The notes beneath the pieces are model-generated. The model worked only from the letters and a program-made list of their open reading frames with translations, made no database searches and had not been told where the DNA came from. A stretch of 64,000 bases of DNA from Burkholderia pyrrocinia. Lineage in GTDB: Bacteria > Pseudomonadota > Gammaproteobacteria > Burkholderiales > Burkholderiaceae. Positions 1-64,000 of this stretch are shown here, one piece after another. Location: assembly GCF_018417535.1 (NCBI RefSeq), contig NZ_CP070978.1, forward strand, positions 1,550,001 through 1,614,000, read 5' to 3'. The position numbers and the translations under genes are program-made. Each line of letters begins with the position of its first letter. Positions within the stretch are counted from its first letter, which is position 1.

Positions 1-88
1 GCGCGCCGGCCGGATCGGCTTGCTCGTCGGCGCCCGGCGCGCGCGCGGCGGGCGTGCCGCGCATTCCGGACGAAAGGGGTTCCTGCAT
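1..88 (-). CDS. Start of a divergent gene cut by the window edge
   Basis: An open frame reads leftward from an ATG at 88 to the window edge without a stop (29 codons, starting MQEPLSSGMRG). An AGGAGAG ribosome site lies five bases upstream at 94-100, which is the main reason to call it. The visible residues are a low-complexity Ala/Gly/Pro/Arg leader with no domain. Because it is transcribed away from the transport/oxidase operon at 384, a regulator of that operon (for example an IclR- or GntR-type protein with a disordered N-terminus) is plausible, but that is inference from position only. Confidence 0.5.
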   Translation of the reverse strand, partial: MQEPLSSGMRGTPAARAPGADEQADPAGA

Positions 89-251
89 GCCGGCTCTCCT
101 CGACGATTTCATTGAACGGAATACGGTAAGCCGCCATTGTCGTCCGGCCGAAATTCCCCGGGCATCCGGGTGTGCACGGGATTGACGTGCGCGTTTCGCG
201 GTCCGGCCACCCTTCATCCATCGGAACGATTTTCGCGCGATTCTCCGATCC

Positions 252-268
252 ATTCCGATCAACGGAAT
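252..268. promoter_or_regulatory. Inverted repeat, possible operator
   Basis: ATTCCG, five bases, CGGAAT form a perfect 17-base palindrome in the divergent intergenic region. A further half site (CGGAAT) occurs at 117-122 nearer the minus-strand gene. The palindrome sits about 37 bases upstream of the best promoter of the 384-7199 operon, a suitable place for a regulator. No protein can be assigned to it from sequence. Confidence 0.4.
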
Positions 269-304
269 TTTTCGGAAATTCATCCCGTTCAGCAGAATTC
301 GAAA

Positions 305-334
305 TTGACGCTCCGAAATATGGCTGGCTAGAGT
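305..334 (+). promoter_or_regulatory. Candidate sigma-70 promoter of the transport/oxidase operon
   Basis: TTGACG at 305-310 and TAGAGT at 329-334 are separated by 18 bases, a reasonable -35/-10 pair. It would start transcription near 341, about 43 bases before the first ATG at 384. The surrounding 240-335 stretch is clearly more A+T rich than the rest of the window. Confidence 0.45.
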
Positions 335-383
335 CCGCGTCATTGGCGCACCGGCTACGCGGTGCGCGAACCCGGAGCTCCTC

Positions 384-1466
384 ATGTCGTTTCTCACGCT
401 TACGGATCTGACGAAAACCTTCGGCGAGCTCACCGCCGTCGCCGACGTCAACCTGTCGGTCGAACAAGGCGAATTCGTGTCGCTGCTCGGGCCGTCGGGC
501 TGCGGCAAGACCACCACGCTGCAGATGATCGCCGGCTTCGTCGACGTCACGCGCGGCCGCATCGCGCTCGACGGGCAGGACATCACGCACCTGAAGCCGA
601 ACCGCCGCGGGCTCGGCATCGTGTTCCAGAGCTATGCGCTGTTTCCGCACATGAGCGTCGCGGAGAACGTCGGCTTCGGCCTCGACATGCGCGGCGTCGA
701 CAAGGCCGAGCGCGCGGAGCGCATCCGCGCGGCGCTCGCACTGGTGCGCCTGGATTCGCTCGCGCACCGCTTTCCGCGCGAGCTGTCGGGCGGCCAGCGG
801 CAGCGCGTCGCGATCGCGCGCGCGGTCGTGATCGAGCCGCCGGTGCTGCTGCTCGACGAACCGATGTCGAACCTCGACGCGAAGCTGCGCGAGGACATGC
901 AGTTCGAACTGCGCGCAATCCAGCGCAAGATCGGCACGACGACGATCATGGTCACGCACGATCAATCGGAAGCGCTGTCGATCAGCGACCGCGTGGTCGT
1001 GATGGAAGCCGGCCGCATCACGCAGACCGACACGCCGTACCGCGCATACGAGCGCCCGGAAAACCGCTTCGTGTCGCAGTTCATCGGCAAGGCGAACCTG
1101 CTGCCCGGCACGATCGTCGCGCACGACGGCAACGCGATCCGCATCGATCTCGGGCACGACCTCGCCGAGACGGGCCGCACCGCGCACCTGCCGCCGCGCG
1201 AACGCGACATGCGCGTCGGCGACGCCGTGTCGGTCTGCATCCGCCCCGAGAAGCTGCGGCTGTGCGCGCCCGATGCAGGCCGCTTCGCCGCGACGGTCAC
1301 GAGCCGCTTCTTCCTCGGCAGCCAGTGGCTGTACCGCGTCGACAGCGCGCTCGGCGAAGTGCTCGTGTGCTGCCAGAACGAAGGCGCGGAGCCGCTCGCG
1401 GAAGGCGCGCCGGTCGGCATCGACTGGCACAGCGACGCGGTGCGCGTGATGCGCCGGGAGGCCTGA
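384..1466 (+). CDS. ABC importer ATPase, spermidine/putrescine (PotA) type
   Basis: This 360-residue protein is the cytoplasmic ATPase of an ABC importer. Walker A (GPSGCGKTT) is at residues 36-44, the LSGGQ signature near 134-138, and a Walker B LLLDEP stretch near 155-160, followed by an H-loop (VTHDQSEA). The C-terminal ~120 residues form the extra regulatory domain typical of the polyamine/iron (PotA, FbpC) family, and the length is normal for it. The ATG at 384 has GGAG at 374-377. It is the first gene of a seven-gene set with two permeases, a binding protein and an amine-oxidase trio, so it most likely powers uptake of the oxidase substrate. Confidence 0.9.
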   Translation: MSFLTLTDLTKTFGELTAVADVNLSVEQGEFVSLLGPSGCGKTTTLQMIAGFVDVTRGRIALDGQDITHLKPNRRGLGIVFQSYALFPHMSVAENVGFGLDMRGVDKAERAERIRAALALVRLDSLAHRFPRELSGGQRQRVAIARAVVIEPPVLLLDEPMSNLDAKLREDMQFELRAIQRKIGTTTIMVTHDQSEALSISDRVVVMEAGRITQTDTPYRAYERPENRFVSQFIGKANLLPGTIVAHDGNAIRIDLGHDLAETGRTAHLPPRERDMRVGDAVSVCIRPEKLRLCAPDAGRFAATVTSRFFLGSQWLYRVDSALGEVLVCCQNEGAEPLAEGAPVGIDWHSDAVRVMRREA

Positions 1467-2444
1467 ATGCGCCAGCCTTCCCGCCCGCTGCCCACCGACG
1501 GCGCGACGGCCGGCCTCGCGCGATCCGCTACGCCCGATGTCATGCCGGCACGCCCCGCCACCGAGCGCATGCTGCACGCAACATGGCGCGCGCACGCGCC
1601 GCTGTGGCTGATGTGCGCGCCCGCGTTCGTGCTGTTCGCCGCGCTCGTGCTCGTGCCGCTCGCGATGACGTTCGTGCTGACGTTCTACCGCTTCGATCCG
1701 GCCACCGGGCCGATTGCCGCGTTCCAGTTCGGCAACTACGCGGAAGTGCTCGGCTCGTCGTACTTCCACACGATCTTCCTGCGCACGTTCGGGATCGCCG
1801 CGCTCACGACCGCGATCTGCGTCGCGATCGGCACGCCGGAAGCGTACGTGCTGTCGAAAATGCGCGACCCGTGGCGCTCGCTGTTCCTGCTCGCGATCCT
1901 CGCGCCGCTGCTCGTGTCGGTCGTCGTGCGCGCGTTCGGCTGGAGCATGCTGCTGAACACGAGCGGGCTCGTGAACCAGGCGCTCGGGCTCGTCGGCCTC
2001 GGGCCGTACAAGCTCGAATACACGACCTTCGCGATCGTGATCGCGCTGGTGCACGTGATGCTCCCGTTCATGGTGATTCCCGTGTGGACCGCACTGCAGC
2101 GGCTCGATCCGCAGACCGAGCACGCGGCACTGTCGCTCGGCGCGTCGCCGTTCACGACGCTGCGGCGCATCGTGCTGCCGCAGCTCATGCCGGGCGTACT
2201 GTCGGGCAGCCTGATGGTGTTCGGGCTGTCGGCCAGCGCGTTCGCGATTCCCGGCCTGCTCGGCGGGCGCCGGCTGAAGGTCGCGGCCACGGCCGTCTAC
2301 GACGAATTCCTCGGCTCGCTGAACTGGCCGCTCGGCGCGACGATCGCGGTGCTGCTGCTGGTCGCGAACCTCGTCGTGATGCTCACCTACTACCGCGTAC
2401 TCGAACGCCGCTACGCGCGCAGCCTCGGAGGCGCATCGCGATGA
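1467..2444 (+). CDS. ABC importer permease, PotB type
   Basis: A 325-residue inner-membrane permease with about six hydrophobic segments. The EAA loop that contacts the ATPase is near residues 218-243 (EHAALSLGAS ... LPQLMPG). The ATG follows the stop of the ATPase gene with no gap, so translation is probably coupled. The N-terminal ~40 residues before the first membrane segment are polar and longer than in most PotB proteins, so an internal start (for example Met28 or Met35) cannot be excluded. It should pair with the next permease as a heterodimeric channel. Confidence 0.88.
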   Translation: MRQPSRPLPTDGATAGLARSATPDVMPARPATERMLHATWRAHAPLWLMCAPAFVLFAALVLVPLAMTFVLTFYRFDPATGPIAAFQFGNYAEVLGSSYFHTIFLRTFGIAALTTAICVAIGTPEAYVLSKMRDPWRSLFLLAILAPLLVSVVVRAFGWSMLLNTSGLVNQALGLVGLGPYKLEYTTFAIVIALVHVMLPFMVIPVWTALQRLDPQTEHAALSLGASPFTTLRRIVLPQLMPGVLSGSLMVFGLSASAFAIPGLLGGRRLKVAATAVYDEFLGSLNWPLGATIAVLLLVANLVVMLTYYRVLERRYARSLGGASR

Positions 2445-3235
2445 GAAAGAACGGCCCCTTCGCCCTTGCGTTCCACACGCTCGTGATCCTGTTCGTGCTC
2501 GCACCGCTCGTCATCGTCGTGCTGGTCGCGTTCACGCCCGACGAAACGCTGACGCTGCCGGCCCGCGGGTTGTCGCTGCGCTGGTTCCGCGCGATCCTCG
2601 ACTATCCCGACTTCGTCACCGCGTTCTTCAACAGCCTGAAGCTCGCGTTCGCGTCGGCGACGCTGTCGCTTGCGATCGCGTTGCCGGCGGGCCTTGCCAT
2701 CGGCCGCGCGGCGTTTCCAGGCCGCGCATTCCTGAACGGCTTGCTGCTGTCGCCGCTCGTGATCCCCGGCCTCGTGCTCGGCATCGCACTGTTGCGCTTC
2801 TTCGCGCTGATCGGCGCGACCGGCTCGTTCGCGTGGCTCGTGCTCGCGCACATGATCGTCATCACGCCGTTCGTGATGCGGCTCGTGCTCGCGTCGGTCG
2901 CGGGCCTCGACCGCAGCATCGAGCAGGCCGCGTGCTCGCTCGGCGCGGACCCGTGGACGACGTTCCGCCGCATCACGCTGCCGATGATCGTGCCCGGCAT
3001 CACGGGCGGATGGCTGCTCGCGTTCATCAACAGCTTCGACGAACTGACGATGTCGATCTTCGTCACGTCGCCGCAGACGGTCACGCTGCCCGTGCGCATG
3101 TACATGTACGCGACCGAGTCGATCGACCCGATGATGGCGTCGGTGTCGGCGCTCGTCATCTTCATCACCGCCGGCGCGATGCTGCTGCTCGATCGCGTGT
3201 ACGGCTTGAATCGCATCCTGATCGGTCAACACTGA
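2441..3235 (+). CDS. ABC importer permease, PotC type
   Basis: The second permease, 264 residues, six predicted membrane segments, with its EAA loop near residues 161-186 (EQAACSLGAD ... LPMIVPG). Its ATG overlaps the preceding stop by four bases (ATGA), a standard sign of coupled translation. Length and layout match PotC-like proteins. Together with the genes on both sides it completes the transmembrane half of the importer. Confidence 0.9.
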   Translation: MRKNGPFALAFHTLVILFVLAPLVIVVLVAFTPDETLTLPARGLSLRWFRAILDYPDFVTAFFNSLKLAFASATLSLAIALPAGLAIGRAAFPGRAFLNGLLLSPLVIPGLVLGIALLRFFALIGATGSFAWLVLAHMIVITPFVMRLVLASVAGLDRSIEQAACSLGADPWTTFRRITLPMIVPGITGGWLLAFINSFDELTMSIFVTSPQTVTLPVRMYMYATESIDPMMASVSALVIFITAGAMLLLDRVYGLNRILIGQH

Positions 3236-3582
3236 TGTCGACTCCCGTTTCCCGCTCCCCAAGCGACCCGGCCGACGGCGCGCAGTTCGTGCGCGTCGCC
3301 GAACGCGAGCGCGCCGCCGTTGCGTTCATTCTCGACGGCCGCCCCGCGCACGCGCTCGCCGGCGACACCGTACTCACCGCGATCCTCGTCGCGCAGCGCC
3401 GCGTGCGCGTCAGCGAATTCAGCGGCCAGCCGCGCGCGGGCTTCTGCCTGATCGGCGCATGCCAGGACTGCTGGGTGCGCACCGAGGCCGGCGCGCGCGT
3501 GCGCGCATGCTCGACGCCGATCGTCGAAGGCATGCGGATTCTCACCGGCGCGCAGCCGGCCGCGACCGGAGACACGCAATGA
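3235..3582 (+). CDS. Small [2Fe-2S] subunit of an amine/opine oxidase (HcnA-like)
   Basis: A 115-residue ferredoxin-like subunit. The cysteines are C71-x4-C76-x2-C79 and C92, the plant-type [2Fe-2S] ligand pattern of the HcnA / opine oxidase / D-hydroxyproline dehydrogenase small-subunit family. The start overlaps the permease stop by one base (TGATG). In the family this subunit passes electrons between the two flavoproteins encoded next. HcnA of hydrogen cyanide synthase has the same architecture, but the linked importer argues for a catabolic dehydrogenase. Confidence 0.82.
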   Translation: MSTPVSRSPSDPADGAQFVRVAERERAAVAFILDGRPAHALAGDTVLTAILVAQRRVRVSEFSGQPRAGFCLIGACQDCWVRTEAGARVRACSTPIVEGMRILTGAQPAATGDTQ

Positions 3583-5012
3583 ACGCCGCCCTGCAACCGG
3601 TGATCGTCGGCGCGGGCCCGGCCGGCGTACGTGCGGCCGAGGCGCTGGTCGACGCGGGGCTGCGCCCCGTCGTGATCGACGAGAACGCGCGCTGGGGCGG
3701 GCAGATTTATCGTCAACCGCCGGCCGACGGCGGCTTCGCGCGCGGCAAGCGCACGCTGTACGGGTTCGAAGCCGCGAAGGCCGACGCCGTGCACCGGACG
3801 ATGGCCGCGCTGCTGCCGCACGTCGATTACCGGCCGAACACGCTCGCGTGGGCCTGCGGCGCGGGCCGCGTCGATACGCTGCAGGACGGCCGCGAAATTA
3901 CCGTACCGTGCTCGCACCTGATCGTCGCGAGCGGCGCGACCGACCGCATGCTGCCCGTGCCGGGCTGGACGCTCGCGGGCGTCTATACGCTCGGCGGCGC
4001 GCAAGTCGCGCTGAAGGCGCAGGGCTGCGCGATCGGCCGACGCATCGTGTTCGCGGGCACCGGGCCGCTGCTTTACCTCGTCGCGTACCAGTATGCGAAG
4101 GCCGGCGCGCAGGTCGCGGCCGTGCTCGACACGAGCCCGCTGCGCCGCCAGGCTGCCGCCGCGCCCGCGCTGCTGCGCATGCCGTCGACGTTCGCGAAGG
4201 GGCTCTACTACATCGGCTGGCTGCGCGCGCATGGTGTCGCGATCGAAACGGGCGTCACGCTCGAACGCGTGCTCGGCGAACAGCATGTGACGGGGCTCGC
4301 GTGGCGCGCGGCCGGCGGCGATGCGCCGCCGCGCCTGCTCGACTGCGATGCGCTCGGCCTCGGCTTCGGCCTGCGTTCGGAAACGCAGCTCGCCGATCTC
4401 GCCGGCTGCCGGTTCGGTTTCGATCCTGTCAACCACGCATGGCTGCCCGAGCGCGACGCGGCCGGCCGCACGTCGGTGCGCGGCATTTACGTCGCGGGCG
4501 ACGGCGCGGGCATCGCGGGCGCCGATGCGGCCGAAGCGTCGGGCCGGCGCGCGGCGCTCGCATTGCTCGACGACGCCGGCATCGCGTCGCCATCACCGTC
4601 CGGCAAGCCTGACGCGGCGACCCTCGAACGCACGCTCGCGCGCGTCGGCGCGTTCCGCGCGGGCCTCGAAGCGGCGTTCGCGCCGCCCGTCGAGCAGGCC
4701 GCGCGCTGCGCCGACGACACGATCGTGTGCCGCTGCGAAGAGATCGACGCGGGCACGCTGCGCCGCTGCATCCGTGGCGGCGCGGCGACCGAACTCAACC
4801 GGCTGAAGGCGCTGACGCGCGTCGGGATGGGCCGCTGCCAGGGCCGCATGTGCGGCGACGCGGCCGCGCTCGTACTGGCCGCCGAAACCGGCCGCCCGCT
4901 CGCCGAGGTCGGCCGGTTGCGCGCGCAACCGCCCGTGAAGCCGTTCCCGATCTCGGCCGCGCTCGCGGGCGACGACGTCGCGGCGATTCCCGACGAGGCG
5001 CGCGATGAGTGA
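3579..5012 (+). CDS. FAD/NAD(P)-binding oxidase subunit with BFD-type [2Fe-2S] domain (HcnB/OoxA-like)
   Basis: A 477-residue flavoprotein. An N-terminal dinucleotide fold begins at GAGPAG (residues 11-16) and a second lies mid-protein. The C-terminal ~100 residues carry C384-x-C386 ... C420-x4-C425, the BFD-like [2Fe-2S] ligand set. This is the composition of HcnB, the octopine/nopaline oxidase A subunit and the alpha subunit of D-hydroxyproline dehydrogenase. The ATG overlaps the previous stop by four bases. It should form a heterotrimer with the products of 3235-3582 and 5005-6156; the substrate cannot be read from sequence. Confidence 0.85.
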   Translation: MNAALQPVIVGAGPAGVRAAEALVDAGLRPVVIDENARWGGQIYRQPPADGGFARGKRTLYGFEAAKADAVHRTMAALLPHVDYRPNTLAWACGAGRVDTLQDGREITVPCSHLIVASGATDRMLPVPGWTLAGVYTLGGAQVALKAQGCAIGRRIVFAGTGPLLYLVAYQYAKAGAQVAAVLDTSPLRRQAAAAPALLRMPSTFAKGLYYIGWLRAHGVAIETGVTLERVLGEQHVTGLAWRAAGGDAPPRLLDCDALGLGFGLRSETQLADLAGCRFGFDPVNHAWLPERDAAGRTSVRGIYVAGDGAGIAGADAAEASGRRAALALLDDAGIASPSPSGKPDAATLERTLARVGAFRAGLEAAFAPPVEQAARCADDTIVCRCEEIDAGTLRRCIRGGAATELNRLKALTRVGMGRCQGRMCGDAAALVLAAETGRPLAEVGRLRAQPPVKPFPISAALAGDDVAAIPDEARDE

Positions 5013-6156
5013 GATCCGGCATTACGACGTCGCGATCGTCGGCGGCGGCCTCGTCGGCGCATCGGCTGCGCTCGCGCTGACGCGGCGCGGCCTGCGCGTC
5101 GGGCTGTTCGAGCGGCGCGACTGCGGCGCGCAGGCGAGCGGCGTGAACTACGGCGGCGTGCGCTGCCAGGGCCGCCCGGCGGAACAATTGCCGCTCGCGC
5201 TGCGCGCGCGGCGCATCTGGGATCGCCTGCCCGAGCTGATCGGCATCGACGGCGAATTCGTCGTGTCGGGCCACTTGCGGCTCGCGCGCAGCGACGCCGA
5301 TCTCGACGCGCTCGACGCATACGCCGCGCTTGCCGGCGCGCACGGCCTGCCGCTGCACGTGATGCGCGGCGACGCGTTCCGCCGTCGTTATCCGTGGCTC
5401 GGCCGCGCGGCGCTCGGCGGCTCGCTGTGCGAAACCGACGGCCATGCGAACCCGCGCCTCGTATCGCCCGCGTTCGCGCGCGCGGCCCGCGCGGCAGGCG
5501 CGGACGTGTTCGAGCACACGCCGGTCGACGACGTCCGGCACGACGGCACGCGCTTTCACTTTCAGGCGGGCGGCCAGGCCGGCACCGCGACATGGCTGAT
5601 CAACTCGGCCGGCGCATGGGCGAACACGATCGCCGAACGCTTCGGCGAAGCCGTGCCGATGGAGCCGATCTACCCGAACATGTGGGTGACCGAACCGCTG
5701 CCGCCGTTCATCACGCACAACCTCGGCGTGTACGGCGGCGGCGTGTACGCGCGGCAGGTCGCGCGCGGCAATTGCGTGATCGGCGGCGGACGCGGCCGTG
5801 GCGACGGCGAATTCGGCCAGCCGTCGGTCGATACGACGCGCGCGGTGATGCGCGACGCGTGCGCGCTGCTGCCCGCGCTGCGCGACGCGCTGCTGATCCG
5901 CACGTGGAGCGGCGTCGAAGGCTGTACGCCCGACCACAACCCGATCATCGGCGCGAGCCGCACGACGCCGCGCCTGCTGCATGCGTTCGGTTTCTCCGGC
6001 GGCGGCTTCCTGCTCGCGCCGGGCGTCGGCGACGTGCTCGCCGATCTCGTCACGACCGGCGAAACCGCCACGCCACTCGATGCATTCTCGATCGGCCGCT
6101 TCTTCCGCCAAGCCGCGCCGACCACCCCTTTCCCCCAAGAGGAGACCTCTCGATGA
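5005..6156 (+). CDS. FAD-dependent amine oxidase subunit, DAO family (HcnC/OoxB-like)
   Basis: A 383-residue D-amino-acid-oxidase-family flavoprotein with the FAD-binding GGGLVG at residues 13-18 and the family C-terminal pattern (GCTPDHNPIIG, then GFSGGGFLLAPGVG). It should be the subunit that oxidises the C-N bond of the substrate. The gene overlaps the 3' end of the preceding gene by eight bases. Candidate substrates by family are D-hydroxyproline, opines, glycine or N-substituted amino acids; the linked polyamine-type importer favours a small charged amine or opine. Confidence 0.85.
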   Translation: MSEIRHYDVAIVGGGLVGASAALALTRRGLRVGLFERRDCGAQASGVNYGGVRCQGRPAEQLPLALRARRIWDRLPELIGIDGEFVVSGHLRLARSDADLDALDAYAALAGAHGLPLHVMRGDAFRRRYPWLGRAALGGSLCETDGHANPRLVSPAFARAARAAGADVFEHTPVDDVRHDGTRFHFQAGGQAGTATWLINSAGAWANTIAERFGEAVPMEPIYPNMWVTEPLPPFITHNLGVYGGGVYARQVARGNCVIGGGRGRGDGEFGQPSVDTTRAVMRDACALLPALRDALLIRTWSGVEGCTPDHNPIIGASRTTPRLLHAFGFSGGGFLLAPGVGDVLADLVTTGETATPLDAFSIGRFFRQAAPTTPFPQEETSR

Positions 6157-7199
6157 AACTGCTCGGTACGATCGCGGCCGCAGCCGCACTCTGCATGGCT
6201 GGCGCCGGCGCGCCCGCGTTCGCGCAAACGAAGACGATCTACATCGGCATGAACGGCGGGCCGATGGAAAAGGCCTATACGAGCCAGGTGCTGCCCGACT
6301 TCGAGAAGGCGAACAACGTGAAGGTCGTCGTCGTGCCCGGCACGTCGTCGGACGTGCTCGCGAAGCTGCTCGCGAACCGCAGCAAGCCGCAGATCCACGT
6401 CGCGTTCCTCGACGACGGCGTGATGGCGCGCGCGGTCAGCCTCGGCGTGTGCCAGAAGCTCGACGATTCGCCGGTGCTGAAGGAGTTGTACCCGTTCGCG
6501 CGGATGAAGGACGACGCCGGCGCGGGCGTGCAGCTCGGGATGACCGGCATCGCGTACAACAAGAAGCTGTTCGCGGAGAAAGGCTGGGCGCCGCCGACGT
6601 CGTGGCTGGATTTCGCCGATCCGAAATACAAGGGCAAGGTCGTGTTCCAGTCGGCGTCGAGCAGCACGTTCGGGCTGCACGGCTTCCTCGCGATCAACCG
6701 GCTGCTCGGCGGCAGCGAGCAGAACGTCGAGCCCGGCTTCAGCAAGTGGGCAAGCACGGTCGGGCCGAACGTCGTCGAGTACATCCCGAACTCGGCGAAG
6801 ATCTCCGAGATGGTGCAGACCGGCGAAGCCGGCCTGTTCCCGCTCACGCCGACGGGCGTCGGCGACCTGCAGGACAAGGGCATTCCCGTCGCGTATGCGA
6901 ACCCGAAGGAAGGCCCCGTTCTGCTGCTCGTCGACCTGTGCGTGGTCGCGAACAATCCCGACCCGCAGCTTGCGCAGAAGCTCGCGCAGTTCCTGCTGTC
7001 CGCGCCCGCGCAGACGAAGGCCGCCGAGGCCGGCAAGCAGATCCCGACCAACCGTCTCGCGAAGATGCCCGCCGCGATGCAGCAGAGCCTCGGCAACGTC
7101 GACGACCTGGTGCGCAAGGTGACGGTGGTCGACTGGGCCGCGATCAACGCGCGCCGCGCACAGTGGGATACGCGCTGGAACCGGCAGATCGAGCGGTAA
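6153..7199 (+). CDS. Periplasmic binding protein of the ABC importer (PotD/AfuA type)
   Basis: A 348-residue secreted binding protein. Residues 1-24 form a classical signal peptide ending AFA before QT. The mature part begins with the family-typical IYIGMNGGPMEKAY and keeps the two-lobe pattern (GIAYNKKLF; W-LDFADPKYKGKV) of PotD/iron-type solute receptors. Its ATG overlaps the previous stop by four bases, with AAGAGGAGA about eight bases upstream, so it is likely made in excess over the membrane parts. It is the last gene of the operon and ends 24 bases from a convergent gene. Confidence 0.9.
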   Translation: MKLLGTIAAAAALCMAGAGAPAFAQTKTIYIGMNGGPMEKAYTSQVLPDFEKANNVKVVVVPGTSSDVLAKLLANRSKPQIHVAFLDDGVMARAVSLGVCQKLDDSPVLKELYPFARMKDDAGAGVQLGMTGIAYNKKLFAEKGWAPPTSWLDFADPKYKGKVVFQSASSSTFGLHGFLAINRLLGGSEQNVEPGFSKWASTVGPNVVEYIPNSAKISEMVQTGEAGLFPLTPTGVGDLQDKGIPVAYANPKEGPVLLLVDLCVVANNPDPQLAQKLAQFLLSAPAQTKAAEAGKQIPTNRLAKMPAAMQQSLGNVDDLVRKVTVVDWAAINARRAQWDTRWNRQIER

Positions 7200-7223
7200 C
7201 CCGGCGCGGGCCGCGCGGGTGCG

Positions 7224-8567
7224 TTACCGCAGCCGCTCCGCGACCGCGCGCGCCACTGCGCTCAACGCGTCGCCGCGTTCGAGCGCGGCACGCGGCCGCG
7301 ACGCGTCGCCGTGCGACTCGAGCGCACGCGGCGCGAAGTCCGGCGACGACGAGAACTTGACGATCGTCAGCGCGGCCTTCGGATCGACGAGGATCGACTG
7401 GCCGAACCGCCCCGCCGCCGCGAACGAGCCGTCGCCGTCGTTCACCTGATACCAGTAGTCGCGATACGCATAGCCGTCCTTGCCGGGAACGACGTTGCCC
7501 TTCGCGAACAGCGCCGCGTTGTGCGCAGGCTGCAGCGCCGCGCGAATCGTCGCGGCAGGCAGCGTACCCGACTTACCGCCGAATCCGGTACGCACGCGTT
7601 CCGCGAAGCGCGCGGCATCGCGCAGCGTCGTATACAGCCCGCCGCTCGCCATCGCCATCGCGTTGCGATCCACGGCAACATACGCATCGTCTTCCGCGAA
7701 ATCGCGCCACAGCCACCGCTCGACCAGTGCGCTCCACGACTGCCCCGTCGCGCGCTGCATCGCCCACGCGACGGCTTCCGGCGAGCCGTTCTGGTAGAAC
7801 CACGTGCTGCCCGGCGCCACGTCCGGCACGCGCCGCACGGTCTGCAGGAAGTCGACGATGCTGGACGGCGCGCCTTCGCGGTGCGGCACCAGCCCGACGG
7901 CGCCGAACAGGCCGAGATCGGGCGGCACGCCCGGCGTATAGGCGGTGGGCACTTCCATGTCCAGGTTCTGCTGCAGCGTCGCACTGCCGAACGGCGTGTC
8001 GGCAAGCTCCGGCACCACGCGCGACAGCGGCGCGTCTGACGCGAGCACGCCCGATTCGATCATCTGCGCGGCCAGCAGGCCCGTCACCGATTTCGTCATC
8101 GACGCCCACGCGTGCGGCTGGTCGGGCCGAAAGCCGTCGAAATACCGCTCGTAGACGATCCGCCCGCGCTGCAGAACGATGAAGCCGTCGGTATGGGTCG
8201 CGAGCAGGTACGCGTCGAGCGTCAGCGTTTCGCCGCCGATCGTCACGGGCAGCGCGTCGAGACCGGGCGCCGGTTGTTCGGGGAGCGGCGTCGGCGCGGC
8301 CGCGTGCCGGATGCCGGCCGTCGGCGCGACCAGCCGCGTGTTGCCCAACGCCCAGCGCAGGCGCGCAGGCGTGAACGCGTTCGCGTTGTTAACGGCCTGG
8401 TCGGCCGGCGGCGGGAAGCCCTGCATCATGCCCGGCGTGGCGACGTCGGCCGCGGCGGGCGCAGCAGTCGCGAGGGGCGCCGCGAGCGCGAGCCCACCCG
8501 CCAGCACGAAGGTGCCGGCCAGCCGGCGGGTGCGCCGGGTAGCAGGAAAGCGTCGATGAATTCGCAT
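7224..8567 (-). CDS. Exported serine hydrolase, class C beta-lactamase/esterase family
   Basis: A 447-residue protein whose first ~40 residues are an Arg-rich signal sequence (RRTRR before a hydrophobic stretch, possibly Tat-dependent). Catalytic motifs of the serine beta-lactamase/EstB fold are S156-M-T-K159 and Y258-Q-N260. No clear KTG/HxG box was found by eye. A longer upstream reading exists, but the ATG at 8567 places the signal peptide at the terminus and has GAGG nine bases upstream. It ends the porin/BON gene group and may hydrolyse an ester or amide in the periplasm before uptake. A true beta-lactamase role is unlikely but not excluded. Confidence 0.78.
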   Translation of the reverse strand: MRIHRRFPATRRTRRLAGTFVLAGGLALAAPLATAAPAAADVATPGMMQGFPPPADQAVNNANAFTPARLRWALGNTRLVAPTAGIRHAAAPTPLPEQPAPGLDALPVTIGGETLTLDAYLLATHTDGFIVLQRGRIVYERYFDGFRPDQPHAWASMTKSVTGLLAAQMIESGVLASDAPLSRVVPELADTPFGSATLQQNLDMEVPTAYTPGVPPDLGLFGAVGLVPHREGAPSSIVDFLQTVRRVPDVAPGSTWFYQNGSPEAVAWAMQRATGQSWSALVERWLWRDFAEDDAYVAVDRNAMAMASGGLYTTLRDAARFAERVRTGFGGKSGTLPAATIRAALQPAHNAALFAKGNVVPGKDGYAYRDYWYQVNDGDGSFAAAGRFGQSILVDPKAALTIVKFSSSPDFAPRALESHGDASRPRAALERGDALSAVARAVAERLR

Positions 8568-8614
8568 CGAGTCATGCCTCGTAGTGGAACGAGAACGGGC
8601 GACACGCCCGGAAA

Positions 8615-9004
8615 TCAGGGCTGCTGGCCGTCGATGCGCAACAGGTTCGAAACCGACGCGACACCGTCGATGCGCCGCGCGACCGCCGCCGCGAGATTCA
8701 CCTGGTTCGTATCCGTGACCGAGCCGGCCAGCGTCACGTTGCCGTCGAGCACCCGCACCAGGATGCGCGTCGCGTTCAGGTTTTTGGTACGCGCGAGCGT
8801 CGTGCTGACGCGGCGTTGCAGCTTGCGGTCGGCTGCCTTGCGTTGCGCCGGCGACAGGCCGGCCGACGCAGGCGCCTGCGCGGATTCCTGCATGGGCGCC
8901 GATGACGGGGCCGTCGCGCTCGCGGCGTCGGATTGCGCATGGGCGGCGATGGTGCAGCATGCGGCCGTGAGTAGCGCCGCGACAAGTTGGGATGAAGTAC
9001 GCAT
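8615..9004 (-). CDS. Periplasmic BON-domain protein
   Basis: A 129-residue protein with a signal peptide (about residues 1-23, ending AHA), an Ala/Ser/Gln-rich linker and one BON domain in the C-terminal ~70 residues (V-DGNVTLAGSVTD ... VASVSNLLRI). BON domains occur in OsmY-like periplasmic proteins and bind membranes or partner proteins. It lies 38 bases downstream of the porin gene and 47 before the hydrolase on the same strand, so cotranscription is likely. Its specific job is unknown. Confidence 0.75.
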   Translation of the reverse strand: MRTSSQLVAALLTAACCTIAAHAQSDAASATAPSSAPMQESAQAPASAGLSPAQRKAADRKLQRRVSTTLARTKNLNATRILVRVLDGNVTLAGSVTDTNQVNLAAAVARRIDGVASVSNLLRIDGQQP

Positions 9005-9042
9005 GATCGAATAAAGCTCCGAAAATTCGGTTGAGGTAAACG

Positions 9043-10101
9043 TCAGAACTGCGTCATCAGGCCGATCGACACACCGGTCGTCGCGCTCGCACCGCGCCGC
9101 AGGTTCAACGCCGAGATCGTCACGGGGTCGCGCATGTACGCGCCCGTCATCCCGTTGCGATCGACTTCCACATACAGTTCGGTGCGCTTCGACAGGAAGT
9201 ACTCGGCGATCGCATAGGCCGTCAGCTTGTGGCCGTCCGCGTTCCGCACGTTGCCGAGATTGCGCGCGCGGTCGTAGAACGCGGCCGCGCTCAGTTGCAC
9301 CGACGGCAGCGGCTGCACGACGACGCCGAACGACGGGATGTCATCGCGCCGCGACGGCGCACCGGCCTTGTTCGCGGTCACGTTCAGCGACGCATAGCTC
9401 AGGTAGAAGCGCGCGCGGCCGAGCTGCAGCGTGCCGCCCGTCTGGATCGTCTGTGCCGCTTGCGTTCCGTCGGGGCTGTACGTCTTCGCGTACGACACGC
9501 CGCCCATCAGGTCGGCAAACGTATACATCGCGGCGGCCGAGTAGCTCATGCCCGCGTGCGAGCTGCCCGCGACGCCGCCCGGCGAATAGCTCGCGCCGAC
9601 CCGCAGCCCGCCGGCCTGCCCGAGATACTTGATCGTGTTGTTGAAACGTGAATCGAGCGTGAAGAAGTTGCCGTCGAACAGGACGCCCGGTTCGACCGCG
9701 AGCGACTGCCCGCGACCGCCGAGCGGATCGAGTGCGATGCCGAGATCCTCGGCCGCGTTGAACTGGCGGCCGAGCGTCACGCGGCCGAAATCACCCGAAA
9801 GGCCGACATACGCGGCCTGCGAAAACAGCGTGCCCGAGGTCTTGAGCGCGCCGGTACCGCTGTTGAACGCGCCATCGAGCACGAACAGTGCCTTCAGCCC
9901 GCCGCCGAGATCCTCCTTGCCGCGAATGCCGAACTCGTTGCCGGCGATGATGTTGTTGTTGAAGCCGACCTGACTGCCGCCCGGCAAGCCGTTCACCCAG
10001 CGCACGCCGCCGCCGATCCGGCCGAACAGCGTCACGCTGGACTGCGCGTGCACGGCCCCCGAAAGCGCGCCGATCAGCGCCGCTATCATCATCCTTCTCA
10101 T
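9043..10101 (-). CDS. Outer-membrane general porin, OmpC/Gram-negative porin family
   Basis: A 352-residue trimeric-porin-type beta-barrel protein. The first 19 residues are a signal peptide ending VHA; the mature chain starts QSSVTLFGRI, as in many Burkholderia porins. The last residue is Phe, the outer-membrane sorting signal. AGGAGGGGACGC precedes the ATG. It sits 110 bases downstream of an MFS gene in the same direction; outer- and inner-membrane carriers of one substrate are often adjacent in Burkholderia catabolic loci, and the linkage suggests the porin serves the carboxylate cluster. Confidence 0.88.
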   Translation of the reverse strand: MRRMMIAALIGALSGAVHAQSSVTLFGRIGGGVRWVNGLPGGSQVGFNNNIIAGNEFGIRGKEDLGGGLKALFVLDGAFNSGTGALKTSGTLFSQAAYVGLSGDFGRVTLGRQFNAAEDLGIALDPLGGRGQSLAVEPGVLFDGNFFTLDSRFNNTIKYLGQAGGLRVGASYSPGGVAGSSHAGMSYSAAAMYTFADLMGGVSYAKTYSPDGTQAAQTIQTGGTLQLGRARFYLSYASLNVTANKAGAPSRRDDIPSFGVVVQPLPSVQLSAAAFYDRARNLGNVRNADGHKLTAYAIAEYFLSKRTELYVEVDRNGMTGAYMRDPVTISALNLRRGASATTGVSIGLMTQF

Positions 10102-10211
10102 GCGTCCCCTCCTTGTTGTCGAATCGTCTCTCTTCCTGCTTCCCTGCCAATCGATAAGGATTACTGTATTTCAGGAACGGTCTCCGTTCCGGTCCGGCCT
10201 GCGCTGCTGCG

Positions 10212-11522
10212 CTAGCCGCGCGACCCGCGCATCGCGCCCGGCATGTCGCTCGGCCGTTGCGCCAGACGACGCAGCGAACGCTGCGGATCGAGACACAGCG
10301 CGCCGAGCAACCCGCACAACACGAGGACCACGCCGCATACGAAGCTCGCTTGCTCGAAGCCGCGTGCGGTCGACGCGCCGGTCGCGTCGATCAGCATCCC
10401 CGTCACGATCGGCGCGCCGAGGCCCGCGAGCGACGCGAAGCCATTGCTGAGCGCGAGCACGCCGCCGCGCTGCGCGTCGGGCGTGACTTCGGCGAGCATC
10501 GCCGGGCCAATCGAATACATCGTCAGCGTCATTCCGCTGCCGCAGGTCAGCAACGCGAGCTTTACCGCACGCGGCAGGTCCGGCAGCACAAGCGCCGCCA
10601 GCATCAGCCCCGCAATCGCGAGCGTCACCGCGACGAATACGCCGCGCCCGTAACGCGACGGCACACCGCGCGCGAGCAGCGTCTGCGACAGCCACGCGAG
10701 TCCGAGGCTCAGCGGCGACGTGACAGCCACGAACAGCGCGAACATCCGCCCGGCCGCATGCGGCTCGAAGCCGAGCCCGAGCTGCAGATAGGCCGGCATC
10801 CACGTGAGGCTCATCGCCAGGATCCAGTTCGCCGCGAAATGCCCGAGGAAATTGCCGATCACCGTGCGATCGGTCAGCAGCAGCCCGTACGGCACGCGCT
10901 CATCGCCTGCCGTGCCTGCCGCACGGCCGCCGCGCACGAGCGTGCCCTCCTCGCCGAACATGGCCCACGCAACGCACCACAGCGCACCGAGCAGCGCGAG
11001 CACCGCGAAGTTCGCGCGCCAGCCCCAGTGCGACGTCACGACCGGAATCGACAGACCCGCGATCAGCATGCCGAGCGCGCTGCCCTGATGCAGCAGCGCG
11101 ACCGGCAGGTTGCGCCACACATCCGGAAACCACTTGTAGAGCGCATGCACGGCGACCGGCGACGCGGGCCCTTCGCCGGCGCCGAGCAGCACGCGGCACG
11201 CGATCACGACCCAGATCGACCCCGCGACCAGCATCGGCAACTGCAGCACCGACCATGCGGCCGCCATCCCGAACAGCAGCCACTTCGCCGGCCAGCGGTT
11301 CGCGGCGATGCCGCCCGCGATAGCCGCGACCGCGAACAGCCAGTTGAGGCTGCCGCCGATCAGGCCGAACTGCGTCGGGCTCAGATGCAGCTCGCGCATC
11401 ATCGGCACCGACACGAGCCCGAGCGCCACCTTGTCGAGAAAATTCACCAGCATCATCAGCGCGAGCATGATCGCGATCGACCATGCGCGGGCCGGACGGT
11501 ATTGCGTGTCGCCTGTCGTCAT
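10212..11522 (-). CDS. MFS transporter, anion:cation symporter (ACS) type
   Basis: A 436-residue inner-membrane carrier with about 12 hydrophobic segments. The start of segment 1 (MLVNFLDKVALGLVSVPMM) and the loop after segment 4 (GAGEGPASPVAVHALYKWFP) are typical of the ACS group that moves organic anions such as glucarate, phthalate or 4-hydroxyphenylacetate. GGAG lies six bases before the ATG. It follows the CoA transferase gene by 43 bases. The context points to import of the acid activated by the upstream ligase/CoA transferase. Confidence 0.85.
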   Translation of the reverse strand: MTTGDTQYRPARAWSIAIMLALMMLVNFLDKVALGLVSVPMMRELHLSPTQFGLIGGSLNWLFAVAAIAGGIAANRWPAKWLLFGMAAAWSVLQLPMLVAGSIWVVIACRVLLGAGEGPASPVAVHALYKWFPDVWRNLPVALLHQGSALGMLIAGLSIPVVTSHWGWRANFAVLALLGALWCVAWAMFGEEGTLVRGGRAAGTAGDERVPYGLLLTDRTVIGNFLGHFAANWILAMSLTWMPAYLQLGLGFEPHAAGRMFALFVAVTSPLSLGLAWLSQTLLARGVPSRYGRGVFVAVTLAIAGLMLAALVLPDLPRAVKLALLTCGSGMTLTMYSIGPAMLAEVTPDAQRGGVLALSNGFASLAGLGAPIVTGMLIDATGASTARGFEQASFVCGVVLVLCGLLGALCLDPQRSLRRLAQRPSDMPGAMRGSRG

Positions 11523-11565
11523 TCGTGTCTCCGTGTTGTCTTGTCTGGGCCGTCGCGCGCGGCCG

Positions 11566-12708
11566 CTACACGCCGTCCTCGCCGACGCCCGGCACGCGGT
11601 CGTCGCCGTCCGGCAGCCCGAGCGAGAACTTCACCGGGAAGCGCACCGCGAGCGTCCGGTCGGCCGCCACCTCGCGCGCGACGCCGCGTGCGCGTACGTG
11701 CGGATCGTCGAATACCGCGCCGGGTTCCGGCACGCGCGACACGGGCAGCCCGAGCGCACCGAGCGCACGCATCCAGTCGTCCTGCGTGCGCGTCGCGAAC
11801 AGCGTGCGCAACAGCGCGCCAAGCGCCTGCCGGTGTCGCTGCCGGCCCGCGCGCTGCGCGAAGCACGGCTCGCGCAGCGCCGGATACGCATCGCCGAGCG
11901 CATCCGCGAACGCCGCCCAGAACTTGTCCTCGAGTGTCGCCAGCACGATGTGTCGGCCGTCGGCAGTCTCGAACAGGTCGTTGTCGGGCATCACCCAGCG
12001 CGCGCCGTCCGGTGCATCGCGGCCCGTGCGCAACGCCCAGGCGGCCGGCGCGATCCACGCGAAAATCGCGTCGTGGATCGATACGTCGAGATGCTGGCCG
12101 ATCCCGTTCGCGCGCGCGCTCATCACGGCCACGGCGAGCGCGAGCGCCGCGTGCAGCGCGGCCGCATGGTCCGCGAGCCGCACCCGCGGCCGCGCGATCG
12201 TGTCGTGAAGCTGCGCGGGAACCGACCAGTAACCGGCGTCTGCAAGAAAGTTCAGGTCGTGACCGGGACGGTTCGCGTACGGGCCGTTCTGCCCGTATCC
12301 GGTGATCGAGCACAGCACGACGCGTGGATTCGCGCGGGCCAGCGCGTCGTAATCGAGCCCGAGCCGCGCCATCGCGCCGGGCCGGTTGCCTTCGACCACC
12401 GCATCGGCATCGCTCACGAGATCGAGAAAGCGCGCGCGTCCGTCCGGCGTCTTCAAGTCGAGCACGATCGAGCGCTTGCCGCGGTTGAACTGCGCGAACG
12501 TGTCCTGACCGAACTGCCGCAACGCGTCGCCGCCCGGCGGCTCGACCTTGATCACGTCGGCGCCGAGCTGGCGCAGCAGCGCGCACGCATGCGGCCCGGG
12601 CAGCAGCTGGCCCGCATCGACGATGCGCACGCCGTTCAGGCACGACCAGGCCGGCGCATCGCCGTTTTCGGTCAGCCAGGGACCGCGCATGCCGTCGTGC
12701 GCCGTCAT
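11566..12708 (-). CDS. CaiB/BaiF family CoA transferase
   Basis: A 380-residue class III CoA transferase. It keeps the N-terminal pattern LNGVRIVDAGQLLPGPHA and the R-GHD151-LN segment whose Asp carries the covalent anhydride intermediate in this family. The ATG overlaps the stop of the acyl-CoA dehydrogenase gene by four bases. A longer frame runs upstream but is antisense to nothing and lacks a ribosome site. The enzyme should move CoA between an acyl-CoA donor and the free acid; the substrate is not known. Confidence 0.85.
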   Translation of the reverse strand: MTAHDGMRGPWLTENGDAPAWSCLNGVRIVDAGQLLPGPHACALLRQLGADVIKVEPPGGDALRQFGQDTFAQFNRGKRSIVLDLKTPDGRARFLDLVSDADAVVEGNRPGAMARLGLDYDALARANPRVVLCSITGYGQNGPYANRPGHDLNFLADAGYWSVPAQLHDTIARPRVRLADHAAALHAALALAVAVMSARANGIGQHLDVSIHDAIFAWIAPAAWALRTGRDAPDGARWVMPDNDLFETADGRHIVLATLEDKFWAAFADALGDAYPALREPCFAQRAGRQRHRQALGALLRTLFATRTQDDWMRALGALGLPVSRVPEPGAVFDDPHVRARGVAREVAADRTLAVRFPVKFSLGLPDGDDRVPGVGEDGV

Positions 12709-13892
12709 GCGTCGCGCCCCGCGCCGGCCGGTTCGAGAATCGCCTTCGCGATCGTGTTGCGCTGGATCTCGCTCGTGCCAGTCAGGATCCGGAACATCCG
12801 CAGCTTGCGGAAGGTCTGCTCGACCGGATGGCCGCGTGTCACGCCGACGTTGCCGTGAATCTGCACGGCCTTGTCCGCGACCTCGAAGCAGCGCTCCGAA
12901 ACAAACAGCTTGCACGCAGCAGCAGCCATGCGCAGGTCGGCGCCCGCGTCGGCGAGCGCGGCGGTGTGCGCGATCATGCTTTCACACGCCCACAGCGCGG
13001 CGGCCATGTCGGCGAGCATGTGCTGGATCGCCTGGAAGCGCGCGATCGGGCCGCCGAACTGCCGGCGCGTGCGCGCGTAGTCGAGCGACGCACGGTAGGC
13101 CGACATCGCGAGGCCGAGCATCGTCGGGCAATGCAGCAGCCGGTTCACGTTGATCCGCGACATGCCGAGCTTGAAGCCGTTGCCAATACCGCCGAACACG
13201 TTCTCGCGCGGCACGCGCACGTTGTCGAAGCGGATGTCGGCGTCGATGTGCTGGCCCGACATCGGCACGTATTCGTGCTCGACGGTGACGCCCGGCAGGT
13301 CGAGATCGACGAGCACCGCCGTGATCTGCGGCGGCGTCGCGGCCGCGTCGGTCACGCACATCACGATCGCGAAATCGGCGAACGGCGCGCCGCTGATGTA
13401 GTGCTTCGTGCCTTTGATGACGAGCGAATCGCCGTCCTCGACCGCCGTGGTGCGGATGCTCAGTGCGTCCGAACCCGAGTGCGGCTCGGTCAGCGCGAAG
13501 CAGGTCGATTTCTCGCCGCGCATCACCGGCTTGAAATAGCGTTCGAGCTGCGCGGGCGTCGCGTGCTTCAGCATGTTGCCGACGCGCGGCGGCCCGCCGA
13601 GTTCGCCGAGCACGTGCGGCGCAAGCGCCGCGCCGCACGCGGCCAGGTCCGCCTTCAGTGCACACACTTCAGCGATCGACAGCCCCTGGCCGCCGATCTG
13701 AACGGGCAGGCTCGCGGTGTAAAAGCCGAGTGCGGCCGAGCGTTGCCATACGCGACGCAGCACGTCGCGCGGCCAGACATCTTCGGAGTCGAGCCCGAGC
13801 TCGCGCTCGATCGGGCGCAGCTCGTCGTCGACGAAGCGCAGCACGGCCGCGCGCAGCGCGACGAATTCGGGGCGATCCAGGTGATCGAACAT
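12705..13892 (-). CDS. Acyl-CoA dehydrogenase
   Basis: A 395-residue FAD enzyme with the three-domain acyl-CoA dehydrogenase layout, including FALTEPHSGSDA, TKHYISGA and the C-terminal GTSEIQR. Where medium-chain enzymes carry the catalytic Glu of YEGT, this protein has LTGT (about residues 370-373), so the base is probably elsewhere, as in isovaleryl-CoA and long-chain enzymes. GGAG precedes the ATG. It lies 13 bases after the ligase gene and overlaps the CoA transferase gene, so these three form one unit for activation and alpha,beta-desaturation of an acid. Confidence 0.86.
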   Translation of the reverse strand: MFDHLDRPEFVALRAAVLRFVDDELRPIERELGLDSEDVWPRDVLRRVWQRSAALGFYTASLPVQIGGQGLSIAEVCALKADLAACGAALAPHVLGELGGPPRVGNMLKHATPAQLERYFKPVMRGEKSTCFALTEPHSGSDALSIRTTAVEDGDSLVIKGTKHYISGAPFADFAIVMCVTDAAATPPQITAVLVDLDLPGVTVEHEYVPMSGQHIDADIRFDNVRVPRENVFGGIGNGFKLGMSRINVNRLLHCPTMLGLAMSAYRASLDYARTRRQFGGPIARFQAIQHMLADMAAALWACESMIAHTAALADAGADLRMAAAACKLFVSERCFEVADKAVQIHGNVGVTRGHPVEQTFRKLRMFRILTGTSEIQRNTIAKAILEPAGAGRDA

Positions 13893-13905
13893 GAGAGTGT
13901 CTCCT

Positions 13906-15459
13906 TCAGTTGACGCGACGCGCGACGCCGTGCCAGTACTGCTCGCGTACGAGCTTGCGGGCGATCTTGCCGCTGGCGTTCTTCGGCAGCTCCGCGACGA
14001 AATCGACGGCGCGCGGCAGCTTGTAGTCGGCGAGCAGCGCGCGGCAATGCGCGACGAGATCGGCAGCCTGCGCGTCGCGGCCGGGCTTCAGCACCACGAC
14101 AGCCTTCACGGCCTCGCCCCACTTTTCATCGGGCACGCCGACGACGCATGCCTCGAGCACGTCCGCATGCCGATACAGCGTCGCCTCGACTTCCGTCGGG
14201 TACACGTTGAAGCCGCCCGAAATGATCATGTCGTTCTTGCGGTCGACGAGGTAGATGAAGCCTTCGTCATCGGTGCGCGCGAGATCGCCCGTATGCAGCC
14301 AGCCGTCGATCAGTACCTCACGCGTCAACTCCGGCGCGTTCCAGTAGCCCTGGAACACGTCAGCGCCGCGAATCACGATCTCGCCGATCTGGTCGCCTTC
14401 GACTTCGCGCCCATTCGCGTCGACCACGCGCACCTCCGTCTCGCCGAGCGCCCGGCCGCACGACGCGAGTCGCGCATGATCGGACAGCAGCGCGTGCGCG
14501 TGATCGGCGATGCCCAGACGCGTGACGCCAGACGTCGACTCGCTGGCGCCATAGCCTTGCGACAGCACCGGGCCGATGCGCGACCACGCCTCCTCGATGC
14601 GCGCCGGCGCCATCGGCGCCGCGCCGTAGCCCAGCACCTTCAGGCTGCGCAGGTCGGCGTGCGCGAGATCCGGCTCGTTCAGCACCATGTTGATCATCGC
14701 CGGCACCATGAACGCGTGCGTGATCCGCAGCCGCGCCACTTCGGCCAGGAAGTGTGCAGGCTCGAACGCGTCGAACAACACGAGCGTCGCGCCGCAGAAC
14801 AGGTAGGGCTGCATCAGCATCCCCGACGCGTGCGTGATCGGTCCGATCAGCGCGAGCCGGTCGCCGGGCTGCGCGGGACGGTCCATCCCCAGCACGATCT
14901 TGCGCAGCGACGCGATCCGGTTGCCGTAGCTCTGCATCGCGGCCTTGATCCGGCCCGTCGAGCCCGACGAGAAATGCAGGACCGCGAGATCGTCGGCTGT
15001 CGGCACGTAGTCGGGCATCGTGTCGCTGCCCTGCGCGAGCAGCGTTTCGTAATCGAGGTAGCCATCTACGCAGCCGTCGAGCGATACGAAGCGCTCGACC
15101 GACATGAAGCCCGGCGAGTCGGGCGTGTAATGCGTATAGCCGCGGCCGCCAATGAACGCGACGGGCGTGCAGTTGCCGACGACGTCGGCCGCCTCGGCCG
15201 CGGTGAAGCGCGGGTTCAGCGCGGCCTTCACGAGGCCGGCCTTGTAGAGCGCGCACTCGATCTCGACGAGCTCGATGCAGTTGCGCGCCTGCACGGCGAT
15301 CCGTGCGCCGGGCGCGAAGCCCAGCCCGCGCAGCGCATTCGCGAGCCGTGTCGAACGCTCATCGAGTTGTCGATAGGTGACGGCGCGGTCGCGATGCAGC
15401 ACGGCGGGCTGGCCGCCCCAGTAGCGGGCCGCGCGCCGCAGAAAGTAGGCGAAGCTCAA
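13906..15459 (-). CDS. Acyl-CoA synthetase, AMP-forming
   Basis: A 517-residue ANL-superfamily ligase. Core motifs are FSSGSTGRIKAA (the phosphate loop, with Ser/Ile in place of the usual Thr/Pro), YGASESTSG, GWLHTGDLA and the C-terminal PKNASGKIARK with the adenylation Lys. The TTG at 15459 is chosen because AGGAG lies seven bases before it and the protein then starts like its relatives; an in-frame ATG exists at 15516 within the divergent promoter region. It heads the minus-strand cluster and should convert an aromatic or aliphatic acid to its CoA ester. Confidence 0.83.
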   Translation of the reverse strand: MSFAYFLRRAARYWGGQPAVLHRDRAVTYRQLDERSTRLANALRGLGFAPGARIAVQARNCIELVEIECALYKAGLVKAALNPRFTAAEAADVVGNCTPVAFIGGRGYTHYTPDSPGFMSVERFVSLDGCVDGYLDYETLLAQGSDTMPDYVPTADDLAVLHFSSGSTGRIKAAMQSYGNRIASLRKIVLGMDRPAQPGDRLALIGPITHASGMLMQPYLFCGATLVLFDAFEPAHFLAEVARLRITHAFMVPAMINMVLNEPDLAHADLRSLKVLGYGAAPMAPARIEEAWSRIGPVLSQGYGASESTSGVTRLGIADHAHALLSDHARLASCGRALGETEVRVVDANGREVEGDQIGEIVIRGADVFQGYWNAPELTREVLIDGWLHTGDLARTDDEGFIYLVDRKNDMIISGGFNVYPTEVEATLYRHADVLEACVVGVPDEKWGEAVKAVVVLKPGRDAQAADLVAHCRALLADYKLPRAVDFVAELPKNASGKIARKLVREQYWHGVARRVN

Positions 15460-15560
15460 GCGAATTCTCCTGGTCGAACGATGCCGCCAGTCTGTAAGAT
15501 GCACGGGCATCACCACAATGCATCACTGGCTATAAAGTCATAACTCGTGGGAATCCCCTG
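15460..15560. promoter_or_regulatory. Divergent promoter region between the ligase and its LysR regulator
   Basis: This 101-base gap separates two divergent genes. GATGC, four bases, GCATC form an inverted repeat at 15498-15511, and an A+T-rich stretch (TATAAAGTCATAAC, 15531-15544) lies near the regulator start. LysR-type proteins normally bind such shared intergenic regions. No convincing -35/-10 pair could be fixed by eye. Confidence 0.4.
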
Positions 15561-16451
15561 ATGGATACGCGCGATCTGGAATACCTGCTGGCCGTCGAAC
15601 GGCACGGCAGCATCGGCAAGGCCGCCGACGCGTTGGGCCTGTCGCAGCCGGCGCTGACCAAGGCCGTGCAGCGGCTGGAGACGCAGGTCGGCGTGACCCT
15701 GTTCGAACGAACCGCAAGCGGCATGACGCCGACGCCGGCCGGAGCGCGGTTCGTCGCGCGCGCGCAGCGGATCGCGCTCGAATTCGACGATGCGATGCAG
15801 GAGATGCGCGCGATCCGCGGCGGCGAACAGGGCGTCGTGCGGATCGGCTACTCGCCGACCGTGCCGAATGCGCTCGTGCTCGGCGCGTGCCGGCAACTGA
15901 TCGGCGAGCGGCCGGCCGCGAAGCTGCGGCTGCGCTGCCGGCTCGCGCGCGAGCTACTCGACCTGCTCGCGGCCGGCGAGCTCGATCTCGTCGTGGCACC
16001 CGCGCCGCAGCAGCCGGACGCGACGCTCGCGCGCGTCGAGCTGTTCCGCGACCGCCTGTCGGTGCTCGCCGACGCAGCGCATCCGCTGCAGCGCAAGCGC
16101 GGCCTCACGCTCGCCGATCTCGCCGACCAGGAATGGCTGCTGCCCGAGGCGACGCTGCCCGTGCGGCGCCAGATCGACGACGCATTCCGCGCGCGCGGCC
16201 TGGCGGGCCCGCGCCTGCGCGTCGAAACGGATTTCGGCAGCACGTCGCTGCTGCACCTGCTGCGCGGCACGCCGCTGCTGTGCGTCGGCGGGACCGAGGC
16301 GCTCGATCAGCTCGACGGGCTGCGCGCGCTCGACCTGCTGCCCGGCGAACTCGACCTGGGACGGTGCATCGCCGCGATGCATCGAGCGGGCGCATACCTG
16401 CCGCCGCTGGTGCAACGCATCGTCGCGTTGCTGCAGGCGCGCGTGAAATAG
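15561..16451 (+). CDS. LysR-family transcriptional regulator
   Basis: A 296-residue regulator with the winged helix-turn-helix at residues ~1-60 (LEYLLAVERHGSIGKAADAL, then LSQPALTKAVQRLE) and the two-lobe effector domain behind it. Length is typical. It is divergent from the ligase gene at 15459 with a 101-base shared promoter region, so it most likely controls the 7224-15459 cluster in response to the acid or its CoA ester. A strong terminator follows at 16482. Confidence 0.9.
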   Translation: MDTRDLEYLLAVERHGSIGKAADALGLSQPALTKAVQRLETQVGVTLFERTASGMTPTPAGARFVARAQRIALEFDDAMQEMRAIRGGEQGVVRIGYSPTVPNALVLGACRQLIGERPAAKLRLRCRLARELLDLLAAGELDLVVAPAPQQPDATLARVELFRDRLSVLADAAHPLQRKRGLTLADLADQEWLLPEATLPVRRQIDDAFRARGLAGPRLRVETDFGSTSLLHLLRGTPLLCVGGTEALDQLDGLRALDLLPGELDLGRCIAAMHRAGAYLPPLVQRIVALLQARVK

Positions 16452-16481
16452 CGGCGCGCACCCGCCGCGACCATCATTTGC

Positions 16482-16505
16482 GGGAGTGATGACACTCCCC
16501 TTTTT
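16482..16505 (+). terminator. Rho-independent terminator of the LysR gene
   Basis: GGGAGTG and CACTCCC form a perfect 7-base stem around an ATGA loop (16482-16499), followed by C and five T. It lies 30 bases after the LysR stop. It is the only classical U-tract terminator noticed in the window. Confidence 0.85.
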
Positions 16506-16596
16506 CTGCGGATTTGACCGAGGCCGGCGGCGGCGACAACCTATGGCCTGTTCTCGCTAATAACGTACGCTCCCCTGCTTGGAAAAATTCGTTTGT

Positions 16597-17125
16597 GGGG
16601 CTGGCCACCCGAAGGAAATCCTGCTCGCGATGGGGCTGCGCGTGGCCGAGAACGGCGGCGCCTATATCTTCCTCGCGTTCTCGCTCGTCAACGGCAAGTA
16701 GGTCGGCATCCCCAACAGCGTGATGCTGACCGGCGTAATGATCACGATGATCGTCGAGATGGGCGCGATGCTCGCATGGGGCCGGCTGTCCGACCGGATC
16801 GGCCGCAAGCCGGTGTACCTGATCTGCGCGCTGAGCCTCGTCGCGTGCGCGTTTCCGTTCTTCTGGCTGCCCGACACGCGCGCGCCGCCGCTCGTGCGGC
16901 TCGCGCTGACGATCGGCACGGCCGTCAGCCACGGCGCGATGATCGGCACGCTGCCCGCGCTCGTCGGCGAGCTGTTCAGCACCGAGGTGCGCTACTCGGG
17001 CGTCGCGCTCGGGCATGAAGTCGCATCGATCGTCGCGGGCGAGATGTCGCCGCTGATCCCGACCGCGCTGCTCGCGCGCTATCACGCGTCGTGGCCGGTG
17101 TCGCTGTTCCTCGTCGCGCCCGGCC
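16597..17125 (+). pseudogene. Remnant of an MHS-family (KgtP/ShiA-like) MFS transporter
   Basis: The translated stretch reads EILLAMGLRVAENGGAYIF, then NSVMLTGVMITMIVEMGAM, LSDRIGRKPVYL and VGELFSTEVRYSGVALGHE, the second half of a metabolite:H+ symporter. An in-frame TAG at 16699-16701 interrupts it (after LVNGK, where relatives have an ordinary codon), the first half of the gene is missing, and the last membrane segment runs out near 17125. It is broken in three ways and cannot give a working carrier. Confidence 0.75.
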
Positions 17126-17277
17126 TCCATGTTGCGCACGACGCTCGCGGCCGGCGCGAAACGCGGGCCGATCTCGCCGGCCAGATACTTCGACGCGTAA
17201 TACAGGATGTCGCAGCCGCCCCAGTCGATGAATTCGAGCAGCCCGAGCACCGCGAAGCGCGGCCCGAAGCCGCTGCG
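17124..17277 (-). pseudogene. C-terminal fragment of a 3-hydroxyacyl-CoA dehydrogenase
   Basis: On the minus strand the frame reads SGFGPRFAVLGLLEFIDWG followed by GCDILYYASKYL and VVRNMEAGR, the C-terminal domain of the 3-hydroxybutyryl-CoA dehydrogenase family. Only about 50 residues remain. Just upstream of SGFG the frame is lost by what looks like one extra C (GTGATCC CGCAGC), and the N-terminal NAD-binding domain is absent. The fragment is wedged between two plus-strand fragments. Confidence 0.6.
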
Positions 17278-17687
17278 GGATCACCGCGAGCGCCGTGTGC
17301 TCCGTCACCGACGCGCCGCCGACGTTGCTCGTGTGCCTCAACCGGTCGAGCGCGATGCACGCGACCTTCGAGCGCAACCGCCATGTCTGCATCAACGTGC
17401 TGCCGGCCGAGCACGAACTGCTCGCGCGGCATGTCGCGGGGCTCACCGACCTGCCGATGGAGCGTCGCTTCGAACTGCCCGTGTGGGATCGCGGCGAACA
17501 GGACGTGCCCGTGCTGCGCAACGCGCTCGCGAGCCTGCAGGGCACGATCGCCGAGATGAAGGAAGTCGGCTCGCATTCGGTGATGTTCATCGAGGCGACG
17601 TCGATCCGCGTGCGCGACGATGGCGACAGCCTCATCTGCTTCAGCCGCGCGTTCCATCGCGTATCGCGCACGGCGTGCGTGCGGTGA
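17277..17687 (+). pseudogene. 5'-truncated flavin reductase (HpaC-like)
   Basis: The frame GITASAVCSVTDAPPTLLV at 17277 and onward matches the flavin-binding core of two-component monooxygenase flavin reductases, continuing to a stop at 17687. About 40 N-terminal residues are missing and replaced by the reversed dehydrogenase fragment. The rest of the domain is intact (about 136 residues), and a GTG at 17295 could in principle start translation, but the lost N-terminal strand makes function doubtful. Confidence 0.65.
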
Positions 17688-17698
17688 CCTTCGCGTGA

Positions 17699-18949
17699 CT
17701 ACGCGGACGCCCGCAACGCGCGCTGCCCGGCCGCGAGCGCGGCGCCCGCGAACAGCGTCAGCGCCGAATACACGAGCCCGCGCGCGAGCCCCGCGCTGTC
17801 CGACACCCAGCCGATCGCGACAGGCCCGGCAATCTGGCCGAACGCGAAGACCGTCGTGAACGCGCTGATGCCTTTCGCCCAGCCGTCGGGCGGCAGGTTG
17901 TGCCGCACGAAGGCCGTCGTCGATGCAACCGCCGACAGGAACGTCGCGCCGAACAGCACGCCCGATGCGAACGCGGCGGCCGGATGCACGAACATCGCGG
18001 GCATCAGCGTGGCGATGCCGAGCAGCGCGTTGAGCACGGCCAGCGCCTGGCCGCCGCGCATCCGGTCGAGCAGCCCCGACCACAGCCGCGCCGATACGAC
18101 GGTCGCGACGCCGAGCATCACGTAGAACGCGGCAACCACCGTACCGCTCATCCCCGCGCCGCGCAGCAGCGCGACGATGAACGTCATGTAGCCGATATAG
18201 CCGACGCCGAACAGGCCGTAGCCGATCAGCGCGAGCGCAAAGCGGGCCGGGCTCGCGGTGACGGCCGATGCCGCGCCGTCGCGCGGCGCGGCCGGTGCCG
18301 CATGCGCGCGCTCGATGCGATGCGCGGCCGACACGGCCACCGCCGAGAACAGCACGCACGCGAACGCGAGCGCGAACCACGCGGGCTGCCAGCCGTGCAC
18401 TCCATGCGCGAGCGTCGCCGGCACGAGCAGCGACGACGCGACGATGCCCCATCCCGTACCGCCGTAATAAAGGCCGAGCAGCAGCCCCGCATCACGCGGC
18501 GACGCCGACGCGAGCCGCGCGGCCAGCACGCCGCCGCTGATGAAGATCAGCGCGCTGCCGACGCCGGTCGCGAGCCGCTGCACGAGCAACGCGTGCATGT
18601 CCGACGTGAACCCGCACGCGGCCATCAGCAACGCAGTGAGCGCGCAGCCGGCCGCGAGCAGCGTGCCCGCGCGCCAGCGCCGCGACAGCAATGGAAACGC
18701 GAGCGCGCCGATCAGGTAACCGGCTGCGTTCGCCGTGTTCAGCGCGCCGGCCTGCGCGAATGTCCAGCCGAGATCGGCCTTCATCGGCGGCAGCAGCAGT
18801 GCATACGAAAAGCGCGCGAGGCCGAGCGCGATCGCGCTGCCGAGCGACAGGCAGATCGCGAGCCGCCACGCGGCCATACGGTCGGGTTCGGTTGCGCCGG
18901 CGTCCGGCCGCGATGGGCCGGCACGCTCCGGTTGCGGCGCTGTGGGCAT
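17699..18949 (-). CDS. YbfB/YjiJ-family MFS transporter
   Basis: A 416-residue inner-membrane protein with about 12 hydrophobic segments. The opening segment GLARFSYALLLPPMKADLGW and AGALNTANAAGYLIGAL are characteristic of the YbfB/YjiJ group, whose substrates are mostly unknown. GGAG lies eight bases before the ATG at 18949. An internal Met at residue 25 would remove a polar leader and remains possible. It is convergent with the flavin-reductase remnant, 11 bases away, and looks monocistronic. Confidence 0.83.
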   Translation of the reverse strand: MPTAPQPERAGPSRPDAGATEPDRMAAWRLAICLSLGSAIALGLARFSYALLLPPMKADLGWTFAQAGALNTANAAGYLIGALAFPLLSRRWRAGTLLAAGCALTALLMAACGFTSDMHALLVQRLATGVGSALIFISGGVLAARLASASPRDAGLLLGLYYGGTGWGIVASSLLVPATLAHGVHGWQPAWFALAFACVLFSAVAVSAAHRIERAHAAPAAPRDGAASAVTASPARFALALIGYGLFGVGYIGYMTFIVALLRGAGMSGTVVAAFYVMLGVATVVSARLWSGLLDRMRGGQALAVLNALLGIATLMPAMFVHPAAAFASGVLFGATFLSAVASTTAFVRHNLPPDGWAKGISAFTTVFAFGQIAGPVAIGWVSDSAGLARGLVYSALTLFAGAALAAGQRALRASA

Positions 18950-19225
18950 CAGGTTGTCTCCGTTGTCGTTCGAGGCCAGGACGCGCGCACCCGCAACGCC
19001 GACGTGACGTCGCGAACGTCAGTCGCTGCGTCGTCGACGCGGAATCCGCCGCCGGGCGTGCGTCAATCCCGATTGCCGAGGCTGACGGCGCTGTCGAGCG
19101 ATCATACTTGACCGTTCGTCCCGACGGCATGCGCCGGCGACCGGAATCCAGCGACGATCGCGACCGCTTCCGGTTCTTCCGTGCGGCGACGAAAAGCTCG
19201 TGAGCGCGCCCGCCGCCTGCCTGCG

Positions 19226-19771
19226 CTATCCGCCCAATCCTGCAGTAAAGGCCGTGAGCAATGCACCGCCTTCGCGCCACTCCCCCAACCCCGCGTCCGC
19301 GTTCAGATGGCCACGCGCGCCGAGCAGAAGCGGCGTCGCGCCGTACTCTGTTGCCCACGCAACCCCACGCCCCGACGGGTCGTACGGGTCATCCGAACTG
19401 GCGATCGCCAGGACCGGCAGGCCGTCGAAATCACCGGCCGGCAAATTCGCGAATGCCTTTGCGGCGACGGGGAAATGCGGGCCGCCCGGATCGGGCACCG
19501 CGACGAGAAACGCACCGCGCAAGCTGCGCGTCGAAGCGGCATGCCAATGCGCGAACAACAGGCAACCGAGCGAATGACAAATCACCAGCGGCGGCGTCGC
19601 GGCTTTCGCGACGGCCTCGTCCAGCGCCGCAATCCAGTCGGCCAGGTCGGGCGCGTCCCATGAAGCCGGGATCATGCGCGTGGCGCCGGGAAGCGTCGCC
19701 TCCCAATGACTCTGCCAATGATCCGCTCCCGAGTTGCCGATGCCCGGCACGATGACAATCGTTTGTTCCAT
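19226..19771 (-). CDS. RBBP9/YdeN-family alpha/beta hydrolase
   Basis: A 181-residue serine hydrolase. The opening IVIVPGIGNSGADHWQSHWE and the nucleophile elbow HSLGC are hallmarks of the RBBP9/YdeN family of small hydrolases. The ATG at 19771 has GGAGG five bases upstream; another ATG four codons earlier is in frame. It is divergent from an AsnC-type regulator across a perfect 11-base inverted repeat, so the regulator probably controls it. Its substrate is unknown. Confidence 0.83.
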   Translation of the reverse strand: MEQTIVIVPGIGNSGADHWQSHWEATLPGATRMIPASWDAPDLADWIAALDEAVAKAATPPLVICHSLGCLLFAHWHAASTRSLRGAFLVAVPDPGGPHFPVAAKAFANLPAGDFDGLPVLAIASSDDPYDPSGRGVAWATEYGATPLLLGARGHLNADAGLGEWREGGALLTAFTAGLGG

Positions 19772-19831
19772 CCCCGCCTCCATGAACACAGGAGTTCGCA
19801 GTCTGACCTGCCGGAAACACGCGCGGAATGG

Positions 19832-19869
19832 CAAGTCATCGGTTATTGAGACAAAATGCCGATGACTTG
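19832..19869. promoter_or_regulatory. Perfect inverted repeat between hydrolase and AsnC-family genes
   Basis: CAAGTCATCGG (19832-19842) and CCGATGACTTG (19859-19869) are exact reverse complements separated by 16 bases. The repeat lies in the 117-base divergent gap and ends 20 bases before the regulator's ATG. It is a good candidate autoregulatory operator for the AsnC-type protein. Confidence 0.55.
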
Positions 19870-19888
19870 ACGGAACAGGAGCGCGGCA

Positions 19889-20344
19889 ATGTCGAACGGA
19901 GAGCTCGATCGCCTGGATATCGCCATCCTCGAAGCCCTGCAGGAAAACGCGCGGATGCCGCTCTCCGAAGTGGGCCGGCAGATCGGACTGTCGCAGCCCG
20001 CGACCTCGGAGCGCGTCAAACGCCTGGAAGAGCGCGGCATCATCACGGGCTACGGCGTGCGGATCGATCCGGCGGCACTGGGGCTGGGGATGATGGCCAT
20101 CATCCGGCTGAGAACGACGCACGAACACATCAAGCCCGCGCTGAGCGCGTTCGCCGCCATGCCGCATGTGATCGAAGTCCACCGCATGACCGGCGAGGAT
20201 TGCTTCCTGCTGAAGGTACGGGTGCCGACACCGGAGCAGCTGGAAACCATCGTCGACGCGATTGCCCGCTTCGGCGCAGTCACCACTTCGCTGGTACTGC
20301 GGTCCGAGCCGGTCAAGCCACTCGGGAAAGCGCTGCTCGGTTGA
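19889..20344 (+). CDS. Lrp/AsnC-family transcriptional regulator
   Basis: A 151-residue regulator. The N-terminal helix-turn-helix (LDIAILEALQENARMPLSE, LSQPATSERVKRLEERG) is followed by the RAM effector domain (MMAIIRLRT ... IEVHRMTGEDCFLLKVRV). Length is standard. GGAG precedes the ATG. It is divergent from the RBBP9-type hydrolase. The peptide/M29-like genes begin 247 bases downstream on the same strand but appear to have their own promoter. Confidence 0.88.
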   Translation: MSNGELDRLDIAILEALQENARMPLSEVGRQIGLSQPATSERVKRLEERGIITGYGVRIDPAALGLGMMAIIRLRTTHEHIKPALSAFAAMPHVIEVHRMTGEDCFLLKVRVPTPEQLETIVDAIARFGAVTTSLVLRSEPVKPLGKALLG

Positions 20345-20459
20345 TGCGGGTAGCGGCCTCTTGCGGCGCCTGCGCGATGCGCGTGATCGGCTTCCGTTGC
20401 CGCGCCGGATCGCGCATGTCCGGTGTTTAGCACCCCTCGGCTAAAAACCTTGCAGTGCA

Positions 20460-20488
20460 TTGCCTTCATCCAATCATCAGACTAATAT
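20460..20488 (+). promoter_or_regulatory. Promoter of the small-peptide gene
   Basis: TTGCCT (20460-20465) and TAATAT (20483-20488) are spaced by exactly 17 bases, one of the best sigma-70-like pairs in the window. Transcription would begin near 20495, giving a leader of about 97 bases that contains two hairpins before the peptide's start codon. Confidence 0.55.
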
Positions 20489-20500
20489 CGACGCCACTCG

Positions 20501-20548
20501 TCCGGCATTCACGAAATGCCGGATGGGGAGCGGCACTTTCCGTGCCGC
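20501..20548 (+). promoter_or_regulatory. Two tandem hairpins in the leader of the small-peptide gene
   Basis: TCCGGCATT (20501-20509) pairs perfectly with AATGCCGGA (20515-20523) around a five-base loop. Six bases on, GCGGCAC (20530-20536) pairs with GTGCCGC (20542-20548) around TTTCC. Neither is followed by a T run. They lie between the promoter and the ribosome site, so they could be RNA structures controlling expression, or DNA operators. Confidence 0.5.
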
Positions 20549-20591
20549 GCTTTCATGTTGAATCACTCATGTTCACCACAGGAGAATTGAC

Positions 20592-20714
20592 ATGCAGGAA
20601 ACCCAGCAGATCGAATTGCTTGACTGGATGCAGGAAGACACGCACCCCGAGGCCGTCGACATGATGGTGGAGGACGCCGTGGTGCCGTTCGGCACCGCGC
20701 TCTGGCCGGTCTGA
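20592..20714 (+). CDS. 40-residue acidic peptide, candidate RiPP precursor
   Basis: A 40-codon gene starting at ATG 20592 with AGGAG seven bases upstream. The peptide has nine Asp/Glu, one His and no Lys or Arg; its first ~30 residues are acidic (ELLDWMQEDTHPEAVDMMVE) and the end is hydrophobic and aromatic (VVPFGTALWPV). An acidic leader and short hydrophobic tail, plus a hairpin and a putative metalloenzyme gene directly behind, resemble a ribosomally made, modified peptide system. No known precursor family was recognised. A plain small regulatory or enzyme-associated peptide is the alternative. Confidence 0.65.
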   Translation: MQETQQIELLDWMQEDTHPEAVDMMVEDAVVPFGTALWPV

Positions 20715-20731
20715 GCGGGCCACCCGTTCTC

Positions 20732-20755
20732 GCGGAAGGGCCGTGGCCCTTCCGC
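20732..20755 (+). terminator. Intercistronic hairpin after the peptide gene
   Basis: GCGGAAGGGC and GCCCTTCCGC form a perfect 10-base stem with a CGTG loop, 17 bases after the peptide stop and 24 before the next ATG. There is no U tract, so it may act as a partial terminator or an RNA-stabilising end. That arrangement lets a short first gene be expressed more strongly than the enzyme behind it. Confidence 0.55.
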
Positions 20756-20779
20756 CGCTTCCAGCTTCCGGAGACACGC

Positions 20780-21733
20780 ATGCTGAACCTGCACCGCGCG
20801 CTCGGCTTTCACCCCGCGCTGCGCGACAAGCTTGCGCGCGGCGATACGGGAAAACTGCTGGTCGGCCATGACATCCGCAACCGCGACATCGCGTTGCGCG
20901 CATTTGCCGCCCTGCCCGATTCGCTCGACGCGACCACCCTCTGCCTCGAAACCACCCCGCCCGCCGACATCGCCGCCGCGCTCGATCGCGCCGACCTGTT
21001 CGTGCTGCTGTACGACTCGTCGTGCCTGCCGACGCCGTCGCCGAGCGGGCCGCCGTTCCTCGCCGCGATCCGCCCCGCGATCGTCGAGCACTGGAGCAAG
21101 TCGGTTTTATTCAAGGATTACGGCCCGCATCTCGACGAGGCGTTCGCCGAATCGCTCGACGACATCGCGGCACGCAACGGCCGGCTGATCGACGCGGCCG
21201 CGCGTGCATCACGGATCCGCTTCATCGACGAAGCCGGCAACACGCTGACGGGCTCGCTCGCGCCGGACCAGAAATGGACGAGCGTGGATGGCATGGGCAA
21301 TCTCGACGTCGTGCCCGGCGAGATCGCGACGCACGTCACCGACCTGAGCGGCTCGGTCGTGTTCAGCGGCACGTTTCTCGGCACCGTGCCGTTCGCGATC
21401 AAGTACAAGGTGGCCGAGCGGCTCGCGACGCTGCGGGTCGAGAACAGCACGATCGTCGATTTCGACAGCGACGACGCGGGCTTCCGGCGCGATTTCGCGA
21501 CCTATCTCGACCGGCACGCGAATCACCGGCGGATCGAGGAATTCGGCATCGGCACGAACCTCGGGATCCGCGGGCTGTACGGCCGCAATGCAGGGTTCGA
21601 GGAACGCCACCCGGGCCTGCATCTCGGGCTCGGCGGCGGCGAAAACGGCAGCCACCACCTCGACCTGATCTTCGCGCGCGGCACGCTCGCGCTCGACGAG
21701 CGGATCGTGTTCGACGGCGCGTTCGCCGTCTGA
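20780..21733 (+). CDS. M29-like (aminopeptidase T / NicX fold) metalloenzyme
   Basis: A 317-residue protein whose C-terminal half keeps the metal-site order of the M29 aminopeptidase/NicX superfamily: E181 (VVPGEIATH), E254 (EEFGIGTNLGIR), H281 (LHLGLGGG), and H293-x-D295 (HHLDLIF). The tyrosine that follows the first His in true M29 peptidases is not evident, and the chain is shorter than the usual ~410 residues. A non-peptidase reaction, as for the dioxygenase NicX, is therefore possible. GGAG precedes the ATG. It follows the acidic peptide gene by 65 bases and is convergent with the GNAT gene, so peptide plus enzyme look like a two-gene unit. Confidence 0.65.
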   Translation: MLNLHRALGFHPALRDKLARGDTGKLLVGHDIRNRDIALRAFAALPDSLDATTLCLETTPPADIAAALDRADLFVLLYDSSCLPTPSPSGPPFLAAIRPAIVEHWSKSVLFKDYGPHLDEAFAESLDDIAARNGRLIDAAARASRIRFIDEAGNTLTGSLAPDQKWTSVDGMGNLDVVPGEIATHVTDLSGSVVFSGTFLGTVPFAIKYKVAERLATLRVENSTIVDFDSDDAGFRRDFATYLDRHANHRRIEEFGIGTNLGIRGLYGRNAGFEERHPGLHLGLGGGENGSHHLDLIFARGTLALDERIVFDGAFAV

Positions 21734-21749
21734 CGAAGCGGCGGCGTGC

Positions 21750-22259
21750 TCAGGCTTCGGCGGCCGTCGTGTCGCCGAGCCACTTGAACATCACGAGGCA
21801 GTCGACGAACCCGAGCCGCGCGTGGCGGTACGCGCGCGGCAGGCGGCCGACGATGTCGAATCCCAGCTTCTGCCACAGCGCGACCGCGACCTCGTTCGTC
21901 GCGACCACCGAGTTGAACTGCATCGCGAGAAAGCCGCGCTCGCGCGCGACCTGCTGCGAATGCTCGCACATCAGGCGGGCGACGCCGCGGCCGCGCGCGG
22001 CGTCGCTCACCATGTAGCCGCAGTTGCACACGTGATTGCCGGGCCCCGCCGCGTTCGCCTTCAGGTAGTACGAACCGAGCAACACGCCGTCCTCTTCGGC
22101 GACCCACGTGCAGAGCGGCGCATCGAGCCACAGTGCGCGCGCCGCTTCGGGCGTCGGTGCGGGATCGAATGCATAGGTTTCCTGAGCGGCGACGATGGTG
22201 CGGAAGGTCGGCCAGAAGCGCGGGAAATCGTCCTCGGTCATCGGGCGAAGCGTGATCAT
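21750..22259 (-). CDS. GNAT-family N-acetyltransferase
   Basis: A 169-residue acetyltransferase with the GNAT core: a first strand ITLRPMTEDDFP, the acetyl-CoA loop near DAARGRGVARLMCEH, and the later ATNEVAVALWQKLGFDIVG. Length is standard. The ATG at 22259 is chosen because it begins the domain; the frame remains open upstream into the regulator gene. It ends 16 bases from the convergent metalloenzyme gene. Substrate unknown; closest in style to the phosphinothricin/amino-acid acetyltransferase group. Confidence 0.78.
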   Translation of the reverse strand: MITLRPMTEDDFPRFWPTFRTIVAAQETYAFDPAPTPEAARALWLDAPLCTWVAEEDGVLLGSYYLKANAAGPGNHVCNCGYMVSDAARGRGVARLMCEHSQQVARERGFLAMQFNSVVATNEVAVALWQKLGFDIVGRLPRAYRHARLGFVDCLVMFKWLGDTTAAEA

Positions 22260-22314
22260 GCGGGTTCTCTCGTGAAGGGAATGTCGGCAGCAACGCAATC
22301 GATCGTACCGCGAT

Positions 22315-23346
22315 TCATCGATGGCTGCCGTCCCGCAGCACGCCGCTGCGATACGCGCCCGGCGGCACGCCGTACCAGCGCTTGAACGCCTGCGAGAAAC
22401 TCGACAGGTCGCTGAAGCCGAGCCGCTCGGCCACTTCCGCGAGCGACAGGCGCGCATCGCCGAGCAGCGTCTCGGCCATTGCGCCGCGCGCCTGCGCGAG
22501 CAGCGCGCGGAACGTCGTGCCTTCTTCCTGCAGCCGGCGCTTGAGCGTGCGCGGGCTCGTGTTCATCAGCCGCGCGATGTCCTCGAGCGAAAACGGCGCG
22601 GTGCCGGGCGTCGCGCTCAGGTACTGGCGCACCATCTCCGACGTCCCCACGCGCGCGCGCCGCGCTTCGACGAGTTGCCCGCACATCTGCTCGCACATCG
22701 ATACCGTCAGCGGATTCGCGTGCGGCAGCGGCCGGTCGAGAAACGCGCGGTCGAACGCGAGGCTGTTCGAGCGCGCCGAGAAAGCCGGCTCGATGCCGGC
22801 GATGTGCGGCACGACGAGCGACGAAGTACGCACGGCCTGCAGCGTGAAACGCGACAACGCGAAATCGCCGCTGGCGATTTCCTGCAGCAGCACGGCCGCG
22901 GCCGTCATGTCGCGTTCGACGAGAAACCGGCTCAGGTCGCCGTCGAGCTCCGGCGCGCCGAAACCGAGCACACCCGTGTCGTGTTCCTCGCGGTACGTGA
23001 TGACGGTGAACGCATACGTGAGCGGCAGGAAGCGCATCGCCAGCGCGAGCGCGTCGCGCCCGGTCGCGCTCGCGATCAACCCATAGCCCCACACGCCGTA
23101 CGCGGAGAAGTGGTAGCGCCGGCCGACCTCGAACCCGAGGCCCTGCGCGCGCCCGAGCGCGCGCAGCAGGTTGCCGGTCAGCCGCAGTTCCTGCGCGGCC
23201 GTCACCTCGACTTTCGGGTCGTCGAGCTGCGCGTCCCCGAGCCCCGTGCCGGCCAGCAGTTTCGCGTGCGGCACGCCGCGTTCGTCGCCGAAATCGACCA
23301 GCAGCCGGGCGCTGGCCGGACTCCGGGTGAAGTCCCAGAAGCTCAT
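22315..23346 (-). CDS. AraC-family transcriptional regulator
   Basis: A 343-residue regulator with an N-terminal arabinose-binding-type effector domain (residues ~20-210) and a C-terminal double helix-turn-helix (SLEDIARLMNTSPRTLKRRL; SLAEVAERLGFSDLSSFSQA, then FKRWYGVPPGAYR). It belongs to the OruR/ArgR-like subgroup that activates catabolic operons. It is divergent from the GMC oxidase / Baeyer-Villiger genes, with a 353-base gap, and most likely activates them. GAGGG lies nine bases before the ATG. Confidence 0.85.
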   Translation of the reverse strand: MSFWDFTRSPASARLLVDFGDERGVPHAKLLAGTGLGDAQLDDPKVEVTAAQELRLTGNLLRALGRAQGLGFEVGRRYHFSAYGVWGYGLIASATGRDALALAMRFLPLTYAFTVITYREEHDTGVLGFGAPELDGDLSRFLVERDMTAAAVLLQEIASGDFALSRFTLQAVRTSSLVVPHIAGIEPAFSARSNSLAFDRAFLDRPLPHANPLTVSMCEQMCGQLVEARRARVGTSEMVRQYLSATPGTAPFSLEDIARLMNTSPRTLKRRLQEEGTTFRALLAQARGAMAETLLGDARLSLAEVAERLGFSDLSSFSQAFKRWYGVPPGAYRSGVLRDGSHR

Positions 23347-23490
23347 GCGGAGAAACCCTCGAAGCGCCGATTTGGCCCAAATACTAAAACAATTGTCCCG
23401 AAGCAGCATTGGTGTTTTCCCATGCGGCCCGCACCATCGGCGTCATCCAGTCGTCGTCCGAACGACGCCATCGCTACCGGAGGAGACACC

Positions 23491-23673
23491 ATGCGACCGA
23501 GTCGCCCGACCGATCCCGCCGCCCGCTTCGAACGCCGGCGCGAAGCGTTCACCGGCACCCTCGTCGCGCCGCTCGCGATCCGCCTGTCGCCTCCCGCTTG
23601 CCGGTGCGCGCGGTTCGATGCGCACGACACCGCGATCGTGCCGGGCGAGCGCGTGCCGACGCGCATCGCTTGA
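23491..23673 (+). CDS. Small ORF of 60 residues in front of the GMC oxidase gene
   Basis: The ATG at 23491 follows a near-perfect GGAGGAG site at five bases, which is the only strong evidence. The product is Arg/Pro-rich (PAARFERRREAF, LVAPLAIRLSPPACRCARFD) without signal peptide or recognised domain, and ends 26 bases before the oxidase ATG. It could be a small protein of the operon, a leader ORF coupling translation, or a decayed gene whose ribosome site survives. The rest of the 23347-23490 gap holds an 11-base palindrome (TTTGGCCCAAA, 23371-23381). Confidence 0.4.
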   Translation: MRPSRPTDPAARFERRREAFTGTLVAPLAIRLSPPACRCARFDAHDTAIVPGERVPTRIA

Positions 23674-23699
23674 TCCATCGACCATCAGGAGACGATTCA

Positions 23700-25415
23700 A
23701 TGAGCAAGACTTTCGACTACATCGTCGTCGGCGGCGGTTCGGGCGGCTGCGTCGTTGCCGGGCGACTGACCGAGGATCCAGCCGTGACCGTCTGCGTACT
23801 CGAGGCCGGCGGCCGCGGCGACAGCACGATCGTCAACGTGCCGACCGGCGCGGTCGCGATGATGCCGACCCGTCTCAACAACTGGGCCTTCGACACGGTG
23901 CCGCAGCCGGGGCTCGGCGGGCGCATCGGCTACCAGCCGCGCGGCAAGGCGCTGGGCGGTTCGTCCGCGATCAACGCGATGGTCTACATCCGCGGCCATC
24001 GGGTCGACTACGACGGCTGGGCCGCGCTCGGCAACGAGGGCTGGGCGTACGACGACGTGCTGCCGTACTTCCGCCTGAGCGAGCACAACGAACGCTTCGA
24101 CGATGCATGGCACGGCCGCGACGGCCCGCTGTGGGTCAGCGACCTGCGCACCGGCAACCCGTTCCATGCGCGTTACCTGGAAGCCGCGCAACAGGCCGGC
24201 CTGCCGCTCACCGACGATTTCAACGGCGCGCAGCAGGAAGGCATCGGCCTCTACCAGGTCACGCAGAAGCACGGCGAACGGTGGAGCGCGGCGCGCGCGT
24301 ACCTGCTGCCGCACGTCGGCCGCCGCGACAACCTGACGGTCGAGACGCACGCGCAGGTGCTGCGCATCCTGTTCGACGGGACACGCGCGATCGGTGTCGA
24401 AGTGCGGCAGCGCGGCGAAGTCCGCACCTTGCGTGCGCGGCGCGAAGTCGTGCTCGCGGCCGGCGCGCTGCAGACGCCGCAGTTGCTGATGCTGTCGGGC
24501 ATCGGCCCGGGCCGCGAACTTCAAGGGCTCGGCATTCCGGTACACGCCGACCTGCCCGGCGTCGGCCGCAACCTGCAGGATCATCCGGATTTCATCCTCG
24601 GCTATCGCACGCGCAGTGTCGACACGATGGGCGTATCGGCACGCGGCGGCCTGCGCATGCTGCGCGAGCTCGCGCGTTTTCGCCGCGAACGGCGCGGGAT
24701 GCTGACGTCGAATTTCGCGGAAGGCGGCGGCTTCCTGAAGACGCGCGCCGGCCTCGACGCGCCGGACATCCAGTTGCACTTCGTCGTCGCGCTCGTCGAC
24801 GATCATGCGCGCAAGCTGCATGCCGGCCACGGGCTGTCGTGCCACGTGTGCCTGCTGCGGCCGCGCAGCCGCGGCTCGGTCACGCTCGATAGCGCCGATC
24901 CGCTCGCGGCGCCGCGTATCGATCCCGCGTTCTTCGACGATCCGCGCGACCTCGACGACATGGTCGCGGGCTTCCGGATCACGCGCCGGCTGATGGAAGC
25001 GCCGGCGCTCGCCGGCTGGATCACGCGCGACCTGTTCACCGCGAACGTCACGACCGACGACGAGATCCGCGACGTGCTGCGGCGGCGCACCGACACCGTG
25101 TATCACCCGGTCGGCACGTGCCGGATGGGCCACGATGCGTTCGCCGTCGTCGATCCGCAACTGCGCGTGCGCGGCCTGCAGGGGCTGCGCATCGTCGATG
25201 CGTCGGTGATGCCAACGCTCATCGGCGGCAACACCAATGCGCCGACGATCATGATCGCCGAGAAGGCCGTCGACCTGATTCGCGGCGTGTGCCGCACGCC
25301 GGCGCGGCCGCATGCCGAAGCCGCCGTCGCAACGACGGATCGCGACGCCGATCTTGCGTCGCGCGCCGCCCACGATGTCATCCAGCCGGAGGAAACCCGC
25401 CATGTTGTCGCCTGA
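23700..25415 (+). CDS. GMC-family alcohol oxidoreductase (choline dehydrogenase/AlkJ-like)
   Basis: A 571-residue FAD enzyme. The ADP-binding GGGSGG is near residues 11-16; the GMC signatures GKALGGSSAINAMVYIRG and AGALQTPQLLMLSGIGP follow; the active-site His and Asn are in YHPVGTCRMG and GGNTNAPT. A ~35-residue Ala/Asp-rich tail extends past the family end. AGGAG lies eight bases before the ATG. Its 3' end overlaps the next gene by 14 bases. It should oxidise an alcohol to an aldehyde or ketone and so supply the Baeyer-Villiger step encoded next. Confidence 0.87.
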   Translation: MSKTFDYIVVGGGSGGCVVAGRLTEDPAVTVCVLEAGGRGDSTIVNVPTGAVAMMPTRLNNWAFDTVPQPGLGGRIGYQPRGKALGGSSAINAMVYIRGHRVDYDGWAALGNEGWAYDDVLPYFRLSEHNERFDDAWHGRDGPLWVSDLRTGNPFHARYLEAAQQAGLPLTDDFNGAQQEGIGLYQVTQKHGERWSAARAYLLPHVGRRDNLTVETHAQVLRILFDGTRAIGVEVRQRGEVRTLRARREVVLAAGALQTPQLLMLSGIGPGRELQGLGIPVHADLPGVGRNLQDHPDFILGYRTRSVDTMGVSARGGLRMLRELARFRRERRGMLTSNFAEGGGFLKTRAGLDAPDIQLHFVVALVDDHARKLHAGHGLSCHVCLLRPRSRGSVTLDSADPLAAPRIDPAFFDDPRDLDDMVAGFRITRRLMEAPALAGWITRDLFTANVTTDDEIRDVLRRRTDTVYHPVGTCRMGHDAFAVVDPQLRVRGLQGLRIVDASVMPTLIGGNTNAPTIMIAEKAVDLIRGVCRTPARPHAEAAVATTDRDADLASRAAHDVIQPEETRHVVA

Positions 25416-27852
25416 TGCTTCCCGCCCGACCGAATCCGCCGCGCCGCTTGCGGCGATCATCATCGGCGCCGGCTTCGCCGGCATCGGCATGGCAATCGCG
25501 CTGCAACGCGCCGGCATTCACGATTTCGTGATCGTCGAACGCTCGCACGACGTCGGCGGCGTATGGCGCGACAACCGCTACCCGGGCGCCGCGTGCGACG
25601 TGCCCTCGCACCTGTACTCGTTCTCGTTCGAGCCCAATCCGGCGTGGTCGCGCGTCTTCGCGCCGCAGCCTGAAATCCATGCGTACCTGCAGCATTGCGC
25701 GCGCAAGTACGGCCTCGCGCGCCATCTGCGCTTCGGCGCCGAAGTCGAGCGCGCGCGGTACGACGAAGCCCGTGCGCTGTGGCGCGTCACGCTGGCCGAC
25801 GGCACGACGCTGAGCGCCGCCGTGCTCGTCAGCGGCACCGGCCAGTTGAGCCGCCCCGCGATGCCCGACCTGCCGGGCATCGACACGTTTCGCGGCCGCG
25901 CCTTCCACTCCGCGCACTGGGATCACGACACTCCGCTCGCCGGCAAGCGCGTGGCGGTGGTCGGCACCGGCGCGTCGGCGATCCAGTTCGTCCCGGCGAT
26001 CACCGGCGACGTGCAGCGTCTCGTCGTGTTTCAGCGCTCGCCGGCCTACGTGACGCCGCGCCCCGACCGCGCGTATCGCCCGTGGGAGAAGGCACTGTTC
26101 CGCCGGCTGCCGTGGGCGATGAAGCTGCATCGCGCGTCGATCTACCTGCGCTACGAATCGCGCGCGATCGCGTTTACGCGGCTGCACGGGCTGATGGATG
26201 TCGCGGTCGGCCGGCCGTTCCGCAAGCTGCTCGCGCGCGACGTGCCGGACGCCGCGCTGCGCGAACGGCTCACGCCCGACTACCCGATCGGCTGCAAGCG
26301 CATCCTGCTGTCGAGCGACTACCTCGCCGCGATGAGCCGCGACAACGTCGAGCTCGTCACGCAGCGGATCCGGCGCGTGACCGAGGACGGGATCGAGACC
26401 GCCGACGGCGTGCACCATCCGGTCGACGCGATCGTCTACGGCACGGGGTTCGCGGCGACCGAGTTCCTGTCGCCGATGCGCATCACGGGCCGCGCCGGGC
26501 TCGACCTGAACGACGCATGGCGACGCGGCGCGCAGGCGTATCTCGGGCTCACCGTGCCCGGCTTTCCGAACTTCTTCATGCTGTACGGCCCGAACACCAA
26601 CCTCGGCCACAACTCGATCGTCTACATGCTCGAAAGCCAGATCGCGCACGTGATGCGCTGCGTGCGCGCGATGCGGCGCGACGGCGCATCCGCGATCGAC
26701 GTCGACGCGCGCCGCTACCGGCGCTACAACGTGCATGTGCAGCAGCGGCTCGAAGGTTCGGTGTGGAGCAGTTGCAAGAGCTGGTACGTCGATGCGTCGG
26801 GGCACAACAGCACGAACTGGCCGGGCTTCACGCTGAGCTACCGATGGATCACGCGCTTCACCGGGCTGTCCGCGTACCGCTTCACGCATCCGCTGCCCGA
26901 TGCCGCCGCGCCGACGCACGGCGTGGTGGTCGCACCGCCCGCCGGCGGACTGGAGGCGCTCGCCGCCGCGTCGCTGCGCGGCTTCCTGCGCGTCGCGTTC
27001 CGGCCGCTGATCGGGCCGCCGTTCGGTGCGCGCATGCAGCGCCGCGTCGTCGCATTGCTGGCGCCGCTGATGCCCGGCGCAGGCGGCACGCTGCGCTACC
27101 GCACGTCCGCCGACGGCGTGCCGGTCGAGGTGGTCGCGCCGAAACGCGGCGATACGGGCGGCGCGATCCTCTATCTGCACGGCGGCGCGTTCTGTCTCGG
27201 CGGGCCGCATACGCATCGCGGCGTGACGACGCGGCTCGCGAACGATGCCGGGCTGCCGGTGTGGGTGCCCGATTACCGGCTCGCGCCCGAGCATCCGAGC
27301 CCCGCGGCGCTCGACGATGCGCTGGCCGCATACGACGCGATGCGCACGCAGGGTTATGCGCCGCACCGGATCGTGATCGCCGGCGATTCGGCCGGCGGCG
27401 CGCTCGCGCTGGCGCTCGCCATTGCGCTGCGCGAGCGCGGCGAGCCGGCCGCGGCCGCACTGCTGCTGATCTCGCCCGTGACCGACCCCGCGCTCGGCGG
27501 CGCGACGCTCGCTTCGCGCCGTCTCGACGATCCGATGATCCGTCGCGGCTGGCTCGAACAGGGGCTGCGCTGGTATCACGGCGCCGGCTCGGCCGCGGCG
27601 CGCGGCCCGCTCGACACCGACCTGCACGGCCTGCCGCCGATGCTGGTCCAGGCCGGCGATCAGGAGGTGCTGCTGTCGGATGCGCAGCGGCTCGCGCATC
27701 ATGCGGCCGCGTGCGGCGTGCCGTGCCGGCTGGAGATTCATGCGGCGCGCTGGCATGTGTTTCATCTGCAGGCGTTTTACCTGAGGTCGGCGCGGGACGC
27801 ATTGCGGACGCTGGCGAGGTTTGCATCTGAACGCGTCGCCGCAACGGCGTAA
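25402..27852 (+). CDS. Baeyer-Villiger monooxygenase fused to an HSL-type esterase
   Basis: An 816-residue two-enzyme protein. Residues ~15-500 are a class B flavin monooxygenase: FAD fold GAGFAG (22-27), the exact Baeyer-Villiger fingerprint F163-x-G-x3-H169-x3-W173, and NADPH fold GTGASA (188-193). Residues ~530-816 are an alpha/beta hydrolase of the hormone-sensitive-lipase group: oxyanion H593-GGAF and nucleophile in GDS663AGG, with a late His in AARWHVFHLQ. GGAGG lies nine bases before the ATG, which overlaps the oxidase gene. The monooxygenase would turn a ketone to an ester or lactone and the hydrolase would cleave it. No internal stop or frameshift separates the halves. Confidence 0.88.
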   Translation: MLSPDASRPTESAAPLAAIIIGAGFAGIGMAIALQRAGIHDFVIVERSHDVGGVWRDNRYPGAACDVPSHLYSFSFEPNPAWSRVFAPQPEIHAYLQHCARKYGLARHLRFGAEVERARYDEARALWRVTLADGTTLSAAVLVSGTGQLSRPAMPDLPGIDTFRGRAFHSAHWDHDTPLAGKRVAVVGTGASAIQFVPAITGDVQRLVVFQRSPAYVTPRPDRAYRPWEKALFRRLPWAMKLHRASIYLRYESRAIAFTRLHGLMDVAVGRPFRKLLARDVPDAALRERLTPDYPIGCKRILLSSDYLAAMSRDNVELVTQRIRRVTEDGIETADGVHHPVDAIVYGTGFAATEFLSPMRITGRAGLDLNDAWRRGAQAYLGLTVPGFPNFFMLYGPNTNLGHNSIVYMLESQIAHVMRCVRAMRRDGASAIDVDARRYRRYNVHVQQRLEGSVWSSCKSWYVDASGHNSTNWPGFTLSYRWITRFTGLSAYRFTHPLPDAAAPTHGVVVAPPAGGLEALAAASLRGFLRVAFRPLIGPPFGARMQRRVVALLAPLMPGAGGTLRYRTSADGVPVEVVAPKRGDTGGAILYLHGGAFCLGGPHTHRGVTTRLANDAGLPVWVPDYRLAPEHPSPAALDDALAAYDAMRTQGYAPHRIVIAGDSAGGALALALAIALRERGEPAAAALLLISPVTDPALGGATLASRRLDDPMIRRGWLEQGLRWYHGAGSAAARGPLDTDLHGLPPMLVQAGDQEVLLSDAQRLAHHAAACGVPCRLEIHAARWHVFHLQAFYLRSARDALRTLARFASERVAATA

Positions 27853-28069
27853 CGATGAAGCGCTAACGCGCGGCGATCGGGGCAGCGGTTCCCGGCTGCC
27901 CCGACCGCCGCACGACGCATGCGCCGCCACCGTGCCCGCTTGCAACGAAGCGACACCGTCTTGCGAAAACCGGTCGTTTATTTTTTTCCGTCGCACACGG
28001 CCGTCATGATCTCCCGCAAGCCTCGGTGCGATGCCGCGGCGACCTCACCCCACCCTGGCGGAGACATCA

Positions 28070-28624
28070 ATGAAAAGAAGCCACACCCTCAACGCGCTTG
28101 CGCTGCTCTGTTGCGTCGGCATCCAGTGCGCGACGTCGGCATTCGCCGACGAACCGAAGAAGGTCGCGTTCGTCGACACCGGCAACACCGGGCGCAGCGT
28201 GATGGCCGAAGCGATCGCGGGCCAGTTGATCGCGCAGCGCCACGCGCATGTCGCGGTGATTTCGCGCGCGGTCGACGAGGATCCGTACGACGAAAAGCCC
28301 GAGGAAAACGGCGTGATCCTGATGAAGCGGCGCGGCATCGATACGTCCGCGCACCGCGCGGTGCAACTGAACGCGAACGACGTCAAGCATTCCGACGTGA
28401 TCCTGACGATGACCGACAAGCACAAGGAGAAGGTGCTCGCGCTCTATCCGTCGGCGGCCGGCAAGGTGTTCACGCTCGCCGAATATGCGTCCGGAAAGCA
28501 CGTCGACGTGCCCGACGCATGGGGCAAGCCGATCGACTTCTACGAATCGGTGACCGCGCAGCTCGACACGTACATCCCGGCCGCGCTCGACAAGGTCGCG
28601 ACGGCCGCGCCGGCGAAGCAGTAA
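28070..28624 (+). CDS. Exported low-molecular-weight phosphatase-fold protein lacking the catalytic Cys
   Basis: A 184-residue protein with a signal peptide (about 1-26, ending AFA). The mature part follows the low-molecular-weight tyrosine phosphatase/arsenate reductase fold. The P-loop, normally V-C-x-G-N-x-C-R-S, reads V35-D36-T-G-N-T-G41-R42-S43, so the nucleophilic Cys is Asp and the second Cys is Gly. The Arg and the late acidic loop (VPDAWGKPIDFYES) are kept. Loss of the nucleophile in an exported protein suggests a binding rather than hydrolytic role. An IR typical of a transcript end follows at 28634. Confidence 0.75.
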   Translation: MKRSHTLNALALLCCVGIQCATSAFADEPKKVAFVDTGNTGRSVMAEAIAGQLIAQRHAHVAVISRAVDEDPYDEKPEENGVILMKRRGIDTSAHRAVQLNANDVKHSDVILTMTDKHKEKVLALYPSAAGKVFTLAEYASGKHVDVPDAWGKPIDFYESVTAQLDTYIPAALDKVATAAPAKQ

Positions 28625-28995
28625 TGCGGGAAGACCTGCCGGCATGCAAGGCGCGCGACGCGCCGGCGCCGGCAGGTTTGCCGTTCACGTCACTCCCTCC
28701 CGACACCCCACACTCGGCGCGTGCCTCGTCATCGCGCCATCGACACAGGCCATTCGGCCGAATCGCCGCCGTACGCACCGGATGAAAGAATGATCGTCGT
28801 CCGGGAAGCCGGCTTCGCTGCCTGAAACCCCGAACCATGAAGGCGCTGCATGCGCTCCGGCCGCGGCGCCGTTGCGTTGCATGCCGTCTCGATCCGACGA
28901 CCGGCAACGCGTGCATCGCACCCCGTTCACACGGCCTGTGGCCGGCCGCATGGCCGCCTCGTTCCCTTCACCCTTTTTGTAGCTTATAAGTTACA
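28625..28995. other. Gene-free stretch between the phosphatase-like gene and the toxin gene
   Basis: This 371-base stretch holds a nested hairpin at its left end (28634-28677) and the toxin operator at its right end (28977-28996). The middle (about 28680-28960) shows no credible gene, repeat or RNA by eye. Confidence 0.5.
28634..28677 (+). terminator. Nested hairpin after the phosphatase-like gene
   Basis: ACCTGCCGGC (28634-28643) pairs with GCCGGCAGGT (28668-28677); inside it GGCGCG/CGCGCC (28650-28655/28659-28664) forms a second stem. Three T follow. It begins 10 bases after the stop codon and is the likely transcript end. Confidence 0.55.
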
Positions 28996-28996
28996 A
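28977..28996. promoter_or_regulatory. Operator palindrome overlapping the toxin promoter and start codon
   Basis: TTGTA-G-CTTATAAG-T-TACAA is a 20-base palindrome with a single mismatched pair. It contains a TATAAG -10 element (28985-28990), and its last base is the A of the toxin ATG. A -10 this close implies a transcript starting at or next to the ATG. The toxin-antitoxin complex probably binds here to repress its own operon. Confidence 0.6.
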
Positions 28997-29328
28997 TGCT
29001 ATCCAAGTTCGAACTGCTTCGCTATCAGCTCGACGACGGTCGCGAGCCTTTCACCGAATGGCTGAACGCCGTGCGCGACAAGCTCGCCCAGGCGCGGATT
29101 CGCGAACGCCTGCGCCGTGTGCAGACGGGCAACTTCGGCGATTGCGAGCCTGTCGGCGAAGGCGTAATCGAACTGCGCATCCATGTCGGTGCCGGCTATC
29201 GCGTGTACTTCGGCCGGCACGGCGGTGCACTGGTGCTGCTGCTGTCCGGTGGCAACAAGGGCAGTCAACCCGACGACATCAGGCGCGTAAAGGAACACTG
29301 GTCGAACTGGAAACGGAGGCAAATGTGA
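28996..29328 (+). CDS. RelE/HigB-like toxin (Gp49 family)
   Basis: A 110-residue basic protein matching the phage-derived Gp49-like / addiction-module killer family: FTEWLNAVRDKLAQARIRER, then GNFGDCEPVGEGVIELRIH, YRVYFGRHGGALVLLLSGG and a Lys/Arg tail. Such toxins cut mRNA on the ribosome. There is no Shine-Dalgarno sequence; the promoter -10 lies directly before the ATG, suggesting a leaderless message. The antitoxin start GTG overlaps its stop by three bases. Toxin-first order is the HigBA arrangement. Confidence 0.83.
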   Translation: MLSKFELLRYQLDDGREPFTEWLNAVRDKLAQARIRERLRRVQTGNFGDCEPVGEGVIELRIHVGAGYRVYFGRHGGALVLLLSGGNKGSQPDDIRRVKEHWSNWKRRQM

Positions 29329-29654
29329 CCACACTCAAAGGCGCGGTATCGCACCACGACGCGGAAGTCGCCGAACTCGGCGCCGATCGCGAACTCGCGG
29401 TGGCCTATCTGCGCGTCGCAATGGAATCGCTCGACGATCCCGACAACCGCGCAGCCGGCCTGCTCGCGCTGCGCACGGTCGCGGAAGCGTACGGCGGGCT
29501 CGGCGCCGTCGCCGCCGAAGCCGGCATCAGCCGCGAATCGCTGTATCGCACGCTGTCGCCCAACGGCAACCCGACGCTGAAAACCCTGCTCGCGGTGCTC
29601 AAGACCGTCGGCCTGCGCCTGTCCGTCGTCCCCGCGCAGCCGGCGCACGCGTAA
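29325..29654 (+). CDS. HigA-like antitoxin (addiction-module antidote family)
   Basis: A 109-residue protein of the antidote family partnered with Gp49-like toxins. The conserved YLRVAMESLDDPDNRAAGLL is followed by a helix-turn-helix (GGLGAVAAEAGISRESLYRT, LSPNGNPTLKTLLAVLKTVG). The start is GTG, overlapping the toxin stop, with GGAGG five bases upstream. It should neutralise the toxin and bind the palindrome at 28977-28996. Confidence 0.83.
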   Translation: MTTLKGAVSHHDAEVAELGADRELAVAYLRVAMESLDDPDNRAAGLLALRTVAEAYGGLGAVAAEAGISRESLYRTLSPNGNPTLKTLLAVLKTVGLRLSVVPAQPAHA

Positions 29655-29678
29655 GCGGCGCACTGCCGGCCTGCCCGC

Positions 29679-31697
29679 TCACGGCCTGATCATCCACACG
29701 AGCAGCATCTCGGCCGGCACGGCAGTCATCCCCGCCGGCGGATGCGCGATCGTCGGCTCGACCGCCAGCGCCTGAGCGATCGCCGCTGCATCGTCGATCG
29801 TCGTCGTACGCACGATCGTCATCAGCCGCGCCGGCCGGTGCAGCGTCTCGCGATACAGCGCGCCGTACCACAGCGGCCGCGTGCCGAGCGCATCCTGCAA
29901 CACGTACGGATAACGCCACAGCCGCAGCACGAGGCGGCTTTCAGGGTGGCCCGGATCGACGCGGACGAACACGCGGCGCGTGCTTTCACCGTGCGTATAG
30001 CGCGGCAGCACGGGCAGCGTATCGGCCGGCGCCTGCGGCAACAGCCAGCGCAGCGCGGTCGCCGGCGACCACGGCGTCGCGCGCTGCCAGCCGGCCTGCG
30101 CGAGATGGCGATCGAGCGTGTCCGACGTCGCGCTCCATTGCAGCGGCAGATATTCCTCGCGATCGCCGCCGATCTCGGTGCGCCGCGTCGGCACGCGCTG
30201 CCACCCGCCGCGCATCCACTGGTCGACGGTCATCGCGACCACGTCGCCGACATGCGGGCGCGCCGCGCGGTCGAGCTGCCATTGCGCGGGAACCGTCCAG
30301 ACGCCGGCCGTCGCGAGCACCACGACCACCGCGACCAGCGCGCCCCTCGGCTGCACATGCTCGCGCACGCGCCAGTATGCATAGGCGCCGGCGAGCAACG
30401 CGAACCACGCCAGCCCGAGGCTCCAGCCGCCGAGCAGACCCGACAGCCACGTATCGCCGACGTACAGCCGCGCGAAGCCGCCGAGCACGATCCACAGCAC
30501 GACCGCCGTCACGACCGGAATGCGCCACAGCGCGGGCCGGTCCCGCGCCAGCACCCAGCCGAGGCCGCTGCTCGCGAGGATCGCGAACGCGGCGTCGGCA
30601 TCGGGCAGCGGCACGTGCAGCGCGCCGGGCGGCAGGCTCGCGGGCGTCGCGCCGGGCACGCCCGCGCCGAACGCCGGCACGAGCACGACGGCGACGCCGA
30701 CCGTCGCGAGCCACCACACGGCTGTCAGCCAGCAGCGATGGATCATCAGCCAGACGAGAAACGCGGCCGCGACGATCAGCCCCGTATCGTGCCCGTGCAG
30801 CACCGCGAGCGCGCTCATCGCGGCATCGACGGGCGGCGTGTGCAGGTTCTGCAGGAACGCGTAAAGCGCGATGTCCGCGTGCATCAGCGGATCGTTCGCG
30901 ACGACATCCTGCACGACGCCCGCGAACAGCCACACGCAGCCGATGAACAGCAGCGCGAGCACGGGCACCGCGCCCGGCAGGCGGCGCACGCGCGCGATCG
31001 TGTCGTGCAGCCGCGCGCCGAACCGCGGCCAGCGGCGCGCGCATGCGTGCACGACTTCGACGAGCGCGCGGCGCAGCAGCGGCCAGCCGCGCCGCAGCGC
31101 GACGCGCACGCCGATCCACACGAGCGCGACCAGCGCGGCGACGACCATCAGGATCGCGGCGACCCGCACGCTGACCGCCGCGGCCAGGGCGGCCGATGCG
31201 CCGAACAGGATGCCCGGCGCGATGTGCACGGGCGCCCACACGAGTGCCGATATCACGTTGACCGGATAGAACGACCGGCGCGGCAGCGTCGCGCAGCCGA
31301 CGACGACCGGCACGACCGCGCGCACCGGCGCGAGGAAGCGCGCGAGCACGATGCTCTTGATGCCATGGCGCAGCACGAACTCCTCGCCGCGCGAGTAAGC
31401 TGCCGCGTAGCCGAGGCGCGTCCACGCGTTACGGATCACCCCGCGATAGTGCCGCCCGAGTTCGTAGCTGATCCCGTCGCCGACCACGGCGCCGACGGCC
31501 GCGACGCCGATCGTCGTCCACCCGTCGAGCGCGCCCGCGCCGATCAGCGCACCGGCCGCGAACATCACGGCACCGGCCGGCACGACCGTGCCGACCAGCG
31601 CGATCGCCTCGGCGCAGGCCGTCACGAACACGATCGCCAGCACGAGCAGCGGATGCGCGCCGATCGCGCCGATCCACGCGTGGATCGTGTCGCTCAT
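29679..31697 (-). CDS. DedA / PAP2-like / LssY-C membrane protein
   Basis: A 672-residue inner-membrane protein in three parts. Residues ~1-190 are a DedA/SNARE-associated domain (ALVGTVVPAGAVMFAAGAL; LARFLAPVRAVVPVVVG). Residues ~240-460 look like a PAP2 phosphatase domain, but the motifs are degenerate: PSGH reads PDAD, and SRxYxGVHWxxD reads ARLYVGDTWLSG. The C-terminal ~200 residues resemble the LssY C-terminal domain (GWQRVPTR, W-RYPYVLQDALG, RPLWYGALYRE). Relatives act in envelope lipid handling; with its PAP2 residues lost, the middle domain is probably not an active phosphatase. GGAG lies before the ATG. Confidence 0.78.
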   Translation of the reverse strand: MSDTIHAWIGAIGAHPLLVLAIVFVTACAEAIALVGTVVPAGAVMFAAGALIGAGALDGWTTIGVAAVGAVVGDGISYELGRHYRGVIRNAWTRLGYAAAYSRGEEFVLRHGIKSIVLARFLAPVRAVVPVVVGCATLPRRSFYPVNVISALVWAPVHIAPGILFGASAALAAAVSVRVAAILMVVAALVALVWIGVRVALRRGWPLLRRALVEVVHACARRWPRFGARLHDTIARVRRLPGAVPVLALLFIGCVWLFAGVVQDVVANDPLMHADIALYAFLQNLHTPPVDAAMSALAVLHGHDTGLIVAAAFLVWLMIHRCWLTAVWWLATVGVAVVLVPAFGAGVPGATPASLPPGALHVPLPDADAAFAILASSGLGWVLARDRPALWRIPVVTAVVLWIVLGGFARLYVGDTWLSGLLGGWSLGLAWFALLAGAYAYWRVREHVQPRGALVAVVVVLATAGVWTVPAQWQLDRAARPHVGDVVAMTVDQWMRGGWQRVPTRRTEIGGDREEYLPLQWSATSDTLDRHLAQAGWQRATPWSPATALRWLLPQAPADTLPVLPRYTHGESTRRVFVRVDPGHPESRLVLRLWRYPYVLQDALGTRPLWYGALYRETLHRPARLMTIVRTTTIDDAAAIAQALAVEPTIAHPPAGMTAVPAEMLLVWMIRP

Positions 31698-31716
31698 CGC
31701 GCGCTCCGAAGCGGCG

Positions 31717-31742
31717 CGGCCCGGTGTGGGAACACCGGGCCG
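31717..31742. terminator. Strong hairpin between two minus-strand genes
   Basis: CGGCCCGGTGT and ACACCGGGCCG form a perfect 11-base stem with a GGGA loop, 58 bases past the stop of the HExxH gene and 20 bases before the DedA-like start codon. No U tract. It could end the upstream transcript or structure the leader of the DedA-like message. Confidence 0.5.
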
Positions 31743-31799
31743 GCAGTGGCGTGGGGAACGTTCATCGCAAGGTACGCGCGGTCGCGCCGGCGTCAGGGG

Positions 31800-32252
31800 T
31801 CAATCGAACTCGTACTGCCGCGCGTCGACCTCGAGCGGCGCGTCGTGGTACCCGACCGTCGCGATCTCGTGCAGGTAGCGCGCGAGAAACGCGCCGATCG
31901 ACCCGGCGGCCTCGTACTGATGCACGTGACGGAATTCGTGGGTCAGCAGGCGCCGCGTGTCTTGCCCGCGCAGTACGAACACCGCATGGTCGAGCGTGAG
32001 CCCGATCGTCCCCGGCGACAGCAGCCCCGTGTCGCGCGCGATCCCGGCCAGCGACGGCGTATCGGGGAACGGCATGCGGTCGACGATCACGACGCGGATC
32101 CGCTCCGGCTGCGCGACGCCGACCTTGCGCGCGTCGTCGGCCTGCGCCGGCGTCAGCGGCGCGCCCTGCGCGATCCCGCGCGCCGCCTCCGCTTCGGCCC
32201 ATGCGACGGCGGCGGGCAATGCGGACGGCAGGATATCGGCAAGGTCGATCAT
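31800..32252 (-). CDS. Small HExxH metallopeptidase-like protein
   Basis: A 150-residue cytoplasmic-looking protein. Residues 105-109 are H-E-F-R-H with a following VHQYE, and E141 in DAPLEVDA could be a third zinc ligand, the gluzincin-like pattern seen in DUF4157-type proteins. No signal peptide or membrane segment. GAGGAG lies eight bases before the ATG. Family and substrate were not recognised beyond the zinc motif. It is divergent from the NarL-type response regulator with a 322-base gap. Confidence 0.65.
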   Translation of the reverse strand: MIDLADILPSALPAAVAWAEAEAARGIAQGAPLTPAQADDARKVGVAQPERIRVVIVDRMPFPDTPSLAGIARDTGLLSPGTIGLTLDHAVFVLRGQDTRRLLTHEFRHVHQYEAAGSIGAFLARYLHEIATVGYHDAPLEVDARQYEFD

Positions 32253-32574
32253 CGCGAGGCTCCTCGGTTGGCGCGGTGGCATCGGGCACCAGTTTAGTCC
32301 CGAATCGGGGCCGCTCGCGGGGCGGTTCGCGTGACGCCGTGCCGGCCCGCCCCGCGCTCGGCAGGAATCAGGGAATACCCTGACGCACGCACTCCACGCC
32401 GAGCCCTGTCCCATCGATTATTTCGTTCCAGTACACATTCCGCAATCGGCTATCTCGAAAATTTCCCGGATGTGTATCGTTTTGGGATTCGACGGAATAT
32501 ATTGGTCAGAAGAACGGCCGCGGCGGCATCCGGACAGCAGTTCGCCGCGCCATCCCGAAGAGGATCGCTGGAAG
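32253..32574. other. Divergent gap before the NarL-type two-component genes
   Basis: This 322-base gap is A+T rich from about 32415 to 32510 (including AATATATT at 32496-32503), which fits promoter DNA for the response-regulator gene. No convincing -35 element, repeat or small gene could be fixed by eye. Confidence 0.4.
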
Positions 32575-33222
32575 ATGATCAGGGTAATTCTGGCTGACGA
32601 TCACGCAGTCATGCGGGACGGACTGCGTCACATCCTGGAGATGGCCGGCGGCTTCGCCATTGTCGGCGAGGCGAGCGACGGCCCGGCCACGCTCGCGCTG
32701 GCCGAGCGCGCCGTCGCCGACGTGCTGCTGCTCGACCTGTCGATGCCCGCACCGACCGGCGTCGAGCTGATCCGGCTGCTCAAGAGCCATGCGCCGTCGC
32801 TGCGCACGCTCGTGCTGACGATGCACACGGAGGCGCAGTACGCGGCGCGCGCGTTCAAGGCCGGCGCAACCGGCTTCCTGACGAAGGACAGCGCGACCGC
32901 CGAGCTCGTCGAGGCCGTCGGCAAGGTCGCGGCGGGCGGTGTCTACGTGAGCCCGTCGGCGGCCGAAAGCCTCGCGCGCACGCAGTGCGCGCCGGCTCGA
33001 ACGCTGCCGCACGAACGGTTGTCCACGCGCGAGCTCGACGTGATGCGCCGCATCGTCGCGGGCCAGACCGTCACGCAGATCGCGTCCGAACTCGCGCTGA
33101 GCGCGAAGACGGTCAGCACGTACAAGACGCGGATCCTCGAAAAGATGGAACTTCCGCACGAAGCCGCACTGGTCCGCTACGCGGTGCGCCACGATCTCGA
33201 CCCCGGCGTCGACGACGCATGA
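32575..33222 (+). CDS. NarL/FixJ-family response regulator
   Basis: A 215-residue regulator. The receiver domain starts MIRVILADDHAVMRDGLRH, with the phosphorylated Asp at D54 (LLLDLSMP) and the KDSATAE switch region. The C-terminal LuxR helix-turn-helix (LSTRELDVMRRIVAGQTVTQ, LALSAKTVSTYK) binds DNA. An upstream reading adds 35 residues but no domain. It overlaps the sensor kinase gene by four bases, so the pair is one operon. Confidence 0.9.
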   Translation: MIRVILADDHAVMRDGLRHILEMAGGFAIVGEASDGPATLALAERAVADVLLLDLSMPAPTGVELIRLLKSHAPSLRTLVLTMHTEAQYAARAFKAGATGFLTKDSATAELVEAVGKVAAGGVYVSPSAAESLARTQCAPARTLPHERLSTRELDVMRRIVAGQTVTQIASELALSAKTVSTYKTRILEKMELPHEAALVRYAVRHDLDPGVDDA

Positions 33223-35006
33223 TGGCCGCCTTCGGCTTCCCGCCCACGCCCCCGGACGACGCAGATCCGGACGCGTCGCACCTGTTCATGTCGTCGCTGC
33301 CGCCGGGCCGGCGCGAGCGACGGCTCGCATTCGCGACCGTGATCGTGTCGGCCATGATCTTCGTCGCGCTCGCGCCGTTCGCGGGCATGCCGCTCGCACC
33401 GGGCTGGGCGTTCATCCCCGTGTACCAGTCGGCGATCGTCGTCAATGACATGGTGACGGCCGGCCTCCTGCTCGGCCAGTACGCGATCCTGCGCGAAAAA
33501 TCGTTGCTCGTGCTCGCGGGCGGCTACCTGTTCACGGGTTTCATGGCCGGCACGCACATGCTGACCTTTCCGGGGCTGTTCGCGCCGACCGGCCTGCTCG
33601 GTGCCGGCGAACAGACCACCGCGTGGCTGTACCTGTTCTGGCACGGCGGCTTTCCGCTGGCAGTCGCCGCGTACGCGCTGCTGCGCACCACGTCGCGCGC
33701 GCGCCCGATCCCGGCCCCGCAGCGCCATGCGGCGATCCCGGTGGTGCTCTGCATCGCCGGGGCGGTCGGCGCGACGGTCGCGCTCGCAGTGCTCGCGACC
33801 GCCGGCCACGACCTGCTGCCGCGCATCATGCACGGCAACCGGATGGCCGCGACGATGACGAATGCGATCACGGTCGTCTGGGGGCTGAACCTGATCGCGC
33901 TGATGCTGATGTGGCGGAAGCGGCGCCGCCATTCCGTGCTCGACCTGTGGGTGATGACCGTGCTCGTCGCCTGGCTGTTCGACATCGCGCTGTCGTCGAT
34001 GCTCAATCACGGGCGCTTCGATCTCGGCTTCTACGCAGGCCGCGCGTACGGACTCGTCGCGTCGGCCGTCGTGCTGTTCGCGATGCTGTTCGAGAACGGC
34101 CGGCTGCATGCGCAGACGGTGCGCGCACTGGCCGGCGCGCGTCACCAGCATCTGCTCATCGCGCAAAAGAGCGCGCAGTTGAACGATGCGAACGAACGGC
34201 TCGAACAGCGCGTTGCCGCGCGCACCGCGCAACTGAGCGCGTCGAACCGCGACCTGCGGCGCGAAGTCGAGGAACGCGTGCGCGCCGAGCGCGCGCTGCA
34301 GGCGTCACGCGAGGAACTGCGCGAGATCGCCGCGATCAGCGCGACCGCGCGCGAAGCCGAGCAGCGCCGCATCGCGCGCGAGTTGCACGACGAACTCGCG
34401 CAGACGCTCGCGGCGCTGAAGAACGATCTCGAATGGCTGATCGACCAGGTGCCGCAGGACGACGCGCCGCTTGCGCGCAAGATTGCGACGATGCACACGA
34501 TGGCGCGCGGCGCGGTGGCCGCGACGCGGCGCATCGCATCCGACCTGCGCCCGCTGATGCTCGACGATCTCGGCTTCGCCGCGGCGATGCAATGGCTCGT
34601 GGAGGATTTCCGGCACCGTCACGGGATTGCGTGCGCGCTGCATGTCGAGCCGCCCGAGCTGCAGCTCGACGAACCGTATGCGACGGCCGTGTTCCGCATC
34701 GCGCAGGAAGCGCTCGCGAACGTCGCGCGACACGCGGCCGCGTCGCATGCCGACGTGGACCTCGTGCACAGGGACGATGCGATCGCGCTGACGATTCGCG
34801 ACGACGGTGCGGGATTCGATCCCGGTGTACCGCGCAAGTCGAGCTCGTTCGGGCTGGTCGGCTTGCGCGAGCGCGCGTATCTCGTCGGCGGCACGCTGCA
34901 GATCACGACGACGCTCGGCGAGGGTACGACCGTCGAGGTGGATATTCCGCTGCCGCACGCGCCGGTGGTGATTGCGCATGACGGGGATGGGGTTTCGCGC
35001 GGGTAG
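33219..35006 (+). CDS. Membrane sensor histidine kinase, MASE4 type, HisKA_3 family
   Basis: A 595-residue kinase. Residues ~30-300 hold about eight membrane segments in a MASE4-like sensor domain (PFAGMPLAPGWAFIPVYQSA; GGYLFTGFMAGTHML). A coiled coil (~305-370) leads to the dimerisation helix with phospho-His H390 (RIARELHDELAQTLAALKND), then an ATPase domain with DDGAGFDPG and FGLVGLRERA. This is the NarX/UhpB-type kinase that pairs with NarL-like regulators. Start ATG overlaps the regulator stop (ATGATGA). The signal sensed is unknown. Confidence 0.87.
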   Translation: MMAAFGFPPTPPDDADPDASHLFMSSLPPGRRERRLAFATVIVSAMIFVALAPFAGMPLAPGWAFIPVYQSAIVVNDMVTAGLLLGQYAILREKSLLVLAGGYLFTGFMAGTHMLTFPGLFAPTGLLGAGEQTTAWLYLFWHGGFPLAVAAYALLRTTSRARPIPAPQRHAAIPVVLCIAGAVGATVALAVLATAGHDLLPRIMHGNRMAATMTNAITVVWGLNLIALMLMWRKRRRHSVLDLWVMTVLVAWLFDIALSSMLNHGRFDLGFYAGRAYGLVASAVVLFAMLFENGRLHAQTVRALAGARHQHLLIAQKSAQLNDANERLEQRVAARTAQLSASNRDLRREVEERVRAERALQASREELREIAAISATAREAEQRRIARELHDELAQTLAALKNDLEWLIDQVPQDDAPLARKIATMHTMARGAVAATRRIASDLRPLMLDDLGFAAAMQWLVEDFRHRHGIACALHVEPPELQLDEPYATAVFRIAQEALANVARHAAASHADVDLVHRDDAIALTIRDDGAGFDPGVPRKSSSFGLVGLRERAYLVGGTLQITTTLGEGTTVEVDIPLPHAPVVIAHDGDGVSRG

Positions 35007-35090
35007 GTCCGGCGATTACGGTGGCGCAGGCAGGTGCCGGGGCGACAATCGCGACCTGGTCGGCGACGTACGTGTCCCGGTGCCGAAGGC

Positions 35091-35282
35091 TCAATCGACT
35101 GCCTTCGTCGCGCGTGCCGCTTTCAGCATGCGCTCGAGTTCTGCCTGAACGTTTGCAGCATCGATGTATTCGCCGGTCCGCCGCGCCTCGTCGCGCGATG
35201 CCACGCCACGCGCGACAAACTCGCGCTGCACGCGTCGCCGCGCAATGCGATCTCGAAACATATTCATCGTCGTCATTTTCAT
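35091..35282 (-). CDS. Small 63-residue protein, antitoxin-like
   Basis: A 63-codon minus-strand gene with GGAG six bases before its ATG at 35282. The product is charged and helical (FRDRIARRRVQREFVARGVA, ARRTGEYIDAANVQAELERM). The RG-ASRDEARRTGEY pattern resembles small RelB/ParD-type solitary antitoxin-like proteins common in Proteobacteria. No toxin gene lies next to it. It is convergent with the sensor kinase gene. Identification is by impression only. Confidence 0.5.
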   Translation of the reverse strand: MKMTTMNMFRDRIARRRVQREFVARGVASRDEARRTGEYIDAANVQAELERMLKAARATKAVD

Positions 35283-35462
35283 TGCACGCTCCATAGGCCA
35301 CCTATGCAACGCATGGCAGCGCATCAGCATGACGCGCAAAGAGTCAGTCTGCTGATCGCGATGCATTTGCTGCACGGGCCTCGGCACGACGCTACAATTC
35401 GTCGCCGCCCTGCACATCCGTCGTGTCGATGCGCCGGCCGCCCGGATCTCCCCTTCGCCACG

Positions 35463-36143
35463 ATGAAAACCATCCTCACCTACGTACTCGGCTTCTGCGC
35501 CGTCGCGGCCGGCTGGCTTGCGGTGTCGCTGCTGTGCTGGCCCGTCCTGCTCGCGCTGCAGGCTCTGACGACGGCCCTGTTCATCCCGCATCCGGCCGGC
35601 AGCTATGTCGGGCTCGGGTTCGTGTCGACCGCGCGCCTCCCGGATTTTCCGACCAGCTTCGTCGGCGCCTGTTCGGTGCCGTTCATGAATGTGCCGCTCG
35701 GGTTCATCGCGGTCATCTGGTGGTTCGGCGTGTCGATGATCGTGCCATCCGCCTGCAAGCGCTACCGCACCAAGCCGCGCGGCCGCGCATCGCGGGCCGT
35801 CCTGTGGCGCGCGGCCCGCTCGTTGCTGATCTTCACCGCCGTGCTCTTGGTCGTCGCGACGCCGTTCCTGCGGCGCTACGAAATCGTGACGCCGGATCGC
35901 CTCTACGTGCGGCACCTGTTCGACTGGCACGAGCGCGCGTATCCGCTTGCGTCGCTGAAGGAGATCCACGTGGACATGCCCGAATACAGTCGCGGCATCA
36001 TCACGTGGGACTTCATGTTCGACGGCGGGAACCGCTTTTCGACGACCGCGCCGGACATCCACGCGCTCAAGTACCTGCTGTCGAACAACGCGCACGTATC
36101 GACCAACTTCAAGGTCGTCGGAAACCAGGTGATGATGCGGTGA
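35463..36143 (+). CDS. Hypothetical inner-membrane protein
   Basis: A 226-residue protein not recognised as any named family. Three hydrophobic stretches are visible (about residues 5-35, 75-95 and 120-140), then a ~85-residue soluble tail that looks like a small PH-like or beta domain (YEIVTPDRLYVRHLFDWHER; ITWDFMFDGGNRFSTTAPDI). The ATG at 35463 is chosen because it begins the first membrane segment; the frame is open further upstream. It is convergent with the MFS gene at 36156, 12 bases away. Confidence 0.6.
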   Translation: MKTILTYVLGFCAVAAGWLAVSLLCWPVLLALQALTTALFIPHPAGSYVGLGFVSTARLPDFPTSFVGACSVPFMNVPLGFIAVIWWFGVSMIVPSACKRYRTKPRGRASRAVLWRAARSLLIFTAVLLVVATPFLRRYEIVTPDRLYVRHLFDWHERAYPLASLKEIHVDMPEYSRGIITWDFMFDGGNRFSTTAPDIHALKYLLSNNAHVSTNFKVVGNQVMMR

Positions 36144-36155
36144 CGCCGCCCGCCG

Positions 36156-37466
36156 TCACGCCCGCGCCGCCACCATCCCCCGCTCCGACCGCGTCCACGC
36201 GACCAGCGCGCCGATCCCGAGCAGCGCGAGGCACACGATCGGCACGATCATCGGCCCGAACGCGGTGCCCGTCACCTTGCCCGCGAACGGCATCAGGTTC
36301 TGGCTGAAGAAGCCGCCGAGATTGCCGATCGAGTTGATCGCCGCGACGCTCGCCGCCGCCCGCGCGCCGGTGAAATAACGCGGCGGCATCGACCAGAAGC
36401 ACGGATACAGCAGCGGGATGCATGCGCCGCCGAGCACGAGCGCGATGAAGCGCAGCGGCGTCGACGGCAGCACGAGGCTCAGCAGGAAGCCGAGCGCGCC
36501 GAGCGCCGCGACGATCGCGATCGTGCGCAGGATGCTCTTCGCGCGGCGCAGCTTCGCCGGCAGCCACAACAGCAGCAGCACCGCGAGCGCCCACGGCAGC
36601 ATGCTCAGGAAGCCGTTCGTGCCGCTCGACACGCCGAACGATTTCACCAGCGTCGGCAGCCAGTACGTGACGCCGTACAGCGACGTCGACATCAGCATGT
36701 AGGTCGCCGCGAACAGCATCACGCGCGGATCGAGCAGCGCCTTCCACGGCTGACCATGCTCGGCCTGCGCGGGCTTCTCGCGTTCCAGCGCGGCCGCGAC
36801 GATCTGCTTCTCGCGCTCGTCGAGGAACGGCGCCTCGCGGAACGACGCGGGCAGCACGCGGAACACGACGATCGCGACGATCACGGCCGGGATGCCGGTC
36901 GCAATGAACACCCACTGCCAGCCCGCCAGCCCCCACACGCCGTTCAGGCTCAGCAGCACGCCGCCGACCAGCGAGCCGAGCATGTTCGCGAGCGCGCTGC
37001 CGAGCGTGAAGATGCCGAGCACCTTCGCGCGATAGCTTTGCGGAAACCACAGCGTCAGGTAGTAGATCACGCCCGGATAGAAGCCGGCCTCGGCGATGCC
37101 GAGCAGGAAGCGCAGCGAGCAGAATGCGGGCATCGACGTCGTGAAGCCCATCAGCACCGTAATGAGGCCCCACGTCAGCATGATCCGCGCGAGCCAGACG
37201 CGTGCGCCGTAGCGATGCAGCGCAAGCGTGCTCGGCACCTCGAACAGCAGGTAGCCGATGAAGAACAGCGACGACGCGAGCCCGAACGCAGCCTCCGTCA
37301 TCCCGAGGCTGTGCACCATCTGCAGCTTCGCGAAGCCGACGTTCTGCCGGTCGATGAACGCGATCAGGAACATCACGACGAGAATGGGCAGCAGGCGCCG
37401 CGCCACCTTCGACATGATGCGCTGTTCTTCGGCGGACGCGGGGTCCAGGGTTTCGGTAGCGTTCAC
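36156..37466 (-). CDS. MFS transporter, ACS (phthalate/tartrate-type) family
   Basis: A 436-residue carrier with about 12 membrane segments. FIDRQNVGFAKLQMVHSLGM and GIAEAGFYPGVIYYLTLWFP are typical of ACS-family carriers for organic anions such as tartrate or phthalate. The start is GTG with AGGAG six bases upstream. It lies 113 bases downstream of an ABC-type binding protein gene on the same strand and across from a TctDE-like two-component system, so its expression may respond to an extracellular acid. Confidence 0.86.
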   Translation of the reverse strand: MNATETLDPASAEEQRIMSKVARRLLPILVVMFLIAFIDRQNVGFAKLQMVHSLGMTEAAFGLASSLFFIGYLLFEVPSTLALHRYGARVWLARIMLTWGLITVLMGFTTSMPAFCSLRFLLGIAEAGFYPGVIYYLTLWFPQSYRAKVLGIFTLGSALANMLGSLVGGVLLSLNGVWGLAGWQWVFIATGIPAVIVAIVVFRVLPASFREAPFLDEREKQIVAAALEREKPAQAEHGQPWKALLDPRVMLFAATYMLMSTSLYGVTYWLPTLVKSFGVSSGTNGFLSMLPWALAVLLLLWLPAKLRRAKSILRTIAIVAALGALGFLLSLVLPSTPLRFIALVLGGACIPLLYPCFWSMPPRYFTGARAAASVAAINSIGNLGGFFSQNLMPFAGKVTGTAFGPMIVPIVCLALLGIGALVAWTRSERGMVAARA

Positions 37467-37578
37467 TGCAGGCTCCTTACATGAATCGGTTGTGTGTCGG
37501 TTGAATCGGCGCCGCGCGCAACGAAGGTGCGGGCGCGGCGTATTTCGATGAATGGGGCCCGGCGGAAGCCGGCGGCGC

Positions 37579-38595
37579 TCAGCCCGACCGGTAGTCGTCG
37601 AGCATCGGCGCGAACATCTCGTGCCACGCGCGCGGCTTCGCCTTGATCGTGCCGGCCAGGTACAGGAATTCGACGTAGTCCATCAACTGATTCGGCCGCA
37701 CCGAGAAGCGCGTGTCGGGCGCGGCGAGCATCCGCATCACGTCGTCGTGCGACACGCCGACGCCCGACGACGCCGCATAGAGCGCGGCCGCCGCGCGCGG
37801 GTCCTGCACGATCAGGCGGTTCGCTTCGTCGAGCGCGCCGAGAAACGCCGCGGCCAACGCGGGCTCCGTATCGACGAGCCGCTTCGGCGCGAACACGACG
37901 TCGAGCGTCAGCGGGCCGAGCACGTCGACCGAGCTCACGACACGGTGGATGCCCGGCTGCCGCAACTCGAGCGTCGAGAACGGCGGCGACGTGAAGTGCG
38001 CGGTGACGCCGTTCTCGCGGCGGATCAGCGCCTGCATCGCCTGCGGATGCGGCAGGTTCACGGTGATCGAATCGAGCTGCGCGAAATGCGTGGGGCCGAG
38101 CTGCCGGCTCGCGACCATCTGCAGCACGACAGCCGACAGCGACGTGCGGATGCCGGGCACCGCGATCCGGTCGGACGGCGTGAAGTCGCGCAGCGACATG
38201 AGGCCAGGACGATTCGCGTTCAGCGACAGCGACGTGGTCGACAGCCCGCTGATGCCGATCACCTCGACGTTCGGAATGCCGCGCGCCCGCGCCCACAGCT
38301 CGATGAAACCCGGCGCGCCGGCGCCCGCGAAATCGAGCGTGCCGGCCATCATCGCGTCGTTGACGGAATTGCCGCCGTCGAGCAGCACCCAGTCGACCGC
38401 CACGTCGCGCACGCCATGCCGCGCCGCGTGCCGCTCGAACAGCCGCTGTTTTTCCATCACGAGCAGCGGCAGATACAGCACGCCATAGCCTTTCGAGATC
38501 CGGACCGTGCGCGGCTTCGCGCGCACGAGCGACGGCGCGGCGAGCACGCCGAGCCCGGCGGCGATCAATGCGCGGCGGCGCGGCGACATCGTCAT
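37579..38595 (-). CDS. ABC-type binding protein, NrtA/SsuA/TauA-like, without its own permease
   Basis: A 338-residue secreted receptor. The N-terminus (SPRRRALIAAGLGVLAAPSL) is a signal sequence with an Arg pair, possibly Tat-type. The mature part keeps the NMT1/SsuA-like layout (VRISKGYGVLYLPLLV ... FAGAGAPGFIELWA). No ABC permease or ATPase gene lies next to it; the neighbour is an MFS carrier. It could serve a distant permease or act as a sensor partner for the adjacent two-component system. Two in-frame ATGs (38595, 38589) are equivalent. Confidence 0.75.
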   Translation of the reverse strand: MTMSPRRRALIAAGLGVLAAPSLVRAKPRTVRISKGYGVLYLPLLVMEKQRLFERHAARHGVRDVAVDWVLLDGGNSVNDAMMAGTLDFAGAGAPGFIELWARARGIPNVEVIGISGLSTTSLSLNANRPGLMSLRDFTPSDRIAVPGIRTSLSAVVLQMVASRQLGPTHFAQLDSITVNLPHPQAMQALIRRENGVTAHFTSPPFSTLELRQPGIHRVVSSVDVLGPLTLDVVFAPKRLVDTEPALAAAFLGALDEANRLIVQDPRAAAALYAASSGVGVSHDDVMRMLAAPDTRFSVRPNQLMDYVEFLYLAGTIKAKPRAWHEMFAPMLDDYRSG

Positions 38596-38833
38596 GCGCG
38601 TGCCGCCGTGCGACGGCAGGCAAGCGGCCACGCGAAGGCCGGCGTTGCGTGGCGCCGCGCATGCGTCGTGCCCGTGACTTGCTGCATGCTGCCGTCTCCT
38701 GGAATATTTCTGGTATTAATGCCGTCCTTGCGTGCTGCTTCCGGCTCGACACAGGTTATCGACCGAGTCTGAGAAAATGCTGACATCCCGGCCCCGGGAA
38801 AACCCCTAATCCACCCACCTGCAAAACAGCACC

Positions 38834-39499
38834 ATGCGCATTCTCGTCGTGGAGGACGATGCCGAAATCGGCGCGGCGATCCGCAACCGCCTGGCGCGGC
38901 TCGGCCACGCGGTCGATCTCGAAACCGACGGCGCGACCGCGAACGGGCTGCTGCGCGTCGAGCGCTTCGACCTCGTCGTGCTCGATGCGAACCTGCCCGG
39001 CATGGACGGCTTCACGGTACTGCGCAACCTGCGCGCGTCGGGCAGCACGACGCCCGTGCTGCTCGTCACCGCGCGCTCGGCGATCGACGACCGCGTAAGC
39101 GGCCTCGGCTTCGGCGCCGACGACTATCTGGTGAAACCGTTCGACTACCGCGAGCTCGACGCGCGCGTGCAGGCGCTCCTGCGCCGCAACAGCGGCCACG
39201 CGAACGACGTGCTGACGCTCGGCGGCCTCGTGATCGACCGCAGCAGCCGCCTCGCGGAACTCGACGGCCAGCCGCTGTCGCTGTCGCGCCAGGAATTCGC
39301 GCTGCTCGAAATCCTCGCGAGCCGCCCGCAACGCATCATCTCGAAGGACGAGCTGCTGAACCAGTTGTTCAGCTTCGGCAACGAGCCGACCGCGAACGCG
39401 GTCGAGCAATACGTGACGCGCGTGCGCAGGAAGCTTCAGGGCAGCTCGGTCGAGATCCGCACCGCGCGCGGGATGGGGTATCAGATTGCCGCGCACTGA
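38834..39499 (+). CDS. OmpR-family response regulator (TctD/QseB-like)
   Basis: A 221-residue regulator with acidic pocket E7-D8-D9, phosphorylated D51 (VVLDANLPGMDG), the LVKPFDYRELDARV end of the receiver and a winged-helix domain (LSRQEFALLEILASRPQRII, TANAVEQYVTRVRRKL). It overlaps the kinase gene by 14 bases. Similar pairs (TctDE) control tricarboxylate uptake; here the likely targets are the divergent binding protein and MFS genes. Confidence 0.9.
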   Translation: MRILVVEDDAEIGAAIRNRLARLGHAVDLETDGATANGLLRVERFDLVVLDANLPGMDGFTVLRNLRASGSTTPVLLVTARSAIDDRVSGLGFGADDYLVKPFDYRELDARVQALLRRNSGHANDVLTLGGLVIDRSSRLAELDGQPLSLSRQEFALLEILASRPQRIISKDELLNQLFSFGNEPTANAVEQYVTRVRRKLQGSSVEIRTARGMGYQIAAH

Positions 39500-40907
39500 C
39501 TGGTTCCCGAAGACGCTGTTCGGACGCACGCTGCTGTTCATCGCGCTCGTCGTCGCGACCGGCGCGCTCGCGCTCGCGGCGATCGCGCGCTACTACGCGG
39601 GCGTCGCGGCCGAACGCGCGTACGATCAGTTGCTCGCCGGCGCGTCGATCCAGGTTGCGGAGAACCTCTACGTGCAAGGCGGCGTGCTCGCACTGAATCC
39701 GCCGGTGGCCGCGCTGTCGACGCTGTCGCGCTACGACCTCGTCTACTACAAGGTCGTCGATTCGCGCGGCATCGTCGTGGCCGGCTACAACGATCTCGCG
39801 AGCTCCGCGACGCTCGCCGCCGCGAAACAGGGCCCCGCGTTCGCGAACGCCGTCTACCAGGGGCACCGGATCCGCACCGCGACCATCGCGCGCTACATGC
39901 CCGAGGAAAGCACGCCGGGCTGGGCGCTCGTGACCGTTGCGCAAACCACCAACGCGCGCCAGCAGCTCACGAACGACATGAGCATCAAGGTGTGGACGCT
40001 GATCCTGCTGATGAGCGTGCTCGCGATCGGCGCGAGCGGCCTCGCGATCCGGCGCGGCCTGCGCCCGCTCGCGCAGATCGGCACGATCATCGCCGCGCGC
40101 GACCCGGCCGACCTGCGGCCGGTGGCCGTCGACACGCCGAGCGAGATCGACGCGATCATCGGGTCGATCAACGGGCTGATGCACCGCCTGGCCGAACGGA
40201 TCAACGCGATGCAGCGCTTCATCGCCGACGCCGCGCACCAGATGCGCACGCCGCTCGCGCGGCTCGATGCACAAATCGAATTGCTCGACGGCGAGTCCGA
40301 TCCCGCGCGCCATGCGGCGCGCCTCGACGCGCTGCGCGCGACCAGCGCGGACGTCGGTCGCCTCACCGGCCAGTTACTCAATCACGCGATGGTGATCCAT
40401 CGTATCGAGGCCGTGCCGTTGCAACCGGTCGAACTCATCGCGCTCGCGAAGGATGTGCTCGGTCGCACGATTCCGCTCGCGGGCGAGCGCGATGTTGCCG
40501 TCGCGTTCGCGAGCGACGCGCCGCTGGCGTGGATCGACGGCGATGCGATCAGCCTGCAGGAGGCGCTGTCGAACGTGCTGCACAACGCGCTGCTGCACGG
40601 TCACGCGGACGACATCGTCGTATCGGTCGCAACCGCGGGCAACGCCGACGGCGCGGTCACGCTGACCGTCACCGACAACGGCCGCGGAATTCCGCGCGAG
40701 CACTGGGACGCCGCATTGCAGCCGTTCGTGCGGATCGCGCCGGACGGCAGCGAGCGGCGCACGGGGTCGGGCCTCGGGCTCGCGATCGTGCAGGAAGTGA
40801 TGAAGGCGCACGGCGGGCGCATCGGGTTCGCGTTTCCCGATGCGGGCGGGTTTGCGGTGGTGCTGACGTTTCCGCGGGCGGCGGGAGCGGACACGACGAA
40901 AGCGTAG
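39486..40907 (+). CDS. Sensor histidine kinase (TctE/QseC-like)
   Basis: A 473-residue kinase starting at TTG 39486, inside the 3' end of the regulator gene; no later Met fits. Layout: membrane segment ~12-35, periplasmic sensor ~36-165, second segment ~165-190, HAMP, the phospho-acceptor H251 (IADAAHQMRTPLARL), then the ATPase domain with DNGRGIPREH and GSGLGLAIVQEVMKAHGG. It should phosphorylate the neighbouring regulator. The ligand is unknown. Confidence 0.88.
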   Translation: MPRTDWFPKTLFGRTLLFIALVVATGALALAAIARYYAGVAAERAYDQLLAGASIQVAENLYVQGGVLALNPPVAALSTLSRYDLVYYKVVDSRGIVVAGYNDLASSATLAAAKQGPAFANAVYQGHRIRTATIARYMPEESTPGWALVTVAQTTNARQQLTNDMSIKVWTLILLMSVLAIGASGLAIRRGLRPLAQIGTIIAARDPADLRPVAVDTPSEIDAIIGSINGLMHRLAERINAMQRFIADAAHQMRTPLARLDAQIELLDGESDPARHAARLDALRATSADVGRLTGQLLNHAMVIHRIEAVPLQPVELIALAKDVLGRTIPLAGERDVAVAFASDAPLAWIDGDAISLQEALSNVLHNALLHGHADDIVVSVATAGNADGAVTLTVTDNGRGIPREHWDAALQPFVRIAPDGSERRTGSGLGLAIVQEVMKAHGGRIGFAFPDAGGFAVVLTFPRAAGADTTKA

Positions 40908-40919
40908 AGCCGGGACTCC

Positions 40920-40947
40920 GGCGCAGGTTCGATGGGACGCCTGCGCC
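40920..40947. terminator. Hairpin between convergent kinase and LivF genes
   Basis: GGCGCAGG and CCTGCGCC pair perfectly around a 12-base loop in the 42-base gap between two convergent genes. There is no U tract on either strand. A shared, weak or Rho-assisted transcript end is the likely role. Confidence 0.45.
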
Positions 40948-40949
40948 AA

Positions 40950-41714
40950 CTACCCCGCCACAGCCTCCCCGCCCAGATACGCATCGCGCACGCGCTCGTC
41001 GTCGAGCAACGCCTTCGCCGACCCTTCGAGCACCACACGTCCGGTCTGCAACACATACCCGAAGTGCGCGATCTCCAGCGCGAGGCTCGCGTTCTGTTCG
41101 ACCATGAACACCGTCACGCCCTGCCGGTTGATCGCATCGATCAGTTCGAGCACCTTGTCGACGTAAAGCGGCGACAGCCCCATCGTCGGCTCGTCCATGC
41201 AGATCAGCTTCGGCCGCGCCATCAGCGCGCGCGCCATCGCGAGCATCTGCTGCTCGCCGCCCGACAGCGTGCCGGCGCGCTGCGCGAGCCGCTCGCGCAC
41301 ACGCGGAAACAGGTCGAGCGCGCGCTCGTAGTCTTCCGCCACCGCCGCGCGGTCGCCGCGCGTATACGCACCCATCAGCAGGTTCTCGCGCACGCTCATG
41401 TCGCCGAACAGCCGCCGCGCCTCGGGCACGGCCGCGATCCCGCACCGCACGCGCTGCGGCGTCGCGAGCGCCGTCACGTCGTCGCCGTCGAAGCGCACGA
41501 CGCCGCGACGCGGCCGCATCAGCCCGAGAATCAGCTTCATCGTCGTCGACTTGCCGCTCGCATTGCCGCCGAGCAGGCTGACGATCTGCCCGCGGCCGAC
41601 TTCGAAGCTCACGTCGAAATGCACCTGCACCGGCCCGTAGAACGTATCGAGGTGTTCGAGTTTCAGCAGCGCGTCGGTCATGGTCGTGTCGGGTCCGGAG
41701 GAAAGCGCGGTCAT
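40950..41714 (-). CDS. livF: Branched-chain-type ABC importer ATPase (LivF)
   Basis: A 254-residue ATPase of the hydrophobic-amino-acid (HAAT) family. Walker A is GGNASGKST, the signature LSGGEQQMLAMARAL, and Walker B LICMDEP; GLSPLYVDKV and the end are LivF-like. The ATG at 41714 overlaps the LivG stop by four bases; a second ATG 11 codons later (41681) begins the conserved part and is an equally good candidate. Walker A has Asn-Ala where relatives usually have Asn-Gly-Ala/Ser-Gly, within normal range. Last gene of the importer operon. Confidence 0.87.
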   Translation of the reverse strand: MTALSSGPDTTMTDALLKLEHLDTFYGPVQVHFDVSFEVGRGQIVSLLGGNASGKSTTMKLILGLMRPRRGVVRFDGDDVTALATPQRVRCGIAAVPEARRLFGDMSVRENLLMGAYTRGDRAAVAEDYERALDLFPRVRERLAQRAGTLSGGEQQMLAMARALMARPKLICMDEPTMGLSPLYVDKVLELIDAINRQGVTVFMVEQNASLALEIAHFGYVLQTGRVVLEGSAKALLDDERVRDAYLGGEAVAG

Positions 41715-42568
41715 GCGGCCGCCTGCGTCGTGCGCGCCGCGGCCGCACCGCCCGCATGGCGACGGCCGAGGTATGCCTCGATCACGCGCGGATCGTGCCG
41801 CACGTCGCGCGGCGCGCCTTCGGCGATCTTCACGCCGTTGTCGAGCACCATCACGCGGTCCGACACGCGCATCACGAGTTCGAGCTTGTGCTCGATCAGC
41901 AGGATCGTCAGGCCGCGCGCCTTCAGCGACTGGATCAGTTGCAGCATCTCGGCCGTCTCCGTCTCGTTCATCCCGGCCGTCGGTTCGTCGAGCAGCAGCA
42001 GGCGCGGATGCAGCGCGAGTGCGCGGCCGATCTCCACGCGCCGCCGGTTCGCATACGACAGGCTGTGCGCCGGATGGTCGATGCGCGGCGTGAGCCGTTC
42101 GCCGAACCCGGCGACGATCGCGCGCGCCTCTTCGCGCAGCGCCGCTTCCTCGCGCCGCACCGATGCGGGCCGCACGAGCGCGCGCAGCACCTCGGCCGCC
42201 GCGCCGAGCGCGGGCCACCCCGGCCGCGCCGCACGCAGCCGCGCATGCGCGCCGATCAGCACGTTGTCGAGCACGCTCAGGTTGCCGAACACGCGGCCGT
42301 GCTGGAACGTGCGCGCGATGCCGAGCGCCGCGAGCCGTTCAGGCGCCGTGCCCGTGATGTCGCGGCCGTCGAACGTCACGCGGCCGGCATCGGGCCGGTC
42401 GGCGCCCGCGATCAGGTTGAACAGCGTCGACTTGCCCGCGCCGTTCGGCCCGATCACGCTCAGCAGTTCGCCGTCGGCCAGCGTCAGGCTCGCGCCGTCG
42501 AGCGCGGTCACGCCGTCGAAGCGGCGCGTCAGGCCCTGCACGTCGAGCAAGGGTCGATGGGTCGTCAT
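41711..42568 (-). CDS. livG: Branched-chain-type ABC importer ATPase (LivG)
   Basis: A 285-residue ATPase with Walker A GPNGAGKST, the LivG-specific IARTFQHGRVFGNLSVLDNV region, signature LSYANRRRVEIGRAL in place of LSGGQ (usual for LivG), and Walker B LLLLDEPTAGMN. AGGAG lies seven bases before the ATG. It is encoded between the fused permease and LivF and forms the ATPase heterodimer with LivF. Confidence 0.88.
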   Translation of the reverse strand: MTTHRPLLDVQGLTRRFDGVTALDGASLTLADGELLSVIGPNGAGKSTLFNLIAGADRPDAGRVTFDGRDITGTAPERLAALGIARTFQHGRVFGNLSVLDNVLIGAHARLRAARPGWPALGAAAEVLRALVRPASVRREEAALREEARAIVAGFGERLTPRIDHPAHSLSYANRRRVEIGRALALHPRLLLLDEPTAGMNETETAEMLQLIQSLKARGLTILLIEHKLELVMRVSDRVMVLDNGVKIAEGAPRDVRHDPRVIEAYLGRRHAGGAAAARTTQAAA

Positions 42569-42579
42569 CGCATTTCTCC

Positions 42580-44391
42580 TCACACCGTGCCGAGCAAGCC
42601 CTGCGGCCGGAACCGGACGAGCAGCAGCAGCACGACGCCGTAGATCAGCATCCGGTAGTCGGCCGCCCAGCGGAACAGCTCGGGCAGCCCGATCAGCGCA
42701 ACCGCGCCGGCGATGCCGCCCAGCACGTTGCCGAGCCCGCCGAGGATCACCATCGTCAGCGCGAGGATCGACACCTGCGAATCGAAGGTCTGGTGATTGA
42801 TGTAGCTGTACAGGTGCGCGGCGATGCCGCCGCTCACGCCGGCCGCGACGCCGCCGACCGCGAACGCGATCGCCTTGTAGCGGTTCGGCGCGATGCCGTG
42901 CGCGCGTGCGGCGACATCGTCCTCGCGCACCGCGCGCAGCGTGCGGCCGAGATGCGAGCGCAACAGCCGCACCTGCACGAGCGCGAACCCGACGAGCACC
43001 GCGAACGTGAACCAGTACGCGGCGCGCGCGGTCGTCGCCCACGGCAGCGGCGCGATGCCGGTGACGCCGAGCGGGCCGCGCGTGAGGCCGTCCCAGTTCA
43101 GGATCACGAGGCTCACCACTTCGCCGATGCCGAGCGTCGCGATCGACACGTAGTGCCCGCGCAGCCGGAACGCCGGATAGACGAGCAGCGTGCCGAGCAC
43201 GGCCGTGATCGCGCCCGCGCACGGGATCGTCACGGCCGGCGACCAGCCGAGATCCGACGACAGCAGCGCCGACGCATACGCGCCGATCACCAGCAGCGCC
43301 GCGTGCCCGAGCGAAATCTGCCCGACCGTGCCCGCGACGAGCGTGAGGCTCAGCGCGAGCAGGCCGTACAGCCAGGCATTGGTCAGCGTCTGCAGCACGT
43401 ACGGCGACGCGCCGAGCCACGGCAGCACGGCCGCCAGCGCAATCAGCACGACGAGCACCGGGCGCGGCACGCGCACGGCTTTCGCGGCCGCGAGGAAGGT
43501 GCCCGTCATCGGCTCGGGCGGCAGCGCGCGGTTCGCGCTGAACAAGCCGTTCGGCCTCCATACAAGGAACACGATCAGCAGCCCGAACGCGAACAGGTCG
43601 CGATAGCTCGTGCCGAACAGCGCGACACCGTAGCTTTCGACGAGACCGAGCAGCAGGCTGCCCGCGATCGCGCCCGGCACGTTGCCGAGCCCGCCGATCA
43701 AGAGCGCGACCACGCCCTTCAGCGTCGCCTGAAAGCCCATCGCCGGATCGATGCTGTTGTAGTACATGCCGACCAGCAGCCCGCTCACGCCGCCGAGCGC
43801 GCACGCGATCGCGAACACGGTCTGGTTCACGCGGTCGACGTCGACGCCCATCTGCAGCGCCGCGTCGCGATCCTGCGCGGTCGCGCGCACGGCCCAGCCG
43901 AGCCGCGTGAAGCGCAGGAAGCCGTACAGCAGCGCGGCCGCCGCGATGCCGATGCCCGCGATCAGCAGGTCGAGCGAGCCGAGCGTCGCGCCGGCGATCC
44001 GCAGGTGCCAGTCGGGCAGCGGCGTCGGCACCGCGCGCGGGTCCGCGCCGAATGCGAGCTGCGCGAGCTGGTCGAGGATGAAGCTGATGCCGATCGTCGC
44101 GAGCAGCGGCGCGATCCGCGCCGCATGGCGCAGCGGCCGCAGCCCGATCCGCTCGATCGCGACGCCGAGCGCGCCGCAGCCGACGACGACCGCCGCGAGC
44201 GCGACCGGCAGCGGCAACCCGAAGCGCGTCAGGCACAGCCAGCCGATGAACGCGCCGACCATGTACACCGAGCCGTGCGCGAAGTTGATCAGGTGCGACA
44301 CGCCGAAGATCAGCGCGAGCCCGACCGCGAGCAGCGCATAGATGTTGCCGACGATGAGGCCGTTGAGCGTGTAGTCGAGCCAGGATGCCAT
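42580..44391 (-). CDS. Fused LivH-LivM branched-chain-type ABC permease
   Basis: A 603-residue permease in which the usual two proteins are one chain. Residues ~1-290 are LivH-like ([40 protein letters not shown]), residues ~310-603 LivM-like ([40 protein letters not shown]). About 16 hydrophobic segments are visible and no stop lies between the halves. The linker is near residues 285-305 ([14 protein letters not shown]). The ATG at 44391 has only a weak ribosome site. The fusion fixes permease stoichiometry; substrate is likely an amino acid, amide or aromatic acid. Confidence 0.87.
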
Positions 44392-44429
44392 CACGATGCG
44401 TCCGTCATTTGCATGCGGTTGATCCGGAA

Positions 44430-45623
44430 TCAGCGCGCGGCGAGCTGCGGCTTCGCGCCATCCCACAGCGCCCACTGCCCCTGCTTCACGACCAGGTACA
44501 CGGTGCGCGCGCCCGCGACGCGGCGCGTCTGCGGATCGAAGCGCACCTTGCCGAAGATCACGCTCGGCACGTCGCTTACCTTCGCGAAGCCGTCGTGCGC
44601 GGCCTGGCGCGTCGTGCCGTAGCGGCGCAGCACCTCGGCCGACAGGATCAGCGCGTCGTATGCGCGCGCGACGAACGAATCGGGATCGGTGTGGAATTTC
44701 GCGCGATAGCGCTGCACGAACGCCTGCACCTCGGGACGCGGCTCGGCCGGGAAGAAGTTCGATTCCGTATAGACGCCGTCGACGGCCGCGCCGCCCAGTT
44801 CGAGGAATTTCGGCGAATACACGGAGCCGACCGCCGCGATCGGCAGCGTGACGCCCGACGTGCGCGTCTGCCGCACGATCTGCGCGCCGTCCGCGTAGTA
44901 CGAGATCAGCACGATCGAATCGGGTTTCGATGCGCCGATCCGCACGAGCGTCGAGCGGAAGTCCTTCTCCGCCGGCTGGTAGCCCTCGGCCGCGACGACC
45001 TGCGCGCCGAGCCCGGCCACCGCTTTCGCGAAGATGTCCTTGCTGGTGCGGCCCCAGTCGGTGTTCAGGTACAGCACCGCGATCCGCTTGAAGCCGAGTT
45101 CCTTCACCGCGTAGCGCGCGAGCAGCGGCTGCTCCTCGGCCTGGCTCAGCGCGGTGCTCCACAGGTAATCGCCGCCCTTCGTGAAATCCGGATGCGAGTT
45201 CGTGAAGCCGAACTGGATCAATTGCCCGCGCTGGTAGATCGGCGAAGCGGCCATCGACGTCGCGCTGGAGAAATCGCCGAGCTCGATTGCGATGCGCGGA
45301 TCGGCGACGAACTTCTGCGCGATCGCCACGGCCTGGCGCGGATCGCTGCGGCTGTCCTGGAAGTCGACCGCGAGCGGCCGGCCGTGAATGCCGCCGCTGC
45401 CGTTGATCTCGTCGAGCGCGAGATCGAAGCCGCGCTTCCATTGCTCGCCGTACTGCGCGTCCTGGCCCGTGAGCGGCCCGCTCACGCCGACCACCACCGG
45501 CTCGCCCGACACGCCCGCCGCGAGCACGCCGCCCGTCGACAAGCCCCATGCGGCGGCGAGCGCCGCCACCGTGCCCAGCACGCGCCGCCATGCGCCGCGC
45601 GCGTCGTTCCCCGAAACGTTCAT
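44430..45623 (-). CDS. Branched-chain-type ABC importer binding protein (LivK-like)
   Basis: A 397-residue receptor with a long N-region signal peptide ending near residue 35 ([10 protein letters not shown]). The mature chain has the Peripla_BP_6 pattern: [34 protein letters not shown], and [20 protein letters not shown]. Length is normal. It heads the Liv-type operon, divergent from a LysR regulator that also precedes a flavin monooxygenase, so the imported compound may be the monooxygenase's substrate. Confidence 0.88.
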
Positions 45624-45978
45624 GCCGCCCCCACCTTCAGTCAGTCGAAAAGAGTGAGGGCATGTAACCACCCGGCTCGGGGCGATCCAACGAAGTTTTG
45701 CGCATATCGATATCGCGTGCGGCGCGAAGCGGATGACACTCGCGAACGGCCATCCGCATGTTGTGTATCGCGCGGTGTGTGAGCATGCATCACATCGCGT
45801 TGATTCGATTGGCGTTTCCCGCACGGCACCGCTCGCAGCCGATGTGCCGGCACGCACCATCGACCGTCACGACGATCGTGCGCTTCGCAGTTTTCGCGCT
45901 GTCGATAGCAAGAATCATTATATGAATCGCGCATGCTCGCACTCCTACAATGCGCAAATCGCATCATCGGAACGCGTC
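45624..45978. promoter_or_regulatory. Divergent control region between the importer and the LysR/monooxygenase genes
   Basis: This 355-base gap contains an A+T-rich island at 45911-45930 with a TATAAT-like -10 on the minus strand (45922-45917), which could drive the importer with a long leader, and a TACAAT on the plus strand near 45945-45950 for the regulator. The remaining sequence shows no gene. The imperfect symmetry around ATCATTATATGAAT (45914-45927) may be a LysR site. Confidence 0.4.
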
Positions 45979-46992
45979 ATGGAGCTGCATCAACTCGAAG
46001 CCTTTTCCGCGGTCATGTCGGCCGGCAGCGTGACCGGCGCCGGCGAACTGCTCGGCCGCTCGCAACCGGCCGTCACGCGCCAGATCCAGGAGCTCGAAGC
46101 CGATCTCGGCTACGCGCTGTTCGACCGGCACGGCCCGCGCGTCACGCCGACGCGGCGCGCGTTCCTGCTGTACGAGGAAGTCGAGCGCTCGCTGGTCGGC
46201 CTGCGCGCGATCGAGGCACGGGCACGCGCGCTCGGCGACGAAACGGCCGAACCCGTGCGCATCGCGGCGACGCCGTCGCTCGCGGCCACGCTCGTGCCGG
46301 CCGCGCTCGCCGCGCTGCCCGACAGCGCGCACGCGCCGCACTACCAGTTGCGCAGCGAATCGGCCGAGCATGTCGTGCACGAGGTGCTGGCCGGCACGGC
46401 CGACGTCGGCGTCGTCACGTTGCCGATGGCGCACGCAGGGCTCGACGTGCACTGGATCGCGCAGACGCCATGCGTCGCCGTGCTGCCCGCCGGCGATCCG
46501 CTCGCGGCGAAGCCGCGCATCGCGCTGCGCGATCTCGCGCGCCGCCGCATCGTGACGGTCGCGAACCGGCACCGGCTGCGCCAGCGGATCGATGCGGCGT
46601 TCGCGGCCGCGCGCGTCGACGCGCGCGTGTTCATCGAAACCAATGCGTCGCTGAATGCGGTGATGGCCGCGCGCGCGGGCATCGGGATCGGCATCGTCGA
46701 TCCGGCGACGGGCGTCGCGCTGCCGGTCGACGGCGTCGTCACGCGCCCGCTCGACGTCGACATCCCGTTCGCGTTCGGCGTCGCGACGCCGGCCGGCAAG
46801 GCGCGCTCCGCGGCCGTCGATGCGCTGCTCGACGCGCTGCACCGCACGACGTGCGCACTGCTCGACGACGTGGTCTTTCACGACGCCGCCGCGCACGACG
46901 CGCTGCTGCGCGGCGACCGGCTGCGCAGCGAGCGAGCGCCGCGTCCGCCTCGCACGACACGTTCGCGCCGCACCCGCCAGGAGGCCGCATGA
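45979..46992 (+). CDS. LysR-family transcriptional regulator
   Basis: A 337-residue regulator. The DNA-binding region is at residues ~1-60 (LHQLEAFSAVMSAGSVTGAG, LLGRSQPAVTRQIQELE), then the effector domain. The last ~35 residues are an unusual Arg/Pro tail (RSERAPRPPRTTRSRRTRQE), which may reflect extension into the junction with the next gene. It overlaps the monooxygenase ATG by four bases and probably controls both the downstream genes and the divergent importer. Confidence 0.87.
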   Translation: MELHQLEAFSAVMSAGSVTGAGELLGRSQPAVTRQIQELEADLGYALFDRHGPRVTPTRRAFLLYEEVERSLVGLRAIEARARALGDETAEPVRIAATPSLAATLVPAALAALPDSAHAPHYQLRSESAEHVVHEVLAGTADVGVVTLPMAHAGLDVHWIAQTPCVAVLPAGDPLAAKPRIALRDLARRRIVTVANRHRLRQRIDAAFAAARVDARVFIETNASLNAVMAARAGIGIGIVDPATGVALPVDGVVTRPLDVDIPFAFGVATPAGKARSAAVDALLDALHRTTCALLDDVVFHDAAAHDALLRGDRLRSERAPRPPRTTRSRRTRQEAA

Positions 46993-48422
46993 CGACACCG
47001 CTCGACGCACTCGACGCACTCGAGGCACGGCTCGCGCAAGACCTGCGCTGGCTCGACCTGCCCGCGCCGTCGTGGGTGCCGCAGCGCGAGGCCGACGGCG
47101 CGCGCGTGCTCGACGTCGCGATCGTCGGCGGCGGCATGGCGGGGCTCGCGGCTTCCGCCGAACTGCGCCTGCTCGGCATCGACAACCAGTGCGTGATCGA
47201 CCGCGCGCCGGCCGACTACGAAGGGCCGTGGGTCACGTTCGCGCGGATGGACACGCTGCGCTCGCCGAAGCAGCTCGCGGGCCCGGCCCTCGGCCTGCCC
47301 GCGCTGACGTTCCGCGCATGGTTCGAGGCGCAGTACGGCCGCGCCGCGTGGGACGCGCTCTACAAGATTCCGCGTACGCAATGGATGGATTACCTGCGCT
47401 GGTATCGGCGCGTGCTCGACCTGCAGGTGCGCAACGACACCACGCTCGTCGCGCTGCGCCCGCGCGACGACGGCCTGCTCGCGCTCGACGTGCGCGGCAA
47501 CGGCGAAGCCCAGACCCTGCTCGCGCGGCACGTCGTGCTCGCGACCGGCCGCGACGGTCTCGGCGGCCCGTACGTGCCGCCTGTCGCGCAACGCGCACCG
47601 CGCATGCGCTGGGCCCATTCGTCCGAGCCGATCGATTTCGCGGCGCTCGCGGGCAAGCGCGTCGGCGTGGTCGGTGCGGGCGCATCCGCGTTCGACAATG
47701 CGGGTACCGCGCTCGAAGCCGGCGCCGCGCGCGTCGACCTGTTCTTCCGCCGCGCGGACATTCCGCGCATCAACAAGCTGACCGGCATCGGCAGCCCGGG
47801 CCTCGTGCACGGCTACGCCGATCTCGACGACGCGACGAAGTGGCGTTTCATGCACTACGCGTTGACGTCGCAGACGCCACCGCCGCGCGACAGCGTGCTG
47901 CGCGTGTCGCGCCACGCGCACGCGCAGTTTCATGCGGGCAGCCCGATCGAGACGCTCGCCGAACGTGCGGACGGCCTCGACGTGACGACGCCGCGCGGAC
48001 GCTACACCGTCGACTTCCTGATCTTCGCGACGGGCTTTCATTCGGACTGGACGACGCGCGCGGAATTCGCGTCGTTCGGCTCGCACGTGCGGCGCTGGAA
48101 GGATCGCTATCGACCGGAACCTGACAGGTGGCTCGACGAGCTCGCCGAGTCGCCCGATCTCGGCCCCGCGTTCGCGTTCCAGGAACGCGAGCCCGGGGCG
48201 TGCCCGGCCGTCACGCAGATCCATTGCTTCAACCATGCGGCGAGCCTGAGCCACGGCAAGCTGTCCGGCGATATCCCGGCCATCAGCGCGGGCGCGAAAC
48301 GGCTGGCGCGTGGCATCGCGAGCCGGCTGTTCGACGCCGACCGCGATCGCCATTACGACGCACTCGTCGCGTACGCGAATGCCGAGTTGCAAGGCGACGA
48401 ATGGCGCGACGCGGATGCATGA
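46989..48422 (+). CDS. FAD/NAD(P)-dependent monooxygenase
   Basis: A 477-residue flavoprotein of the flavin/N-hydroxylating monooxygenase group. FAD fold VAIVGGGMAGLAASAELR (near residues 41-58), NADPH fold GVVGAGASAFDNAGTALEAG (near 220-240) and the late FATGFHSDW match. It lacks the Baeyer-Villiger fingerprint. AGGAGG precedes the ATG, which overlaps the LysR stop. Two AhpD-fold genes follow, so the set may oxidise a compound brought in by the divergent Liv-type importer. Substrate not identifiable. Confidence 0.82.
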   Translation: MTTPLDALDALEARLAQDLRWLDLPAPSWVPQREADGARVLDVAIVGGGMAGLAASAELRLLGIDNQCVIDRAPADYEGPWVTFARMDTLRSPKQLAGPALGLPALTFRAWFEAQYGRAAWDALYKIPRTQWMDYLRWYRRVLDLQVRNDTTLVALRPRDDGLLALDVRGNGEAQTLLARHVVLATGRDGLGGPYVPPVAQRAPRMRWAHSSEPIDFAALAGKRVGVVGAGASAFDNAGTALEAGAARVDLFFRRADIPRINKLTGIGSPGLVHGYADLDDATKWRFMHYALTSQTPPPRDSVLRVSRHAHAQFHAGSPIETLAERADGLDVTTPRGRYTVDFLIFATGFHSDWTTRAEFASFGSHVRRWKDRYRPEPDRWLDELAESPDLGPAFAFQEREPGACPAVTQIHCFNHAASLSHGKLSGDIPAISAGAKRLARGIASRLFDADRDRHYDALVAYANAELQGDEWRDADA

Positions 48423-48467
48423 GCACGCGTTCATCGACGACATAAACGACGAAGGGAAACCAGAACG

Positions 48468-48998
48468 ATGACTGAATCAATCACGCCGGCCGCCGCGCCG
48501 GACACGATCGACGCGGTGGCCGGCCTGCGCGACGGCGATACGGTGACCGCGCTGCGCCGTGCGCGCGACAAGGTGCTGCTGCATACGCGGCTGAGCGAAG
48601 CCGCGTTGTTCGATCCGGCGTTGCCCGATCTTTCGTTGGTCGAAAGACTGCATGCCGCACGATACGTCGCGCAACGATCGAACGCACACGCACTGGCCTC
48701 GACGTATCGCACGCGGCTGCTCGACGCCGGCGGCACCGCCGAGGAAATCGCGCGCGCCGACGCCGATGCGTTCGACGCGCTTGCCCCGCGCCTCGGCGCG
48801 ATCCTCGCTCATGCGCGGCTGTTGGCACAGGCGCCCGTCGACGCACGCGCGTCCCATCTCGATGCGCTGAAGTCGGCCGGACTCACGACACCGGCGATCG
48901 TCGCGCTGTCGCAGCTCGTTGCATTCGTCGCGTATCAGTTGCGCGTCGCGGTTGCCGCGCAAGCGCTTCAGGCACGTGCTGCGCCGGAGGCCGCATGA
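48468..48998 (+). CDS. CMD-domain protein (Avi_7170-type)
   Basis: A 176-residue helical protein of the carboxymuconolactone-decarboxylase/AhpD superfamily, of the kind that regularly occurs next to the Avi_7169-type peroxidase. Recognisable blocks are LPDLSLVERLHAARYVAQRS and LKSAGLTTPAIVALSQLVAF. It has no CxxC, so it probably lacks peroxidase activity by itself. Its stop overlaps the next gene's ATG by four bases, so the two proteins are likely partners. Confidence 0.72.
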   Translation: MTESITPAAAPDTIDAVAGLRDGDTVTALRRARDKVLLHTRLSEAALFDPALPDLSLVERLHAARYVAQRSNAHALASTYRTRLLDAGGTAEEIARADADAFDALAPRLGAILAHARLLAQAPVDARASHLDALKSAGLTTPAIVALSQLVAFVAYQLRVAVAAQALQARAAPEAA

Positions 48999-49588
48999 CG
49001 ACCGCCGCTCACGGCTTCACGTCCGACACGCTCGGCTGGCGCGCATGGCTGGATACGGTTTCGCTCGATGCCGCGACGCCCGATCAGCTTGCGGTGCTCG
49101 AAGCAAGCCACCCGCATGCGAAAACATCCGACTACTACCTGCTGCTCGTCCACCTGCCCGAAATCCTGCGGCAGCGCTCGGGCGTATTCAACGCGATCAT
49201 GTACGGCCCGGGCGGGCTGTCGCGTGCGGAGCGCGAACTCGCCAGCACGGCCGTGTCGCGCGTGAACGGCTGCGTGTATTGCGCGTCGGTGCATGCGCAG
49301 CGCTTCGCGCAGCTCGCGAAACGCACCGATGCAATCGAGCAGGTGTTCGACGATCCGGCGACGGCCGGCACGACGGCACGCGAACGCGCGATCGTGCGCT
49401 ATGCGATCGCGCTGACCGGGCGGCCCGATACGGTCGATGCGGACGATATCGCCGCGCTCGAAGCCGAAGGGCTGACGCATGAGGACATTCTCGACCTGTC
49501 GCACGCGGTCGCGATCTTCGCGTGGGCGAACCGGTTGATGCTGACGCTGGGGGAGCCGGTGTTTCCCGAGCCGGCGGCCAACGCCTGA
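48995..49588 (+). CDS. Alkylhydroperoxidase-domain protein (Avi_7169-type)
   Basis: A 197-residue AhpD-fold protein with the redox motif C93-V-Y-C96-A-S-V-H100 inside LASTAVSRVNGCVYCASVH. It should use the Cys pair to reduce a peroxide or related intermediate. With the preceding CMD protein it forms a pair known to accompany importer/monooxygenase clusters. The likely role is handling a reactive intermediate or hydrogen peroxide leaked by the flavin monooxygenase. It is the last gene of the plus-strand group. Confidence 0.8.
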   Translation: MTTAAHGFTSDTLGWRAWLDTVSLDAATPDQLAVLEASHPHAKTSDYYLLLVHLPEILRQRSGVFNAIMYGPGGLSRAERELASTAVSRVNGCVYCASVHAQRFAQLAKRTDAIEQVFDDPATAGTTARERAIVRYAIALTGRPDTVDADDIAALEAEGLTHEDILDLSHAVAIFAWANRLMLTLGEPVFPEPAANA

Positions 49589-49630
49589 CGCGCCTGCAAC
49601 ACGCACAAGCAGACGCGGACCACGCCTGCG

Positions 49631-50062
49631 TTACGCCTTGTGCGTCGACAACAAAATACTCGTCTCGGTACTCGCAATACCGTCGATCAACCGGATCGCA
49701 CCGAGCACGCGATCGAAATGCTCGAGCGAATCGGCATGCAGCTCGGCGACGAGATCCCAGCGGCCGTTGGTGCTGTGGATCGACGCGACGTTCGGATGCC
49801 CGCGCAGCACCTTCACCACCTCGGCCCCGCGATTGCCCTGCACCGCGATCGACATCAGCGCGCGGATCCGGTGCCGTTCGGCCGCCGGCTTGAGCCGCAC
49901 CGTATAACCGACGATCACGCCGTTTTTCTCCAGCCGCGTCAGCCGGTTCTGCACGGTTGCGCGCGCGACGCGCAATTCCTTCGCCAGCGCGACGACGGGC
50001 AGTCGCGCGTTGTCGCGCAGCAGCGCGATGAGCTGCCGGTCGACGTCGTCGAGCGTGATCAT
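49631..50062 (-). CDS. Lrp/AsnC-family transcriptional regulator
   Basis: A 143-residue regulator: helix-turn-helix at residues ~5-50 (LDDVDRQLIALLRDNARLPV, LRVARATVQNRLTRLEKNG) and a RAM domain behind (IRALMSIAVQGNRGAEVVKV; WDLVAELHADSLEHFDRVLG). It is divergent from the ornithine cyclodeaminase gene. Three evenly spaced 13-base boxes lie in the shared region, fitting cooperative binding by an octameric Lrp-type protein that senses an arginine-family amino acid. Confidence 0.88.
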   Translation of the reverse strand: MITLDDVDRQLIALLRDNARLPVVALAKELRVARATVQNRLTRLEKNGVIVGYTVRLKPAAERHRIRALMSIAVQGNRGAEVVKVLRGHPNVASIHSTNGRWDLVAELHADSLEHFDRVLGAIRLIDGIASTETSILLSTHKA

Positions 50063-50135
50063 GAACGGGCCTTCCTGTTGAGCGTGAACCGGCCGCCAGC
50101 GTGCCGGAGGCTGCGCATTCCGGCCAGCACGAACC

Positions 50136-50190
50136 TGGCAAACTGCCGGATATGGCTGGCAATTTGCCAAGTCTATCGATAAATCTGCCA
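50136..50190. promoter_or_regulatory. Three phased 13-base boxes, probable AsnC/Lrp-type operators
   Basis: A perfect palindrome TGGCAA-T-TTGCCA lies at 50157-50169. A close copy TGGCAAACTGCCG starts 21 bases earlier (50136-50148), and a half-conserved copy GATAAATCTGCCA starts 21 bases later (50178-50190). Twenty-one bases is two helical turns, so all three boxes face the same side of the DNA. They lie just upstream of the candidate promoter at 50202-50230, an activator position. Confidence 0.6.
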
Positions 50191-50201
50191 CTTTTGCCGT
50201 C

Positions 50202-50230
50202 TTTTTGTTGGCTCGACTCCCGGAAATAAT
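50202..50230 (+). promoter_or_regulatory. Candidate promoter of the ornithine cyclodeaminase operon
   Basis: TTTTTG (50202-50207) and AATAAT (50225-50230) are 17 bases apart. Transcription would start near 50237, about 115 bases before the ATG at 50352. The -35 element is poor, which fits activation by the regulator bound at the boxes upstream. Confidence 0.4.
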
Positions 50231-50351
50231 GACTCCATCGACCGGCCGAATACGCCGCGCCGCCGCTTTTCAGCAAGCCCGCGCCGAAGCATCGCCCGGT
50301 CGACCGGAATGCCAGGACACCCGTACCGGCAAAGACAATGGAGACAAACCG

Positions 50352-51431
50352 ATGACTCGCTTCCTCGACGTTCCCGCCACCGCTCGCCTGATCGCCACAA
50401 CCGGCGTCACGACGTTCCTGCGCGAACTCGTCGACACGCTGCGCGCCGATTACCTGCACTGGGCCGATTTCGACAAGTCGCCGCGCGTCGCGTGCCACTC
50501 TCGCGACGGCGTAATCGAGCTGATGCCCGTCGCGAACGCGTCGCTGTTCGCGTTCAAGTACGTGAACGGCCACCCCGTCAATGCCGCACGCGGGATGCAC
50601 ACGGTGATGGCATTCGGCGCGCTCGCCGAAGTCGATACCGGCTACCCGCTGCTGCTCGCCGAACTTACGCTGACGACCGCGCTGCGCACGGCCGCCACGT
50701 CGGTGCTCGCCGCGCAGGTGCTCGCGCGGCCCGACTCGCGCACGATGGCGCTGATCGGCAACGGCGCGCAGAGCGAATTCCAGGCGATCGCGTTCCACAC
50801 GCTGCTCGGCATCGACGAAATCCGCGTATTCGACGTCGATCCGCTCGCGACCGACAAGCTCGTGCAAAACCTCGCCGCGTATCCCGAGTTGCGCGTCGTG
50901 CGCGCCGCGTCGACCGCCGATGCCGTGCGCGGCGCCGACATCGTGACGACCGTCACTGCCGACAAGGCGTACGCGACGATCGTCACGGCCGACATGGTCG
51001 AGCCCGGCATGCACCTGAACGCGGTCGGCGGCGATTGCCCCGGCAAGACCGAGCTCGAAGCGGGCGTGCTGCACGCGGGCCGCGTGTTCGTCGAATTCGA
51101 GCCGCAGTCGCGCGTCGAGGGCGAGATCCAGCAGATGCCGGCAGACTTCCCCGTCACCGAGCTGTGGCGCGTGCTGCAGGGCGAAACGACCGGCCGCGAA
51201 CGCGCGGACGAAGTCACGGTGTTCGACTCGGTCGGCTTCGCGCTCGAGGATTATTCGGCGCTGCGCTACCTGTACGCACTCGCGCAGCAGCACAACGCGG
51301 GGGTCGAGATCGCGCTGATTCCGCCGGCCGTCGACCCGAAGAACCTGTTCGCGCTGATCGACGACCCGGCTGCGATCGCGCAAGGTCACGCGGCGTTCGT
51401 GACCGAAGCCGTCGCCGCGTTCGCGCGCTGA
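50352..51431 (+). CDS. Ornithine cyclodeaminase
   Basis: A 359-residue enzyme of the ornithine cyclodeaminase/mu-crystallin family, of the longer form typical of true cyclodeaminases. NAD-binding fold at MALIGNGAQSEFQAIAFH (near residues 131-150); substrate-side blocks HTVMAFGALAEVDTGYPLLL and LNAVGGDCPGKTELE. It converts ornithine to proline and ammonia. It is divergent from an AsnC-type regulator and is followed after 59 bases by a citrulline hydrolase gene. Confidence 0.88.
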   Translation: MTRFLDVPATARLIATTGVTTFLRELVDTLRADYLHWADFDKSPRVACHSRDGVIELMPVANASLFAFKYVNGHPVNAARGMHTVMAFGALAEVDTGYPLLLAELTLTTALRTAATSVLAAQVLARPDSRTMALIGNGAQSEFQAIAFHTLLGIDEIRVFDVDPLATDKLVQNLAAYPELRVVRAASTADAVRGADIVTTVTADKAYATIVTADMVEPGMHLNAVGGDCPGKTELEAGVLHAGRVFVEFEPQSRVEGEIQQMPADFPVTELWRVLQGETTGRERADEVTVFDSVGFALEDYSALRYLYALAQQHNAGVEIALIPPAVDPKNLFALIDDPAAIAQGHAAFVTEAVAAFAR

Positions 51432-51490
51432 CCGTCATCGCCGGGCGGCCCGTGCGCTGCCCGGCTCCCTGCCTTTCGCTCCCGCCTTCC

Positions 51491-52489
51491 ATGAATCTCG
51501 TATCGATCCAGGCGCCGGCCGCCGTCGTGATGATCCGGCCGCACCGCTTCCTGCCGAACCCGCAGACCGCGGCCGACAACGCGTTCCAGCGCACGGCCGG
51601 CGGCTCAACCGACACGTCGTCGGTGTCCGCGGCCGCGCGCGACGAAGTCACGGCCGCCGCGCAATCGCTCGCCGATGCGGGCGTGCGCGTGCACGTGTTC
51701 GACGACCACGGCGAGCGCGACACGCCCGACTCCGTGTTCCCGAACAACTGGTTCTCGACGCATCCGGGCGGCCACGTCGCGCTGTATCCGATGCACAGCC
51801 CGAACCGCCGCCGCGAGCGGCGCGCGGACATCGTCGAGATGCTGAAGGCCGAGTATCGCGTGCAGGACGTGATCGACTATTCGGGGCTTGAATACGACGA
51901 CGTGTTCCTGGAAGGCACCGGCGCGATGGTGCTCGACCACGTCGCACGGATCGCGTACACCGCGCGTTCGCGCCGTGCCGACCCGGTCGCGCTCGAACGC
52001 TTCTGCACGCACTTCAATTTCGAGCCGATCTGCTTCGATACGGCCGATGCCGACGGGCGCCCGATCTATCACACGAACGTGATGATGAGCGTCGCGACGG
52101 AGTTCGCGATGGTCGGCCTCGACCTGATCGCCGACCGCCGGCGTCGCGCCGAGATCGCGCAACGCCTCACCGAAACGGGACGTGCGGTGATCGCGCTCGA
52201 TCAGTCGCAGATTGCGAACTTCGCGGGTAATACGCTGGAATTGTCGGGAAGAAACGGGCGCGTGCTTGCGCTGTCGCGGCGCGCATTCGATTGCCTCACG
52301 CGCGACCAGCGCGCGACGATCGAGCGCTCCGCGCGGCTGCTTCCGCTCGACGTGCCGACGATCGAACTGGCCGGCGGGTCGGTGCGCTGCATGCTCGCGG
52401 GGATTCATCTCGCGCGGCGGGCAACCGCGCCGGATGCGATCGCCGTGGAATCGGCCGCATCGCCACGCGAGACGACGCCGCAGATCTGA
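51491..52489 (+). CDS. Citrulline hydrolase-type guanidino-group enzyme (CtlX family)
   Basis: A 332-residue member of the arginine deiminase/dimethylarginine hydrolase superfamily in its CtlX (citrulline utilisation) branch. Key blocks: TPDSVFPNNWFSTH, the acidic FLEGTGAMVLDHV, H in PIYHTNVMMS, and the nucleophile C300 in GGSVRCMLAGIH. Paired with ornithine cyclodeaminase, it would hydrolyse citrulline to ornithine for conversion to proline. An alternative is activity on another ureido or guanidino compound. Confidence 0.8.
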   Translation: MNLVSIQAPAAVVMIRPHRFLPNPQTAADNAFQRTAGGSTDTSSVSAAARDEVTAAAQSLADAGVRVHVFDDHGERDTPDSVFPNNWFSTHPGGHVALYPMHSPNRRRERRADIVEMLKAEYRVQDVIDYSGLEYDDVFLEGTGAMVLDHVARIAYTARSRRADPVALERFCTHFNFEPICFDTADADGRPIYHTNVMMSVATEFAMVGLDLIADRRRRAEIAQRLTETGRAVIALDQSQIANFAGNTLELSGRNGRVLALSRRAFDCLTRDQRATIERSARLLPLDVPTIELAGGSVRCMLAGIHLARRATAPDAIAVESAASPRETTPQI

Positions 52490-52512
52490 CCGACAGGCTC
52501 GCAAAACGCAAC

Positions 52513-52541
52513 CGGCTGCCGATGCGATGCAACGGCAGCCG
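52513..52541. terminator. First hairpin between convergent CtlX and Hsp70 genes
   Basis: CGGCTGCCG (52513-52521) and CGGCAGCCG (52533-52541) pair perfectly around an 11-base loop. It starts 24 bases after the CtlX stop. No U tract follows. Confidence 0.5.
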
Positions 52542-52583
52542 TTCTCGTATTCGAAGGGTATTGAATCGGCAACGCCGCGGAAT

Positions 52584-52610
52584 GCTCCGGTATCCGAACG
52601 ATACCGGAGC
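52584..52610. terminator. Second hairpin between convergent CtlX and Hsp70 genes
   Basis: GCTCCGGTATC and GATACCGGAGC form a perfect 11-base stem with a CGAAC loop, 13 bases from the stop codon of the minus-strand Hsp70 gene. It is symmetric and can act on both transcripts. Confidence 0.6.
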
Positions 52611-52622
52611 CCACCGCGCCGC

Positions 52623-55424
52623 TCACCCCGCCAGCAGCTTCAACCCGGCCGGCAGCGTTTCGCCGAACACGCGCACCGTGTCAGCTTCGTCGAACGCGAT
52701 CGCTTCGCGCACCATGTCGATCCAGGCCGCCGACGCATTCGCGGCCGACAGACGCTTGATCACCGCGTCGCGCGTATCGTCCGGCAGGTCGCGTGAACGG
52801 TCGCCGGTCATCCGTGCAATCTGCGCGGCCGCGAACGCCGCCGGCTCGACCTGCTTCCAGTCGAGCGCGAACAGCGCATCGAGCCAGCCCCTGGCGACTT
52901 CCGCAGGCACGACACTGTGCGCGCTGCCGTAGAACGGCCGGCGCGCGCCGATGCGCCCGAGCGCCCACGCACAAAGCGCGCGTTCGGCCGGCTTCTGCAA
53001 TTGCGCGATCAGGCGCTCGGCCAGCTCGACCTTGCGCTCGACGGGCAGCCGTTCGAGCGACGCCGACAACCGCGTCATGTCGGCCGGGCCGACCTTGCCC
53101 GGATCGAACGGCAGCTTGCGCCGCTTGTCGTCGGACGGTTCGAGGAATGCGATCGCGTCGCGCACCTGCGTCTGCGCATCGTCGTCGAGGCCGCCGGCCA
53201 CGCGCCGCCACAGCGTCCACCACTCCGACCACACCTGAGCGTCGTTCACGTATTGAATCCCGTCGTCGAACAGCGGCCACAGCTGCTCGATGCGCCATGC
53301 ATCGAGCGGATGACCGAAGCCCGGGCGCAGGCAATAACCGGCGAGGTTCAGCCACGCGCGTTCGTGATCGGCCGAGCGTCGACGGCGCCGCGCCCGCACA
53401 AGCAACGCGTCGAACAGCTCGCGCGCGAGCGCGACGTCCCATTCTTCGCGCGCGCCGAGCACCTGTTCGAGCTGCGCGCGCAACCGGCGCGTGTCCTTCG
53501 GCGTAACGTCCGCGGCCTTGCTGCCGAACGAGCGCTCGATCAGTTCGATGGCCTGGTCAAGCCGCGGATGCCGCGCAGGTGCATCGTCGCCGCCGTGTGC
53601 CGGCGCATCGCTGCGCAACTGGAATTCGAGCCGCCAGCGGCGTGCCGCGTCGTCGGTCGCGATGCAATGCATTTCGAGCGTGCCGACCTCGGTCAGCGAC
53701 GCGGTGAGCTTCACCGGCGTTTCGCGCGCATCGCTGCCCGCCTGCCGCTCGACGACCGTCGCGATCGGCGGCAGCCGCACGAAATCGCCGCCATCGAGTT
53801 CGACGAGATCGCCGGGCCGGTACGCGGTCTCGGCCACCGTCGACACGAGGTGGAAACGCACCGGCTGCCCGAGCTGCAGCGCGAACGTACGATCCTCGAG
53901 CCGGATCTCGCGGCCCTCTTCCGCACCGCGCGGCAGCAGGCAGACACCGCGTGCGGCCGCGTCATCGGCACCGTCGTCGAGCACGAGGAAATAGCTGCGC
54001 GCGGAACCGCCGCCGATGCGCGGCGCATGCCCGGCACGCGCAAGCCCGTAGGCCACCGCGCCGCGCGCGACCGCCACGTCCGGATGCGCGTTGTGCAGCA
54101 CGTCGAGCGGCGCGCCGCGCCACGCGCCGAGCGTCTGCGCAAGACGGCCGGCAAGCGCACCCGCACGGAACACGCCGCCGTTGAGCAGCAGCGTGTCGGG
54201 CAGCGGGCCTTCCGCATGACGGTTCAGGAACGCGGCGACGTGCCGCGTGACGGCCGGGTCACTCGCATACGGCAACCCGAATTCGACGATCGCGGCCCGC
54301 GCGCGACGCGGCAGTTCGCCGGCCGCGACCTGCGGAAAGAAGCCGTCGACGACGATCTGCTCGACTTCCTGCCGCGTCAGCTCGGCCGAGCGCGCGCCGC
54401 CGACGAGCTTGCTGCCCGCGCCGAGCAGCGTGACGGTGACGGACGCCGGTGCGTCGTCGCCGAGCAGCCGCTCCTTCGCGGCGCGGCAGCGCTCGACGAG
54501 CTGCGACAGGCTCGCGGCCGACAGCCGCGTGCCGGGCTCGGTCAGCCGCGTTTCGACCAGGCGCGCGAGCGCGAGGTCCATGTTGTCGCCGCCGAGCATC
54601 AGGTGGTTGCCGACGCCGACGCGCGTAAAGGTCGGCTCGCCGTCGTCGCCCGGTGCGACATCGACGAGCGTGAGGTCGGTCGTGCCGCCGCCGACGTCGC
54701 AGATCAGCACGCGCCGCGCCTCGGCGAACGTGTCGCGCAACGTCGCGCGCTGGCCGTACAGCCAGTCGTAGAACGCGGCCTGCGGCTCTTCCAGCAGCCG
54801 CAGCGCGGGCAGCTTCGCGCGCCGCGCAGCTTCGACCGTCAACGCGCGCGCGCCGTCGTCGAACGACGCGGGCACCGTCAGGATCACGTCCTGCTTCGCG
54901 AGCGGCGCGTCGGGAAAACGTGCGTCCCACGCGTCGCGCACATGCGCGAGATAGCTCGCGCTCGCGTCGACCGGCGACACCTTGTCGACGCCGTCGGCCG
55001 CGCCCCACGGCAGGATCGCCGCGAGCCGGTCGACCGACGCGTGCGACAGCCAGCTCTTCGCGCTCGACACGAGCCGGCCCGGCACCTGCGCGCCGAGCGT
55101 GCGCGCATAGCGGCCGATCACGGGCGGCAGCGCGTCACCAGCGCCGCTGTCACGACCGGCTGACCCGCCGTCACGGCCGCCGCCCGAACGGGCGGCCGCG
55201 TCGCGCGCGCCGGCCGCCTGCCACGGCAACCTCAACGCGTCCGCCGCGAGCTCACCGGCCGCCGGGTGATAGCGCACCGACGGCAGCAGCGGCTGCGCGG
55301 CCACCGCGCCGGGGCCGACGAGCTGCTCGACGTCGAACACGCGGATCGCGTCGGAGCCGGCTTCGACGTATGCGACGACCGTATTGCTCGTGCCGAGGTC
55401 GATGCCGACCGTATAGCGCTTCAT
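52623..55424 (-). CDS. Large Hsp70-like protein with DUF3731-type C-terminal extension
   Basis: A 933-residue protein. Residues ~1-600 are an Hsp70 ATPase and substrate region: phosphate loop GIDLGTSNTVVAYVE at the start, DVGGGTTDLTLVD, and GGDNMDLALARLVE. A Gly/Asp/Ala-rich insert lies near residue 80. The last ~330 residues are not Hsp70-like but match the DnaK-related DUF3731 type (ERSFGSKAADVTPKDTRRLR; WALGRIGARRPFYGS). It starts five bases after the smaller Hsp70. It is clearly not the housekeeping DnaK, and no DnaJ or GrpE gene is nearby. Function unknown. Confidence 0.83.
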   Translation of the reverse strand: MKRYTVGIDLGTSNTVVAYVEAGSDAIRVFDVEQLVGPGAVAAQPLLPSVRYHPAAGELAADALRLPWQAAGARDAAARSGGGRDGGSAGRDSGAGDALPPVIGRYARTLGAQVPGRLVSSAKSWLSHASVDRLAAILPWGAADGVDKVSPVDASASYLAHVRDAWDARFPDAPLAKQDVILTVPASFDDGARALTVEAARRAKLPALRLLEEPQAAFYDWLYGQRATLRDTFAEARRVLICDVGGGTTDLTLVDVAPGDDGEPTFTRVGVGNHLMLGGDNMDLALARLVETRLTEPGTRLSAASLSQLVERCRAAKERLLGDDAPASVTVTLLGAGSKLVGGARSAELTRQEVEQIVVDGFFPQVAAGELPRRARAAIVEFGLPYASDPAVTRHVAAFLNRHAEGPLPDTLLLNGGVFRAGALAGRLAQTLGAWRGAPLDVLHNAHPDVAVARGAVAYGLARAGHAPRIGGGSARSYFLVLDDGADDAAARGVCLLPRGAEEGREIRLEDRTFALQLGQPVRFHLVSTVAETAYRPGDLVELDGGDFVRLPPIATVVERQAGSDARETPVKLTASLTEVGTLEMHCIATDDAARRWRLEFQLRSDAPAHGGDDAPARHPRLDQAIELIERSFGSKAADVTPKDTRRLRAQLEQVLGAREEWDVALARELFDALLVRARRRRRSADHERAWLNLAGYCLRPGFGHPLDAWRIEQLWPLFDDGIQYVNDAQVWSEWWTLWRRVAGGLDDDAQTQVRDAIAFLEPSDDKRRKLPFDPGKVGPADMTRLSASLERLPVERKVELAERLIAQLQKPAERALCAWALGRIGARRPFYGSAHSVVPAEVARGWLDALFALDWKQVEPAAFAAAQIARMTGDRSRDLPDDTRDAVIKRLSAANASAAWIDMVREAIAFDEADTVRVFGETLPAGLKLLAG

Positions 55425-55429
55425 CGCGC

Positions 55430-57271
55430 TCAGGCGGCGCCGCGCACGTCGAACTCGACCTTCCAGCGCTCGTTCGTGCCGCTCGGGATCGCCTCGAGTT
55501 CGAGCGTGCCGGCTTCGGTCACGCGCGCATGCAGCTTCACCGGCACGATCTCGCCGACCGTGCGCCCTTCGGCAGGCAGCGTCGCCTGGATTTCTTCCAG
55601 CTCCTGCAGCTCTTCCGGCGACCAGTAGTCGAGCAGTGTGCCGACCTGGTCCTGGCGCCGCACCGACGAACCGAAGAAGCGGAACTGCACCGGTTCGCCG
55701 ACGACGAGGCCGAACTCCTGCGGCGGCAGCGCCGCGTCCGAGCCTTCCTCCATCCCGAACGGCGCGACGCACAGCGCCTGCACCGGCGGTTCGAGCCCCG
55801 GCACCGCGGGCATCGCCGATTCGATCGCGACGTAGTACGCGCGCGCCGTGCCGCCGCGAATGCGCACGCCACGGCCGCGCTTCACGAAGCCGTAGTACGC
55901 CGCGCCACGCGCGACCGCGAGATCGAGATCGGCACCTGCGAGCAGGCGCGCGGGCGCCGCGCCTTCGGCGGCGAGCCAGCTATTGAGCGTATCGAGCACG
56001 CGCTGCGTGAGCAGCGTCGACTTGAACACACCGCCGTTGAACAGCACGGCCGTCGGATGCAGGAATGTCGCGCCCTGCGGCAGCGTGCGCTGCACGCCTT
56101 CGAGCGTGTCGAGCGCCGCGACCTGGCGGCCGAGGAACGCCGCGAGATGGCGCGTGATGCCCGCGTCCTGCGCATACGGCAGGCCGAGCTGCGTCAGGCC
56201 GACGCGCGCGCGGCTCACCGGGCGCGCGGCCGCATCGACCTGCGGGAAGAAGCCTTCGAGGATCGTCTGCGTCAGTTCCGCGCGCGTGAGCTCCGTGCGG
56301 ATCGAACCGCCGATCAGCTTCGAGCCGCGGCTCGGCACGACGAGCGGCACCGCGTCGGTCGTCGGGTCGGACAGCAGCGTTTCCTTCGCGGCACGGCATG
56401 CGTACGTGAGCGCGCGCAGTTGCCACGGATCGGCCTGCGTGCCCTGCTGCGCGAGCTTGCGCGCGACCACGTGCGCGAGCGCGAGGTCCATGTTGTCGCC
56501 GCCGAGCAGGATGTGCTCGCCGACCGCCACACGATGCAGTTCGAGATTGCCGTCGCGCTCGACCACCGCGATCAGCGACAGGTCGGTCGTGCCGCCGCCG
56601 ACGTCGACGCACAGGATCAGGTCGCCGACCTGCACCTGCTTGCGCCAGCCGCCTTCGCTCTTCTGGATCCAGCTATACAGCGCGGCCTGCGGCTCTTCGA
56701 GCAGCGTCATCCGCGTGTAGCCGGCGGCGCGCGCGGCCTCGGCCGTCAGTTCACGCGCGGCCGGGTCGAACGATGCGGGGATCGTCACCGTCACGTCCTG
56801 GTCGGCGAACGGCGCGTCGGGATGCGTGTGGTCCCACGCTTCGCGCAGGTGCGTCAGGTAGCGGATCGAGCTTTCCAGCGGCGACACACGCGACACTTCG
56901 GGCGGCGCATCGCTCGGCAGGATCGCCGCGCGGCGGTCGACGCCCGGGTGGCACAGCCAGCTCTTCGCGCTCGACACGAGGCGGATCGGCGTGCCGGCGC
57001 CGCGGGTGCGCGCCATCTCGCCGACCGCGAAGCCGCGCGAAGTCGTCCACGGCAGCGTCAGGTCGCCCTGCGTCAGTTCGCTTTCATGCGGCAGATAGAG
57101 GAACGACGGCAGCAGGTCGCGCGACTCCAGCGCGCCGGGCGCGGTGAGCTGCGCGATCGGCAGCACCTGCTGCGTGATTGTTTCGCCGTCGCTCGCGGCG
57201 CTGTCGACATACGACAGCGCGCAGTGGGTCGTACCGAGGTCGATGCCGATCGAATAGCGCGGATCGCTCAC
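55430..57271 (-). CDS. Hsp70-like protein, non-housekeeping
   Basis: A 613-residue Hsp70-family ATPase: GIDLGTTHCALSYVD at residues 8-22, DVGGGTTDLSLIAV, GGDNMDLALAHVVA, and a shortened substrate-binding part ending in a beta-rich region (VKLHARVTEAGTLELEAIPS) that also occurs in the larger neighbour. The usual helical lid is absent. The GTG start overlaps the DUF2760 stop by three bases. The two Hsp70s share order of motifs but differ in size, suggesting an ancient duplication and a heteromeric machine. Confidence 0.85.
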   Translation of the reverse strand: MSDPRYSIGIDLGTTHCALSYVDSAASDGETITQQVLPIAQLTAPGALESRDLLPSFLYLPHESELTQGDLTLPWTTSRGFAVGEMARTRGAGTPIRLVSSAKSWLCHPGVDRRAAILPSDAPPEVSRVSPLESSIRYLTHLREAWDHTHPDAPFADQDVTVTIPASFDPAARELTAEAARAAGYTRMTLLEEPQAALYSWIQKSEGGWRKQVQVGDLILCVDVGGGTTDLSLIAVVERDGNLELHRVAVGEHILLGGDNMDLALAHVVARKLAQQGTQADPWQLRALTYACRAAKETLLSDPTTDAVPLVVPSRGSKLIGGSIRTELTRAELTQTILEGFFPQVDAAARPVSRARVGLTQLGLPYAQDAGITRHLAAFLGRQVAALDTLEGVQRTLPQGATFLHPTAVLFNGGVFKSTLLTQRVLDTLNSWLAAEGAAPARLLAGADLDLAVARGAAYYGFVKRGRGVRIRGGTARAYYVAIESAMPAVPGLEPPVQALCVAPFGMEEGSDAALPPQEFGLVVGEPVQFRFFGSSVRRQDQVGTLLDYWSPEELQELEEIQATLPAEGRTVGEIVPVKLHARVTEAGTLELEAIPSGTNERWKVEFDVRGAA

Positions 57272-57849
57272 AGTTCCACCTCCGCCGGTGCGACCACCGA
57301 TGCGTCGGGGCTGCCCGTCAGCTTCGGCAGGCGCACGTCGGACACGCGCCAGCCGCGATGGCTGACCGTGCCCGTGAACGGCGCCGAGCCGACCACGTTG
57401 CCGGTCACGCGTACGGCCGTCGCGTCGAAGCCGGCCGGCAGCGTCACGCGGCTGCCTTCCGCCTCATCGCGCACCGGCACGATCGTGAAGTGTTCGCGCA
57501 GCGCGGCGCGGCAACCGTCGTGCACGAGGCGTGCGGCCGCACCGATGTCGGCGTCCGCGTAGCCGGCGATGTCTTCCTCGACGAAGTCGATGAAGCGCGC
57601 ATCGCGCTGCAGCAGGCCGAGCAGTTGCAGCGCGGCCTGCGGGCTCGCTTCGCGCAGTTCGGGCGCCGGTGCCTTCACGGGCACAGGCGCGGGCGCCGGG
57701 GCCGGTGCGGCTGCCGGCGCGACCGGTGCCGGGGCGCCGTCGCGCACGCGCAGCACGCCGGCCGCGAATTCGCGGTTGCCGAGCACGGAGAAGAACGTGC
57801 CGACGGCAAGCGACAGCCGGCCGAAGAAGGACAGGTTGGATTCGGGCAT
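57268..57849 (-). CDS. DUF2760-family protein
   Basis: A 193-residue protein with a conserved N-terminal FFGRLSLAVGTFFSVLGNREF, an Ala/Pro-rich linker (residues ~45-65) and a C-terminal domain (ALQLLGLLQRDARFIDFVEE, then a beta-rich end KLTGSPDASVV). It matches DUF2760, which is repeatedly encoded beside Hsp70-like genes. It is first in a three-gene overlapping operon, so it is a good candidate for a dedicated client or co-factor of the two Hsp70s. The 260-base gap upstream holds G+C-rich hairpins but no clear promoter. Confidence 0.75.
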   Translation of the reverse strand: MPESNLSFFGRLSLAVGTFFSVLGNREFAAGVLRVRDGAPAPVAPAAAPAPAPAPVPVKAPAPELREASPQAALQLLGLLQRDARFIDFVEEDIAGYADADIGAAARLVHDGCRAALREHFTIVPVRDEAEGSRVTLPAGFDATAVRVTGNVVGSAPFTGTVSHRGWRVSDVRLPKLTGSPDASVVAPAEVEL

Positions 57850-58109
57850 GGGGTCTGGACTCCTGTGGGCTCGCGACACGGCGAGCAATCTTGCCTGGGC
57901 GCCCGGTGGCGGCGTGCGCAACGCGCACCGCCGCCGCCCGGCGCGTGATTCGGACGCGCCCTCGCGGGTGCGGAAAACCCGTATTTTGCCCTGTGGCGGG
58001 CGAACCGGGCAGAAGTTGGGGGACAGAACATTGCGGCGCGACGGTTTTGGCCGCGCCGGATCGTGCAGGATTGCACGTCAGGCGCGTTCGATCGGGATGC
58101 TGCGCCGCG

Positions 58110-58550
58110 TCAGCGCGTGTAGCCCCGCAGCGCGGCCTTCGCTTCGAAATCGCGCGACAGCATGCCGAGCGTGACTTCGCCGAAGCGCGCCAGCAGCGAC
58201 GCTTCGGCATCCTTCAGTGTCGCCGACAGATGCGCGTTGACGGCCTGTTCGACCAGGCATTCGGGCTCGTCCTCCGGCACCAGATCGGAAAACAGCGGCG
58301 GCTCGCCCACTGCGCGATAGACGTCGAGCAGCGTGATGTCGTCGAGGGCGACGCTCAGCACCCAGCCGCCGCCGTGCCCTTTCTCCGACTGCACGTAGCC
58401 GCAATCGCGCAAGCCGCCGAGCAGGCGCCGCACGACGACCGGATTCGTGGCCAGCATCGTCGCGATCGTCTCCGACGTCAGCGGGCCGTCGGCCTGGTCC
58501 ATGTGGATCAGCGCATGCAGCATGCGCGACAAACGGCTGTCGGTTCTCAC
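58110..58550 (-). CDS. Rrf2-family transcriptional regulator without the Fe-S cysteines
   Basis: A 146-residue winged-helix regulator: SRLSRMLHALIHMDQADGPL, LTSETIATMLATNPVVVRRL, and GGGWVLSVALDDITLLDVYR. The iron-sulfur-binding members (NsrR, IscR) carry three Cys in the following loop; here that region (ECLVEQAVNAHL) has a single Cys, so this one is probably not an Fe-S sensor. GTG 58550 is chosen because the protein then begins at the family start; an ATG at 58610 would run through the palindromic operator. It is divergent from a thioredoxin-reductase-like gene. Confidence 0.82.
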   Translation of the reverse strand: MRTDSRLSRMLHALIHMDQADGPLTSETIATMLATNPVVVRRLLGGLRDCGYVQSEKGHGGGWVLSVALDDITLLDVYRAVGEPPLFSDLVPEDEPECLVEQAVNAHLSATLKDAEASLLARFGEVTLGMLSRDFEAKAALRGYTR

Positions 58551-58570
58551 GGGCGGCGCCCCTCTCTCGA

Positions 58571-58619
58571 AACTTCTGAAGTTGCATGAATGATACCATC
58601 GCCCTATCATGCAACTTCA
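58571..58619. promoter_or_regulatory. Large palindromic operator between Rrf2-type and flavoprotein genes
   Basis: TGAAGTTGCATGA (58577-58589) and TCATGCAACTTCA (58607-58619) are perfect reverse complements 17 bases apart. The left arm overlaps a second palindrome, AACTTC-T-GAAGTT (58571-58583). The block lies in the 129-base divergent gap and should be the Rrf2-type protein's binding site, controlling both genes. The half site AAGTTGCAT resembles sites of NsrR-like proteins. Confidence 0.65.
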
Positions 58620-58679
58620 CGTGTTTCATGAGTTGGCCGCCATCGGGACACACCCCTCACCCAGGAAAGGAGCTTGTGC

Positions 58680-59594
58680 ATGTCTACTCACCATGAAGTC
58701 ATCGTGATCGGCGGCAGCTTTGCGGGGCTGTCGGCCGCGATGCAGCTTGCGCGGGCGCGACGCCGCGTGCTCGTGATCGATGCCGGCCGGCCGCGCAACC
58801 GCTTTGCCGAACACGCGCACGGTTTTTTCGGGCAGGACGGCAAGCCGCCCGCGCAGATCGTTGCCGAAGCCGTCGCGCAACTGGACGCGTATCCGACCGT
58901 GCAGCGGATCGACGGTGAAGTGCGCACGGCCGAGCGCGATGCCGACGGCCGCTTCCACGTGACGCTGTCGGACGGCAGCCGCGCGAGCGCCGACCGGCTG
59001 ATCCTCGCGACCGGCATCCGCGACGAACTGCCGGCGCTGCCAGGGCTCGTCGAACGCTGGGGCATCAGCGTGCTGCATTGTCCGTATTGCCATGGGTACG
59101 AGGTGAGTGACCAGCGGCTCGGCGTGCTCGCCACGCATCCGCTGTCCGTGCATCAGGCGATCCTGATCCCGGACTGGGGCCCGACGACGTGGTTCACGCA
59201 GGGCGTGGTCGACGCGAATGAAGAAGAAGCCGCGTTGCTTGACGCGCGCGGCGTGCGCATCGAGCGGTCGCCGGTCGTCGAGATCCTGGGCGATGCGCCG
59301 CATATCGAAGCGTTGCGGCTCGCCGACGGGCAGGTCGTGCCGATCGATGCGCTGTTCGTCGGCGCGCGCACGGTAATGGCCAGCGATCTCGCGCAGCAGC
59401 TCGGCTGTGCGTTCGACGAAGGGCCGCTCGGCGCCGCGATTCGCGTCGACACGTGGAAGCAGACGAGCGTCGCCGGCGTGTTTGCCGCCGGCGACGCATC
59501 GAGCCTGATGACCAATGCGACGTTCGCGTCGGCGTCGGGGGTGGCGGCGGGGGTCGGTGCGCACCGGTCGTTGATTTTCGGGCTGCACGCTTGA
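58680..59594 (+). CDS. Thioredoxin-reductase-like NAD(P)/FAD oxidoreductase
   Basis: A 304-residue flavoprotein. FAD fold VIVIGGSFAGLSAAMQLARA at the start, the redox pair C134-P-Y-C137, and a late GVFAAGDASSLMTNATFASA. This is the class II pyridine nucleotide-disulfide oxidoreductase layout, but the NAD(P)-binding middle domain lacks an obvious GxGxxA, so its electron donor or acceptor may be unusual. AAGGAG lies seven bases before the ATG. It faces an Rrf2-type regulator across a large operator, implying induction by a redox or small-molecule signal. Confidence 0.82.
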   Translation: MSTHHEVIVIGGSFAGLSAAMQLARARRRVLVIDAGRPRNRFAEHAHGFFGQDGKPPAQIVAEAVAQLDAYPTVQRIDGEVRTAERDADGRFHVTLSDGSRASADRLILATGIRDELPALPGLVERWGISVLHCPYCHGYEVSDQRLGVLATHPLSVHQAILIPDWGPTTWFTQGVVDANEEEAALLDARGVRIERSPVVEILGDAPHIEALRLADGQVVPIDALFVGARTVMASDLAQQLGCAFDEGPLGAAIRVDTWKQTSVAGVFAAGDASSLMTNATFASASGVAAGVGAHRSLIFGLHA

Positions 59595-59754
59595 CGGGAA
59601 TGCGCGCAGCCGGGTGTTACGCGACGCGCGGCGCGTTCGTCGCGTGACAAAGGCCAACCTGTCTGGCCCGACACCGGCTCGCACACGGTCGGTCATCGCA
59701 CGCACTTGCCGCGATCCGCAACCGCATCGATGGATTCCCGGCGTGATGTGCGGT

Positions 59755-59780
59755 TTAATGCCCGGCAAAGCCCGCATTAA
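59755..59780. promoter_or_regulatory. TTAATGC inverted repeat before the LysR gene
   Basis: TTAATGC (59755-59761) and GCATTAA (59774-59780) are exact reverse complements 12 bases apart, ending 10 bases before the LysR ATG. Similar TTAA-flanked boxes occur before the next gene (60746-60762), suggesting one regulator binds both. Confidence 0.5.
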
Positions 59781-59790
59781 GAGAAATGAA

Positions 59791-60717
59791 ATGCTCGATC
59801 TCGACGACCTTCGACTCGTTCGCGCGATCGGCGCGTCGCGTTCATTGGCCGCTGCCGCGCGCCTGCTCGATCTCACGCCGCCCGCGGTCACGATTCGCCT
59901 GCAGCGGATGGAAGCGCGATTGAGTGCACGGCTCGCCGTGCGGCAGTCGAAAGGGATCGCGTTGACCGACGAAGGGCAACGGCTGTACCAGGAAGCCGTC
60001 GATATTCTCGAGCGCGTGGAGGCGCTGCCGGTCAGCATCTCGGGCGACCACGGCGACGTGCAAGGCACGCTGCGCGTCGTCGCCCCGTTCGGCTTCGGGC
60101 GCAAGTACGTCGCGCGGATCGTGCGCGACGTGCAACGCGCGCATCCGAAGCTCGAAATCTCGCTCCACCTGTCGGAGAGCCCGTTGACGAGCGCGTCGGC
60201 GGCCGATGTGGTCGTGCATGTCGGCAGCCTCAAGTCCTCTTCGTGGATCGGCTATCCGCTGGCGCCCAACGAGCGTTTCCTGTGTGCGAGCCCCGCGTAC
60301 GCACGCCGCATCAAGGAGCTGAATCATCCGTCCGACCTGGCTCGATACGACTGCCTGTGTCTGCGCGAGAACGACGAGGACATCCCGCGCTGGCGCTTCT
60401 CGCCAAGCGGCAACGGTCAACGCGAGCCCCGACGGTCCACCGTCATCCGTGTCTCGGGCGCGCTGTCCTCCAACGACGGCACCGTCATCACCGAATGGGC
60501 ATTGGCCGGGCTCGGGATCGTGGAACGCTCGGAATGGGACGTCGCCCCGCTGCTGGCGAATGGCAAGCTCGTCCGGTTGCTGCCCGACTGGAGCCTGCCG
60601 CCCGCGCCGGTGACGGCGCTGTTGCCGTCGCGCACCGGCCGCTCCGCACGGCAGCGGATTTTTCTCGAAGCCGCGCGGCAGTTTCTCGATCCGCCACCGT
60701 GGCGCGGCAAAGCATGA
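59791..60717 (+). CDS. LysR-family transcriptional regulator
   Basis: A 308-residue regulator with DNA-binding region at residues ~1-58 (LDDLRLVRAIGASRSLAAAA, LLDLTPPAVTIRLQRMEARL) and an effector domain (CASPAYARRIKELNHPSDLA). It belongs to the DsdC/AaeR-like group by style. The ATG at 59791 begins the domain. It is 127 bases upstream of the PLP-enzyme gene on the same strand, and TTAA boxes before both genes make it the likely activator of that gene and of itself. Confidence 0.87.
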   Translation: MLDLDDLRLVRAIGASRSLAAAARLLDLTPPAVTIRLQRMEARLSARLAVRQSKGIALTDEGQRLYQEAVDILERVEALPVSISGDHGDVQGTLRVVAPFGFGRKYVARIVRDVQRAHPKLEISLHLSESPLTSASAADVVVHVGSLKSSSWIGYPLAPNERFLCASPAYARRIKELNHPSDLARYDCLCLRENDEDIPRWRFSPSGNGQREPRRSTVIRVSGALSSNDGTVITEWALAGLGIVERSEWDVAPLLANGKLVRLLPDWSLPPAPVTALLPSRTGRSARQRIFLEAARQFLDPPPWRGKA

Positions 60718-60745
60718 GCCGCACCACGACTCCGCGATTCTTCCG

Positions 60746-60776
60746 ATTAAACGACGCTTAATGACGGATTAGTCAT
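60746..60776. promoter_or_regulatory. TTAA-type boxes before the PLP-enzyme gene
   Basis: ATTAA, seven bases, TTAAT (60746-60762) contains the T-N11-A pattern of LysR sites. It overlaps ATGAC, six bases, GTCAT (60761-60776), and a further GTTAAA lies at 60779-60784. The cluster is about 60-100 bases upstream of the GTG at 60845. Confidence 0.5.
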
Positions 60777-60844
60777 GCGTTAAACACGGTGCCCGCCGAC
60801 TGCCCTACTGTGTTCGCGTCGGCAACACTCCGAGGCAACGCATC

Positions 60845-61975
60845 GTGCACATTCAAACCCTCAACACCCCGGCCGCATTGATCGATGTCGGCCGCATGCG
60901 TCGCAACATCGACCGCATGCAGGCGCATCTGGACGCACTCGGCGTCAGGTTCCGGCCGCACGTCAAGACCACCAAATGCCGGCACGTCGTCGACGCGCAA
61001 ATCGCGGCGGGTGCGCACGGCATCACGGTGTCGACGCTCAAGGAAGCCGAGCAGTTCTTCGCGGGCGGCGTCCGGGACATCGTCTATGCGGTCGGCATGG
61101 TGCCCACCAAACTGAGCCAGGCGCTCGCGCTGCGCCGGCAGGGCTGCGACCTGAAGATCGTCGCCGACAGCCTGCAGGCCGCGCACGCAATCGCCGAATT
61201 CGGGCGCGAGCACGGCGAGCGTTTCGAAGTCTGGATCGAGGTCGACGTCGACGGCCACCGCTCGGGCGTCCCGCCTGAAGGCGACGGGCTGATCGACGTG
61301 GGCCGCGCACTGGTCGACGGCGGAATGATGCTGGGCGGGGTCCTGGCTCACGCGGGCTCCAGCTACGACTACAACACGCGGGACGCGCTGGTGGCGATCG
61401 CCGAACAGGAGCGCAGCCGCACCGTGCGGGCCGCGGAGCGACTCAGGGCCGCCGGGTTGCCCTGCCCGGTCGTAAGTATCGGTTCGACGCCCACCGCCCT
61501 GTCGGCGGACAACCTCGACGGTGTCACCGAGGTCCGCGCCGGCGTGTATGTGCTGTTCGACCTCGTCATGCACAACATCGGCGTGTGCGAGCTGTCCGAC
61601 ATCGCGTTGTCGGTGCTGACCACCGTCATCGGACACCAGGAAGAGAAAGGCTGGGCGATCGTCGACGCGGGCTGGATGGCGATGAGCCGCGACCGCGGAA
61701 CGCAGCGACAGGCGCGCGATTTCGGCTACGGGCAGGTCTGCTCCGAAGACGGCGAAGTACTCGGCGACTACGTCGTGAGCGCAGCGAACCAGGAGCACGG
61801 CATCGTGTCGCGTATCGGCTCGCCCGACACGGGCATCGCGCAGCGATTTCCGATCGGAACGCGCCTGCGCATCCTGCCGAATCACGCGTGCGCCACCGGC
61901 GCGCAACACCCCGAATATCAGGCAATCGGCGAAGGCGGCACCGTACACGCGTGGCCGCGCTTCTACGGATGGTGA
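60845..61975 (+). CDS. DSD1/D-threonine aldolase-family PLP enzyme
   Basis: A 376-residue fold-type III PLP enzyme. The Schiff-base Lys is K41 in RPHVKTTK; the zinc ligands of the D-serine dehydratase fold are H347 and C349 in PNHACA. Relatives are eukaryotic-type D-serine dehydratase, D-threo-3-hydroxyaspartate dehydratase, D-threonine aldolase and the BhcC aldolase; which reaction applies cannot be told from motifs. The start is GTG with GAGG nine bases upstream. An OCD-fold reductase gene follows after 108 bases. Confidence 0.83.
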   Translation: MHIQTLNTPAALIDVGRMRRNIDRMQAHLDALGVRFRPHVKTTKCRHVVDAQIAAGAHGITVSTLKEAEQFFAGGVRDIVYAVGMVPTKLSQALALRRQGCDLKIVADSLQAAHAIAEFGREHGERFEVWIEVDVDGHRSGVPPEGDGLIDVGRALVDGGMMLGGVLAHAGSSYDYNTRDALVAIAEQERSRTVRAAERLRAAGLPCPVVSIGSTPTALSADNLDGVTEVRAGVYVLFDLVMHNIGVCELSDIALSVLTTVIGHQEEKGWAIVDAGWMAMSRDRGTQRQARDFGYGQVCSEDGEVLGDYVVSAANQEHGIVSRIGSPDTGIAQRFPIGTRLRILPNHACATGAQHPEYQAIGEGGTVHAWPRFYGW

Positions 61976-62083
61976 GCGGTGCCCTGCATCGAAGCCATCC
62001 CGCCCACACATTGACTATTTGTCTAAATCTGGACACACTTTAAACTTTCCCGATTCGCCTTGGGCCGGAAAGCCTGACCTGAC

Positions 62084-63055
62084 ATGCCGACAGACGCCCG
62101 ACTCCTTCTTCTCGACCGCGATGCCGTCGAACCCGCCCTTCAGGCCGAGCACGTGATGGCTGCGGTGCGGGAAGCCTTTGTGCTGCACGGCCAAAGGGCC
62201 GGACGCGTGTTCCCGGTGGTCCGCGAGAAACTGCACACCGGTGGTGTATTCGGCATCAAGTCGGGCGACGTCGCGAGCCAGGATCTGCTCGGGTTCAAGG
62301 CGGCCGGATTCTGGCCCGGCAACCGGGCCCGCGGCGGCGAGCCGCATCAGGCAACCGTCGCGCTGTTCGATCCGGCCACGGGCCGCCCGCTCTGCATCAT
62401 GGACGGCAACGCGATCACCACCGCGCGGACCGGTGCCGCCGGCGGCCTCGGGCTGCAACTGCTGGCCCGCCGCGACAGCACGCGGATCTGCGTGTTCGGC
62501 ACGGGCGTGCAGGCGCGCGTCCAGCTCGACTATGCGCTCAGGCTGCTGCCGCAACGTTGCGCGGTGCAGTACGTGAACCGCAACGGCGAGCCGGACCCGG
62601 TGTTCGAATCGGCGTTCCGCGAACGATGCGCGATCCGCGTCGCTCGCGACCGGAACGACGCGGTGGCCGATAGCGACGTGGTCATCACGGCAACGCCCGG
62701 CGGCGGCGCCTTGTTCGATGCGGATGCGGTTCAACCGGGCACCCATCTGACCTGCGTGGGCGCCGACACTGCGGGCAAGCGCGAACTTCCGGCCGGCGTG
62801 CTGGAACGTGCGCGCGTTTTTGTGGACGATCACGATCAGGCGCGCAGCATTGGCGAGTGTCAGTGGGCGCCGGATCTGCCGCGCACCGAAATCGGCGACC
62901 TGCTCGCCGGGACGGCGTCGGTCGACCGCTCGCCGAGCGAGATCACCGTATTCGACATGACCGGACTCGCACTCCAGGACCTGACCGTCGCGCGCTTTCT
63001 GTATGAGCAGGCCCTTGAAAACGGCACGGGGATCTCAGTTCCGTGGCCCTGGTAA
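62084..63055 (+). CDS. Ornithine cyclodeaminase/mu-crystallin-family reductase
   Basis: A 323-residue NAD(P)-dependent enzyme: GVFGIKSGDVASQDLLGFKA, the Rossmann turn VFGTGVQARVQLDYAL (near residue 143), and HLTCVGADTAGKRELPA. This shorter group includes iminosuccinate reductase (BhcD), ketimine reductases and alanine dehydrogenases as well as cyclodeaminases. Next to a hydroxyaspartate-type PLP enzyme, iminosuccinate or another imino acid is a reasonable substrate guess. The 108-base gap before it contains TTGACT and TGTC-N8-GACA (62020-62035), so it may have its own promoter. Confidence 0.78.
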   Translation: MPTDARLLLLDRDAVEPALQAEHVMAAVREAFVLHGQRAGRVFPVVREKLHTGGVFGIKSGDVASQDLLGFKAAGFWPGNRARGGEPHQATVALFDPATGRPLCIMDGNAITTARTGAAGGLGLQLLARRDSTRICVFGTGVQARVQLDYALRLLPQRCAVQYVNRNGEPDPVFESAFRERCAIRVARDRNDAVADSDVVITATPGGGALFDADAVQPGTHLTCVGADTAGKRELPAGVLERARVFVDDHDQARSIGECQWAPDLPRTEIGDLLAGTASVDRSPSEITVFDMTGLALQDLTVARFLYEQALENGTGISVPWPW

Positions 63056-63078
63056 ACGACCTACCCCTTTCAACCGCC

Positions 63079-63801
63079 ATGCGTCTCGCCAAAGTATCCG
63101 CCCTCTCGTTCGACCTGGACGACACCCTGTGGCCGTTCGGACCTGCCGTCGAACGGGCCGAAGCGGCACTTCGCACGTGGTTGATCGAACACGCGCCCAA
63201 TATCGCGAGCGTGCTATCCACGCAACAGATGCTGAGCGAGCTACGTGAGGAATACGAACGTTTGTGTCCGGACCTCGTCAGCGACTATCGCGCGTTGCGA
63301 CTCGGCTCGATCCGGCTTGCGCTGGAGCGCGCGAACGAAGACGTCGCGCTGACCGAGCGCGCCTACGACGTCTTCTATGCCGCGCGGAACAACGTCGAGT
63401 TCTATGAAGACGCGTTGCCGGCGCTGGCCTGGTTGAGTGCGCGGTTTCCGTTGATCGCGGTGACCAACGGCAACGCGGATCTCCGGCTGACCGGCGGCGG
63501 AGAATTCTTTCGGGAAACGCTCAGCGCGCGCGTGTTCGGGACCGCGAAGCCGGAACCCGAAATATTCCATGCGGCGGCGAAGGCACTCGACGTGCGGCCG
63601 GCGGAATTACTGCACGTCGGGGACGACTACCACCTCGATATCGTCGGTGCATTGAATGCGGGGCTTCAGGCGGCATGGGTGGTTCGCGACCATCATCCGG
63701 AAGTGGAGCGGGTTGTACCTCGTGCCGCGTCGCCACATCTCACCATTCGCGACTTGTCGATGCTGTGTCGCGCGCTCGGCGGGCCTGTCGAGGTGTCGTG
63801 A
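63079..63801 (+). CDS. HAD-family phosphatase
   Basis: A 240-residue HAD hydrolase (YjjG/5'-nucleotidase-like subgroup). Motif I is D12-L-D14-D-T in LSFDLDDTLWPFG; motif II VTNGN; motif III Lys in TAKPEPEIF; motif IV GDDYHLDIVGA. It dephosphorylates a small metabolite, not identifiable here. A GTG at 63043, overlapping the reductase gene, would add 12 residues; ATG 63079 is preferred because the catalytic Asp then falls at its usual distance from the terminus, although neither has a clear ribosome site. Confidence 0.83.
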   Translation: MRLAKVSALSFDLDDTLWPFGPAVERAEAALRTWLIEHAPNIASVLSTQQMLSELREEYERLCPDLVSDYRALRLGSIRLALERANEDVALTERAYDVFYAARNNVEFYEDALPALAWLSARFPLIAVTNGNADLRLTGGGEFFRETLSARVFGTAKPEPEIFHAAAKALDVRPAELLHVGDDYHLDIVGALNAGLQAAWVVRDHHPEVERVVPRAASPHLTIRDLSMLCRALGGPVEVS

Positions 63802-63824
63802 CCGCATGCCAGCGGAATTGCTCA

Positions 63825-63852
63825 GTCGGTCATGCCATCCGGTATGACCGAC
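63825..63852. terminator. Hairpin after the HAD gene
   Basis: GTCGGTCAT (63825-63833) and ATGACCGAC (63844-63852) form a perfect 9-base stem around a 10-base loop, 23 bases after the HAD stop. It lies at the border with the Rhs debris on the opposite strand. Confidence 0.5.
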
Positions 63853-63854
63853 GC

Positions 63855-64000
63855 CGCCTTCTTCGCGTCTGCAATCCGCCGCGGCGCTTTCGGCCACACC
63901 CGTTTCATCCACCAGTTCCTGAGGTGCCCCAAGATGATCGTACTGGTAGAACGGTGTTGTACGCCGCGTCTTCGCCGGCCCTTGCACAAAGCGCACGGTC
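63855..64000 (-). pseudogene. Fragment of an Rhs-family gene
   Basis: On the minus strand from the window edge the frame reads PFYQYDHLGAPQELVDETG, the highly conserved Rhs core segment. Right after it the frame is disturbed: the expected Rhs continuation seems to continue in a different frame (KAPRRIADAKKAAS), then stops. The sequence looks like the decayed end of an Rhs element whose main part lies outside the window. Rhs proteins deliver C-terminal toxins through type VI secretion. Confidence 0.5.

Follow-up and report, generated by a model that had tools for sequence, protein, structure and literature searches.

We revealed that a 64,000-nucleotide stretch of the Burkholderia pyrrocinia genome, called the window here, carries a small gene and a larger gene that form a conserved, near-obligate pair. 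The first (20592..20714, + strand) encodes a 40-residue acidic, precursor-like peptide with the C-terminal sequence VVPFGTALWPV, and the second (20780..21733, + strand) encodes a 317-residue metalloprotein of the M29/NicX/CgnB fold with an intact dinuclear-type metal site. As in units for modified ribosomal peptides (RiPPs), a short precursor-like gene is co-inherited with a putative modifying or binding protein. The explanation that we favour, with some reserve, is a stand-alone two-gene RiPP-type unit, in which the metalloprotein, of the CgnB/NicX fold, would bind its cognate peptide and modify it. The two genes probably act as a minimal factory for a peptide product, and the gene of the peptide tends to be overlooked by annotation.

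The 40-codon gene and its ribosome site, both claimed in an earlier note on this DNA, are present; the ribosome-binding site is AGGAG (20580..20584, + strand). The peptide contains nine acidic residues and neither Lys nor Arg, and Thr35 and Trp38 in its tail are invariant in profile and cross-genus comparisons. In genome contigs we located 210 encoded relatives of the metalloprotein, and a peptide profile, built from the peptides of some of the same loci, matches 78 of the best 80 of these 210 loci. The peptide of locus L040 lies near the edge of what must be a different contig of the same draft genome. In the draft of L051 the peptide was not found; this contig ends at the 3' end of the enzyme gene, where two other Xenorhabdus loci carry the peptide. 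The peptide is nearly identical across genera, and its C-terminus, [VI][VI]PFGTA[LM]W, is nearly invariant in at least six of them. Conservation is higher in the tail than in the N-terminal part, and the N-terminal half is conserved between genera too. Variation is seen at the final one or two positions (PV, PL, PF, P, AV, A, PH or PI). A peptide match in 266 of 276 loci, many of them overlapping, was reduced to 30 distinct stretches from the first to the last conserved Trp. Met(-13), Thr(-3) and both Trp residues are found in all 30 of these, and A(-9), P(-6), F(-5) and A(-2) in 29.

The dN/dS of the peptide is 0.093 (22 distinct Burkholderia alleles, 226 usable pairs), compared with 0.167 for the enzyme (Burkholderia, 325 pairs). 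Because of this low ratio and the near-identity across genera, the reading frame is not a chance one, and together with the co-occurrence with the enzyme this rejects a spurious ORF. The earlier note would have given up its proposal if the peptide were not conserved in relatives that keep the enzyme; it is conserved instead. We also considered constraint on the core codons at the RNA level. In Burkholderia (22 versions) the last codons are less variable than the first, with a mean codon entropy of 0.22 in the last ten codons and 0.50 before them. The reverse is seen in Pseudomonas (1.03 and 0.78) and Photorhabdus (0.74 and 0.25), and the constraint was rejected. The 80 distinct nucleotide versions of the Trp-to-Trp stretch in Pseudomonas show free synonymous change, Thr(-3) using all four codons, and the 11 versions in Photorhabdus vary synonymously in the same manner. 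When compared with 5.8 billion predicted proteins, the window peptide matched only 4 clusters. Therefore, many annotations, and the proteomics searches that depend on them, probably lack the peptide. A predicted structure of the peptide has helices at residues 9-14 and 19-28 followed by a loose tail (mean pLDDT 68, pTM 0.26); this weak model would fit a recognition part with a free core.

The peptide and the enzyme are inherited together. Among 65 Burkholderia genomes, 51 have the enzyme and 50 of the same genomes have the peptide, so that 64 of 65 have both or neither. The remaining genome, G057, is 82% complete in about 1100 contigs and has only a partial enzyme. The Pseudomonas sample was the genus of G439, the genome of locus L064 (Pseudomonas fluorescens FW300-N2E3). 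Among its 199 genomes, 73 encode the enzyme and 72 the peptide (both or neither in 198 of 199), the exception being G477, in which an enzyme remnant retains only 28 profile positions. These counts answer a second objection raised beforehand, namely that the enzyme might occur mostly without the peptide. Four Burkholderia genomes have two enzymes and two peptides, and each enzyme copy has its own peptide, at separate places. The window's own genome has one copy of the metalloprotein. A second Burkholderia subtype occurs in G008, G018, G031, G049 and G027 (for example at L083, L089 and L211), with the tail AVIPFATALWA in the loci read; its enzyme is of the P0046 type and groups with Vibrio and Chania proteins. 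G027 has only this second type of both enzyme and peptide.

The unit is rare outside the Burkholderia and Pseudomonas samples. Across the class, 4 of 369 genomes gave a match, including the window's own genome. The others are G384 (L113), with a full copy and the peptide, G091, in which the gene is broken, and G111, with a weak match in a 367-residue frame. In G091 (L114/L116) the decayed metalloprotein gene carries internal stops. In the order around the Xenorhabdus genome G440, 3 of 394 genomes matched, corresponding to loci L048, L051 and L053.

Neighbours of the pair were clustered from the best 80 of the 210 loci, using ORFs of at least 90 codons within up to 8 kb on either side. Only the enzyme family is represented in every one of the six genus groups (78 loci). 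Second in breadth is a cluster of response-regulator-like proteins, which covers 45 loci in three groups, and the neighbours examined at 17 loci differ by genus. Across the groups, these flanks share no conserved protease, exporter or transporter and no second gene for a modifying enzyme. In the window, an AsnC/Lrp-type regulator lies upstream (19889-20344) and a GNAT acetyltransferase downstream on the opposite strand (21750-22328); their clusters were found in Burkholderia loci only (10 and 22 loci, respectively).

In a tree of 34 enzymes, the deepest forks of which are unsettled and three long branches of which are flagged, the protein of Paraburkholderia humisilvae (L050) groups with those of Pseudomonas, Pendulispora and Piscirickettsia (support 100/100). 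The Xenorhabdus proteins group with Chromobacterium, Aeromonas and a Neisseriaceae sequence (99/96), not with Photorhabdus. The L050 peptide ends in AMWPF, which is the Pseudomonas type, and that of Paraburkholderia rhizosphaerae (L031) ends in ALWAV like Burkholderia L030. Judged from the tree placement and the matching peptide endings, the two genes thus seem to move as a unit. Over 78 loci, the similarity of the peptides correlates with that of the enzymes (Spearman 0.56), a value that relatedness alone could give. Carriage as cargo of a mobile element was rejected: phage records gave no match, and two different queries of a plasmid collection matched the same three Burkholderia records, which are chromosome-size replicons of 3.2-3.5 Mb typed as non-mobilizable.

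The pair is preceded by a promoter-like site on the + strand, TTGCCT (20460-20465) and TAATAT (20483-20488) separated by 17 bases. The promoter with this spacing had been proposed earlier, and it is conserved in an alignment of 30 Burkholderia upstream regions, though a generic promoter scan at 20460-20488 gave no site at its threshold of 9 of 12 matches. Upstream of it, a possible UP element or operator, the box TGTTTAG-N11-TAAAAAC (20424..20448, + strand), is kept among Burkholderia relatives in the same alignment of 30 loci (15 rows printed). The exact pattern, with no mismatch allowed, occurs once in the window's own genome, and a wider regulon of this box was rejected on that count. Two hairpins in the 5' leader (20497-20527 and 20530-20548, + strand) fold strongly in the window (MFE -46 kcal/mol, z -4.17). 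Thus, the tandem leader hairpins previously described are real here, but they are not a common trait, since two are found in only 11 of 30 Burkholderia upstream regions and at least one in 28. No Rfam family matched in the window at the gathering score, and a known RNA element was rejected.

Between the peptide stop codon and the enzyme gene there are 65 bases, which contain a hairpin, GCGGAAGGGC-CGTG-GCCCTTCCGC (20732..20755, + strand), ahead of the ribosome-binding site GGAG of the enzyme gene (20770..20773, + strand). The whole intercistronic segment of the window folds modestly better than shuffled sequence (z -1.62; 15 of 200 shuffles fold equally well). An uninterrupted stem of 9-16 bp, with G-U pairs allowed, occupies this position in 69 of the 76 loci whose peptide is upstream, under the requirement that at most 3 of 100 mononucleotide shuffles be equally good, and its sequence is unrelated between genera. 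This establishes the intercistronic hairpin that the earlier note had pointed out. Seven loci failed the test (L046, L048, L055, L064, L065, L066 and L080), and some of them may have imperfect stems beyond the scoring of the simple search. Among 15 Burkholderia sequences, 2 of 14 predicted pairs are changed on both sides, one of them within this hairpin. The attenuating role formerly assigned to it was a guess, and in the window no run of T follows it. A probable role of the conserved hairpin is to hold the level of the peptide message above that of the enzyme message.

The peptide is upstream of the enzyme in 76 of 78 loci. In two Xenorhabdus loci (L049:9147-9266 and L053:9233-9352) it lies downstream on the strand of the enzyme, with no upstream copy in the locus. 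This bears on the idea of a translated leader peptide that acts in cis on enzyme expression, through either its nascent chain or the hairpin downstream of it. The usual upstream position, the conserved C-terminus ending near Trp-Pro and the frequent hairpin ahead of the enzyme gene would suit such a leader. However, the sole peptide copy of L049 and L053 is downstream, the N-terminal half is conserved between genera as well, and the window hairpin lacks the run of T. We rejected a leader-peptide attenuator as the general role from the two downstream copies, and cis control of the enzyme by the peptide is very improbable.

The metalloprotein belongs to the M29/NicX superfamily, as had been suspected from the order of its metal ligands, and a predicted structure (pLDDT 95.1) supports this. 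Clear fold matches are NicX dioxygenase, M29 aminopeptidases and the crocagin proteins CgnB and CgnE; NicX gives the highest Z, and NicX and the M29 enzymes match at least as well as CgnB and CgnE. There was no further prominent fold in this comparison, to which we attach no weight. The ligands E181, E254, E275, H281, H293 and D295 are invariant in 40 homologues. M29 aminopeptidases have a conserved catalytic Tyr after the first His. No conserved Tyr occurs between H281 and H293 in the 40 homologues, which agrees with the initial description of a metal site without the catalytic Tyr. The protein has the same fold as the M29 enzymes AmpT, AmpS and PepS (PDB 2ayi, 1zjc and 4icr) but is about 80-95 residues shorter. 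It did not match Pfam Peptidase_M29, and only one of the 40 homologues did, at E 0.071. By sequence, assignment as a true M29 aminopeptidase is unsupported, and the name 'leucyl aminopeptidase', which many homologues carry in databases, probably rests on a distant M29 resemblance. PF26231 is precomputed for close relatives such as P0004 (93% identical), not for P0001; our Pfam scan gave no PF26231 match, and its copy of Pfam may not hold this model. The window protein, the profile of its family, the peptide and two distant paralogues were each compared with PDB sequences and gave no convincing relative, so CgnB and CgnE were detected by fold only. NicX, a 2,5-dihydroxypyridine dioxygenase (PDB 7cup and 7cn3), is 15% identical to the window protein and acts on a small aromatic compound. 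To our knowledge, NicX has no peptide partner.

CgnB and CgnE (PDB 6zsv and 6zsu) have a common fold with the window protein at 12-16% identity, and the CgnB ligand set (E, E, E, H, H, D) is matched in it, a correspondence by order and spacing only. According to PMC10070186, both proteins bind the crocagin precursor peptide CgnA and showed no aminopeptidase activity. The enzyme class had been called one not established for modified ribosomal peptides; this statement needs correction because the CgnB/CgnE fold is already found in RiPP biosynthesis. In the same source, the authors propose that the CgnB metal catalyses an elimination after CgnC has hydroxylated the Tyr beta-carbon; CgnB alone gave no product on CgnA, and CgnC was required. 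The paper also describes single-copy CgnB/CgnE homologues with an intact metal site, near which RiPPER located putative precursors, and counts about 100 genomes with homologues, whereas the window subfamily alone is in 72 of 199 sampled Pseudomonas. Thus, that further RiPPs may exist around this fold has, as a general idea, already been published there. The two systems differ in several respects. Crocagin has the CgnC oxygenase and tailoring genes, and neither these nor export genes are conserved beside the window-type pair. Its CgnB and CgnE copies are close together, one with a degraded metal site, whereas the window genome has a single copy. CgnA is basic and ends in Ile-Tyr-Trp, while the window peptide is acidic with a Thr-x-x-Trp tail followed by one or two residues. 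The charge complementarity reported for crocagin (PMC10070186) is unmatched here, as peptide and protein are both net acidic overall.

In the favoured RiPP-type unit, the 40-residue peptide would be a precursor, in which residues ~1-28 serve recognition as an acidic helical part, the core lying within the C-terminal VVPFGTALWPV. CgnB and CgnE bind CgnA; by this analogy, and from the co-occurrence, the 317-residue protein should bind its own peptide. The metal site may then modify the core, most plausibly at the invariant Thr-x-x-Trp; we propose this site because no CgnC is conserved nearby and Thr is invariant three residues before the invariant Trp. Alternatively, the step might be a NicX-like oxidation, or the peptide might simply dock. 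Leader removal and export would need proteins encoded elsewhere. Several points count against this reading. For a natural-product precursor, the presumed core is unusually well conserved, and no conserved protease, transporter or second modifying gene adjoins the pair. Identity to CgnB and CgnE is low and NicX and M29 match equally well or better, peptide and protein share an acidic charge, the peptide model is weak, and CgnB alone gave no product on CgnA (PMC10070186). A more specific form is a one-enzyme RiPP maturase with no oxygenase partner, which we put forward only tentatively. Crocagin needs CgnC to install a beta-hydroxyl, whereas Thr(-3) has a natural one. Water could be eliminated from it and the dehydro-residue joined to Trp, or Trp might be oxidized by NicX-like Fe(II)/O2 chemistry. 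This would yield a conserved peptide cross-linked at Thr-x-x-Trp, or a cofactor-like molecule, common to many Pseudomonas, Burkholderia, Photorhabdus, Xenorhabdus and Chromobacterium.

The obligate co-occurrence would be explained just as well by a peptide that is a permanent small subunit, inhibitor or activator, the real substrate being another molecule and the invariant tail docking in the active-site cleft. Such a docking segment would resemble the tail in being more conserved than the N-terminal part, the lack of other RiPP genes conserved nearby would be expected, and NicX, the best fold match, acts on a pyridine. On the other hand, the tail ends in one or two variable residues, and by prediction the peptide folds poorly on its own. 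Also, the relatives with a known peptide partner, CgnB and CgnE, handle a precursor that gets modified (PMC10070186). We regard a permanent partner as unlikely. It is rather improbable that the protein is a true M29-type peptidase, cleaving the peptide to set free a short signal peptide. The M29 fold, the intact ligands and the absence of a separate protease gene conserved beside the unit are compatible with a peptidase. Against it are CgnB, which has the same ligand set and showed no aminopeptidase activity (PMC10070186), the missing Tyr between H281 and H293, and the Pfam M29 results given above.

If the RiPP-type reading is true, the pair would be one of the smallest pathways for ribosomal peptides, a function would be assigned to many genes that now bear the name 'leucyl aminopeptidase', and the unit would reveal what a CgnB-type metal site does alone, which the crocagin work left open. 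The pair is directly testable because it consists of two genes with no conserved partners. In mycofactocin and PQQ, as in peptide-derived cofactors, a nearly invariant precursor peptide is kept across genera, and radical SAM and other partner enzymes take part. The window unit likewise has a nearly invariant peptide, but its only conserved neighbour is the metalloprotein. That distant genera keep a nearly invariant core points to a conserved role (cofactor, signal or metal handling), not a variable weapon. We found no paper with the peptide motif and, by titles and listings, none on the window subfamily; supplementary precursor lists of PMC10070186 may include such peptides, and in the accessible part of PMC12710340 crocagin appears in the reference list only. 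As far as searched, the minimal two-gene form lacking CgnC, with an acidic leader and an invariant Thr-x-x-Trp tail, is new, and so are its near-perfect co-inheritance and spread.

Distant paralogues of the metalloprotein were seen in two Pseudomonas genomes, at L209:9350-10534 (- strand, E 3.2e-20) and L210:9001-10131 (+ strand, E 2.1e-18). Just upstream of each is an unrelated small ORF with a C-terminal part that combines Thr/Ser and Trp. These small ORFs are possibly other peptide partners of the fold.
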